Source of the DNA: a virus
Virus record (IMG/VR): IMGVR_UViG_3300025769_000406
Location: 1-34,696 of that record
DNA length: 34,696 nucleotides
Strand: one strand, 5' to 3'
Positions 1 through 34,696 of the stretch are shown one piece after another. Each line of letters begins with the position of its first letter. The stretch's first letter is position 1. Under the pieces are notes generated by a model, which ran no database searches, was not told the origin of the DNA, and was given only the letters and a program-made list of their open reading frames with translations. Made by a program: the position numbers and the translations under genes.

Positions 1-38
1 TCTACTTGCTCTTGCTTCACTTTCGTCAACTTTGCCAT
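1..38 (-). pseudogene. 5' fragment of the small terminase gene, cut by the window edge
   Basis: This is the first 38 bases of the reading frame that is complete at 34165-34560, with its ATG at 38-36 and the same GAGG ribosome site just upstream. It is not a decayed gene. It is present only because the repeat was copied to this end, and on a circular map it is the same gene. Confidence 0.85.
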
Positions 39-104
39 AGAACCTCACTGCTGGCTGTGTGTTGGAAGGTAGTATTTAACACATGAAATGAGAGGCCGCG
101 ATCG

Positions 105-137
105 TGCGGGGTATCGCCCTTTTTTTATGCCCCCGCA
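105..137. repeat. GC-rich inverted repeat in the terminal repeat
   Basis: TGCGGGG (105-111) and CCCCGCA (131-137) are exact inverted copies with a 19-base spacer that contains the T-run. The overlapping CCGC/GCGG at 97-110 adds dyad symmetry. The block is GC-rich inside an AT-rich region and lies just upstream of the small terminase gene, a common place for packaging or late-control sites. A packaging role is inference. The one-base difference between the two terminal copies falls in its loop. Confidence 0.4.
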
Positions 138-227
138 TGGCCTGACATTTTGCATTGCAGCAAGAATATATTGCCACTGCATTGCCGCGCAACCTTTGTC
201 TGTGTTGTGCGTGCAAGCGATGGCAAT

Positions 228-280
228 TCACTACAATTTAAAACCATATCACTACCAATTCAAAGCCTGATCACTGCATC
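228..280. repeat. Iteron-like direct repeats TCACTRC, spaced about 21 bp
   Basis: TCACTACAATT begins at 228, TCACTACCAATT at 249 and TCACTGCATC at 271. The spacings of 21 and 22 bp are two helical turns, so a bound protein would sit on one face of the DNA. Related CACTGCATTG occurs at 175-184. The 39-517 stretch has no convincing gene. Replication-initiator or regulator binding is possible but unproven. Confidence 0.35.
235..263 (-). promoter_or_regulatory. Candidate leftward late promoter
   Basis: Read on the minus strand: TTGAAT (263-258), a 17-base spacer, then TAAATT (240-235). It points across the left end, which on a circular map leads directly into the small terminase gene and the long late block. 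Both boxes are imperfect sigma-70 hexamers, but spacing and placement fit. It overlaps the iteron-like repeats. Confidence 0.35.
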
Positions 281-451
281 ATTGACTTGCCTTTATGCAA
301 TGCGTGCAATGAATACTTTTAACAAATAGCATGAATAATGTTGACAGTATAGATGCACGCTATGCGTTACCTTTATATATACAGGCTGCAATAAAAGCAT
401 TGGTTGGATCGTCTATAGAATATGCCTGATAAATTATTTTGCTTAATAGTG

Positions 452-480
452 TTGACAATATGCACACAGTGCATTATTTA
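452..480 (+). promoter_or_regulatory. Rightward early promoter for the 518-3969 operon
   Basis: TTGACA (452-457), a 17-base spacer and TATTTA (475-480) make a good sigma-70 promoter. Transcription would start near 487, so the mRNA would begin almost exactly at the first CACTAGCAA leader motif (489) and run into the first gene at 518. A second TTGACA at 341 has no convincing -10 at normal spacing. Confidence 0.7.
461..473. promoter_or_regulatory. Palindromic operator candidate between -35 and -10
   Basis: TGCAC ACA GTGCA is a perfect 5-bp inverted repeat with a 3-base centre, lying wholly in the spacer of the 452-480 promoter. A protein bound there would block RNA polymerase. Both XRE-type proteins of this phage (3754-3969 and 4992-5189) are candidates; which one, if either, is unknown. 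Confidence 0.4.
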
Positions 481-488
481 GGGGTTAT

Positions 489-509
489 CACTAGCAATCA
501 GATAAGGAT
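489..509 (+). repeat. Leader cassette copy 1 (CACTAGCAA...AAGGA)
   Basis: CACTAGCAATCAGATAAGGA precedes the ATG at 518 and supplies the AAGGA ribosome site. It lies at the predicted 5' end of the operon mRNA. Confidence 0.7.
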
Positions 510-517
510 GATTAATT

Positions 518-724
518 ATGTTTTCAGTAAAATTTGACACAGAACAAGAGTGGGACTTGCCAACCATTGAGGCCAAATGCGACAGCGCACAGCAAGCCTT
601 GGCTTTGATCGGCAGTCTTAAACAGGATTTTGGCTTTTCAGCTAATGAGCATAACGAATGGTTTTTGGTCACTCGTTTATCAGACGGTAAATCATGCCAT
701 CCATCAGTAAAGAAAGGGGCGTAA
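518..724 (+). CDS. Small early protein of unknown function, 68 aa
   Basis: This is the first gene of the left early operon, behind a clear promoter and an AAGGA ribosome site. I do not recognise the family. The product is small, soluble-looking and mildly acidic, with a central helix-prone stretch (QQALALIGSLKQDFGF) and a C-terminal half with strand-like character. It has no membrane segment, signal peptide or cysteine cluster. It may be one of the many small host-interaction proteins phages make first, but that rests on position only. The stop is followed at once by the next start. Confidence 0.75.
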   Translation: MFSVKFDTEQEWDLPTIEAKCDSAQQALALIGSLKQDFGFSANEHNEWFLVTRLSDGKSCHPSVKKGA

Positions 725-735
725 TCATGACAAAG
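715..735 (+). repeat. Duplicated translation start region, copy A
   Basis: AGGGGCGTAATCATGACAAA, followed by G, recurs at 933-953 with a single G/A difference. It contains the ribosome site, the stop codon of one gene and the start codon of the next, so two successive genes (727 and 945) begin with nearly identical start regions. Confidence 0.8.
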
Positions 736-942
736 CCAACTCTTATCATCAAGCAAAGAAGCCATGTAACGACTGTAAAGTTGAAAGGCGTTCCCTTTGC
801 TTATGTAGTCGCAACAAATGAAGACCTTGCAAAGCATGGCATCATTAACGTGATCAAAGCCAAGATCAAACGCTGCAATGAGCTTGGCTATAATAATGTA
901 GTCGGCAAATATGAAATGCTTTTGACAGCGTTAGGGGCATAA
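727..942 (+). CDS. Small early protein of unknown function, 71 aa
   Basis: The start is taken at 727 rather than the in-frame ATG at 694, because 727 directly follows the stop of the previous gene and has an AGGGG ribosome site. The protein is basic and opens MTKPTLIIKQRSHVTTVKLK, a strand-rich region, followed by a helical Lys/Arg-rich half. I do not recognise it. Its size and charge would fit a nucleic-acid or protein-binding accessory factor, but no motif supports that. It is cotranscribed with 518-724 and 945-1130. Confidence 0.75.
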   Translation: MTKPTLIIKQRSHVTTVKLKGVPFAYVVATNEDLAKHGIINVIKAKIKRCNELGYNNVVGKYEMLLTALGA

Positions 943-953
943 TCATGACAAAG
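933..953 (+). repeat. Duplicated translation start region, copy B
   Basis: This is the second copy of the 21-base start region described at 715-735. It spans the end of gene 727-942 and the ATG at 945. The downstream proteins both begin Met-Thr-Lys but then differ, so only the start region is shared. Confidence 0.8.
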
Positions 954-1130
954 ACAACAATCACTGATCTGGCCTTTATGTTTACCGGCTTTGTTTTCAT
1001 CATGGCCTTGCCAGCAAGCTTTGCCTTGCTTGCCAACGGTTATGATCTCTTGAGCCTTGCTGTCTTCATGACTGGCGGCTTGGCTTTCCTTGGCAGCATG
1101 GCAGCAATGCTTATCACTGCCGATAAATAA
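945..1130 (+). CDS. Small membrane protein with two transmembrane segments, 61 aa
   Basis: Two hydrophobic stretches, about residues 7-29 (LAFMFTGFVFIMALPASFAL) and 35-57 (LLSLAVFMTGGLAFLGSMAA), are joined by a short loop around Asn-Gly-Tyr. This predicts a helical hairpin in the inner membrane. No enzyme motif is visible. An early-operon position argues against a lysis holin and suggests effects on the host envelope, such as superinfection exclusion. That is inference. It starts two bases after the previous stop with an AGGGG ribosome site. Confidence 0.75.
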   Translation: MTKTTITDLAFMFTGFVFIMALPASFALLANGYDLLSLAVFMTGGLAFLGSMAAMLITADK

Positions 1131-1134
1131 TCAA

Positions 1135-1150
1135 CACTAGCAAAAAGGAT
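1135..1150 (+). repeat. Leader cassette copy 2
   Basis: CACTAGCAAAAAGGAT ends nine bases before the ATG at 1159 and contains its AAGGA ribosome site. Confidence 0.75.
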
Positions 1151-1158
1151 TTAATACT

Positions 1159-1488
1159 ATGACAAACGCAAAACAAAATTGTTGGCATATCCAATACAAG
1201 CTTAATGGCGAATGGAAAACAGAAACGTCTATGCCATTGACGCAATGCCGGTCAATCAATGGCAATCCTGTTAATCCTCATGGCATCAATGACGATCTGG
1301 AATTTTGCATTAATGAGGCACGCTGCGCCATGCTGGTAAACTATAAATCAAAATGGCAAGTTGGCGGCAATATAACCGAATGGCGTTATATTCCTGCCTA
1401 CGATCATTTCAACCGCAATGCTTGGTCTGATCAATCATGGTCATTTAAATTTGATCATATCGTTATCAATGGCACTGAAGAGGCTTAA
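1159..1488 (+). CDS. Early protein of unknown function, 109 aa
   Basis: No family is recognised. The protein is rich in Trp, Asn and Cys for its size: Trp at 9, 19, 66, 75, 88 and 93, and Cys at 8, 30, 50 and 56. It looks like a compact soluble strand-rich domain. The four cysteines are not spaced like a standard zinc finger. It starts behind leader cassette 2. After its stop comes a GCAA-loop hairpin (1498-1515) and then cassette 3, so it sits in its own cassette-bounded unit. Confidence 0.75.
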   Translation: MTNAKQNCWHIQYKLNGEWKTETSMPLTQCRSINGNPVNPHGINDDLEFCINEARCAMLVNYKSKWQVGGNITEWRYIPAYDHFNRNAWSDQSWSFKFDHIVINGTEEA

Positions 1489-1497
1489 TGAGCCGAA

Positions 1498-1515
1498 ACC
1501 AGCCGCAAGGCTGGT
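1498..1515 (+). other. RNA hairpin with GCAA loop
   Basis: ACCAGCC-GCAA-GGCTGGT is a perfect 7-bp stem closed by a GNRA-type tetraloop, ten bases after the stop codon of 1159-1488. It is preceded by GCCGAAA, as is the hairpin at 2836-2853, which has a different stem but the same loop. No T-run follows, so it is not an ordinary terminator. It may protect a 3' end after processing or limit readthrough. Confidence 0.6.
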
Positions 1516-1531
1516 CTGTCATAAGACAAAA

Positions 1532-1548
1532 CACTAGCAAAAAGGAAT
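1532..1548 (+). repeat. Leader cassette copy 3
   Basis: CACTAGCAAAAAGGAAT, nearly identical to copy 2 for 15 bases, provides the AAGGA ribosome site for the ATG at 1556. Confidence 0.75.
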
Positions 1549-1555
1549 TGGCACA

Positions 1556-2323
1556 ATGAAACCATTAAGCAAAACTGAATTAGCTGTTTTAGCTGGCAAG
1601 TCTGTTTATCATAACTTGCGCGTCAAGTCTGTTAATGACGGCATGGCAAAAACAGAACGCGCCATTAAGAAAAGTACAAATGTAAAGCTTGGCAAGCGCG
1701 TCACCAAAGGCCAGTTAAAAGGCTTTCCCATATTCACATTGACGCTAGAAGAACGCGCCACTTGTCCGGCTTCGTGCATTCATTGGGCTGATTGTTACGG
1801 CAATAACATGATGAACGCCACCCGATATGCCGGTGATGATGCATTGTTGAAGCAAATCGAATCCGATTTGACGCATTACCAAGCCAAATATCCGAATGGC
1901 TTTCTTGTCCGGTTGCACGTTCTTGGCGACTTTTTCAGCGTTGCCTATGTCGCGCAATGGGCAAAATGGCTGTCAATGTTCCCAGCTTTGCACGTTTATG
2001 GCTATACTGCTAATCAATATAACGCGATTGACAGCAAGGAACGTGCCATTGGTGAGGCTTTGTTATCACTACGCATGGCTTGCGGCATTCGCTTTGCTGT
2101 TAGGTTTAGCGGCTCATATACTGATAGCTTTGCAGCATTATCTAATGACGATAGCCGAAGCAATGACTTGTTAGCTGATAAACAAGCCTTTCTTTGTCCT
2201 ACGCAAATCAGCAAAGAGACTGGCAAGCTTGCGAAGAAAGACGAAGAGACTCTTGTGCCAGATTGCGGCTCTTGTGGTTTATGCTGGCAAGCATCAAAGC
2301 CAGTCGTGTTTTTAACCCATTGA
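1556..2323 (+). CDS. GP88-like cysteine-cluster protein, 255 aa
   Basis: This is the largest protein of the left operon. It has a basic N-terminus, then ATCPASCIHWADCYG (Cys 70, 74, 80), a core LVRLHVLGDFFSVAYV (about 118-132) and LHVYGYTANQ (145-154), and a C-terminal CGSCGLCW (Cys 237, 240, 243) plus Cys 214. This layout resembles phage and plasmid proteins of the GP88 type, whose function is not established. The cysteine groups at both ends and the alternating strand/helix core suggest a barrel-like fold binding a metal or iron-sulfur cluster. A radical-SAM-like relationship is speculation. It starts behind leader cassette 3, and a short membrane protein follows after 14 bases. Confidence 0.8.
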   Translation: MKPLSKTELAVLAGKSVYHNLRVKSVNDGMAKTERAIKKSTNVKLGKRVTKGQLKGFPIFTLTLEERATCPASCIHWADCYGNNMMNATRYAGDDALLKQIESDLTHYQAKYPNGFLVRLHVLGDFFSVAYVAQWAKWLSMFPALHVYGYTANQYNAIDSKERAIGEALLSLRMACGIRFAVRFSGSYTDSFAALSNDDSRSNDLLADKQAFLCPTQISKETGKLAKKDEETLVPDCGSCGLCWQASKPVVFLTH

Positions 2324-2337
2324 GAAAGGCTAAACAA

Positions 2338-2490
2338 ATGATCAAAGGTTTTTTGATTGGCTTGGCGTTTATCGCGTTTAATTTCATGATCGTCTTTCTG
2401 TTTATTAACATCATGACAGGTTGCGGCTTGGTCAATGATTGGAACGCGCCACAATGCGTAACACCGGCTCAATTGATAGGGCTAGGCTAA
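2338..2490 (+). CDS. Short single-pass membrane protein, 50 aa
   Basis: The start at 2338 is chosen because a GAAAGG ribosome site lies just before it; the longer in-frame reading would overlap the GP88-like gene by far. Residues 4-27 (GFLIGLAFIAFNFMIVFLFI) form one strong transmembrane helix, followed by a short tail with two cysteines. It is not a recognised family. A holin role is unlikely from its early position. It is followed by a GCAA-loop hairpin and leader cassette 4. Confidence 0.65.
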   Translation: MIKGFLIGLAFIAFNFMIVFLFINIMTGCGLVNDWNAPQCVTPAQLIGLG

Positions 2491-2497
2491 AACACTA

Positions 2498-2524
2498 CCA
2501 TTGACAGCGCAAAGGCTGTCAGTG
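2498..2524 (+). other. RNA hairpin with GCAAAG loop
   Basis: CCATTGACAGC pairs with GCTGTCAGTGG over 11 bp (one G-T wobble) around the loop GCAAAG, eight bases after the stop of 2338-2490. The stem includes TTGACAGC and GCTGTCA, the same words as the operator at 5210-5224, though widely separated here. No T-run follows, so simple termination is unlikely. Confidence 0.6.
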
Positions 2525-2551
2525 GCTCTTAAATCGCCAGCAATGGCATAA

Positions 2552-2572
2552 CACTAGCAAGAGGATAAAGGA
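2552..2572 (+). repeat. Leader cassette copy 4
   Basis: CACTAGCAAGAGGATAAAGG precedes the ATG at 2575, with AAAGGA as the ribosome site. Confidence 0.7.
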
Positions 2573-2574
2573 CA

Positions 2575-2817
2575 ATGGCAAGCGTAAACAAGCAAGGCAT
2601 CTATCACATTCAAGAGTGGATTGATAAAAATCAAGATTACAATCCGCAAGTTTTTGACCTATGGGCTAACGGTATCGCGTCAGAAATAAATCAATGTGCA
2701 AGTTTAGACGATGACATAAAGAGAAATGGCGAATTTGTATATGAAGTAGGGCTAAAGGATGCGCGTGGGTATGTAATGACAATATCGCTAGATGAAAATC
2801 ATTTTAATATTAACTAG
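2575..2817 (+). CDS. Small early protein of unknown function, 80 aa
   Basis: No family is recognised. It is acidic, with a helical N-terminal half (IYHIQEWIDKNQDY) and a C-terminal half that reads as two or three strands (NGEFVYEVGLK; GYVMTISLDE). Its last codons are Ile-Asn-stop, and the TAG stop is itself part of leader cassette 5. The neighbouring gene 2915-3316 ends the same way, so the cassette appears to have been copied together with the end of the preceding reading frame. Confidence 0.75.
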   Translation: MASVNKQGIYHIQEWIDKNQDYNPQVFDLWANGIASEINQCASLDDDIKRNGEFVYEVGLKDARGYVMTISLDENHFNIN

Positions 2818-2830
2818 CAAAAGAGAAAGG
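2812..2830 (+). repeat. Leader cassette copy 5, not followed by a gene
   Basis: AACTAGCAAAAGAGAAAGG starts inside the stop codon of 2575-2817. Instead of a start codon it is followed by three adjacent hairpins (2836-2887) and then by cassette 6. Confidence 0.75.
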
Positions 2831-2835
2831 CCGAA

Positions 2836-2887
2836 ACGCAAGGCAACTTGCGTCCAGCGATAGTGTCGCTGCTGACGAGGCCGTCAG
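2836..2887 (+). ncRNA. Three back-to-back RNA hairpins
   Basis: Three perfect stems lie almost without spacers: ACGCAAG-GCAA-CTTGCGT (2836-2853), CAGCGA-TAGTG-TCGCTG (2855-2871) and CTGACG-AGGC-CGTCAG (2872-2887). The array lies between leader cassettes 5 and 6 in a 97-base gap with no reading frame. The first stem shares the CCGAAA lead-in and GCAA loop of the hairpin at 1498-1515, but its stem bases differ while pairing is kept. This supports selection for RNA structure. Possible roles are processing or stability control within the operon, or a separate small RNA. Confidence 0.55.
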
Positions 2888-2888
2888 T

Positions 2889-2910
2889 AACTAGCAAAAG
2901 AGAGAGGGCA
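2889..2910 (+). repeat. Leader cassette copy 6
   Basis: AACTAGCAAAAGAGAGAGGG plus CA, identical to copy 7 over 24 bases, supplies the GAGAGG ribosome site for the ATG at 2915. Confidence 0.8.
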
Positions 2911-2914
2911 AACC

Positions 2915-3316
2915 ATGCTTAACAAAACAGAAAAAAGAGAAATGGCGATTGTTGAAAACCTTTCGCCAAATGTCGGCACGTTACGACTGACCAAAACAAT
3001 GCTTGATAAGCATATCATTGATGCAAATTCCAGTATCAGGCGGCTTGCGTTATTGCTTGGTGTTGATATGGAAGAAATGACTAATGGCGATAAAGTGACA
3101 ATCCAAGGCCAGTATCAAGATGGCACGCCATGCAACGTGAATTTCTATCGTACGACAATGCGATCAGATCGGCGCGTCAGTCTATCGGGCATCAAGAAGC
3201 AAGCCATAGCTGGCGATCTTTTGGCCTTATCCTATAAGAGAAATGAGCAAGGCGATTATATCTTGATCATTAACGTAACAGCGGCAGCGCAATCGCGCAT
3301 TGCTCAAATTAACTAG
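2915..3316 (+). CDS. Early protein of unknown function, 133 aa
   Basis: No family is recognised. The protein is basic. Its N-terminal part (TLRLTKTMLDKHIIDANSSI) is helical, and the middle (GDKVTIQGQYQDGTPCNVNF) reads as a beta-barrel-like run of strands. That order would fit a small nucleic-acid-binding fold, but this is only a guess. Leader cassette 6 gives its ribosome site, and its TAG stop lies inside cassette 7. Confidence 0.75.
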   Translation: MLNKTEKREMAIVENLSPNVGTLRLTKTMLDKHIIDANSSIRRLALLLGVDMEEMTNGDKVTIQGQYQDGTPCNVNFYRTTMRSDRRVSLSGIKKQAIAGDLLALSYKRNEQGDYILIINVTAAAQSRIAQIN

Positions 3317-3332
3317 CAAAAGAGAGAGGGCA
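3311..3332 (+). repeat. Leader cassette copy 7
   Basis: Identical to copy 6 for 24 bases. It starts within the stop codon of 2915-3316 and serves the ATG at 3337. Confidence 0.8.
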
Positions 3333-3336
3333 AATT

Positions 3337-3654
3337 ATGTCTAAGAAATCAAATCAAAAATTTCTGGAAAACCAGCACAAAAGAATAGAAATCATCAGCC
3401 ATTTATCGGCTATAGCTGGCCCATATGACGCGGCAATGCTTAATATGAGCATTATTGCATGGCAAAACGACAGTGGCGAATACTGGCTGCGTCTGCTGGA
3501 TATGGATGGACAAGGCGATAAACTGCTTATTCATATTGACAGCGAAACAGCATCAAGCAGGGATCGTTACTATGTCCATCAATATATTTCAGAACATGGC
3601 ATTGACCATGCAATCAATAGCTGGCCTGAGTTTATGGAAGATGACGCTGCATAG
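3337..3654 (+). CDS. Early protein of unknown function, 105 aa
   Basis: No family is recognised. A basic, helical N-terminus (KKSNQKFLENQHKRIEIISH) is followed by a strand-rich acidic part (EYWLRLLDMDGQGDKLLIHI) and an acidic end (EFMEDDAA). There is no membrane segment or cysteine. It uses leader cassette 7. Its stop is followed by a degenerate cassette lacking CTAGC and by a 10-bp hairpin. Confidence 0.75.
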   Translation: MSKKSNQKFLENQHKRIEIISHLSAIAGPYDAAMLNMSIIAWQNDSGEYWLRLLDMDGQGDKLLIHIDSETASSRDRYYVHQYISEHGIDHAINSWPEFMEDDAA

Positions 3655-3670
3655 AAAAAGAGAGAGGGCA
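3653..3670 (+). repeat. Degenerate leader cassette copy 8
   Basis: AGAAAAAGAGAGAGGGCA keeps the purine-rich half of copies 6 and 7 but has lost CTAGC. It starts in the stop codon of 3337-3654 and, like copy 5, leads into a hairpin and not into a gene. Confidence 0.55.
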
Positions 3671-3675
3671 AAAAA

Positions 3676-3706
3676 AGGCGGTGCAGAATTGGCTAATGCA
3701 CCGCCT
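3676..3706 (+). other. RNA hairpin, perfect 10-bp stem
   Basis: AGGCGGTGCA and TGCACCGCCT pair perfectly around an 11-base loop (3686-3696). It lies between cassettes 8 and 9 with no T-run after it. An A-run precedes it, but on the minus strand the following sequence is only moderately T-rich. It fits the pattern of one hairpin in each long gap of this operon. Confidence 0.6.
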
Positions 3707-3710
3707 AGCC

Positions 3711-3724
3711 CACTAGCAAAGAGG
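3711..3724 (+). repeat. Leader cassette copy 9
   Basis: CACTAGCAAAGAGG lies 30 bases before the ATG at 3754, farther than the other copies. The ribosome site actually used is probably GAAAGG near 3741-3746. Confidence 0.65.
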
Positions 3725-3753
3725 ACACCGTAAAGGTAAAGAAAGGTATAGCT

Positions 3754-3969
3754 ATGGAAACGACAAAGATCAAGCTGGAAAGATTGCAGCTAGGAATAAG
3801 CCAAACAAAGATGGCTCAAAGGCTAGGCATTGGTTTGCGCTGTTATCAATATTATGAATCTGGTGAAAGGCAAATCCCAAAGCCTGTAATCATGTTACAT
3901 CAAGCCTTAAAGAGAAACGCCATTTTAGAAAAGAATGAAAAATACTATTTAGAAAGGACAAAAATGTAA
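3754..3969 (+). CDS. XRE/Cro-type helix-turn-helix DNA-binding protein, 71 aa
   Basis: This is the last gene of the left early operon. Residues 6-48 match an XRE-type fold: LERLQLGISQTKMAQRLGIG covers helices 1-3 with the classic SQTKMAQRLG turn, followed by RCYQYYESGERQIPKPV. It probably binds a short palindrome as a dimer and acts as a Cro-like or antirepressor-type regulator. Nearby candidate sites are 4064-4078, 461-473 and 5210-5224; which is bound is unknown. A strong terminator follows at 4001. A second XRE-type protein is encoded at 4992-5189 on the other strand. Confidence 0.85.
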   Translation: METTKIKLERLQLGISQTKMAQRLGIGLRCYQYYESGERQIPKPVIMLHQALKRNAILEKNEKYYLERTKM

Positions 3970-3980
3970 TAAAACTATTC

Positions 3981-3996
3981 AATGCCGCGTGGCATT
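3981..3996 (-). terminator. Hairpin that may end leftward transcripts
   Basis: AATGCC-GCGT-GGCATT is a perfect 6-bp inverted repeat. On the minus strand it is followed by GAATAG and then TTTT, a weak intrinsic terminator that could stop the 5189-4131 operon and the short transcript predicted from 4114-4141. The T-run begins six bases after the stem, so efficiency is doubtful. Confidence 0.35.
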
Positions 3997-4000
3997 ACTA

Positions 4001-4038
4001 GCACTGCAATGCACTACATCATTGCAGTGCTTTTTTTT
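4001..4038 (+). terminator. Strong intrinsic terminator of the left early operon
   Basis: GCACTGCAATG (4001-4011) and CATTGCAGTGC (4020-4030) form a perfect 11-bp stem with an 8-base loop, followed directly by eight T. It lies 31 bases after the stop of the XRE gene and points rightward. Its stem word GCACTGCAATG is related to words in the 39-340 control region and to the palindrome at 4064. Confidence 0.9.
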
Positions 4039-4063
4039 ATAGAAATTTATCAAAGAATAGTAT

Positions 4064-4078
4064 CAATGCAGTGCATTG
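4064..4078. promoter_or_regulatory. 15-bp palindrome, operator candidate
   Basis: CAATGCA-G-TGCATTG is a perfect odd palindrome with 7-base arms, the size typical of an XRE-protein operator. It lies about 30 bases downstream of the start predicted from the leftward promoter at 4114-4141. Similar words (GCATTGCAG, CACTGCATTG) occur in the left control region. Confidence 0.4.
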
Positions 4079-4113
4079 TTGCCGCGTGTCATTGCAGTAA
4101 AGCAGCAAAGCTG

Positions 4114-4141
4114 ATTATATCGAGGCAAAATTAGCTGTCAA
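4114..4141 (-). promoter_or_regulatory. Leftward promoter with consensus -35 and -10
   Basis: On the minus strand TTGACA (4141-4136) and TATAAT (4119-4114) are both exact sigma-70 hexamers, separated by 16 bases. The -35 overlaps GCTGTCAA (4134-4141), half of the 5210-5224 operator, so the same repressor might control it. It overlaps the end of gene 4131-4538 and has no gene downstream on that strand. Confidence 0.7.
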
Positions 4142-4538
4142 CCCCATAACTTTCACGCGCAATGTGAAGCCAAGTTTCAAGAGAGATTTCGCAAGTAAGA
4201 TCAGGATCATAAGAGAAATTACGACAAACAGCCATGAGTTGCAGCACGCAGCGGATCGGCCTGTTGTTAAATTTATAGATCAAAACAGGGAAACGGTCAG
4301 TGTTTGCAGCAGCTTCGATAGCCTGTTGCCACCAAGTTTCTTTGTAAACGCCACCAGTGTTAGCGTAAGCCTTACATTCAATAGACCATCCAGGGATTAG
4401 TATGTCAGCCTCGCCCTTGATTTGGTATTGAGAGAGATTGCGCTTCGGCGTTTCGACAAGCTTATCGCCAAGGCTGTCTTTGATGGCGTTGATTATGCTT
4501 CTTTCAAAAGCTGCACCTTTTTGCCGACTATCCGTCAT
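4131..4538 (-). CDS. Small PD-(D/E)XK nuclease, 135 aa
   Basis: The motif order fits the PD-(D/E)XK nuclease fold: KGAAFERSIINAIK with Glu12, GEADILI with Asp45, SIECKAY with Glu54 and Lys56, and WWQQAIEAA with Gln71-72. At 135 residues it matches the minimal catalytic domain found in phage Holliday-junction resolvases and related endonucleases. It would cut DNA, with Mg2+ bound by Asp45 and Glu54. Resolvase, nickase and anti-host nuclease are all possible. It is the last gene of the leftward operon and overlaps the previous gene by 11 bases. Confidence 0.75.
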   Translation of the reverse strand: MTDSRQKGAAFERSIINAIKDSLGDKLVETPKRNLSQYQIKGEADILIPGWSIECKAYANTGGVYKETWWQQAIEAAANTDRFPVLIYKFNNRPIRCVLQLMAVCRNFSYDPDLTCEISLETWLHIARESYGVDS

Positions 4539-4764
4539 AGTGACTAATCTCTGTTTCTAAATGAAATGGTTTTTTATCTACCTTGCCGTAGGTTTCATTG
4601 TCATCAGGCACAACATCATCAGCAAAAGCATCATCAGGCAGACTATCAGAGATAGCTTGCCATGCTTTTTTGTCACGCTCTTTTTGTTTGTTGTATTCAA
4701 AGCTAATTAGAGGTTCGTATTTAACCATAATACGTTTGGCTTTGAAGCCTTTAGGCTTTCCCAT
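4528..4764 (-). CDS. Small acidic/basic protein of unknown function, 78 aa
   Basis: The ATG at 4764 is chosen over 4776 and 4836 because it overlaps the previous gene least and follows a GGTGAT ribosome-like site. The N-terminus is basic (MGKPKGFKAKRIMVKYEPL) and the middle strongly acidic (LPDDAFADDVVPDDNETYG), followed by a short tail. No family is recognised. Charge separation suggests a flexible adaptor that touches DNA at one end and protein at the other, but that is inference. It lies between the zinc-finger gene and the nuclease, overlapping both. Confidence 0.6.
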   Translation of the reverse strand: MGKPKGFKAKRIMVKYEPLISFEYNKQKERDKKAWQAISDSLPDDAFADDVVPDDNETYGKVDKKPFHLETEISHYDG

Positions 4765-5020
4765 TTTTATCACCATAAACAAGTTTGCAAGTTCTGCATT
4801 GTAACGCACCATCAAGAAAAGTGTTACATTTAACACAAGTGTCGTTGGCTAATCGTTGAGCAAAAGAGCCATCGCCTTGCTGAATTATGTCAGATACCAA
4901 ACCAGAGCCATCACAATATTCGCAATCTTCCGGCACAACTTCAGTGGGATCAAAGTAATCCCTGACATAAGAGAAACCTTTGCCCTTGCATTTATTGCAT
5001 GGCTTGGTCAAAGAAATCAT
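4751..5020 (-). CDS. DnaJ-type zinc-finger protein, 89 aa
   Basis: Eight cysteines come in four CxxC pairs: CNKCKGKGF (8, 11), CEYCDGSGL (33, 36), CVKC (62, 65) and CRTC (75, 78). The first two have the CxxCxGxG form of the DnaJ central domain, so two zinc ions are likely bound. There is no J domain, so it is not a full chaperone. Proteins with such bare domains often bind nucleic acid or unfolded protein. It has a GAGGT ribosome site and overlaps the repressor gene by 29 bases, so the two are probably translated together. Confidence 0.75.
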   Translation of the reverse strand: MISLTKPCNKCKGKGFSYVRDYFDPTEVVPEDCEYCDGSGLVSDIIQQGDGSFAQRLANDTCVKCNTFLDGALQCRTCKLVYGDKNGKA

Positions 5021-5189
5021 TTGGCTTTACCTCACCGTTAGTTGCTAAAAATATCCGGCGCATTGTTTCTGCTGTGGGGAACCGCTTGCCAGAAAGCAGA
5101 AGACAAATGGCAGAGCGAGACAACCCGCACCGCCTTGCCATCTTTGCTTGGCTGATACCCTTTGATGATATGTAATCGTTTAACGTCAT
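4992..5189 (-). CDS. XRE-type repressor-like protein, 65 aa
   Basis: It is a single XRE domain: LNDYISSKGISQAKMARRCG covers helices 1-2 and the turn, then LSRSAICLLLSGKRFPTAET gives the recognition helix and the conserved SGKR turn. It lacks the C-terminal domain of large lambda-type repressors, so it is a minimal Cro- or CI-like protein acting as a dimer. It sits at a divergent promoter with the palindrome 5210-5224, the most likely operator. No ribosome site precedes its ATG and the predicted transcript starts almost at the ATG, suggesting leaderless translation, as for lambda cI from its maintenance promoter. Confidence 0.85.
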   Translation of the reverse strand: MTLNDYISSKGISQAKMARRCGLSRSAICLLLSGKRFPTAETMRRIFLATNGEVKPNDFFDQAMQ

Positions 5190-5195
5190 AATTTA

Positions 5196-5224
5196 TTTAT
5201 GCCTGAGTGTTGACAGGCTGTCAA
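5196..5224 (-). promoter_or_regulatory. Leftward promoter of the repressor operon
   Basis: On the minus strand TTGACA (5224-5219) is followed after 17 bases by CATAAA (5201-5196). Transcription would start near 5189, at the first base of the repressor's start codon. The -35 is one arm of the 5210-5224 palindrome. Confidence 0.6.
5210..5224. promoter_or_regulatory. 15-bp palindromic operator shared by divergent promoters
   Basis: TTGACAG-G-CTGTCAA is a perfect palindrome in which each arm is also the -35 box of one divergent promoter. A dimer bound here would cover both. Half-sites recur at 4134-4141, and a separated pair occurs at 2501-2521. Confidence 0.75.
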
Positions 5225-5238
5225 TTACTTGCTACTGA
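5210..5238 (+). promoter_or_regulatory. Rightward promoter for the recombination operon
   Basis: TTGACA (5210-5215), 17 bases, then TACTGA (5233-5238) preceded by TG at 5230-5231, which makes an extended -10. It would drive the 5286-9158 operon. It shares the operator with the leftward promoter, so the two are probably regulated together. Confidence 0.6.
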
Positions 5239-5285
5239 TTGTTTACACATTGAACAAAACGATACGTTTTAATACAGAAAGAGAC

Positions 5286-6179
5286 ATGATGAAAGAAGCA
5301 CCTGTATCACTAAAGGACATGGGATATTACCATGACAGTGCGTCTGGAGCTACTGCAACCAAGGATGAAATGTTCTTGAAGTTGTGGTTGCGGAAAGAGC
5401 ATAAAATGAATTTCCCTATGGCAGCTAGACCTTGGGCTGGCATATCTGTGCAGCATGGCGCGAACCTTGCCCTTGGTTTGCAAGACTATAATGAGATCAT
5501 TGGGCAGCAAGAAGGTATGCCCATTGCTGAAGCCACCAGACATATGATGGCTAAGTATGATGAATATAAACCGCGTGATTGGGATGATGGCAAGGACGCA
5601 GAAGAATATGATGCGTTTCGTGAAGTGTTGCCAGAAATGATGGCTCATTCTATCGCTGGTGTTAATGAATTTTTCCAAGGCGCAAACCAAATTGCCGGAG
5701 AACATCAGCGTTGGCTTGATGAGCCAAAGAGTGATGTGCCTATTATGTTGTACCAAGATTTTAGTGGGGCTGGTACACAGATCGATCTTAAATGCTCACT
5801 ACCAATGCGTAATCCTGTCAAGAAGGACGGCACAAGAACTTGGCGCACACCAAAGCCAAAGACCGAACCCACTTGGCAGCAAGTCGTACAACAATCAATC
5901 TATTGGAAGGCTACTGGCGAAACACCAGCATTGCTGTTCGTTACAGGATCAGGCTACCATATCTGCACACCAGAAAATTGTGAAGCGTTGTCAGAGGCTA
6001 ATCTGAACCGCGCTTACAATGAGGCCGTTCAAAGCTGGGTAATCACTCAGAACTTGTTGAAGGCCGCTAACGGTTCATGGCGCACACTCTTTGGCCTTGT
6101 CCAGCCGGACATGACAGAGATTGCAAGGCGGCATGGCCCATCTATTATAACACTAGCTAAACAGGCATGGAGTATCTAA
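5286..6179 (+). CDS. RecB/Cas4-like exonuclease, 297 aa
   Basis: The start at 5286 (the ATG at 5289 is equally possible) follows an AGAAAGAG ribosome site; the longer frame from 5229 would begin at or before the transcription start. Motifs of the PD-(D/E)XK_1 group are visible: GISVQHG with His57, QDFSG with Asp158, QIDLKC with Asp167 and Lys169, and QQSIYWKATG with Gln203 and Tyr206. This fits a processive 5'-3' exonuclease that exposes single strands for annealing, in the role of lambda Exo. The annealing protein and SSB-like protein lie downstream in the same operon. The next gene starts within its stop codon (TAATG). Confidence 0.8.
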   Translation: MMKEAPVSLKDMGYYHDSASGATATKDEMFLKLWLRKEHKMNFPMAARPWAGISVQHGANLALGLQDYNEIIGQQEGMPIAEATRHMMAKYDEYKPRDWDDGKDAEEYDAFREVLPEMMAHSIAGVNEFFQGANQIAGEHQRWLDEPKSDVPIMLYQDFSGAGTQIDLKCSLPMRNPVKKDGTRTWRTPKPKTEPTWQQVVQQSIYWKATGETPALLFVTGSGYHICTPENCEALSEANLNRAYNEAVQSWVITQNLLKAANGSWRTLFGLVQPDMTEIARRHGPSIITLAKQAWSI

Positions 6180-6421
6180 TGAATTATCTATTGAGAGTAT
6201 GGAATAAATTTATTGGCAGAGAAAAGAAATTCTCTGAGGCCAAGCATGGCGACATTATCAAAACAGTGAGATCGCTTGATGTTAACGATTATATCGTTGC
6301 CTACAGCAAGGATGACCGCAATTCTGTTCATTCAGCAGCGCACGCTGCCTTTGGCAAAGGTCATATCAAGACCAAGTTCAATAAGGAAGTGGGGGGCTGG
6401 ATATGCACAAGGGTGAAATAG
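6179..6421 (+). CDS. Small basic protein of unknown function, 80 aa
   Basis: The ATG at 6179 overlaps the exonuclease stop as TAATG and has a GGAG ribosome site six bases upstream, so it is preferred over 6167. The N-terminus (MNYLLRVWNKFIGREKKFSE) is amphipathic and basic. The remainder carries VAYSKDDRNSVHSAAHAAFG, a short polar region. No family is recognised. Overlap with both neighbours points to translational coupling within the recombination operon. Confidence 0.65.
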   Translation: MNYLLRVWNKFIGREKKFSEAKHGDIIKTVRSLDVNDYIVAYSKDDRNSVHSAAHAAFGKGHIKTKFNKEVGGWICTRVK

Positions 6422-6744
6422 TCGATCTGTTTGATACGCCAGCCTACAAACTAGCAAGGCGTAATGATCCGCAAACCAGCAAGGATGCGGCTAAAAGCAT
6501 AGACGCAAACTACATGGAGCAAGTGGTTCTGGATGCAATTGAAATGTTTGGTGCAGCAGGGTGCATCTCTGACGAGGTACAGGATGCCCTGCCGCATCAT
6601 CGATATAGCACGATCACCGCAAGATACAAGCAGTTAAAAGAAAAAGGCTTGATAAAGGTTGATGATCGCAAACGTAGGGGCAAGTCAGGCAGAGGCCAGC
6701 TTGTTATGTGGGCTACACCATTCTACAAGGGAGAAGAACAATGA
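6403..6744 (+). CDS. Winged-helix DNA-binding protein, 113 aa
   Basis: It contains ARRNDPQTSKDAAKSIDAN, a sequence seen at the start of many small phage helix-turn-helix proteins. It then has a winged-helix pattern: VVLDAIEMFGAAGCISDEVQ, YSTITARYKQLKEKGLIKVD (recognition helix and following strand) and a basic wing RKRRGKSGRG. It probably binds DNA as a regulator. With no known replication initiator in this genome, a role in loading host replication proteins cannot be ruled out. It overlaps the previous gene by 19 bases and the next as ATGA. Confidence 0.75.
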   Translation: MHKGEIVDLFDTPAYKLARRNDPQTSKDAAKSIDANYMEQVVLDAIEMFGAAGCISDEVQDALPHHRYSTITARYKQLKEKGLIKVDDRKRRGKSGRGQLVMWATPFYKGEEQ

Positions 6745-7382
6745 GGATAGAGTACAGAAAGGAATTGTTTTATCAGGGTGAAATCAAATTCACAGGCACA
6801 GGCCATGTTGATATGGATGCGTTTGATGAAAATATGCACACAGAAATAGAAACTGTTGCTACGTTTCACGATGAGGAAGCAGAAAGGCTTTGCCGCCCTG
6901 TGTTAGAAGCTTACGGTGCAGAACTTGAAAAGCGAAATAACGATGAGCCTGAAGCTGATAGCGTCACCCTTGAAAGAACGGTGATTAAAGACGGTGATTT
7001 TAAAAGTAAACCGTTAGATATATCTTTTTTCTGGGGTGTCGGAGATTGGGAATATAATGGCAGTATTCTTGATATAGGCATGGGCTTTGACCCAACCGAT
7101 TACGGCTGGGCTGAAGATGCAACCGATATTAATGACAAGCCTTTTGATTGGAATACACAAAATGTTTATTCGCAAATTCCAAAGGAAGAAGATTTTATTC
7201 TAGTCTGCCAGAAAGAAATTGCTCAAGAACTAAGGTTTGGTTTTCACAAAGATACTGATGGCTCGACACCAGAAGAAAATGCTGATGATGCTATCGAAAA
7301 AATGCACCGCATGATCATGCTTCATCGAAATTTATACAATCGTGATTGGGATGCCGCATCGCAAAAATGGTTTTGGGAGTAA
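6741..7382 (+). CDS. Acidic early protein of unknown function, 213 aa
   Basis: The start is set at 6741, where ATGA overlaps the stop of the winged-helix gene and GGAGAAG supplies the ribosome site; the in-frame ATG at 6708 lacks this. The protein is strongly acidic with many Asp, Glu and Trp, for example VATFHDEEAERLC and FFWGVGDWEYNGSILDIGMG. No family or catalytic motif is recognised. The overall negative charge would fit DNA mimicry of a host nucleic-acid-binding protein, but that is speculative. Confidence 0.7.
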   Translation: MRIEYRKELFYQGEIKFTGTGHVDMDAFDENMHTEIETVATFHDEEAERLCRPVLEAYGAELEKRNNDEPEADSVTLERTVIKDGDFKSKPLDISFFWGVGDWEYNGSILDIGMGFDPTDYGWAEDATDINDKPFDWNTQNVYSQIPKEEDFILVCQKEIAQELRFGFHKDTDGSTPEENADDAIEKMHRMIMLHRNLYNRDWDAASQKWFWE

Positions 7383-7386
7383 GGCC

Positions 7387-7590
7387 ATGACGAATGAAGA
7401 ACACATTGAAGATTTGCATACCCAAATGGCTACCTTGCAAAACGAACACAACGAAGCTTGGCAGCACGTTGATAATCTTCAAAAGCACGTTGAGCAACTA
7501 AACGACAAGGTTGCCTCACTTGAAACCGCACTGTCTGTATTTACGCATTTGATTGCAGACAGGCTTGGCATAGAAAGGACATCTCACTAA
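7387..7590 (+). CDS. Short coiled-coil protein, 67 aa
   Basis: The start at 7387 has GGAGTAAGG upstream and lies four bases after the previous stop; the longer reading from 7342 would overlap that gene. Heptad spacing of hydrophobic residues runs from about 6 to 57 (IEDLHTQMATLQ; VDNLQKHVEQLN; VASLETALSVF), so it is one long coiled coil. Similar short phage proteins occur near recombination genes without known function. Its stop overlaps the next start as TAATG. Confidence 0.65.
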   Translation: MTNEEHIEDLHTQMATLQNEHNEAWQHVDNLQKHVEQLNDKVASLETALSVFTHLIADRLGIERTSH

Positions 7591-8234
7591 TGGCTGAGAA
7601 CCAATTTAGCAATGTCATGGATTTTGTTAATGAATTGAACAAATCGCATGGCGTAACGCAACGCGGTGGTAAGAAATACACCCAAGTTGTGCATCGAATG
7701 GAAGCGTTCAGACGTTTCCTTGGCCTTGACTACGGCGTTGACACGCAAATAATGGTTGATGATGGGCATCGCGTTGTCATCAAAGCCACCATTACTAACA
7801 ACACCGGCAACCAGATTGGCTCTGGCATGGCTGAAGAAATCAGAGGCCAAGGTCATGTCAACACCACATCTGCTTTAGAGAACGCAGAAACATCAGCCAT
7901 AGGACGCGCACTGAGCAGCATTGGCCTTGCTGGTGGCGAGTATGCCTCATCTAATGAGATGGATGCCGTCACGCGCAAATCTGAGGCGATTAAGAGCAGT
8001 CCTGCACCAGCACCAGTGGATCAATCTGCTGAACCTAGCGAGTGGGAAGCGTTGTTGCGTGAAATCGATGTGAAGTTGAAGAACACCAAGACCCATAAAG
8101 AGTTATTGGATTTCATGGGTGGCGGTCACTTCAAAGACAGAATGGCAGCTATGCAAGCGGCTGATCCAGATAAGTACCAAATCGCTAGAGATATGCTTGT
8201 CCGTATGAACACTAAATTAAAACCACAGGGGTAA
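7590..8234 (+). CDS. erf: ERF-type single-strand annealing protein, 214 aa
   Basis: Residues 1-125 fit the ERF family of phage single-strand annealing proteins, named from P22 Erf. The hallmark is ALENAETSAIGRALSSIGLA followed by GGEYASSNEMD (about 94-124), with upstream strands YGVDTQIMVDDG and RVVIKATITNNTG. The C-terminal part, after a Pro/Ala linker near 135-145 (SSPAPAPVDQ), is a helical tail. It would form rings on single-stranded DNA and pair complementary strands made by the exonuclease at 5286-6179. This supports genome circularisation, concatemer formation and recombination-dependent replication. The ribosome site is AAGGA. Confidence 0.88.
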   Translation: MAENQFSNVMDFVNELNKSHGVTQRGGKKYTQVVHRMEAFRRFLGLDYGVDTQIMVDDGHRVVIKATITNNTGNQIGSGMAEEIRGQGHVNTTSALENAETSAIGRALSSIGLAGGEYASSNEMDAVTRKSEAIKSSPAPAPVDQSAEPSEWEALLREIDVKLKNTKTHKELLDFMGGGHFKDRMAAMQAADPDKYQIARDMLVRMNTKLKPQG

Positions 8235-8564
8235 ATGATGAGAAAGTATGAAAAAGTTTGTTCGATCCGTTTGTTTAAAAATGATGATGGCAAAGCTGCC
8301 TATTCCAACAACAAGTGGAAGCCTTATCGTGATGGCGCAAATGCCGACATTACGCTGCGCGGTGACAATACCTATAGCGTAAAAGGGTTCATCAATGATG
8401 ATGGCTCAATTGGCGTAAGCATTAGCCAAGTGGTTGAGTATGAAGGCACTGACAATCCGGCTGATAATATTTCTCAAGGCGGTTTCAAGAGTGCAGCCCA
8501 AGCTGTGCAAGCCAAGTATCACCCGACAAAGGAGCAGCTAGATGACACAGACGTTCCGTTCTAA
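8235..8564 (+). CDS. Single-strand DNA-binding-like protein with SSB-type acidic tail, 109 aa
   Basis: The protein ends DDTDVPF, close to the DDDIPF tip that bacterial SSB uses to recruit partner proteins. The first 75 residues are strand-rich (CSIRLFKNDDG; GANADITLRG; TYSVKGFINDDGSIGVSISQ), which could form an OB-like fold, and a flexible segment leads to the tail. It follows the annealing gene directly (TAAATGATG). Annealing protein, SSB and exonuclease commonly occur together, so the assignment is reasonable. Fold similarity itself cannot be confirmed by eye. Confidence 0.6.
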   Translation: MMRKYEKVCSIRLFKNDDGKAAYSNNKWKPYRDGANADITLRGDNTYSVKGFINDDGSIGVSISQVVEYEGTDNPADNISQGGFKSAAQAVQAKYHPTKEQLDDTDVPF

Positions 8565-8787
8565 GCCATCTGACGACAAGATATTTTATTCTGTTTCAGA
8601 GGCAGCAGAAATATTGTTTGGTAGCGCAAGCAAAGCTAGGCTTGTTCGCAGTTCAATTGCAAAAGGCCAGATCAAAGCCCAGAAGTTCAATGACCGTTAC
8701 TATGTTCGCATAGATGAATTGATCAAAAGGGGTGGGGATCACGCTCAAATGAGTAAGGCAATCAATGGCAAAGAAGAAACAAACTAG
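8542..8787 (+). CDS. Excisionase/MerR-like small DNA-binding protein, 81 aa
   Basis: Residues 14-60 (KIFYSVSEAAEILFGSASKA; LVRSSIAKGQIKAQKFNDRY; YVRIDELI) match the winged-helix pattern of excisionase-like and helix_turn_helix_17-type proteins: an SVSEAAE helix, a turn, and a wing ending in YYVRIDEL. Such proteins bend DNA or regulate promoters. No integrase is visible, so a true excision role lacks its partner and a regulatory role is more likely. It has a GGAG ribosome site and overlaps the SSB-like gene by 23 bases. Confidence 0.7.
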   Translation: MTQTFRSKPSDDKIFYSVSEAAEILFGSASKARLVRSSIAKGQIKAQKFNDRYYVRIDELIKRGGDHAQMSKAINGKEETN

Positions 8788-8956
8788 CCATTACAGCAGA
8801 GAAATAAGCGTGGTGCATTGTGACGATTGTGGCAATGCCCACGACTTGCTTGTAGGCCAATGGATAATCAACGGCGAGGGAAGGTTATTGTGTCATGGCG
8901 CAGGAAAAAGTTGTGCAACTCAGCGTTACCAACGACAGGCAACGCCAAGAGGCTAG
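8765..8956 (+). CDS. Small zinc-ribbon-like protein, 63 aa
   Basis: CDDCGN (Cys 19, 22) and a later Cys43 and Cys50, with His24 and His44 nearby, suggest a small zinc-binding fold; the second half is less regular than a classic ribbon. The N- and C-termini are basic (MAKKKQTSHYSREI; QRYQRQATPRG). It probably contacts nucleic acid. It overlaps both neighbours (8787 and 8895) in different frames, so it is packed into a tight translational run. The ribosome site is a weak AAGG. Confidence 0.55.
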   Translation: MAKKKQTSHYSREISVVHCDDCGNAHDLLVGQWIINGEGRLLCHGAGKSCATQRYQRQATPRG

Positions 8957-9158
8957 AGAAATAGCCTATGATTATTACATCCACCTGATAAACAATGGCT
9001 GGGGATTATTCCGTATTCTTGAAGAACACGGCTACGAAAGCCATCAGCCCAAACACATACCATCAATAGAAAAAGAGAAAAGTGGCTGGCTAACTGAGCC
9101 GTATGTCATTGATTGTTTGGCGCAGTATATCCTGGATGGATACGACTTCTTGCTCTAG
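8895..9158 (+). CDS. Small early protein of unknown function, 87 aa
   Basis: This is the last gene of the rightward operon. It has a helical N-terminal half (NDRQRQEAREIAYDYYIHLI) and a Tyr/Trp-rich remainder ending DCLAQYILDGYDFLL. No motif is recognised. It overlaps the previous gene by 62 bases in another frame but has an AAGG site 11 bases upstream. Its TAG stop interlocks with the stop of the converging late gene at 9155. No intrinsic terminator is visible between them. Confidence 0.6.
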   Translation: MAQEKVVQLSVTNDRQRQEAREIAYDYYIHLINNGWGLFRILEEHGYESHQPKHIPSIEKEKSGWLTEPYVIDCLAQYILDGYDFLL

Positions 9159-9424
9159 CAATCCCACTTACGCAAAGCTTTATTAATACGGCTGTTAGGA
9201 TCACGCGCTGTCTTCCGGCTAGTAAGTTTCTTTTTCATGCCCTTCATTCTAGCGCAGAAACTCTTGCGTCTAGCCGCAGCTTTCGGTGATTTCTTTGCTT
9301 GCTTCCTAGATACAGGCGGCTTTAAGTTCATCCCCTGACGTTTGGCAGATGCCCTTCCCTTGGCGTTCAACCCGCCTTTGGGATTTTTTCCCGCTTTGCG
9401 CTGCCATGCCGGTGACTTAGCCAT
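9155..9424 (-). CDS. DUF6321-like small basic protein, 89 aa
   Basis: The protein is very rich in Lys and Arg. It begins AKSPAWQRKAGKNPKGGLNA, has KSFCARMKGMKKKLTSRKT in the middle and ends DPNSRINKALRKWDC. This layout is typical of a small family seen in many aquatic phages, annotated as DUF6321 as far as I recall. Function is unknown. Charge and abundance would fit a DNA- or virion-bound protein. It is the last gene of the late block, overlaps the peptidase gene by eight bases, and has GGAAG as ribosome site. Confidence 0.75.
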   Translation of the reverse strand: MAKSPAWQRKAGKNPKGGLNAKGRASAKRQGMNLKPPVSRKQAKKSPKAAARRKSFCARMKGMKKKLTSRKTARDPNSRINKALRKWDC

Positions 9425-9866
9425 CTTCCTTCAACCCATGAACATAACCGTTTTTTCTGTTGTAAGTCAGCGTTTCCTTGCGACCTTCTTCTACATAACT
9501 GCAATGAACCCAGCCAGTATTGCCACCAGTATAACACTCAAGGATCAATTGATCGAACTCTAAGTTGGCTTCAATCCATCTAGCCAGTTCATAATTATCA
9601 ACGCCAGCCACCTCAAAGTCTGCCGCTTGACCTTTAGCGTGCTGACTGTCAATGCTACTGCCAACAGCGATACATAACTCAGGCGACCTAAAGCCGCTTG
9701 AAACAATGAATGAACCAAACTCATCACGGATTGGCTGCAAAATATTCTCACATAGCAAAGCCATAGCGTGTACTTGAACATCATCAGGCTCATTGGGGAT
9801 GCCTTTGCGTTCAGCCGTCTGGCTCTTGACCATCTCAGCCAAGCTAAAGTTTTTTGATAGCTGCAC
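9417..9866 (-). CDS. Peptidase M15-type endolysin, 149 aa
   Basis: The metal-binding pattern of M15 (D,D-carboxypeptidase-like) enzymes is complete: SSGFRS (57-61), SQHAKGQAADFE with His76 and Asp83, Glu110 in LILEC, and His121 in WVHCSY. It is expected to cut peptidoglycan cross-bridges at lysis. No signal peptide is seen, so it needs a holin to reach the wall; candidates lie just upstream in the late block. It starts with GTG, which overlaps the stop of the 50-residue gene before it as TAGTG. Confidence 0.88.
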   Translation of the reverse strand: MQLSKNFSLAEMVKSQTAERKGIPNEPDDVQVHAMALLCENILQPIRDEFGSFIVSSGFRSPELCIAVGSSIDSQHAKGQAADFEVAGVDNYELARWIEANLEFDQLILECYTGGNTGWVHCSYVEEGRKETLTYNRKNGYVHGLKEDG

Positions 9867-10018
9867 TATTTTTTCTTCTTTGCTGTCTTTGCGGATTGCT
9901 TAAATGCTTTTGATGTAGGCGCACCCTTGCTTCCAGGCTTCCGCATTTTCTCACCAGAGCCAGCAGCAATACGCTTACGTTTGGCATGGATGTTTGAATA
10001 AAGACCTCTTTTTGGCAT
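9866..10018 (-). CDS. Small basic conserved phage protein, 50 aa
   Basis: The translated product begins MPKRGLYSNIHAKRKRIAAG, continues SGEKMRKPGSKGAPT and ends in KKKK. This short Lys/Arg-rich protein closely resembles one found in many phages next to lysis or structural genes, with no known function. Its start overlaps the stop of the holin-like gene as TAATG, and its TAG overlaps the GTG start of the endolysin. Both overlaps support real translation in spite of its size. Confidence 0.8.
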   Translation of the reverse strand: MPKRGLYSNIHAKRKRIAAGSGEKMRKPGSKGAPTSKAFKQSAKTAKKKK

Positions 10019-10476
10019 TACTTTTTCCTTACATACTTGCTGACCGCACGATTACCAAACCAGAATGACATAATCGCAGCAAACAAACCTTGCGTGTCAC
10101 CACTCCATAATAGTTCTACAGCGGCTTTCCAATCGCCGCCACTCTCAAGAACCTTGATAACTATAACAGCTTCTACAGCGCAGAACAAAAGAAAGAAGGC
10201 ATAGGTTATGACAGGACGTACAGAACCGCGCAAACCATTAACAAAACTTCCCGCATCAATACTTCTGTCATGCTCATAAATCCCCTTGGTTTCTGCAATA
10301 TCAGCTTGCTTGTCTAACTCTTGAAGCTTTAAAGCAGAGCGTTTTTCCATCAACTCCGCTTCCATCTTCATAGTCTCAAGCTTTTGCTTGTGTTCCTGAC
10401 CGGCCTTGAAGAAGTTAAGGACTTCCGGTAAGAAGCTGGTTCCAAATCCTAAAAGACTTCCTAGTAAACTCATCAT
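10018..10476 (-). CDS. Holin-like protein of the GTA-holin 3TM type, 152 aa
   Basis: The start is set at 10476, where ATGA overlaps the previous stop; the second ATG at 10473 is also possible. It has a short hydrophobic N-terminus (SLLGSLLGFGTSFLPEVL), a charged coiled middle (EHKQKLETMKMEAELMEKRS), then two membrane stretches (VITYAFFLLFCAVEAVIVI; GLFAAIMSFWFGNRAVS) and a basic end. This matches the 3TM holin family first named from gene transfer agents. It would form the inner-membrane lesion that releases the endolysin at 9417-9866. Confidence 0.7.
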   Translation of the reverse strand: MMSLLGSLLGFGTSFLPEVLNFFKAGQEHKQKLETMKMEAELMEKRSALKLQELDKQADIAETKGIYEHDRSIDAGSFVNGLRGSVRPVITYAFFLLFCAVEAVIVIKVLESGGDWKAAVELLWSGDTQGLFAAIMSFWFGNRAVSKYVRKK

Positions 10477-10679
10477 GTGCTTAGTTTTCCTTTCGGCAAA
10501 GCTTGGCATTTCCACGATACTGGCTTGTAGCCTTTCATGTGTACATGAACGCTTCTAGCCATCTCCATAGCCCTAGCCTCGCACCTTTCGTAAGAGCTAT
10601 ATGGCCCCCTTTGATCTTCTAACTGCCAACATTCTGTCGGCTGGAAAACCATACAAGCGAGAACAAGGGCTTGAAACAT
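10473..10679 (-). CDS. Small secreted cysteine-containing protein, 68 aa
   Basis: Residues 1-12 (MFQALVLACMVF) look like a short signal or membrane-anchor sequence. The rest is polar, with Cys 17, 33 and 57 after the Cys 9 of the leader (CWQLEDQRGPYSSYERCEAR). A periplasmic location with a disulfide is likely. Its place in the lysis region could mean a spanin-like or envelope role, but no lipobox or coiled coil supports this. It starts with GGAG five bases upstream and overlaps the holin-like gene as ATGA. Confidence 0.65.
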   Translation of the reverse strand: MFQALVLACMVFQPTECWQLEDQRGPYSSYERCEARAMEMARSVHVHMKGYKPVSWKCQALPKGKLST

Positions 10680-10688
10680 ATCACTCCA

Positions 10689-11000
10689 TTACTTTTTGCT
10701 CATCCATACAGACGTACCCATATAAGCACCAACAATACCAGCACCAGATAAGTAGAATAGATTACTAATGTCACCCAGCGCATTGACACGATCAATATCA
10801 ACAAAAAACATAGCTACAGTAAACGCACCCATAGATAATAATGTAGCTGTAGCCATGCGCCTCTGGGCAAGCAGCTTACGAAGCTCTGCTTCTTCTTGTT
10901 TTATTTCTTTTGCATGGGATAATTCATCATCAGTAATTACTCCATCACCATCGAGATCGTACTGAGAATAAGTTGTATCTTTCTGAAATTTTTTTGTCAT
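10689..11000 (-). CDS. EF-hand membrane protein in the lysis region, 103 aa
   Basis: Residues 15-26 (DLDGDGVITDDE) form a canonical 12-residue EF-hand calcium loop with Asp 15, 17, 19, Gly20 and Glu26. A charged helix follows (KEIKQEEAELRKLLAQ), then two membrane stretches, about 49-67 (MATATLLSMGAFTVAMFFV) and 79-98. It could be a holin or pore regulator that senses calcium, but that is inference. It overlaps the previous gene as ATGA and lies nine bases before the secreted-protein gene. Confidence 0.75.
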   Translation of the reverse strand: MTKKFQKDTTYSQYDLDGDGVITDDELSHAKEIKQEEAELRKLLAQRRMATATLLSMGAFTVAMFFVDIDRVNALGDISNLFYLSGAGIVGAYMGTSVWMSKK

Positions 11001-11491
11001 ATAACAAACGCCTTTGCTACACTAACCATTAGAAAAACAAACAACGCAAATGCCACAGCAATAATCACACCAATTAAAAGAAACTGTTTAACACCTTCTT
11101 CAAACTCTCTGTCAGCCTGTATCTTCTTACGTCTAGCTGCGGCCTCTGCTTCTCGCTGTTCTTGGATACGCTTTGCTCTTTCTGCTATAATACCAGCCCA
11201 TGTTCCATGCCCAAAGCGGAAGTCCACAAGTCTGGCAACTTCAGCTAACTGTTCTGCCGCTAACTTAGCGTCAATGATTTCTTTAGCTACAGTATCAACA
11301 CCAAACTGATCGCCTAAACCAGTACCAGACTTTTTAGCTCTAGCTTGCTGAACTTGTTTTTCACCAGTAAACAGATCATCTATCTGATTTGCAATCTGCC
11401 CTATGTCTTGAACAGTGCTAATGTTTTCTTTAATGAATTTTACGGATTGTTGCACAAGTGCAATACCTGTCAGCACCTCTGCAATTACCAT
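10997..11491 (-). CDS. Late protein with C-terminal membrane anchor, 164 aa
   Basis: The N-terminal two-thirds are helical and charged (TVQDIGQIANQIDDLF; EIIDAKLAAEQLAEVARLVD), with a distinctive FGHGTWAGIIAERAKRIQ near 94-110. Then come a coil (EQREAEAAARRKKIQADREF) and one strong membrane segment at 137-158 (FLLIGVIIAVAFALFVFLM). The family name is not recognised. Position between fibre accessory and lysis genes suggests either lysis control or a virion/envelope role. Its start lies one base after the stop of the 56-residue gene. Confidence 0.65.
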   Translation of the reverse strand: MVIAEVLTGIALVQQSVKFIKENISTVQDIGQIANQIDDLFTGEKQVQQARAKKSGTGLGDQFGVDTVAKEIIDAKLAAEQLAEVARLVDFRFGHGTWAGIIAERAKRIQEQREAEAAARRKKIQADREFEEGVKQFLLIGVIIAVAFALFVFLMVSVAKAFVI

Positions 11492-11492
11492 G

Positions 11493-11663
11493 TCATCCTC
11501 GCAAGATCACACTCAATAGCAATAAGATCATAGTACCAGCAGTACCGATCATAATGTGTTCAATGCGTTTAATACGCAAAATTGTTTCTTTCCAGCGTTC
11601 AGCGCAAACCGCCTCATGAGTGTCGATCTGTGATTTAACATCTGTGACAGTTGGCTTGGTCAT
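11493..11663 (-). CDS. Short single-pass membrane protein, 56 aa
   Basis: The translated product begins MTKPTVTDVKSQIDTHEAVC, has an amphipathic basic middle (ERWKETILRIKRIEHI) and ends in a membrane helix (GTAGTMILLLLSVIL). The layout of a short soluble helix plus a C-terminal anchor resembles haemolysin XhlA-like phage lysis proteins. The GGATGACATG junction puts it one base before the next gene, so the pair is probably coupled. The preceding 53 bases (11664-11716) hold no obvious signal. Confidence 0.65.
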   Translation of the reverse strand: MTKPTVTDVKSQIDTHEAVCAERWKETILRIKRIEHIMIGTAGTMILLLLSVILRG

Positions 11664-11716
11664 TATTACGCCTCATCAGGCCAGTTGTTGTCTTGGTTTC
11701 TTCGGTCATAGGTCAC

Positions 11717-12076
11717 CTATGCGTAAGGGCTATCACCACAGCAAGAAGGCCAAGCTGCCTTTAGTTCCGCAATGCTAGTTGCACTGTCACCGGCAGTCGG
11801 GGCGTCACGCAATGCTTGCTTTGATGCCACGATTGCTGCGGTATCTGCGCCATTTTCTTGCGCTTTCATAAAGTCGGTATCAAGTGCCTCAAGCAGCGGC
11901 TTACGAGCTTCACGAACCTTGTCAGCAAAAATCTCTTTGGCTTTTGTCAGGTCTTCTGAAATGACAGAACCATTCAGTACCCAAGCACCACGAAAGTCAC
12001 GGTTTGCTGGAACGGTAGCAGTTGAAGCGTCAATCTGATTACCGTCCTTATCTACGATGTATGTTGTTACAGCCAT
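11717..12076 (-). CDS. Tail-fibre accessory protein, 119 aa
   Basis: VPANRDFRGAWVLNGSVISE (about 23-42) followed by a helical region (AREARKPLLEALDTDFMKAQ-like pattern near 53-71) and ALRDAPT, then ELKAAWP near the end, is a layout common in small proteins encoded after phage tail fibres. Some are assembly chaperones. A motif like RDFRGAW recurs in the neighbouring 153-residue protein as REWRNAW. The specific role is not known. The ribosome site is GGAG, nine bases before ATG. Confidence 0.6.
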   Translation of the reverse strand: MAVTTYIVDKDGNQIDASTATVPANRDFRGAWVLNGSVISEDLTKAKEIFADKVREARKPLLEALDTDFMKAQENGADTAAIVASKQALRDAPTAGDSATSIAELKAAWPSCCGDSPYA

Positions 12077-12085
12077 TAGTTTCTC

Positions 12086-12547
12086 CTATGCGGCTAGTTC
12101 ATCAGATATGCGCCAAGCATTGCGCCATTCTCTAGTCTGCGGTAACTGCTCTTTCTTGCAGATAACCATAGTCGGGCGGTTGCCCTCATTCCAAGTCTCG
12201 ACCACATGCTGTGGGCAGTCCTTGAGAATTAAATACTCAATTGCTTCTTCCTCAGTCATAGCCTCAACAGGCTCAGTCTGGTGCAGCAAGTATCCACGAG
12301 TGTGCTTTTTAAAGTCAGGCTGTGCTTCATCCTTTGCCAGTTCCCAGTACACCCACACAGGTGGTAAGATACCGCCCTGTACCGCACACGCCATCCAGTT
12401 CGGGTCAGGCACAAGTATCTTGGCGCACTCATCAACGCTGTCCTCATAGACTACACGATAGTCTGACTGATGCGGCTCAAGGTTTTCCTTTGACCAGCAC
12501 AGACGGTCAAACAGGTGAGTGCCTTTGAACTGTGGTGTCTGGGTCAC
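12086..12547 (-). CDS. Tail-fibre-region protein of unknown function, 153 aa
   Basis: The start is GTG at 12547, overlapping the previous stop as GTGA. The protein is acidic and Trp-rich, with no membrane segment, and ends ... TREWRNAWRISDELAA, a C-terminus seen in small proteins encoded with fibre genes. Cys 17, 61, 68, 117 and 135 are spaced irregularly, so zinc binding is not obvious. Fibre assembly or a minor tail component is the best guess from context. Confidence 0.6.
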   Translation of the reverse strand: MTQTPQFKGTHLFDRLCWSKENLEPHQSDYRVVYEDSVDECAKILVPDPNWMACAVQGGILPPVWVYWELAKDEAQPDFKKHTRGYLLHQTEPVEAMTEEEAIEYLILKDCPQHVVETWNEGNRPTMVICKKEQLPQTREWRNAWRISDELAA

Positions 12548-12918
12548 GCTAAGTCTCCAAATATTGCAACATGATTATAACTTGCATCGTTAGCAGTAGA
12601 ACCATTTGTGGTTCTAATTACTGTTGAACCTGTTGCTAAATCAGTAGTTTGTCTCGGAACAGCAATAGTTCCGTTGTTATCACTTTGACCGCCGACAGCG
12701 CAGTAATTGGCATTGTTAAAACTGTTCGTGTAAGAGATTGTGAAGATTCCGGGTCCATCATCTACCAATCCGGAGTGATTTAGGCTGTCACGGACTGCTA
12801 CTGTTCCAGAGCCATTGAAGTCGACCCAATACTTTGCACTACCATTAACAACGTAGTCCGTAGTCAGTGACCCTGCGGTTGAATGGGTCAATGTATCCGC
12901 TGCGATTGTGCCAGCCAT
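12544..12918 (-). CDS. Fibre-tip-type virion protein, paralogue B, 124 aa
   Basis: The start at 12918 overlaps the previous stop as TAATG and has GGAG upstream; the ATG at 12936 is less well placed. The protein is Ser/Thr/Asn/Gly-rich and strand-rich. It is clearly related to the product of 13708-14100: both have a VRDS.N...(V)VD... core (AVRDSLNHSGLVDDGPG here) and both end in GDLA (NHVAIFGDLA here). Such proteins are usually fibre or fibre-tip components. Duplication may give two alternative or hetero-oligomeric tips. Confidence 0.7.
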   Translation of the reverse strand: MAGTIAADTLTHSTAGSLTTDYVVNGSAKYWVDFNGSGTVAVRDSLNHSGLVDDGPGIFTISYTNSFNNANYCAVGGQSDNNGTIAVPRQTTDLATGSTVIRTTNGSTANDASYNHVAIFGDLA

Positions 12919-13244
12919 TATGGTTTCTCCGGCCAAGACACATCATCAAGTGATGTGTAGGTTTGTGTGATGTCACGCAAGGCTTGACGGTATGTTGTTT
13001 GTGCAGATGTAACATCAGCCGTGTCTGACAGAACCCAATAATCTGTTTCTGCAAGTAGGCGATTACGTTCTGTGCGTAGTTCAGCCAATTTATATGCGGC
13101 AATCAGTTCAGCTTCTTTTGTTGCTACAGCAGAGGCATCCCAAGCCACAACATTTCCATTTTCATCTGTTGCTACTGCATTAGCACCATCATCGCTAATA
13201 GAAACAACGCTAGAGTAAAGAGCATAAATTGCTTCGTGTCTCAA
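12918..13244 (-). CDS. Phage tail assembly chaperone-like protein, 108 aa
   Basis: The best start is TTG at 13244. It overlaps the previous stop as TTGA, has GGAG eight bases upstream, and yields RHEAIYALYSSVVSISDD, a typical N-terminus for this type. The C-terminal third (TERNRLLAETDYWVLSD; YRQALRDITQ; VSWPEKP) fits the Phage_tail_APC family (tail assembly chaperone). It would help fold or attach fibre proteins and is probably absent from the particle. Reading from the ATG at 13340 would overlap the previous gene by 100 bases. Confidence 0.75.
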   Translation of the reverse strand: MRHEAIYALYSSVVSISDDGANAVATDENGNVVAWDASAVATKEAELIAAYKLAELRTERNRLLAETDYWVLSDTADVTSAQTTYRQALRDITQTYTSLDDVSWPEKP

Positions 13245-13708
13245 GTTACAATCTCCATTACTGTAATTGTTGATACGCATACAAATTGAGCACCAGCCCC
13301 GCGCCTGTTCAAATAAAAAGTACCTGTACCAGATGCCCACTGGATTTTGTAAGTAACTGCTGAAGTTGTTGAGGGTGAATCCAAATACTGCGTAGATACT
13401 TCATTTATTTGCGCTGTTGTATTTCTAGAAAAGTTTGTTACGTTTGCTGTACTTCCACCACTACCAACAATAGCTGTGGTATCACGCATTAATCTTACAG
13501 AGTTATTTTGGTCACTAACGCTGTGTCCTAAGTTCAAACTGTACGAAACCAGTATTTTACTGCTTGTTGATGTTGGAGTTATAGAAACACTCATTCCAGA
13601 AATATCTACAAAAGTGCTTTCGCTGGACAGTGAAGCACTAACCACTGTATTTACAGATGTTTGTTTTACTTGAACAATTAAGTCGTCTTGACCTTTGATT
13701 TGAACCAT
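13241..13708 (-). CDS. Tail-fibre-associated virion protein, 155 aa
   Basis: The protein is rich in Ser, Thr and Val with regular strand spacing: VNTVVSASLSSESTFVDISG, KILVSYSLNLGHSV and AVTYKIQWASGTGTFYLNRR. It looks like an all-beta jelly-roll or fibre-tip domain; similar small proteins often follow fibre genes in podoviruses. It may bind receptor or cap the fibre. Function is inferred from composition and position. Its start overlaps the previous stop as TAATG. Confidence 0.65.
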   Translation of the reverse strand: MVQIKGQDDLIVQVKQTSVNTVVSASLSSESTFVDISGMSVSITPTSTSSKILVSYSLNLGHSVSDQNNSVRLMRDTTAIVGSGGSTANVTNFSRNTTAQINEVSTQYLDSPSTTSAVTYKIQWASGTGTFYLNRRGAGAQFVCVSTITVMEIVT

Positions 13709-14100
13709 TATGCTAGATCTCCGCTTATTGATAACATATTATATTTTGCATCATAACCAGACCCACCAGTGTTGACACTTCGGACAAAAAAGTTGGAAGT
13801 TGTTGGCACCTCTTCAACAACGCCATCTGTGTGCATAGAATACCCAGCTGCGGAGGCCACTGAATAGTTCATTGAGTATGAACCGTATGCTGCATAATAA
13901 ATATTGTTCATTGAATTCGAAAAATTTGTGTCAAATTCTGATGTTGAGTTGTCTACAACTGAGCTTATGTTAAAGCTATCCCTAACTGTGTTAGCAATTT
14001 GATCATAATTCAAAAAAGCCTTTGCTGCACTCTGCTTCGTCAGCGCAACTGGGCTAGTGCCATCTGATGCTACAATTGTATCTGCTTTTAAAGTACTCAT
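13708..14100 (-). CDS. Fibre-tip-type virion protein, paralogue A, 130 aa
   Basis: The start at 14100 overlaps the fibre gene's stop as TAATG. It opens MSTLKADTIVASDGTSPVAL, a beginning common in phage fibre-tip proteins. It shares its core (TVRDSFNISSVVDNSTSEF) and its GDLA ending (KYNMLSISGDLA) with the product of 12544-12918, so the two arose by duplication. It is strand-rich with many Ser, Tyr and Asn. It probably forms part of the distal adhesion structure. Confidence 0.7.
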   Translation of the reverse strand: MSTLKADTIVASDGTSPVALTKQSAAKAFLNYDQIANTVRDSFNISSVVDNSTSEFDTNFSNSMNNIYYAAYGSYSMNYSVASAAGYSMHTDGVVEEVPTTSNFFVRSVNTGGSGYDAKYNMLSISGDLA

Positions 14101-16748
14101 TATACCACCGTCCAAGTTTCTCCGGTGCCGACTGTTACCGTCACACCAGTATTGATTGTGATTGGGCCAGCCGACATTGCGTTCTTGCCATTTGTAATTG
14201 TGTAATTTGTTGTAACAGTCTGACCGTTTTCATAGAATATCTGGTCGCTGCCGCCGCCTGTTGCACCAGCCGATATGCCTGTCAGGGATGAACCATCACC
14301 AGTATAGCTTGTTGCCGCCACTGTGCCAGCCACAGTGATGCCGGTGTTGCTGGTGTTTAGCTTTTCAACTCCATTATAATAAAGCTGTACCTCGCCATCG
14401 TCTTGAACAATAATCCCATTTTCACCAGATTTGGCTTGAATATATATATCGCTGCCATCATCGCCATCCACGTTATTGCGGATATATAAAATGCCATCAT
14501 TATTGTCGATAAAAGCGTTAGTGCCGTTGTGATAGATTTCTAAATCACCACCAGCACCGCCGAATAATGCTTTGTTGCTTTGCCCAAAATCGATATCGTT
14601 TGAATTAACATCAAGCGTACCACCAAGCTGAGGAGTGGTATCACCAACAACATCTGAAGGCGGCATATTGGTAAAGTTATTTGCGTCAAGATAGTAAGAA
14701 CCTTGTTGACCATCGAGCAAATCAGCGTCTAAACCACTAGCTGCACCGTCAACCGTTTTGACAGCGGTAAGTATTTCGCTTGCAGTCTGGTCAGCCGTTG
14801 CACCAGCCTCAATGCCATCAAGTTTAGTACCATCGGCTGAAACATCACGCCCATCAACAGTCTCAGACCCAGAGAATGTAAGATTGCCTGTTAGCTGCCC
14901 ACCAGTTAAAGGTAGAAAACCAGAGCCAGCAGTTACTCCAGCTACCCAAGCTGAACCGTTGTAAACTTTTAACGTGTCAGACGTTGTGTTGAAGAACAGA
15001 TCGCCTTCATTAAGATTTGTTGTTGGGTCTGTTGGGCCAGAAGAATAAACATCAGCAAATGCTGTAATGCCTGATAGATTTGCAGCAACCGTTTGAATAG
15101 CGTTAGTTGCCGTTGTACCATCTTCAATATCAGCTAACAGCCCAATATCAGTGGCGCGGTCAGCAAGCAAATCCATATCCGTGACAATTGCGGCAGTACC
15201 GAGGGTATTCATATCGGCAACAGCGTCAGCCGTACCAAGCAATCCTATTTCTGTTGCAACGCCAGAAACATTGCTTAAATGCGTTGTGTTAATCCCAGCT
15301 ACGGTTGTGATTTCACTGTCAATTCCAGCGACAGTTGCAAGGTTATTAGTCGGGCTTATCTGACCAGCGACAGTGTTTACTAACGCTAAATTAGCAGAAC
15401 TTAAAGTTACATCATCCCAAGACGATGAACCACTGTTGTAATATCTGAGCATCGAATCAGTGGAGTTATAATACAATTCGCCGCCAGCAAGTGCGGAGCC
15501 ATCATTGTTAGTGCTAGGGCCATCTTTTGTTCCATCAAAATTACCAAAGACACCGTGTCCAGTAAAAGTTACGGCTTGATTAGTTTCATTGGTTTGGTTG
15601 ACATTATTTAGATAAACGGTGGTGCCAACAACACTTAAAACATTTGTTTCAGCCAAGAACCCGTTTGCGCTAGTTATAACCATTCCTACCGAAATACCAG
15701 TTGCGTCAGCAACCGTAATTTGTGTTTCTTGTGCAATAGTCGTTACCCAAGTTGCTGTAGTATTAACAACAGATTGAGTTTGACTGTCAGCCATTGAGCC
15801 AAGATAAATATCATCAAAATCATCAAGAGCTAAAAATGCAGCGTTTCTTGCTGCGATTGAACCAGCCCTTGCATTTGTGGAATCTGTAGCAGAATTTAAG
15901 GCATCACTAGCTTGTGTTAAGGCTGTATCTTTAAAATATTCGGCTTTTGCAGCGTAATGCAAAGCTGAATAACCAGTAGTTGAATCAGAAAGCGTATACT
16001 GGCTGTCTTCTGCATTTATTGCTAACTTTTGTGCATCAGACGCGCTGGTTGCTGCGTTTGTCGCAGATGTTGTTGCAGATGCAGCATCGACAATCAAATC
16101 CCATTTTGCGCTATCAGTGTTTGTTGTAAGAGGCTCAGAGCCAGAAGATGTGTGCGCTGTGTTAGCAATAAAAATATTGTTTGTGCTTGTGTCTTTAACA
16201 ATATCACGCGCAACAAATGCTGTTCCTGATGACCAATTCCCTTTGAAAACACCTAACTCTTGAGCAACATTAATTTCACCGTTGCCATCAAATGCTAGAA
16301 CTTTATTAGCACGATCCGCCGCACCAACAGTAAATTCTGTTGAAGTCATAGTATTTGTGCGAGACAGTTTAATTGAACGGTCAACTTCTTCTTGAAGCTG
16401 CTGAGAAATAAATGTCAATTTATCAAGAGCGTCTTCATGACTTTCAGCAGGGAACGGATCGTTTGGAGTGTAATCCGTTGTTTGCGTTAATGGAGAAGCG
16501 CGGCGTAACACAACAGTTATGCCAGATGCAGGGGCAGTCACAAAAGTAATGTTACCACCATTAGCATTGCCTACATTAGAAACGCTGTAATCAGTCGTAA
16601 TGGTCTGGACTGTTTCAGTTCCAGTAGCATCATTACGCAAGATGACTTGAATATTATCTTCATCAAAAATTTTAAAGCCATAGGCAAATACGGTTAAACT
16701 ACCGTTACCGCTATAGCTATTTTTTGTAGTGGTGCTGCTAACTGTCAT
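14100..16748 (-). CDS. Tail fibre protein with T7 gp17-like N-terminus, 882 aa
   Basis: Residues 1-150 match the T7 gp17 attachment domain: SYSGNGSLTVFAYGFKIFDE, DYTPNDPFPAESHEDALDKL and a coil (FISQQLQEEVDRSIKLSRTN). This part anchors the fibre to the tail. The long middle has Ala/Ser/Thr-rich helices and strand repeats. Near 600-700 lies DGRDVSADGTKLDGIEAGAT, a widespread fibre repeat, followed by LEIYHNGTNAFIDNNDGILY and a C-terminus ending GTGETWTVV. It forms trimers that recognise the host surface. The ribosome site is GGAG, and the 65 bases upstream carry a possible promoter. Confidence 0.9.
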   Translation of the reverse strand: MTVSSTTTKNSYSGNGSLTVFAYGFKIFDEDNIQVILRNDATGTETVQTITTDYSVSNVGNANGGNITFVTAPASGITVVLRRASPLTQTTDYTPNDPFPAESHEDALDKLTFISQQLQEEVDRSIKLSRTNTMTSTEFTVGAADRANKVLAFDGNGEINVAQELGVFKGNWSSGTAFVARDIVKDTSTNNIFIANTAHTSSGSEPLTTNTDSAKWDLIVDAASATTSATNAATSASDAQKLAINAEDSQYTLSDSTTGYSALHYAAKAEYFKDTALTQASDALNSATDSTNARAGSIAARNAAFLALDDFDDIYLGSMADSQTQSVVNTTATWVTTIAQETQITVADATGISVGMVITSANGFLAETNVLSVVGTTVYLNNVNQTNETNQAVTFTGHGVFGNFDGTKDGPSTNNDGSALAGGELYYNSTDSMLRYYNSGSSSWDDVTLSSANLALVNTVAGQISPTNNLATVAGIDSEITTVAGINTTHLSNVSGVATEIGLLGTADAVADMNTLGTAAIVTDMDLLADRATDIGLLADIEDGTTATNAIQTVAANLSGITAFADVYSSGPTDPTTNLNEGDLFFNTTSDTLKVYNGSAWVAGVTAGSGFLPLTGGQLTGNLTFSGSETVDGRDVSADGTKLDGIEAGATADQTASEILTAVKTVDGAASGLDADLLDGQQGSYYLDANNFTNMPPSDVVGDTTPQLGGTLDVNSNDIDFGQSNKALFGGAGGDLEIYHNGTNAFIDNNDGILYIRNNVDGDDGSDIYIQAKSGENGIIVQDDGEVQLYYNGVEKLNTSNTGITVAGTVAATSYTGDGSSLTGISAGATGGGSDQIFYENGQTVTTNYTITNGKNAMSAGPITINTGVTVTVGTGETWTVV

Positions 16749-16771
16749 TTCATGTCTCCAAACACTTGCCT

Positions 16772-16782
16772 AATATACCAAA
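16772..16782 (-). promoter_or_regulatory. TTTGGTATATT element before the fibre gene
   Basis: On the minus strand TTTGGTATATT contains TGGTATATT, a fair extended -10 box. The same 11 bases occur at 34129-34139 before the large terminase gene. No good -35 is seen at either. It lies in the only sizeable gap (16749-16813) between the fibre gene and the internal virion genes, where a promoter for fibre and lysis genes would make sense. Confidence 0.35.
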
Positions 16783-16813
16783 GATTACCTTCTTTAGAAA
16801 CCCTCTTAAACTG

Positions 16814-19800
16814 TCAGTCATAAGTATCATACTTAGGTTGCATTTCTACTAATTTGTTCATTACGTTTCTTATGACAATAGCATTTTGCAATGGAGCAAT
16901 AGAATTTAATGCACGTTGTTGGCCTCTCGACCATTGGTATTCTGGATTGATTATCGCTCTGCTTGCTCCGGTGATAGTCTCAAAAGCTTTTTGCCCAAGG
17001 TCTACAACAGGTATGCCGGTAAATATATTTGTTGCCAAACCAGTGGTTCTGCCATACGCAAATATAGGGTCTTCCGTAACAAACGCTGCGCCAGTATCCA
17101 ACATCGCTGGAAATAATGATGCCCATGAACTACGCTGGAAAGCTGCTTTCCCAATTTCCTTTGCGCTAAGTCGTTCTTCCAGGAACTTATCTTTATCTTC
17201 TCTAAATTGGGCATTAAGTGATGTTTGCCCTATATATGATGTTCCTGCAAAAAACACTGACCCCATCATTGCGGAAAATGCCCTAAAGTCACGCGCTGTA
17301 ATATTGTGCAAAAATTGTTTTGACCATGACACAAGCATAAATGTGCGGAATTGAGTAACCATTTTACCCATTGTGGTGGTCATGTATTTGTTCAAGTTGC
17401 CAACATCATTTTGTTGTACGGCTTGCCTTGTCCATCTTGATATAGCGACAACAAAAGCATCTCGCGCTTCAACATCTTCCCAAGCATCAAGATTTATAGC
17501 CCTAACCTTTCTGTTTCTAAACAACGTAGATGGGCTAGTAACAGCGTTTGTTCTAATTTGATCAAGAATACGGTTTGTCATATTCTCATTTAAACCAAGG
17601 CCAGCAATCCTTTTTGCTGATAATTTTCTTGCCGTAAATGCCATATCAGTAATTGTTTGCACTGCCATGCGTCCAGCAGCACGTTCCAATGTTAATGTAA
17701 TCGGAGCCATGCCTGATAAATCTGACACAATCCGTTTTACCGGCTGTATTGCAAATGAAGCTTTGTCAATAAAATCGCCTCTGCCAGCAATAAATAAATC
17801 TTGTGCGTCATATCTATTCATTGCCTGATGGATCATTCTATCTGATCCAATACCAGCAAATGCCTCTAAGTCTCTGGCAACAGCATCATCTATTTCACCA
17901 TTGATGCCACGCTTTAACATAGACCTCATTTCTGGCATGACTTGCAATAATCCACGAAAACCGCCGATAGAAATTGCATTACCTAATTCACCTATTTGTG
18001 CAAAACCTACTTGGTTCATCAAACGTATAAAGTTGTAATCACCAGCAAGCCTTGCCAGCCTAGCCGCTGTACCATCTGGTTTCGCTACCAATGGAGATGA
18101 TCTGCCAAGGATAAGGTTATAAAGAACATCCATATTCTCTATATCGGATTCTAGTTTTTTCGGAGCGTCAAGATCGCCTTCAGCAGCAGCTTGTGCGCGA
18201 ATACGATCAATCATTTTATTGTAGTCTGCATCAGACTTTATGCCTTTTTCAGCTAATGCAATTCTGCCCTGCATTTGGCTTTGATATGAGCTAAATACTT
18301 GTTCAGCATCACGGCTCATTAAATCTTTAACGCGCAAAACACTGCCATCAGGCAAATCAATTTGCGTGTTAATATCTAATTTCATTCTGCGCTTGGCTCT
18401 TGAAGGCAGTCCTTCTCTTGGCCTATCAAATAACCCGATTAACCTGTCAGCTTCTTCTAGCGAAAGGATTTCTTCCTCAACTAAAATGTCGCGCAATGTA
18501 TCTTTGTCTGTGGTGGTAAACACTCTGGCAAGGCCACTTTCCATGCCAGCATGAGCCTTGCCCATTTTTTTAATCATGTTTTCTGACATTTTTTGCGCTA
18601 AATCTTCTGCCATATCGGGCGTTCCGCGCAACAAAGCATTTTTCAATAAATCTCTTACTGCGTCACCACCAACGCCAGACCTAGTGGTTTGAACTCTAAA
18701 TTTATAAGCATCCCACAGATGAGTGAAATATGTTAAATCTTCTGGGATGCTGTCAAATCCTTTAACGCCAGCGTCCTTGGCCTTACGCAAAGTGTCTCTA
18801 AACAATTCGGCCTGACGTTGTGCAGCACGAACTACATTTGGATCATGCACGCCATTTGGGTTTTCAATAGCGTCTGCTACCAGTTCTCCGAACTGTGACC
18901 GCGAACTGCCCCATGTTGATCGGAAATAACCAATGCCATTAGATTTTGCCCAATCTTTGTATGATGTGTCATACACTTGATAATATTTAGCCAGCGTTGC
19001 TTTCATGCCGTTAGTCTTGAGCAAATCTGCTGTGCTTTCCATGACTTCGCCGCCACGGTTAAAACCTACAGAATCCTCACCTAGTATGTTCCCCATTTTA
19101 CGAACAAGTGAAAACGGAGAAGATTTTAATGCGCCGGTCATGTCAAATCTTATTTTGCCCCATGATGCCTGTGGTGGATCACCGACCTCCTCAATCATGT
19201 CTTCAAGATCAACTCGCAAATCAGGGATTTGTATAGGGGCAGACATTGGGTTAATAGCTGCGCCAACGCCTGTATCTGTTGAACTAAACGCTATACTAGG
19301 TAAAGCCGTTTGATCACCAGCAAGCCCACCACCACCAAATCTTTCTTGCATAGCCTGAGACACATCAGCGGTTTGAGCAGCTTTCGTGTCTTTATCTATT
19401 TTTACCAATGCGTCACGAAACAACTCATCATTGTTTTTTCCAAACGCAGCACCGATACTGCCACCAAGTATTAAACCACCGGCAAACCCATACAAAATAT
19501 CATATGGGTCTTTAACGGCGTTTTGTGACACTAGGTACGCTTCTATAGCAGAGTTTGTTACAGCACCGCCAGCAGCCCCTCTAACAGCCCTAGCAAGCCT
19601 TGTAGCTTTGTTTCCCCATATCATAGGGGCAAGATAACCTTCAGTCAGCACAGAAGCCCCTATAGCTGCTGGGTCAAGGATTGACGCGACTATCCGCAAT
19701 CCTACGCCTGACCAACCGTATTCACTTAATTTTTTTTCATTATCCATTGATAAAAACACACGTTCACGCAAAGCTTCGGCGTGTTTCATGCTAACGGAGT

Positions 19801-20965
19801 CTTCTAAAAAATCATGGTATTCAATAGGTATATCTTTAGTTAGTTCTGCATATTGTTCATCATTAAGCCTAAAGTCATAATCTGGCTCATATTCCGGCAT
19901 ACCGTTAAAAATCCAAGACATAAGATTGTCTTCTTTAAAAGCGGCTTTAGCCGCATCCGAAAATGTAACATCCGGTTTATATAAAGCATCAATCTCAGCA
20001 GCGCGGCTTACTTCTCTAGGGATTTCTTGAAACGGTGTTCTGGCTGGCTGGATAGGCAATGGCTTTGGCAAACCGTCAAGAACAGGCATATTAGGTTCTG
20101 GCTTTGGAAGTGGCGGTTTTGCAAAGTCATCGTTTCTTTCGCCAATAATGCTAATTGGTTCGTTGCTTTCAACACCCTTTATAACATCTGCATTACGATC
20201 TTCTATAAGCGACAAAGTTTCTTCCTGAGTTTGCGCCACTGTCGGCGCAACTCGATCTTCAATAATAGGCAATTCTTCTTGAACTGCTGTTTGCGTAGGC
20301 ACAACCCGATCCTCGATAATAGGCAAATCATCTTGATCTGGTTTTTTTGGCGCACCCTGCTGCCGCGTTTCTATGATCCCAAGGTCAGAAAATTCTTGAG
20401 CATCCTTCGCTTCATTTAATTTTTTTACACGGCCTTCCCGCGCATCAGGTTTTGGCGGTACAACGCTTAGTATTGTTTCTGATGGCAACTTTTGATCTAT
20501 GGTTGCTGTGTCTGGCATACCAATAATTTTTTTAGCATCAGCAAGCCGTGTTTGTTTTGGCATATTTTTTTCAGATAATTGATATGCCGTGTTTATAACA
20601 TCTGGTTTTAAATATTGCTTTGCCAACGCCGGTTTGTTTTCAAACCGCACCACAGCAGATACAAGTTTTGGCAAATCCTGTAGTGTAACTTTGTCCTTTC
20701 CAACGGCTGATTTAACAAATTCAGCGTATTTTTTTGTTGGATTTTTGTCTGACGGCGGTGCGTATTTGTTTATTATTTTGTCTATATCGCCATCAAATTC
20801 TTTAACTTTAGAACGCAGATCAACGAATAGCGCACGCAATCCCATCTCTTTTGTGTCGAACACTACATATTCGCTACCATCAGATGCTTTATAGTTTTCG
20901 CCAGTTTCACCAGCGTAGTTTTGCCCAGCGCGAATGTTCCCAGGATTATTAAAAGAACGAGCCAT
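16814..20965 (-). CDS. Large internal virion/ejection protein with lytic transglycosylase-like N-terminus, 1383 aa
   Basis: This is the counterpart of T7 gp16 by position and size. The first 120 residues (FNNPGNIRAGQNYAGETGEN; MGLRALFVDLRSKV; IDKIINKYAPPSDKNPTKKY) resemble the muralytic domain of phage structural peptidoglycan hydrolases, which opens the cell wall during DNA injection. Residues 195-277 hold five imperfect repeats around IIEDR. The rest is a long helical body with a hydrophobic glycine-rich part near 450-510 (IVASILDPAAIGASVL; GFAGGLILGGSIGAAF), probably membrane-active in the ejection channel. The start is adjacent to the previous stop (TAAATG). Confidence 0.85.
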   Translation of the reverse strand: MARSFNNPGNIRAGQNYAGETGENYKASDGSEYVVFDTKEMGLRALFVDLRSKVKEFDGDIDKIINKYAPPSDKNPTKKYAEFVKSAVGKDKVTLQDLPKLVSAVVRFENKPALAKQYLKPDVINTAYQLSEKNMPKQTRLADAKKIIGMPDTATIDQKLPSETILSVVPPKPDAREGRVKKLNEAKDAQEFSDLGIIETRQQGAPKKPDQDDLPIIEDRVVPTQTAVQEELPIIEDRVAPTVAQTQEETLSLIEDRNADVIKGVESNEPISIIGERNDDFAKPPLPKPEPNMPVLDGLPKPLPIQPARTPFQEIPREVSRAAEIDALYKPDVTFSDAAKAAFKEDNLMSWIFNGMPEYEPDYDFRLNDEQYAELTKDIPIEYHDFLEDSVSMKHAEALRERVFLSMDNEKKLSEYGWSGVGLRIVASILDPAAIGASVLTEGYLAPMIWGNKATRLARAVRGAAGGAVTNSAIEAYLVSQNAVKDPYDILYGFAGGLILGGSIGAAFGKNNDELFRDALVKIDKDTKAAQTADVSQAMQERFGGGGLAGDQTALPSIAFSSTDTGVGAAINPMSAPIQIPDLRVDLEDMIEEVGDPPQASWGKIRFDMTGALKSSPFSLVRKMGNILGEDSVGFNRGGEVMESTADLLKTNGMKATLAKYYQVYDTSYKDWAKSNGIGYFRSTWGSSRSQFGELVADAIENPNGVHDPNVVRAAQRQAELFRDTLRKAKDAGVKGFDSIPEDLTYFTHLWDAYKFRVQTTRSGVGGDAVRDLLKNALLRGTPDMAEDLAQKMSENMIKKMGKAHAGMESGLARVFTTTDKDTLRDILVEEEILSLEEADRLIGLFDRPREGLPSRAKRRMKLDINTQIDLPDGSVLRVKDLMSRDAEQVFSSYQSQMQGRIALAEKGIKSDADYNKMIDRIRAQAAAEGDLDAPKKLESDIENMDVLYNLILGRSSPLVAKPDGTAARLARLAGDYNFIRLMNQVGFAQIGELGNAISIGGFRGLLQVMPEMRSMLKRGINGEIDDAVARDLEAFAGIGSDRMIHQAMNRYDAQDLFIAGRGDFIDKASFAIQPVKRIVSDLSGMAPITLTLERAAGRMAVQTITDMAFTARKLSAKRIAGLGLNENMTNRILDQIRTNAVTSPSTLFRNRKVRAINLDAWEDVEARDAFVVAISRWTRQAVQQNDVGNLNKYMTTTMGKMVTQFRTFMLVSWSKQFLHNITARDFRAFSAMMGSVFFAGTSYIGQTSLNAQFREDKDKFLEERLSAKEIGKAAFQRSSWASLFPAMLDTGAAFVTEDPIFAYGRTTGLATNIFTGIPVVDLGQKAFETITGASRAIINPEYQWSRGQQRALNSIAPLQNAIVIRNVMNKLVEMQPKYDTYD
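20135..20383 (-). repeat. Five tandem protein repeats around IIEDR
   Basis: Within the gp16-like protein, residues 195-277 read LGIIETR, LPIIEDR, LPIIEDR, LSLIEDR and ISIIGER, starting at 195, 214, 232, 251 and 271. The period is 18-20 residues, with Gln/Thr/Pro/Glu-rich spacers. The DNA is also repetitive. This looks like a flexible linker carrying repeated short binding motifs between the wall-cutting domain and the body. Confidence 0.75.
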
Positions 20966-23608
20966 TTATTGATTGCCTAGTTCATTAAAGCGTTTACCAG
21001 CACCAAACTGGCGTGCTGATGTTGAACGCATCCTATACATACTGCTGCGCTTCACAATATCTGGAACTTCTTCAAAATCATTTGCTGGAGTATCAAAAGT
21101 CTTATCAAACCATTCCCTGACAGTAACACCATCGTATATACCTTTGCCTTCTTGAATAAGCATCAAATCATCGGGAGATGGCATATCGTAATAGTTAAGC
21201 ATAGCGTTTTTTCTATTCTCAACCAATTTGTTGACTTTTGAACGTATTTCGTCAGCTTTCTTTTGATAGTCTTTGTCAAACAAAGTATTTAGCTGTTCAG
21301 TAGTGTATAAAATTACTTTACCTTCGCGGTCTTCTGCTGGTTGCGAACCATTTAAAACAACAGCCCAATTATTGGGATCACCATACTGAATAATGCTAAG
21401 TTCTTCTTTTTCTATTCCTGTCTCTGATAAGTAAGGATGACGTTTCATTGCATCATCAATAGCCATGTCAGCTAAATTTTGTATATTTGATGGCATATTC
21501 ATGCCCATTTTCACAAAAGTGCCGTGAATAAAAGCATGAGTGCGTGTCATATCCTTAACGGCAGCGTCCAAGGCAGCTTTTGGATCAGAACCAAGCTGTA
21601 TTCTTTGTTCTGTGCGTTTTTGCAATTCGCTAGTTACATACGCGCTGTTTAGAACTTTAGTTGGCGTATCAGTAAATAGGCTAGTAAACCATGAAGCCTC
21701 TGCTGCGCTTTTTGTAATTTCATCAACTTTTTCAGATACTTGCTTGTATTTGGGTTTTACGTCAATCTTTAATCTGTTTGCTTGAGAAACATTATTGATG
21801 GCAGTTTCCAAGCTTTCATATCCCAAGCGATCAATAACAGCATCATAAAAAGCCCGATCATCCTCTGTGGTATGATTTGTTAAAACAGAAGGGTAGCGTT
21901 CCATTAAACGGTATAATTGCAAATTCTGCTCAACAATTTTAAACCCTTCTGATTGTTCCGCTGTATCACCTTTGATGCCTTCTGGTGCGCCAGCATTTTC
22001 AGTTGTTACAAAACCGCCAGCTAAACCAATAGCGCGGCCTTGCCCAAGAGATTGGGAAAACATTTTAAATTCAACATCATTTGTTTCTAGCAAGGTAAGT
22101 TGCTGAGAAACAGGTATAGGGTTTCCCTCTGTATCTTTAAGGCTACTTGCAATTATAGCTTGCACTTGTTTTGGCGTGTATCCACTTTGATCTATGCTTG
22201 GAAACTTGCCAGCTTGGAAATATGTTTTTCCTATGGTTAAATTTGCTGAATCGCCAACAGCTTTATTTATATCTTTTCTAGCTTTAGCAGCAGCTTTTAA
22301 TATAGTGTCTGATGAATCACCTACTGAGCCTGTTCTTGCAAACAAAGCACCTCTGCCGCTAGTATCTGTTTTTAAAATTGTTTCAACTTTATCAAGCTGT
22401 TTTATTGCCGCTGGTATATTAGTGATTTCACCAGAGTCAATTTGCCTTACAATCTCATCTACGTTTTGCTGGGCAGACTCTATAACAAACCCATCAACCT
22501 GATCTTCCGTTACGCCTGTTTTTGCCATAATGTCTTTGTTATACATATTAGACACATCTGACAGAACTACGTTTTCATCATTCTGGGAAATAGAATTATT
22601 TAAGGTAGAAACTGCATTATTTGCAACAGCATCAAACTTGTCTTTACCTAATGTATCAACCACATTAGCTAACTTGATTCTGTTTGGCCCACTAAGACCC
22701 ATTTCGTCTGTCACATATGTTGTGCCGCCAATAGTAAACGGCTGATTGTTCATAATTTTTTGTTTTGCTGTGTCTAAGTCTGACTTGCTAACTTCATCTG
22801 AAGCTTCAGCAAGTACCCCAACAATATTTTCAAATTGCTCTACTTCAGTCTGGGCTTCTCTTGAATTTGTAGCCGAAACTATTTTTTCAAACTGTCCAGA
22901 AGACAAAGCCTTGTCTTGGGATGCACGCTCACGAATAGCTTTAACTTCTGCCGGAGTTTTTGCCAATTGTATTTCACTAGCATAGTCACTGCCGATAATA
23001 GTGGACATAAATGTTGCCTCACTAAACTTAGACGTATAACCACCAACTTGGCTTTGTTTGATTTTTTCATTTGCCTCACTTATTCTGATGTTCCTTAAAG
23101 GACTTTCTTTAGAAATCATAGAAATATCACGCGCCAAACTTTCCAGTTCCGCGTCAACAGCAGTCTTTTTCATGGACAAACCTTTCCCCCAAGCTTGCTG
23201 TTTTCCAGCCGCCATTTTTGAAGAAAAGATGTTGTTTAAACTGTTTCTAACACTTTCTTTTTGCGTCCTAGTTAAATTAGCTATGTTTTTTTCTACAGAA
23301 GCCATTTGCTCTGTTTGGAATTTTTTAAAATTATTTACAAAGCTTTCCGTATCTGTGTCCTGATTGGACATATTAAAGTTATCGGCAGCATCTCTTAATC
23401 GCGTTGCTTCCTCATTTGTTTTACGCTCAGTCTCTTGCTGCTTCTCCATCATCCCAAATTTAAATGAAACATCTTGGATAGTCTCACCTAGAGCAGTGAA
23501 GCCCTTTTGTGCAGCAGTAAATGCGCCTTCATTAGCACGAACACTTTGAACTGGTTTAACATCAATGGCAGAACCTAAACCTTGATTATATAGGGGTATC
23601 TTTGGCAT
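20966..23608 (-). CDS. Internal virion protein, T7 gp15-like position, 880 aa
   Basis: The protein is long, mostly helical, charged and without membrane segments or enzyme motifs. It lies between the gp14-like and gp16-like genes exactly as gp15 does in T7, and its length is close to that of gp15. Features include a coiled region near the N-terminus (TAAQKGFTALGETIQDVSFK; EKQQETERKTNEEATRLRDA) and many Lys/Glu/Gln-rich helices. It should form the middle of the core that is ejected into the host periplasm to make a DNA channel. The assignment rests on gene order and composition more than on motifs. Confidence 0.75.
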   Translation of the reverse strand: MPKIPLYNQGLGSAIDVKPVQSVRANEGAFTAAQKGFTALGETIQDVSFKFGMMEKQQETERKTNEEATRLRDAADNFNMSNQDTDTESFVNNFKKFQTEQMASVEKNIANLTRTQKESVRNSLNNIFSSKMAAGKQQAWGKGLSMKKTAVDAELESLARDISMISKESPLRNIRISEANEKIKQSQVGGYTSKFSEATFMSTIIGSDYASEIQLAKTPAEVKAIRERASQDKALSSGQFEKIVSATNSREAQTEVEQFENIVGVLAEASDEVSKSDLDTAKQKIMNNQPFTIGGTTYVTDEMGLSGPNRIKLANVVDTLGKDKFDAVANNAVSTLNNSISQNDENVVLSDVSNMYNKDIMAKTGVTEDQVDGFVIESAQQNVDEIVRQIDSGEITNIPAAIKQLDKVETILKTDTSGRGALFARTGSVGDSSDTILKAAAKARKDINKAVGDSANLTIGKTYFQAGKFPSIDQSGYTPKQVQAIIASSLKDTEGNPIPVSQQLTLLETNDVEFKMFSQSLGQGRAIGLAGGFVTTENAGAPEGIKGDTAEQSEGFKIVEQNLQLYRLMERYPSVLTNHTTEDDRAFYDAVIDRLGYESLETAINNVSQANRLKIDVKPKYKQVSEKVDEITKSAAEASWFTSLFTDTPTKVLNSAYVTSELQKRTEQRIQLGSDPKAALDAAVKDMTRTHAFIHGTFVKMGMNMPSNIQNLADMAIDDAMKRHPYLSETGIEKEELSIIQYGDPNNWAVVLNGSQPAEDREGKVILYTTEQLNTLFDKDYQKKADEIRSKVNKLVENRKNAMLNYYDMPSPDDLMLIQEGKGIYDGVTVREWFDKTFDTPANDFEEVPDIVKRSSMYRMRSTSARQFGAGKRFNELGNQ

Positions 23609-23611
23609 ATC

Positions 23612-24064
23612 TTATCCCATCAAAGTTGCGGCTTTAGAACCGCTGTTAATAAGGCTGGCGTATGACTGATATTTAAGTCCAGAAGCTTTTGCCCTGCCTT
23701 CTAATCGCGTCATTGCGGCTTCCTGTGTTTTCGCCGCTTGCTCTCTGCTGCTGGCTTGCTGAATATTCAAAGCGTCCATCTCTGTTGCAAAAAAAGTATC
23801 AGCCAAGGCTAATGCTGGGCTGCCCTTCGTCTGAACCCCAGAAGCCGCAGTCATTGTTCTTTGCGTACTAACAAGACGATCTGATTGTGCGCGTAACCTA
23901 ACTTCTTCTCTTGCTTTCAATTCAGCAAGAGCGACTTTTTCGTTCTCTGCCACCCTTGCATTGTACTCAGCGATCTGTTGAACTTGTTTAGCTTGGGCTT
24001 GCTGGCCTTTAAAACTCATTACACCGCCGACAACGGTTCCCGCTGCTGCTAGTTCTGCACTCAT
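23612..24064 (-). CDS. Internal virion protein, T7 gp14-like, 150 aa
   Basis: The N-terminus is small and hydrophobic (AELAAAGTVVGGVMSF), followed by a coiled-coil (QQAQAKQVQQIAEYNARVAE; EKVALAELKAREEVRLRAQS), a Ser/Gly stretch (MTAASGVQTKGSPALALADT) and another helix. This is the usual plan of the gp14-type core protein, which inserts into the outer membrane at ejection. Its start overlaps the previous stop as TAATG, and three bases separate it from the gp15-like gene. Confidence 0.8.
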   Translation of the reverse strand: MSAELAAAGTVVGGVMSFKGQQAQAKQVQQIAEYNARVAENEKVALAELKAREEVRLRAQSDRLVSTQRTMTAASGVQTKGSPALALADTFFATEMDALNIQQASSREQAAKTQEAAMTRLEGRAKASGLKYQSYASLINSGSKAATLMG

Positions 24065-24486
24065 TATTGCACCCTTGCGTAACGATAGTAGTCAGTGCCA
24101 TCTAGCCCAAACTTTCTCATTAGCCCCTCATTTTCAAAACCCAGCCAACCAATAAATCTAATCGCGTCTTCATCCTTACAATTAACACTAGCTTGCAATC
24201 TATTGTAATCGTTTTGTTCTTGGATATAGTCAAGCATGGCGCGTGAATACTTAGCCGCAGTTAAAGGCTTATCGTATGCGTGTGATGACATTATGAAGAA
24301 CGCTTCAGCAACGCCCTGCCACAATTGATATACGCCACCTAATGCGAATATCTTGTTACCCATCATACCTGTATAAGCCACCATAGAGTTATCACTTGTA
24401 AAGGCCACCTTTGCCGTATCTGGGAAATGGTAGCGGGTTTCAATTTGCTCAATATGTTCCTTTTTAAATGGCACAATTTTAAGCAT
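24064..24486 (-). CDS. GNAT-fold, T7 gp13-like protein, 140 aa
   Basis: The start is taken at the ATG at 24486; a TTG one codon earlier is also open. The sequence follows the phage gp13 type, which has an acetyltransferase-like (GNAT) fold: LKIVPFKKEHIEQIETRYHF, then a strand pair (MVAYTGMMGNKIFALGGVYQ), LWQGVAEAFFIMS, and a C-terminal INNER-type GNAT turn read here as RFIGWLGFENEGLMRKFG followed by YYRYARV. In T7, gp13 is needed for virion morphogenesis; acetylation has not been shown. It overlaps the nozzle gene by eight bases. Confidence 0.8.
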   Translation of the reverse strand: MLKIVPFKKEHIEQIETRYHFPDTAKVAFTSDNSMVAYTGMMGNKIFALGGVYQLWQGVAEAFFIMSSHAYDKPLTAAKYSRAMLDYIQEQNDYNRLQASVNCKDEDAIRFIGWLGFENEGLMRKFGLDGTDYYRYARVQ

Positions 24487-26881
24487 CAAAAGTATTTGAC
24501 CTTCTCATAATAGCCAGTACCGTCATTGGAAGTGGCTGTGTCTGTTGTATCACAATTTTGGCATCGTTGTCATATCCTGATGGGAATGACACTTCTTTAT
24601 CGCCAGTAAACATTGGAACAGCTTGGTTCATTGCCATGCTGCTGTCGCGGAATGGAACCCTATCCAGACTGTTAACTGATGGGCCAATCTCTGCGCCTAC
24701 TGAGTTCAAGAACCTAGCCGTTACGCCGTGAATACGCTTGATCTTCCCTTGAGCAACACCATCATCAGCACCGGCTTCTAAGCGCAGTGTTTCAATATAT
24801 GATGTGTAGCTATAACCAACGTGTACTTTAGACGCATCTCTATCCAAAGTTATAGTGCCGCCAGTGACTACCTTATCCGCGTGTGTAGAGCCATCAGCCA
24901 AGATTGATACTGTTTCACCTTCTAAATGGTTCAAGCCGCTAATTGTAGATGTTGCGCTGCCGTCATATGTCAGGCCGCTGTCTATAAAAAAGGCATCCAG
25001 TATATTATCATTGAAATATATAGGCTTCATGTAACAGATATGGCGCACTGTGCTGCCGTCAATTGTACGCTTGACAGACAAATAAATCTGGTCTTCTGAC
25101 CCACTTGGGATAGCGGCTACACTCTCTACAACAGCATCACCGCCTAAAGGATGGTCATGCCAGCCAATAGCACCGTTAGCGCGGTCATATGTCAGGCCAA
25201 TCAAACGTCCGTCTGAATGTACGAACCATAAAATAAGTTCTGGCTCTTGCTGCCAAACCATGTCAGTTAAGCCACCGCGAGGGATATGATCAGCTAAAAT
25301 GCTAAGATCAATGCCCAGCAATCCATCAGTGTCCAAGTCAAAAGTTATTTCCTTTACTTTTTCTTGGCCTTTCTGAATAAGGATCGTGCTGTTTCCAGCG
25401 CGTAGAGGCCGAACATCTGATGTGCCAAATGTCGTTTCACGCAACACGTTAACATTTGTTGGCGATACTGGCGTAGTTCCAGACCCGCCTGACAATGTAA
25501 ATTCAGCACTGGTTGTAAGCAACTGTAAGAACCGCGCTGGAAGAATATGCTTAATCACGTTCACTTTGTCAGACGCAATAGTAAAGTTTACTGCGCTGTC
25601 ATCTAATGTTCCAGGGGCATGGTTTTCAAAGTCAGCCGATACGCTGCCAAATATCGTCTGTGGCTGGCCTGTAGTGCCAGCTAGGTATAAACGCTCCTCA
25701 TAGAAGCCAATGGCTCTAGGATAGCCCTGATCGCCGCCAAACGCCCCTAAAGACCACCTTTCTGTGGCATTGCCTGATCCAACCACATGATCTGGCAAAA
25801 CGCCTGTAGAGTTCTTCACTAAGGCTGTTACTGTAGTCGCGTTAGTAAACGCTGTTATTTTTAGATAACCAGTTCCATCATGCTTATATCGCCAAGTTAT
25901 AGCACCATAGGTTTCATCGCCCTGCAAATGAACTGGCGGTGTAAGACCTGATGTTTGGGTGCTGCCGGTCACTTGCTCATAGACATGACCATTATAACGC
26001 ACAGTTACACCGTTTGCGTAACTTGTAGATGCCGCCCATTCGTCATGGTGTATTTCTAATACTTCACGGAACCTAACCAATCTACCCACATCTGAACTTG
26101 TAAACAAACTAGCTGATGCTGTTAAAGTAACGCTTCCTGTGTCAGCGGAAGCATACAAAGTGGTAGAGGTTATATTTTCATCAAGATATGGGCCATCAAT
26201 AATATCTATATCTGATAACGTCCATCCAGCATGAGCAGATGTTCTCACCAACTTTGCTGGCGGATGGTTTTTATGAACAAGATAAAGTATGTCAGCAGAT
26301 TGTGTATGGTTGATTTCAAAAACCTCAGTTACAGAATAACTGGTAGCTACTTCAACAATTTTGCCCACAGTGCCGCCGCTTGCGTAAGCTGTGTAAGCTG
26401 AACTATCTATACCAGATAACTCAAACGTATTAGTTGTCGCGCCAGCTACAGTAAACTCACGGTTGTTTAGCTGTGTCATTCCCACGATGCCGGTCACGAA
26501 TACTCTATCACCATTTGAATATCCATGTGATGCAGAGGTTACAACGGCAGGGTTCGCCTGTGTTACAGCAGTAATCGATTTGGTTGTCTCAGTGACTAAC
26601 GCGCCATCTTTAATTATGCGAATGTAATTAGCACCAAACTCAAGGATGTAAGCTTGCTCATCGCTAAATTCAAAGTCGATTAGCTTCACCTTGCCGCCAT
26701 CTTTTGATGTGGTGGCGTAGTATGTTCCAGGCCGTCTAGTCACACCGCCTTGCGGGAATACAATCATATTCTGCAATGTCTTGGCAGCTTGACTGTATTT
26801 TTCTAAATCAATACGACCTTCAAGACGCGGCGATATAGCACCAGCGCGGAAGTTAGTAATAATGCTGGATACACGCGCCAT
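24479..26881 (-). CDS. Tail tubular protein B-like (nozzle), 800 aa
   Basis: The N-terminus is characteristic of the gp12-type nozzle: ITNFRAGAISPRLEGRIDLE, then YSQAAKTLQNMIVFPQGGVT with RRPGTYY. The body is a beta-rich propeller with many Thr/Ser/Gly strands and an inserted domain near 100-175 (AVVTSASHGYSNGDRVFVTG). It forms the hexameric lower tail that closes the DNA channel. Length matches T7 gp12 (about 790). The gene follows tail tubular protein A after three bases. Confidence 0.9.
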   Translation of the reverse strand: MARVSSIITNFRAGAISPRLEGRIDLEKYSQAAKTLQNMIVFPQGGVTRRPGTYYATTSKDGGKVKLIDFEFSDEQAYILEFGANYIRIIKDGALVTETTKSITAVTQANPAVVTSASHGYSNGDRVFVTGIVGMTQLNNREFTVAGATTNTFELSGIDSSAYTAYASGGTVGKIVEVATSYSVTEVFEINHTQSADILYLVHKNHPPAKLVRTSAHAGWTLSDIDIIDGPYLDENITSTTLYASADTGSVTLTASASLFTSSDVGRLVRFREVLEIHHDEWAASTSYANGVTVRYNGHVYEQVTGSTQTSGLTPPVHLQGDETYGAITWRYKHDGTGYLKITAFTNATTVTALVKNSTGVLPDHVVGSGNATERWSLGAFGGDQGYPRAIGFYEERLYLAGTTGQPQTIFGSVSADFENHAPGTLDDSAVNFTIASDKVNVIKHILPARFLQLLTTSAEFTLSGGSGTTPVSPTNVNVLRETTFGTSDVRPLRAGNSTILIQKGQEKVKEITFDLDTDGLLGIDLSILADHIPRGGLTDMVWQQEPELILWFVHSDGRLIGLTYDRANGAIGWHDHPLGGDAVVESVAAIPSGSEDQIYLSVKRTIDGSTVRHICYMKPIYFNDNILDAFFIDSGLTYDGSATSTISGLNHLEGETVSILADGSTHADKVVTGGTITLDRDASKVHVGYSYTSYIETLRLEAGADDGVAQGKIKRIHGVTARFLNSVGAEIGPSVNSLDRVPFRDSSMAMNQAVPMFTGDKEVSFPSGYDNDAKIVIQQTQPLPMTVLAIMRRSNTFDA

Positions 26882-26884
26882 GTT

Positions 26885-27481
26885 TTAATACCTGATGTCG
26901 ATAAAGTAATCCGCTACTGGCTGCTCTGGGTAGCCTTCCATAGAATCCACACCCTTTGCTTCCTTCAATCGGCTCTCATAAAGAGCAAACATTTGCTGGG
27001 AAACACTGTTGCTGCCGGTGATTGCATAGGCTGTGTCAGCAGCAAGACGGTGTGCTATGGTGGTTGAAAGCAAAGGATCGAACTGCTCTGTATCTGTGAC
27101 GCGGGATATGTAAACAATCCGGCAATCATTCTCATTGCTAAGAATACTGCGTCCTTCAATTTTAAACATAATGTTGCTGTCATAAGCAGCAAGTTCATTA
27201 TTTACGTTTGAGTTCCAAAAAGACAGGACACGCAAACAGTAAGGATCGGTAGGCAAAGGAAACTGGTAAGTGAACCCAAATGCTGGTGGCGTGCTATTTG
27301 CAGCTAATGCTGCCCTAGATATAGCTACATTCCAAGGGTGTGCGCGTAACACTGCATCTCGCACTGTATCGAACTTGCGGTTACAAAGTCGCGCTTCTTT
27401 TGAATTTTCCGTTAATGAGGTAATGGTTGCCGCACCTAGCAAATCCATAGCTTCGTTACAAATATCAACAACAGATGGCAT
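26885..27481 (-). CDS. Tail tubular protein A-like (gatekeeper), 198 aa
   Basis: The sequence pattern of the gp11/gp4-type gatekeeper is clear: VVDICNEAMDLLGAATITSL, SKEARLCNRKFDTVRDAVLR with AHPWNVA, and TYQFPLPTDPYCLRVLSFW. The C-terminal helix (QMFALYESRLKEAKGVDSME) is also typical. Twelve copies would form the ring that joins portal to nozzle. A GC hairpin lies between this gene and the capsid genes upstream. Confidence 0.88.
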   Translation of the reverse strand: MPSVVDICNEAMDLLGAATITSLTENSKEARLCNRKFDTVRDAVLRAHPWNVAISRAALAANSTPPAFGFTYQFPLPTDPYCLRVLSFWNSNVNNELAAYDSNIMFKIEGRSILSNENDCRIVYISRVTDTEQFDPLLSTTIAHRLAADTAYAITGSNSVSQQMFALYESRLKEAKGVDSMEGYPEQPVADYFIDIRY

Positions 27482-27504
27482 GGCCCACTCCTAATAGGAA
27501 GGAA

Positions 27505-27524
27505 GGGGCGACAAAAGCCGCCCC
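27505..27524 (-). terminator. GC-rich hairpin between capsid and tail genes
   Basis: GGGGCG and CGCCCC form a 6-bp GC stem with an 8-base loop. On the minus strand it is followed by TTCCTTCCTATT, a pyrimidine- but not T-run. It lies after the decoration-type gene and before the gatekeeper gene, and may act as a partial terminator giving more capsid than tail mRNA. Confidence 0.45.
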
Positions 27525-27531
27525 AACCAAA

Positions 27532-27996
27532 TCAGTCAAGAACCCACTTGATTGTGACTTCAATAGTGCCTGTACCAGCAGCACCGCCCATTGTGACGGA
27601 AACTGGCAAGCCATCTTTGTCTGCATCTACAACAGAGCCAGAACCAAGCGCGAGGGTAGCAAGAATGTCTACCTTCTGTGCGGCTGTTGAAGCTGCTGCT
27701 GCTTTGTATGCTGCTGCACTGGCAGCAACGGCTGTGCCGCTGTTATCAGTGTGTGCGGCATAACCTACAGACAAAGTTGTTGAAGCACCAAGAGCATCAT
27801 GAGCCAGCGAACCTTCGATCAAGCGTGCGCCATTTGGGATGTTGAACATCTCAATAACGTCACCTGATGCGAGGGCAGATGCCTCATAAACGCCATGAGC
27901 GATACGAACACGACCACCCATTTCATTGGTCTTGTTGTTGACCGCTGGAACTGTTTGGTTCCAGTTAGTCTTTTGTACGGAATATACAGTAGCCAT
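27532..27996 (-). CDS. Head decoration or minor capsid protein candidate, 154 aa
   Basis: The protein is small, Ala/Gly/Thr/Val-rich and strand-rich, for example RVRIAHGVYEASALASGDVI and GTIEVTIKWVLD, with an Ala-rich helix in the middle (AAYKAAAASTAAQKVDILAT). It lies directly after the major capsid gene (11 bases) and before the tail genes, the usual place for a decoration or stabilising head protein. No family name is certain. A regular beta-barrel on the capsid surface would fit. Confidence 0.65.
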   Translation of the reverse strand: MATVYSVQKTNWNQTVPAVNNKTNEMGGRVRIAHGVYEASALASGDVIEMFNIPNGARLIEGSLAHDALGASTTLSVGYAAHTDNSGTAVAASAAAYKAAAASTAAQKVDILATLALGSGSVVDADKDGLPVSVTMGGAAGTGTIEVTIKWVLD

Positions 27997-28007
27997 TCTT
28001 CAATCTC

Positions 28008-28865
28008 CTATTCTGCACAATCGATTTGAACGACTTTGTTTTCTTCCATCCGTGTCGCACCGATGCTCATGCAATAGTAGACTTGAGTTGCGTAGCCTTT
28101 GTCAGCACGCTCATCAATTCTTGCATTTACATCTTTACCCACGCCAAGAGCGATACCATCTTCTGCCCATGCAAAGCATGAGCGAGTACCACCTGAGACT
28201 GAAAGACGGTTTGTCATAATGAAGTTGAAGCCCATGAACTGGTTTACTTCACCTTGCACTAATGCCTTTACCGTATTGAAGTCGCTGCTAGTTACATTTG
28301 TGTCACCAAGCAGTGCCTCAATCTGGTTTGGCCCCACCGCAATGTAGCGCGGAATTGATGGGTCAACGTCAGACAAGTCAAGAATTTTCTTGGCTTCACG
28401 CAGCTTTGCAACAGTCATATCTGCACCACCGGCAGCAATTTGCTGACCCGCTGGCAGAGCAGTTGATGTTGAGCCTGTCTCACCTGTGAAAGATGTGCCA
28501 AGTGCAGCGGTGATGACAACATCATCCATTGCGCGACCCATAGCTGCTGCCGCTGCCATTGCATAAGCACTGGTAGGATCAATCAGCATACGAACCTTGT
28601 CTTGGTCATCAATCAGATCAGCATACTCATAATCCGCAAGCGAAACGCGGCGGCGTGCGTGAGGTGTGTCGATCTGTGGTGTATCGGCATGGCGAGTAGT
28701 ACGCAATTGTGCAGTAGCTACACCCACTTGGTCAAAAAAAGCATTTTTTCCAACAACATTTTCAACGCGCACTGCATCACGAAGACGGCTTCCCATCTGC
28801 TGCGATAGCATCTGCACGTTAGCAGAATACTGTTGTACAAATGCTGTAGTTACTTGAGTTGACAT
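28008..28865 (-). CDS. Major capsid protein, 285 aa
   Basis: The sequence suits an HK97-fold capsid protein of the short Phage_capsid_2-like type: an N-terminal helix (AFVQQYSANVQMLSQQMGSR), a long loop with RRRVSLADYEYADLIDDQDK, the spine helix (AYAMAAAAAMGRAMDDVVIT), and the A-domain (DVDPSIPRYIAVGPNQIEAL), ending IGATRMEENKVVQIDCAE. It follows the scaffold gene and has a strong AAAGGAG ribosome site, as expected for the most abundant late product. Confidence 0.88.
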   Translation of the reverse strand: MSTQVTTAFVQQYSANVQMLSQQMGSRLRDAVRVENVVGKNAFFDQVGVATAQLRTTRHADTPQIDTPHARRRVSLADYEYADLIDDQDKVRMLIDPTSAYAMAAAAAMGRAMDDVVITAALGTSFTGETGSTSTALPAGQQIAAGGADMTVAKLREAKKILDLSDVDPSIPRYIAVGPNQIEALLGDTNVTSSDFNTVKALVQGEVNQFMGFNFIMTNRLSVSGGTRSCFAWAEDGIALGVGKDVNARIDERADKGYATQVYYCMSIGATRMEENKVVQIDCAE

Positions 28866-28912
28866 AGCGTCACTCCTTTTTTCTACTGGTTACATTTGAA
28901 CTTTGCAGCGTG

Positions 28913-29143
28913 CTACCCGACTGATCGGACACTCCTAGTCTTTTGAGCCGACTTATGGCTATCGTCTTTCCGATGGTCTTGAGGACGGATTTCTCCGCTA
29001 CCCTCGCTCATTACCCAATTATAATATTTATCTGCCAGTGCTACTGGATTCATAATATCACGTTGAGTACCAAACTCGACTGCCATTCTAAGACATTCGA
29101 GCCTAATTTCCAATGGGGATAATGTACTTTCGTTATCAGTCAT
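28913..29143 (-). CDS. Small late protein of unknown function, 76 aa
   Basis: The N-terminal half is helical (PLEIRLECLRMAVEFGTQRD; ALADKYYNWVM), and the C-terminal half is polar and charged (RPQDHRKDDSHKSAQKTRS). Small proteins with this plan occur between scaffold and capsid genes in several podoviruses; the function is not known. It overlaps the scaffold gene by eight bases. The 47 bases after it contain only the capsid ribosome site. Confidence 0.65.
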   Translation of the reverse strand: MTDNESTLSPLEIRLECLRMAVEFGTQRDIMNPVALADKYYNWVMSEGSGEIRPQDHRKDDSHKSAQKTRSVRSVG

Positions 29144-29984
29144 GTATCATTCCCATCAAGTCTTGCATCCGCTGTACGGCACGCTCACGCGCTACAGGAT
29201 TTTTTCTATCCCAATAAGCATGAGATTTGTCGTTCAGCATCGCATCAACTTCTGCTTGCGCTTGTGCCGGTGTAAACTGTCGATTAACGGCACCATCGCT
29301 AATTGTGTCTTCACTTGTCACGGTAGACTTAAAGTCACCAATTGCAGCAAAAGCCTTGATAAACGCTGGGTGGTTGCCAATCATTGTTCCATCTTCAAGG
29401 CGCATTTGTAGGATTTCATTCCCAGCAAACTGATCGACTACATCTTTAGCTAGGGCAACCTTGTCTTCAAACGCTCTGCCCCATTCCCGCCGCAATTCAG
29501 CAGTGGTTTCTTCAGCTTGCTGCTCTGCGAGTTGCTGCATTTGTTCTTCAGTCTGACCAATAGTTCCCTTGTAATACTCAAGAATACCATTGGCTTGCTC
29601 TGGTGTAAGACGCAGCTTATGCGCCACATCAGCGTATTGAGTAGCCACTTCCTCTGTAATGATGTTTCCATCAGTGGCAATTTCATAGCCTGACGCATCT
29701 TCTGGTCTACCAAGCTTTGAATAAATGTTGTCTAAATCCTCATCCGTAGGATTAGCTGGCAACGGAACTTTGTCTGAACCAATCAATCTTTGAGCGTTCA
29801 CATAGGAACGCGCTAAATTGCCCACATCCTTAATAGGTGCAAGGCTTGGATGCTCCCTTAGTTCTTCTGGTATCATTTCCATGAAACCGTTACCAGACCC
29901 GCCTTGTGCAACTTCCGCTGGGGTTTCCAGCATAGATGGAGTTGCTTCTGGCTGGGCTACCTGTTCGGCAACCTGTTCTGACAT
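29136..29984 (-). CDS. Capsid scaffolding protein, 282 aa
   Basis: The protein is acidic, Gln/Glu/Pro-rich and largely helical, just before the capsid gene, which is the classic profile of a T7 gp9-like scaffold. Landmarks are EMIPEELREHPSLAPIKDVG, LARSYVNAQRLIGSDKVPLP and the C-terminal AYWDRKNPVARERAVQRMQD, the part that usually contacts the capsid subunit. A long coiled stretch lies near 140-175 (QTEEQMQQLAEQQAEETTAE). No protease motif is seen. It starts right after the previous stop with GGAG upstream. Confidence 0.85.
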   Translation of the reverse strand: MSEQVAEQVAQPEATPSMLETPAEVAQGGSGNGFMEMIPEELREHPSLAPIKDVGNLARSYVNAQRLIGSDKVPLPANPTDEDLDNIYSKLGRPEDASGYEIATDGNIITEEVATQYADVAHKLRLTPEQANGILEYYKGTIGQTEEQMQQLAEQQAEETTAELRREWGRAFEDKVALAKDVVDQFAGNEILQMRLEDGTMIGNHPAFIKAFAAIGDFKSTVTSEDTISDGAVNRQFTPAQAQAEVDAMLNDKSHAYWDRKNPVARERAVQRMQDLMGMIHD

Positions 29985-30191
29985 TTATTTCTCCTCATTC
30001 ATCATGTTGTAGATGTGCAGTATCACTGCACGCTTCCCTTCCTCAAAAGCTGTGGCATTGGCATCGCCAGCCACATAGCTTGAAGCACGCCAGTTACAAC
30101 GCACCTCAAGATCACTAAGCACCTTTTGTCCAGCAGTGCTTGTAAATACGTCTGTGTACATAGTTCGTAATTGTGTGATCTGCTCACTCAT
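29985..30191 (-). CDS. Bbp19-like small phage protein, 68 aa
   Basis: The pattern YTDVFTSTAGQKVLSDLEVR with later FEEGKRAVILHIYNMMN fits the small Bbp19-type family, named from Bordetella phage BPP-1 and found between portal and scaffold genes in podoviruses. Its function is not established; position suggests head assembly. It overlaps the portal gene as ATGA and its stop abuts the scaffold start. Confidence 0.7.
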   Translation of the reverse strand: MSEQITQLRTMYTDVFTSTAGQKVLSDLEVRCNWRASSYVAGDANATAFEEGKRAVILHIYNMMNEEK

Positions 30192-31774
30192 TTAGATACC
30201 ATCCGTGATGCCTGTGCAATCTGAGCAACGTCTTGAACATCTTGGCTTGCCTCTTGACGCTCCATCATTGCTTGCTGTTGTGCAGCTTGTTCTTGTCGCG
30301 CTGCATCAACCTCAGACTGAGACTTCACAACTTTCTTTGGAACGCCAAGGCTTTCCATAATGTGATTAACAAGGCCATCCGCATCAATATGGTCTGCAAC
30401 AGGCAGTGCTTGAGCCAACGGCAGCAATATCTCCAAAGCCTTCATTGTGCTGTTCAAACTGCTAGATTTCTGTGCGCGTGCCAGCGGTGATACATATTCA
30501 ATATCCACATCAAGACCCTGCAAAATCTCTGGTGGTGGTGCAAGCATATCTGCACGCAACATCAAAGCAAATGTACGGTCAATCAATGGACGCAGCATCT
30601 CATTCATCAAACGCCCTAATACTGGCCCAATAACGCGCATACGCTCCTCTTGACGCTGCACTACCTCTGTAGCTGTCATATTAGGCGCACCGCCTGTCAG
30701 CAGTTGATCTACAAAGAAAGCAGAACGAATAGCTTGTCTGCGCTGTTCTTCCATGTTTAGGCCGATAGGAATGTTTGCGCCTGTGTTTAGTGGCGTAATT
30801 GTATCCCTTGTTCCACTTCTAAAGAAGTTGAGGCCACCAGGCTGGGTACGGACAGGGAGAAGAAATCCGTCATCAGGAACTAATAAGGGAGGATCAATTA
30901 GTTTCTGTGCAGCTTGTATGATGGTCTTGGACATAAGATTAAGCATCTTAACGTCAGGCAACGCCACCATAGCTGGCGACCGACCCATCACTTCCCCAGT
31001 TGCCTTGAGGAAGCGCGGAACTACATACGGAAATTCTTGAAAGCCACTCTCCATAAGGATCATCTTTGTTTCCATGCAAATATACATAGAAGCAAACGGC
31101 ATATTCTTGTTGTCGCGTTTTGTAGTGTCACGTTCTGCGCGTGGCAGAACTGCGTGAAGCAGAGTTACTTCCTCATCAGGTTTTTTCTCATGTACTCTTT
31201 GGATGTAAGTGCCTACATTCTCAATGCCAAATCGTTGCACAGCTTGACGCGCTGGCAGTTTGTATTTGCGGAAAACAGTATCAACAATACCGTACTGATC
31301 TTCTGCTACAAAGAACTCTGAAATGTGCCGTGTGCTAAAGCGCAGATTTTCTTTGTCCATCTCCGCAAACATACAGCCAGTGCCAAACACGACCAAATCC
31401 ACATACATCTCATGGATTTCAGTTTCAAAGTTTGATGTGGTAATAGCACGCATCATGCGTTGGCTACTGTCTTCAAGCCAAGCTTGCACTTCCTCATCAC
31501 GCCCCAGATCATCATCCTTTAGCGTTAGATGGAACCAAGGCGTAGCACCGCTTGTAAGCATACCATGTAAAGATGAAGCTAGTAGATCGACAGCTTGCAG
31601 CGCAGTGCCATCAAAAATCAACTCCATACGCTTTTCGCCACGACTACGCTTGCGAACAATATCAGCTTTGCGTGGCAGCATATAATCTGCCAATTCCTGA
31701 TAATGCGTATCCCAATTTGCTCTCGCGCCTTCTAGCTTCTCAAAGCGCGATATGATGGCTTTTGCATCTTGCAT
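30188..31774 (-). CDS. Portal (head-tail connector) protein, T7 gp8-like, 528 aa
   Basis: The sequence follows the podovirus head-tail connecting protein family: RANWDTHYQELADYMLPRKA, RGEKRMELIFDGTALQAVDL, LASSLHGMLTSGATPWFHL, FGTGCMFAEMD, and later LLTGGAPNMTATEVVQRQEE with RMRVIGPVLGRL. The length is normal for this family (about 500-540). Twelve copies form the ring through which DNA is packed and released. The C-terminal Gln-rich tail (ARQEQAAQQQAMMERQEASQ) is flexible and probably faces the capsid interior. Confidence 0.92.
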   Translation of the reverse strand: MQDAKAIISRFEKLEGARANWDTHYQELADYMLPRKADIVRKRSRGEKRMELIFDGTALQAVDLLASSLHGMLTSGATPWFHLTLKDDDLGRDEEVQAWLEDSSQRMMRAITTSNFETEIHEMYVDLVVFGTGCMFAEMDKENLRFSTRHISEFFVAEDQYGIVDTVFRKYKLPARQAVQRFGIENVGTYIQRVHEKKPDEEVTLLHAVLPRAERDTTKRDNKNMPFASMYICMETKMILMESGFQEFPYVVPRFLKATGEVMGRSPAMVALPDVKMLNLMSKTIIQAAQKLIDPPLLVPDDGFLLPVRTQPGGLNFFRSGTRDTITPLNTGANIPIGLNMEEQRRQAIRSAFFVDQLLTGGAPNMTATEVVQRQEERMRVIGPVLGRLMNEMLRPLIDRTFALMLRADMLAPPPEILQGLDVDIEYVSPLARAQKSSSLNSTMKALEILLPLAQALPVADHIDADGLVNHIMESLGVPKKVVKSQSEVDAARQEQAAQQQAMMERQEASQDVQDVAQIAQASRMVSK

Positions 31775-31777
31775 GAT

Positions 31778-31999
31778 CTACCCCAATAAAGTTGGCTTAG
31801 TGCCTGTGCCGCCTGTTGGCGATACTTGTTCACCCATAACACCAGCAATAACAGTAGAACCCCTGCCCTTACGCCCACGGCGTTCTGATGCTACAGCTTC
31901 CTCAGAAAGCGCAGCAGCGCGTTTGTAGTCCGGCTCTGCAATCGGCTCTGGGGCTGGTGGTGGTGGCGGTGTATAAATCTTTGGCTTTAAGAATGACAT
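31778..31999 (-). CDS. Small proline-rich virion-type protein, 73 aa
   Basis: The N-terminus holds YTPPPPPAPEPIAEP, then a helix (YKRAAALSEEAVASERRGRK), and a Gly/Thr-rich end (GRGSTVIAGVMGEQVSPTGG) finishing TLLG. Small proteins with this RRGRKGRGST-to-TLLG pattern lie just before the portal gene in several aquatic podoviruses. They are probably minor head components, but the role is unknown. The 115-residue neighbour has a similar GRGTRR...GGAGTIM motif. Confidence 0.7.
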   Translation of the reverse strand: MSFLKPKIYTPPPPPAPEPIAEPDYKRAAALSEEAVASERRGRKGRGSTVIAGVMGEQVSPTGGTGTKPTLLG

Positions 32000-32001
32000 G
32001 G

Positions 32002-32349
32002 CTATGCCCTTTCTACAGCTTTAGCGATTGGCTTTGCGGAAATAGCTCCATATTCTTCCATAATAGTGCCAGCACCACCTGGACGTTTGGTACGGCGTGT
32101 GCCGCGTCCAATTACAGTGTCATCATCAGGAACCACCTCTGGCGTTACTTCTGGGGTGATTTCTGGCTCTGGGGGTGGGGTACCGCCTAGGATAAAGCGG
32201 CGTTCTTCATCTGTAGTGTTAAAGACAACATCGAAGGTTTCCTTGCTGACCTTCTTAGCTGGCTTTTCAATTACTTCTTCAATAATCTCTCCCACAACCT
32301 TTTTTGCACCTTTAACTGCTTTTTTAACAGGTTTTACAACAGCCGCCAT
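32002..32349 (-). CDS. Lysine-rich small virion-type protein, 115 aa
   Basis: Residues 1-38 are Lys/Val/Ala-rich and amphipathic (VVKPVKKAVKGAKKVVGEII and EKPAKKVSK). A polar part with PPPEPEITPEVTPEVVPDDD follows, then GRGTRRTKRPGGAGTIMEEYG, which resembles the neighbouring 73-residue protein. It is encoded three bases after a HlyC-like lysine acyltransferase. The lysine-rich amphipathic start is a plausible substrate, and an acylated form could insert in membranes during ejection. That is a hypothesis from adjacency only. Confidence 0.65.
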   Translation of the reverse strand: MAAVVKPVKKAVKGAKKVVGEIIEEVIEKPAKKVSKETFDVVFNTTDEERRFILGGTPPPEPEITPEVTPEVVPDDDTVIGRGTRRTKRPGGAGTIMEEYGAISAKPIAKAVERA

Positions 32350-32352
32350 TGA

Positions 32353-32763
32353 CTAACTCCAATCGTGAAATCCCAGCTTTTGAGTTTCAATACGAAACCA
32401 AAAAGCTTTGTTATACCCTTTACTTGATAACACACTTTTGATCTTACGAAAAGCCAGCACAACATTAAGCTTCCCGCCTTCAGCAATTAGATCAACCACC
32501 CAAGGTATATTTCCGCCACCATCGTAAGCATTTGGTGGAAACCTTAAATCCTGCAAATAGTCTGAAACTTGTTTGTTATTAGGAAACCCCCAAGTTGCAA
32601 AAACTAATGGAACACGCCCCTCATCCCTTAAAATTATATACTGATTAAGCATTAGCGGCGTTCTAATATAATCGTTGACCTCTTTGACACTGTACCAATC
32701 ATGGTAACTGCTGCGCTGTAGCAGATATAAAATGTCATCTATATCTTCTTTTGTAGGTGTCAT
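32353..32763 (-). CDS. HlyC-like toxin-activating lysine acyltransferase, 136 aa
   Basis: The sequence matches the RTX toxin acyltransferase family: SSYHDWYSVKEVNDYIRTPL (His21, aligned with catalytic His23 of E. coli HlyC), NQYIILRDEGRVPLVFATWG and IPWVVDLIAEGG (Asp91, aligned with catalytic Asp92), then AFWFRIE near the end. HlyC moves a fatty acid from acyl carrier protein to lysines of pro-toxin. No RTX protein is encoded here. It overlaps the large terminase stop as ATGA, so it belongs to the packaging/head operon. Confidence 0.8.
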   Translation of the reverse strand: MTPTKEDIDDILYLLQRSSYHDWYSVKEVNDYIRTPLMLNQYIILRDEGRVPLVFATWGFPNNKQVSDYLQDLRFPPNAYDGGGNIPWVVDLIAEGGKLNVVLAFRKIKSVLSSKGYNKAFWFRIETQKLGFHDWS

Positions 32764-34046
32764 AGCGAAAACGGATTGTACTCATTAACCGCGATTTGTT
32801 GCGGTGGACGAACAACAGCTTGTCTATTCTCCATCCCAACAGCCAGATACCTAAACGCATCCGCAGCATGAGAAGTGTAATCATGCCTTGGATGATCTCT
32901 GAAAGATTTTCTTTTCTCATCCCACTCTTGCCTATATTGTCTAAGCATTTCAATACCTTGCCCACACTTGTCTTTATCAAAGTGGCACTTAGGTATCATC
33001 ATTCTGGCTGCATTTATGCCGTCAGCCACCTTCATCTTTGGTATTACTCTGAAACGGATGCCAAGACTGAACGCAGTTTCAAGTCGGCTTTTGCCACTGC
33101 CAAGTTCACGAACTTCAATATCGTGAGGAGCAAGGTGATCACCCCAATGATAATCTTTTTGACGCAAGATTTCAGCATAGTGGTCAAGCCCGACACCGCT
33201 GCTTTCATAGTAGTCAATAACATTGATTGCTCCACTTCTGAATATCTGGGCAAACCAGATGGCTGTTGAATCGTTTATTCCCAAATCCCAAGCGGTATGT
33301 ACAGGGTAAGCGGGATCATATGGAACTCTTGCAATCCTTCCATCATCGTCAGCATCAGATAGAAGTTTGCCGTAGTACGCCCCTATGATGGCAGCAGTAA
33401 ACGAACATTCATATTCCTGTTCATATTGCTCTGGGGTCATCTGCGCTTGGGCAGCTTCTAACTCAGTGTCTTTAACTAAGCCGGTTTCACTGGCCTTTGC
33501 AATCTTCCAATACCATTGGTCAGAGCCTTCTTCCGTTTGCTCTTTAGCGGTTTGCAGTAGATCAAAAAAATGATTATGTCCGGCTGGCGTGCCTAGAAAT
33601 ACAGCCGACCCCTCTCTATCAGACAAGGCCGGTCTAACAACTTCCCCCCATACCCTTGGGTTCTGCATACCAAATTCATCGAACACGCATAGATCAAGGT
33701 AGATACCACGCAAGCTATCTGGATTTTCAGCAGACAAAAGCATTAAACGTGAGCCGTTAGGGAAGTCTACCCTCAACTCTGTTTCGTTGAACGTAACCCC
33801 TGGAATAACACCGGCATAGTATTTGACGTAATCCCAAGCAATCCGCTTGGCCTGAGTAAAGGTAGGGGCTACAAACGCAACCCTTGGTCTGGGAAGTTCA
33901 CAAGTAAGAGCGTGCTTAATAAGATGGTTAACAGCCCATACTGTCTTGCCAAAGCGTCTGTGCATCACCAGTACGTTCCAACGCTTTACGCTCTGGTGCA
34001 TCTCTGCCTGTAACGCCCTTGGCTTGTACGGTATTTTTATCTGCAT
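32760..34046 (-). CDS. terL: Terminase large subunit, 428 aa
   Basis: The ATPase motifs are clear: HRRFGKT (29-35, Walker A with Arg-Arg-Phe), LDLCVFDEFG (118-127, Walker B with catalytic Glu124) and FLGTPAGH (coupling motif). The nuclease part begins AWDLGINDSTAIWF with its metal-binding Asp and ends in DYTSHAADAFRYLAVG, the usual C-terminal signature. The enzyme cuts concatemers and pumps DNA through the portal. The frame is closed by a stop shortly upstream, so the ATG at 34046 is well supported. It overlaps the acyltransferase gene as ATGA. Confidence 0.95.
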   Translation of the reverse strand: MQIKIPYKPRALQAEMHQSVKRWNVLVMHRRFGKTVWAVNHLIKHALTCELPRPRVAFVAPTFTQAKRIAWDYVKYYAGVIPGVTFNETELRVDFPNGSRLMLLSAENPDSLRGIYLDLCVFDEFGMQNPRVWGEVVRPALSDREGSAVFLGTPAGHNHFFDLLQTAKEQTEEGSDQWYWKIAKASETGLVKDTELEAAQAQMTPEQYEQEYECSFTAAIIGAYYGKLLSDADDDGRIARVPYDPAYPVHTAWDLGINDSTAIWFAQIFRSGAINVIDYYESSGVGLDHYAEILRQKDYHWGDHLAPHDIEVRELGSGKSRLETAFSLGIRFRVIPKMKVADGINAARMMIPKCHFDKDKCGQGIEMLRQYRQEWDEKRKSFRDHPRHDYTSHAADAFRYLAVGMENRQAVVRPPQQIAVNEYNPFSL

Positions 34047-34128
34047 CCCACACCCATGAATGTTCCAACTTGAACAACGCTATACGGCTTTTTAGGGAAG
34101 TTACAACATCATCCATTAAAAATATACG

Positions 34129-34139
34129 AATATACCAAA
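34129..34139 (-). promoter_or_regulatory. TTTGGTATATT element before the large terminase gene
   Basis: The 11 bases TTTGGTATATT on the minus strand are identical to those at 16772-16782 before the tail fibre gene. TGGTATATT makes an extended -10 without a clear -35. It could be an internal late promoter upstream of the large terminase and head genes. Confidence 0.35.
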
Positions 34140-34165
34140 CCCTATACACACGAATATTGGTATAT
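34130..34165. repeat. Inverted and direct repeats between the terminase genes
   Basis: ATATACCAA (34130-34138) and TTGGTATAT (34157-34165) are exact 9-base inverted copies with an 18-base spacer. In addition ACGAATAT occurs at 34126 and 34150, 24 bp apart. The dense symmetry just after the small terminase gene could be a regulator or packaging-protein site. Confidence 0.45.
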
Positions 34166-34560
34166 TATCCCTCAATAGCCTCCGAAGTCTCCCAAACAAT
34201 GCGAACCGTACCGTCACTAACCTCTACACCAGCCCTACTCTTAGCCTCACCATAGCGGTCAGATATAATCTTTGATGCCTTCCACCTTACATGAGTAGCA
34301 TAATCACGCAAGACATTAGGATCATAGTCCTTACGCTTGTGAAGGGCATCACTGTACAACTCATCAAGTTCCTCTAACGCCTTCTCAGCACTCTGCCGCT
34401 GCGCTGTACGAATAGCACTCTCAAACTCGCTATCCTCTCCCATACGCTTGTAAAGCATAGAACGATTAACATTAGCTAATGAACAAGCCTGTACTAAGCT
34501 ATGACCATCTGTCACTAACTGCTCTACTTGCTCTTGCTTCACTTTCGTCAACTTTGCCAT
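34165..34560 (-). CDS. terS: Terminase small subunit, 131 aa
   Basis: An N-terminal helix-turn-helix (QLVTDGHSLVQACSLANVNR, then SMLYKRMGEDSEFESAI) is followed by a helical oligomerisation region (QSAEKALEELDELYSDALHK) and YATHVRWKASKIISDRYG, a frequent feature of small terminases, then a strand-rich end. It binds the packaging site and presents DNA to the large subunit. It is the first late gene, with GAGG as ribosome site, and its first 38 bases lie in the terminal repeat. The 118 bases to the large terminase gene carry repeats and a possible promoter. Confidence 0.85.
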   Translation of the reverse strand: MAKLTKVKQEQVEQLVTDGHSLVQACSLANVNRSMLYKRMGEDSEFESAIRTAQRQSAEKALEELDELYSDALHKRKDYDPNVLRDYATHVRWKASKIISDRYGEAKSRAGVEVSDGTVRIVWETSEAIEG

Positions 34561-34696
34561 AGAACCTCACTGCTGGCTGTGTGTTGGAAGGTAGTATTTA
34601 ACACATGAAATGAGAGGCCGCGATCGTGCGGGGTATCGCCCTTTTTTTTGCCCCCGCATGGCCTGACATTTTGCATTGCAGCAAGAATATATTGCC
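34523..34696. repeat. Right copy of the terminal direct repeat
   Basis: Matches positions 1-175 with one missing A in the T-run (eight T at 34642-34649). It includes the start of the small terminase gene and its upstream GC-rich inverted repeat. Joining the two ends gives a circular unit of about 34,522 bases. Confidence 0.9.

Follow-up and report, generated by a model that had tools for sequence, protein, structure and literature searches.

Two phage hammerhead ribozymes between early genes, and helices that compete with their active folds

The early genes of a virus contig of 34,696 bases (IMG/VR record IMGVR_UViG_3300025769_000406; called the window below, meaning the whole stretch analysed) have hairpins between them whose stems differ in sequence and still pair. 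The first-pass annotation placed two of these hairpins at 1498-1515 (ACCAGCC-GCAA-GGCTGGT) and 2836-2853 (ACGCAAG-GCAA-CTTGCGT), positions that proved exact, and the question raised by the locus is to which RNA they belong and what that RNA may do between genes. The window is probably a complete phage genome, because a near-perfect direct repeat is found at both of its ends. Its major capsid protein has 77% identity to that of pelagiphage HTVC010P and its head-tail connector is of the podovirus type; the phage is of marine type, with the two structures placed intergenically. On the + strand, the region of about 480-4000 holds the early genes, and many of these start behind a leader such as TAACTAGCAAAAGAGAGAGGG. 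Their intergenic space, 410 nt in all, contains three perfect hairpins of at least 7 bp, against 0.037 expected from dinucleotide shuffles.

Two hammerhead ribozymes in the window

Judged by core, stems and model scores, both hairpins are stem III of two complete hammerhead ribozymes (Table 1). The core CUGANGA, the GAA and an H17 at the predicted cut are present in both, as are three helices with A15.1-U16.1 closing stem III and with 6, 4 and 7 bp in stems I, II and III, respectively. Ribozyme 1 (AUGGCA-CUGAAGA-GGCU-UAAUG-AGCC-GAA-ACCAGCC-GCAA-GGCUGGU-C/UGUCAU, the slash marking the predicted cut) is type I, since stem I is open, and ribozyme 2 (GGCC-GAA-ACGCAAG-GCAA-CUUGCGU-C/CAGCGA-UAGUG-UCGCUG-CUGACGA-GGCC) is type II, since stem II is open, in the naming of PMC10085705. 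The hairpins reported earlier are thus real, but each is only one stem of a larger three-stem structure, and the label "paralogous" misleads because they belong to different circular permutations, although the catalytic core is common to both. The sequence CCGAA does precede both hairpins, but the longer lead-in CCGAAA proposed for them consists of the end of stem II, the GAA of the core and the A with which stem III begins to pair. Nor does a stop codon precede the whole of ribozyme 1: the TAA of the upstream gene sits inside the loop of its stem II.

Table 1. Positions of features in the window and of a further structured RNA in related contigs
Feature	Position	Strand	Remark
Terminal direct repeat	1-175 and 34523-34696		near-perfect; 174-175 bases, one-base length difference near a T run
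ORF upstream of ribozyme 1	1159-1488	+	last codons and TAA stop (1486-1488) inside ribozyme 1
Ribozyme 1, type I	1469-1522	+	predicted cut between 1516 and 1517; C17 at 1516
Ribozyme 1 stems	I 1469-1474/1517-1522; II 1482-1485/1491-1494; III 1498-1504/1509-1515	+
Ribozyme 1 core	1475-1481; 1495-1497	+	CTGAAGA; GAA
Competing hairpin	1517-1528	+	TGTC-ATAA-GACA; 5' end of ribozyme 1 downstream product
GP88-family gene (Pfam PF17338)	1556-2323	+	downstream of cut 1; leader after cleavage 39 nt
Third hairpin	2498-2525	+	11-bp stem, loop GCAAAG; followed by GCCA-GCAA-TGGC, 2535-2546; not a hammerhead
ORF upstream of ribozyme 2	2575-2817	+	stop TAG 2815-2817
Leader-like direct repeat	2809-2835	+	ATTAACTAGCAAAAGAGAAAGGCCGAA; before ribozyme 2
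Ribozyme 2, type II	2829-2882	+	predicted cut between 2854 and 2855; C17 at 2854
Ribozyme 2 stems	II 2829-2832/2879-2882; III 2836-2842/2847-2853; I 2855-2860/2866-2871	+
Ribozyme 2 core	2833-2835; 2872-2878	+	GAA; CTGACGA
Anti-core hairpin	2872-2887	+	CTGACG-AGGC-CGTCAG; mutually exclusive with active ribozyme 2
Leader repeat	2886-2912	+	AGTAACTAGCAAAAGAGAGAGGGCAAA; follows ribozyme 2 and includes a ribosome-binding site
ORF downstream of cut 2	2915-3316	+	60-nt leader after cleavage, starting with two tandem hairpins
GGY...RAATGCCC RNA	L025:674-741; L037:5904-5971; L295:4890-4966; L407:4169-4245		directly 5' of ACACTAGCAA leader

Covariance models were trained on 21 type II and 24 type I phage sequences, from which the window and its close relatives were left out. 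The type II model scores ribozyme 2 at 57.5 bits (E 1.2e-14) and the type I model scores ribozyme 1 at 51.2 bits (E 3e-14), E-values that are rough because calibration was short and that come from training sequences selected for pairing stems; the 34.7 kb of the window hold no further credible match to these models, the next best having an E-value of 0.39. A scan of 446 kb for hammerhead cores found them only in gene sense, and found none in reversed-sequence controls of the same 446 kb. Rfam at gathering thresholds gives no match in the whole window and so misses both ribozymes: RAGATH-1-hammerhead (RF03152) aligns to ribozyme 1 (1428-1521) with 23.2 bits, far below its threshold of 56.3, and ribozyme 2 falls below the cut-off of Hammerhead_II (RF02276), which is a curation threshold and not a structural feature. 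Siblings in L070, L061 and L074 pass RF02276, the one in L070, which has the same tail subtype as ribozyme 2, with 38.6 bits against a threshold of 37. By their sequences the two ribozymes are further members of a known group, the phage hammerheads, with predicted cleavage, and curated RNA searches miss such compact members.

The third hairpin, described as related and as ending at 2524, lacks a hammerhead core and matches neither covariance model, so that a degenerate hammerhead was rejected; its loop is as reported, and its stem is in fact 11 bp (2498-2508/2515-2525). Together with the hairpin that follows, it forms a two-hairpin element (2498-2546, CCATTGACAGC...GCTGTCAGTGG CTCTTAAATC GCCA...TGGC) that is kept in L007 with changed loops, is found in L324 and L350 too, and has no match in Rfam. 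A small ORF that would run from the TAATG of loop II as far as the start of GP88 was discarded: by eye it is open in the window, but relatives do not keep it intact (in L297 it stops early). Ribozyme 2 is bordered on both sides by direct copies of the gene leader, and the next gene (3308-3334) has the same leader and no ribozyme, as if a ribozyme module had been inserted. Another strong hairpin, of 10 bp (GGCGGTGCA...TGCACCGCC, 3677-3708), lies between early genes and has no T-run.

Compensatory change in related loci and hammerheads in other phages

A search with the GP88 protein gave 52 loci, of which 11 hold a hammerhead by the covariance models (2 type I and 9 type II, counting L003, which is 100% identical to the window in the GP88 gene and carries both of its ribozymes). 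A pattern of core plus loop (CTTAATGAG, CGAAAC, GTCTG), in which pairing in stems I and III is not required, found seven loci, including the near-identical L296 and a longer copy of the L041 contig. In an alignment of ribozyme 1 from seven loci (the window, L270, L294, L295, L297, L298 and L043), 98.3% of cells are paired, compared to 24-37% when the partners are slid; both sides have changed in two pairs of stem I, one of stem II and three of stem III, the core bases are invariant except N7, and stem I has two unpaired cells out of 42. Selection on RNA structure, which the first-pass annotation had proposed to check with covariance models and homologous loci, is supported by these results: related loci keep stems I, II and III by compensatory changes around an invariant core, so that in the seven aligned loci the refuting condition set there, stems not maintained in homologous loci, is decided in favour of structure. 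The GCAA loop, in contrast, is no conserved element, because the loop sequence varies among homologues (GAAA, GATG, ATAG and others).

The ribozyme 1 family occupies the end of different upstream ORFs (that of L270 compared to that of the window and L295), whose final residues and stop codon it encodes, for example NDTDEA and a stop, which suggests that the module is shuffled between genes. A search of isolated phages for the ribozyme of the window yielded nothing beyond weak matches of chance level; Streptomyces phage Wentworth has two type II matches, which lack the anti-core tail. The ribozyme is also absent from the stretches read of roseophages CRP-361 and CRP-114, near relatives by the GP88 gene, the CRP-114 record beginning at that gene. 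Some loci carry another conserved structured RNA, GGY-[hairpin]-[long hairpin]-RAATGCCC, which in L025 and L037 fills the slot held by a hammerhead in sister phages. Both of its hairpins vary with pairing kept; Rfam gives nothing at threshold in L025 and L037 and only chance-level matches in L295; and it is a candidate for a different ribozyme.

Pattern scans of IMG/VR for both types, whose figures refer to the matches listed, indicate that both are abundant in the intergenic regions of phages and tend to sit between co-directional genes. By crude ORF calls, the downstream start codon follows the type I cut at a median of 32 nt and the type II cut at 57 nt; the upstream stop precedes these cuts by medians of 51 and 30 nt, respectively, which places it at or inside the 5' part of the ribozyme. 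Among the matches listed, one phage contig (L074) has as many as nine type II hammerheads in 8.5 kb. A contig of a Rhodobacteraceae metagenome-assembled genome (L404) has two tailed type II hammerheads with T-A at N7 and tail.

Competing helices and what they may do

Directly after stem II of ribozyme 2 comes GTCAG, so placed that CUGACG of the core can pair with CGUCAG, and likewise a type II tail NTCAG can pair with the catalytic CUGANG. The agreement between N7 and the tail is informative because the catalytic fold leaves no core position free except N7. In a dereplicated set of 58 ribozymes, obtained by a scan with free bases at N7 and tail and from the tailed ribozymes of the collected loci, the two positions pair without exception (47 C-G, 11 U-A), compared to a mean of 40.2 and a maximum of 50 in 10,000 shuffles. 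A looser test on other stem II sequences found pairing in 48 of 51; one exception (L147) is a T-G wobble, and the other two (L403, L377), in which no hammerhead stems can be seen by eye, matched the pattern by chance and serve as natural negative controls, L403, from a bacterial genome contig, having been rejected as a tailed hammerhead for its lack of stems and its unpaired N7. In a sample of 121 type II ribozymes not chosen for the tail, an anti-core helix of at least 5 bp occurs in 18, compared to 0.65 (maximum 5) with shuffled tails and 8.2 (maximum 14) with tails swapped between ribozymes. A pseudoknot of at least 4 bp between loop I and a tail right after stem II is found in 3 of these 18 but in 56 of the other 103. 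Ribozyme 2 lacks a pseudoknot so defined, as CGTCAG against the core occupies that place, and in the window, judged by eye, its loop I UAGUG could pair over 4 bp with ACUA further downstream (2890-2893). Tails at other spacings also match the core (L147, L158, L124, L138).

Members of the ribozyme 1 family carry, behind the downstream stem I strand, a complement of that strand. The resulting hairpin is kept in all seven aligned loci, with one double change from U-A to C-G; the 4-bp hairpin of ribozyme 1 taken alone is within chance, and only conservation in the family speaks for it. Competing hairpins of at least 4 bp are present in 40 of 125 dereplicated type I ribozymes, about threefold the 13-17 expected, and with one ribozyme counted per contig in 23.8 against 8.7 expected (maximum 15). 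Only a minority of phage hammerheads show the competing helix, about 15% of those of type II and roughly a quarter to a third of those of type I; that it occurs in different permutations of the ribozyme points to a common purpose.

The core, the stems, their compensatory changes, the competing helices and the covariation of these helices are established at the level of sequence. A function that would account for them is that the early transcript carries two hammerheads, one of each type, each cutting in cis between two genes, so that the upstream message would end in the stem III hairpin and the downstream message would gain a new 5'-OH end. The competing helix beside each ribozyme would then capture the ribozyme strand left on the downstream product, by pairing of the tail NTCAG with CUGANG of the core in type II and of the downstream complement with the 3' strand of stem I in type I. 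Such refolding would make the cut irreversible and would give the new 5' end a hairpin, on it or beside it, followed by a ribosome-binding site free of structure. By nearest-neighbour energies, in which stabilisation by the core and by tertiary contacts is not counted, the hammerhead fold of ribozyme 1 and its competitor are predicted at -21.4 and -21.1 kcal/mol, the hammerhead and anti-core folds of ribozyme 2 at -23.9 and -25.9 kcal/mol, and the median difference between the folds is -0.8 kcal/mol among 43 tailed type II ribozymes. Because the folds are nearly equal in predicted energy, loss of one partner by cleavage should tip the balance; and because the cut divides the hammerhead fold between two molecules but leaves the competing hairpin whole in the downstream one, cutting followed by refolding is favoured. 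In the predicted folds, the first base of the downstream product is paired in 42 of the 43 tailed type II ribozymes. Taken whole, with its predicted cleavage, presumed order of steps and presumed protection of mRNA ends, this explanation is fairly probable.

For ribozyme 2 the anti-core fold is predicted to be slightly favoured already before cleavage, and the tail could therefore equally hold the ribozyme inactive. The competing helix would then form first, and translation, temperature, a helicase or a ligand would free the ribozyme, making the splitting of the transcript a regulated event. Its being a local hairpin, predicted to be as stable as the hammerhead or slightly more so, fits such a switch, as does the upstream stop inside ribozyme 1, by which translating ribosomes would unfold this ribozyme; but in type II the tail is made only once the whole ribozyme has been transcribed, an order that favours cleavage ahead of inhibition, and no conserved sensor sequence is seen beside the tail, so that a switch of this kind is rather unlikely. 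By the position of that stop, translation of the upstream gene should also affect cleavage by ribozyme 1. Less likely still is that the operon is cut constitutively into shorter mRNAs while the tail has another role, such as a protein-bound DNA palindrome or simply a hairpin at the 5' end. That prophage hammerheads chop operons has been proposed before (PMC3088659), and many phage hammerheads have no tail; however, a DNA site would not need to track core base N7 across sequence contexts, types I and II differ in sequence with the same effect at the RNA level, and the match to the core persists in tails at other spacings. It is scarcely credible that the hammerhead match is due to chance and the hairpins serve as ordinary terminators, or for RNase processing or stabilisation, for though stable and intergenic they have no T-run behind them, and they come with two full cores with all invariant bases at E ~1e-14 each, covariation in all three stems and empty reversed-sequence controls.

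A wider reading is also fairly probable: a widespread subclass of phage hammerheads would carry a dedicated core-pairing strand, making each one a built-in two-state device that cuts a single time and then takes itself apart and caps the new mRNA, or that is kept inactive until released. If true, two-state hammerheads would be an unreported regulatory layer in phage operons. The core-competing helix is a concrete handle on function, as swappable N7/tail pairs would separate cleavage from the later steps.

Comparison with known systems

Hammerheads of phages and prophages, type II hammerheads and the cutting of long phage transcripts into gene-length mRNAs have been published; activity was seen in 14 of the 18 consensus hammerheads tested, and prophage arrays cleave in vitro (PMC3088659). 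Why bacteria and phages carry hammerheads is considered an open question (PMC6155905). Ribozyme 2 has the strand order, core and stems of RF02276 (Perreault et al. 2011, PMC3088659), but in the published type II hammerhead the tail forms a pseudoknot with loop I and the Rfam model draws the tail unpaired, whereas the tail of ribozyme 2 pairs with the catalytic core. Unlike RF03152, ribozyme 1 overlaps the end of the upstream coding sequence and has a competing downstream hairpin. The prophage arrays and the hammerhead of haloviruses HF1/HF2 likewise place several ribozymes between phage genes, in an early-gene position, and in HF2 a mapped transcript 5' end lies near the cleavage site; a refolding tail is not described for them, nor is refolding or misfolding mentioned, in the main text of the same paper (PMC3088659). 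The competing tail hairpin looks new among the open-licence papers searched, and an earlier description elsewhere is possible.

Viroid hammerheads have alternative inactive folds. Their likeness to the phage ribozymes is co-transcriptional cleavage that competes with such folds (PMC3185496). Viroids differ in being circular RNA replicons, in which the competing pairing is with the hammerhead region of opposite polarity and there is no dedicated tail. RiboJ-type insulators are synthetic, derived from a satellite RNA hammerhead, and their hairpin and ribosome-binding site give a defined structured 5' end to the mRNA. They resemble the arrangement proposed here in that a hammerhead is followed by a hairpin and a ribosome-binding site, but the hairpin of the insulators does not pair with the ribozyme.
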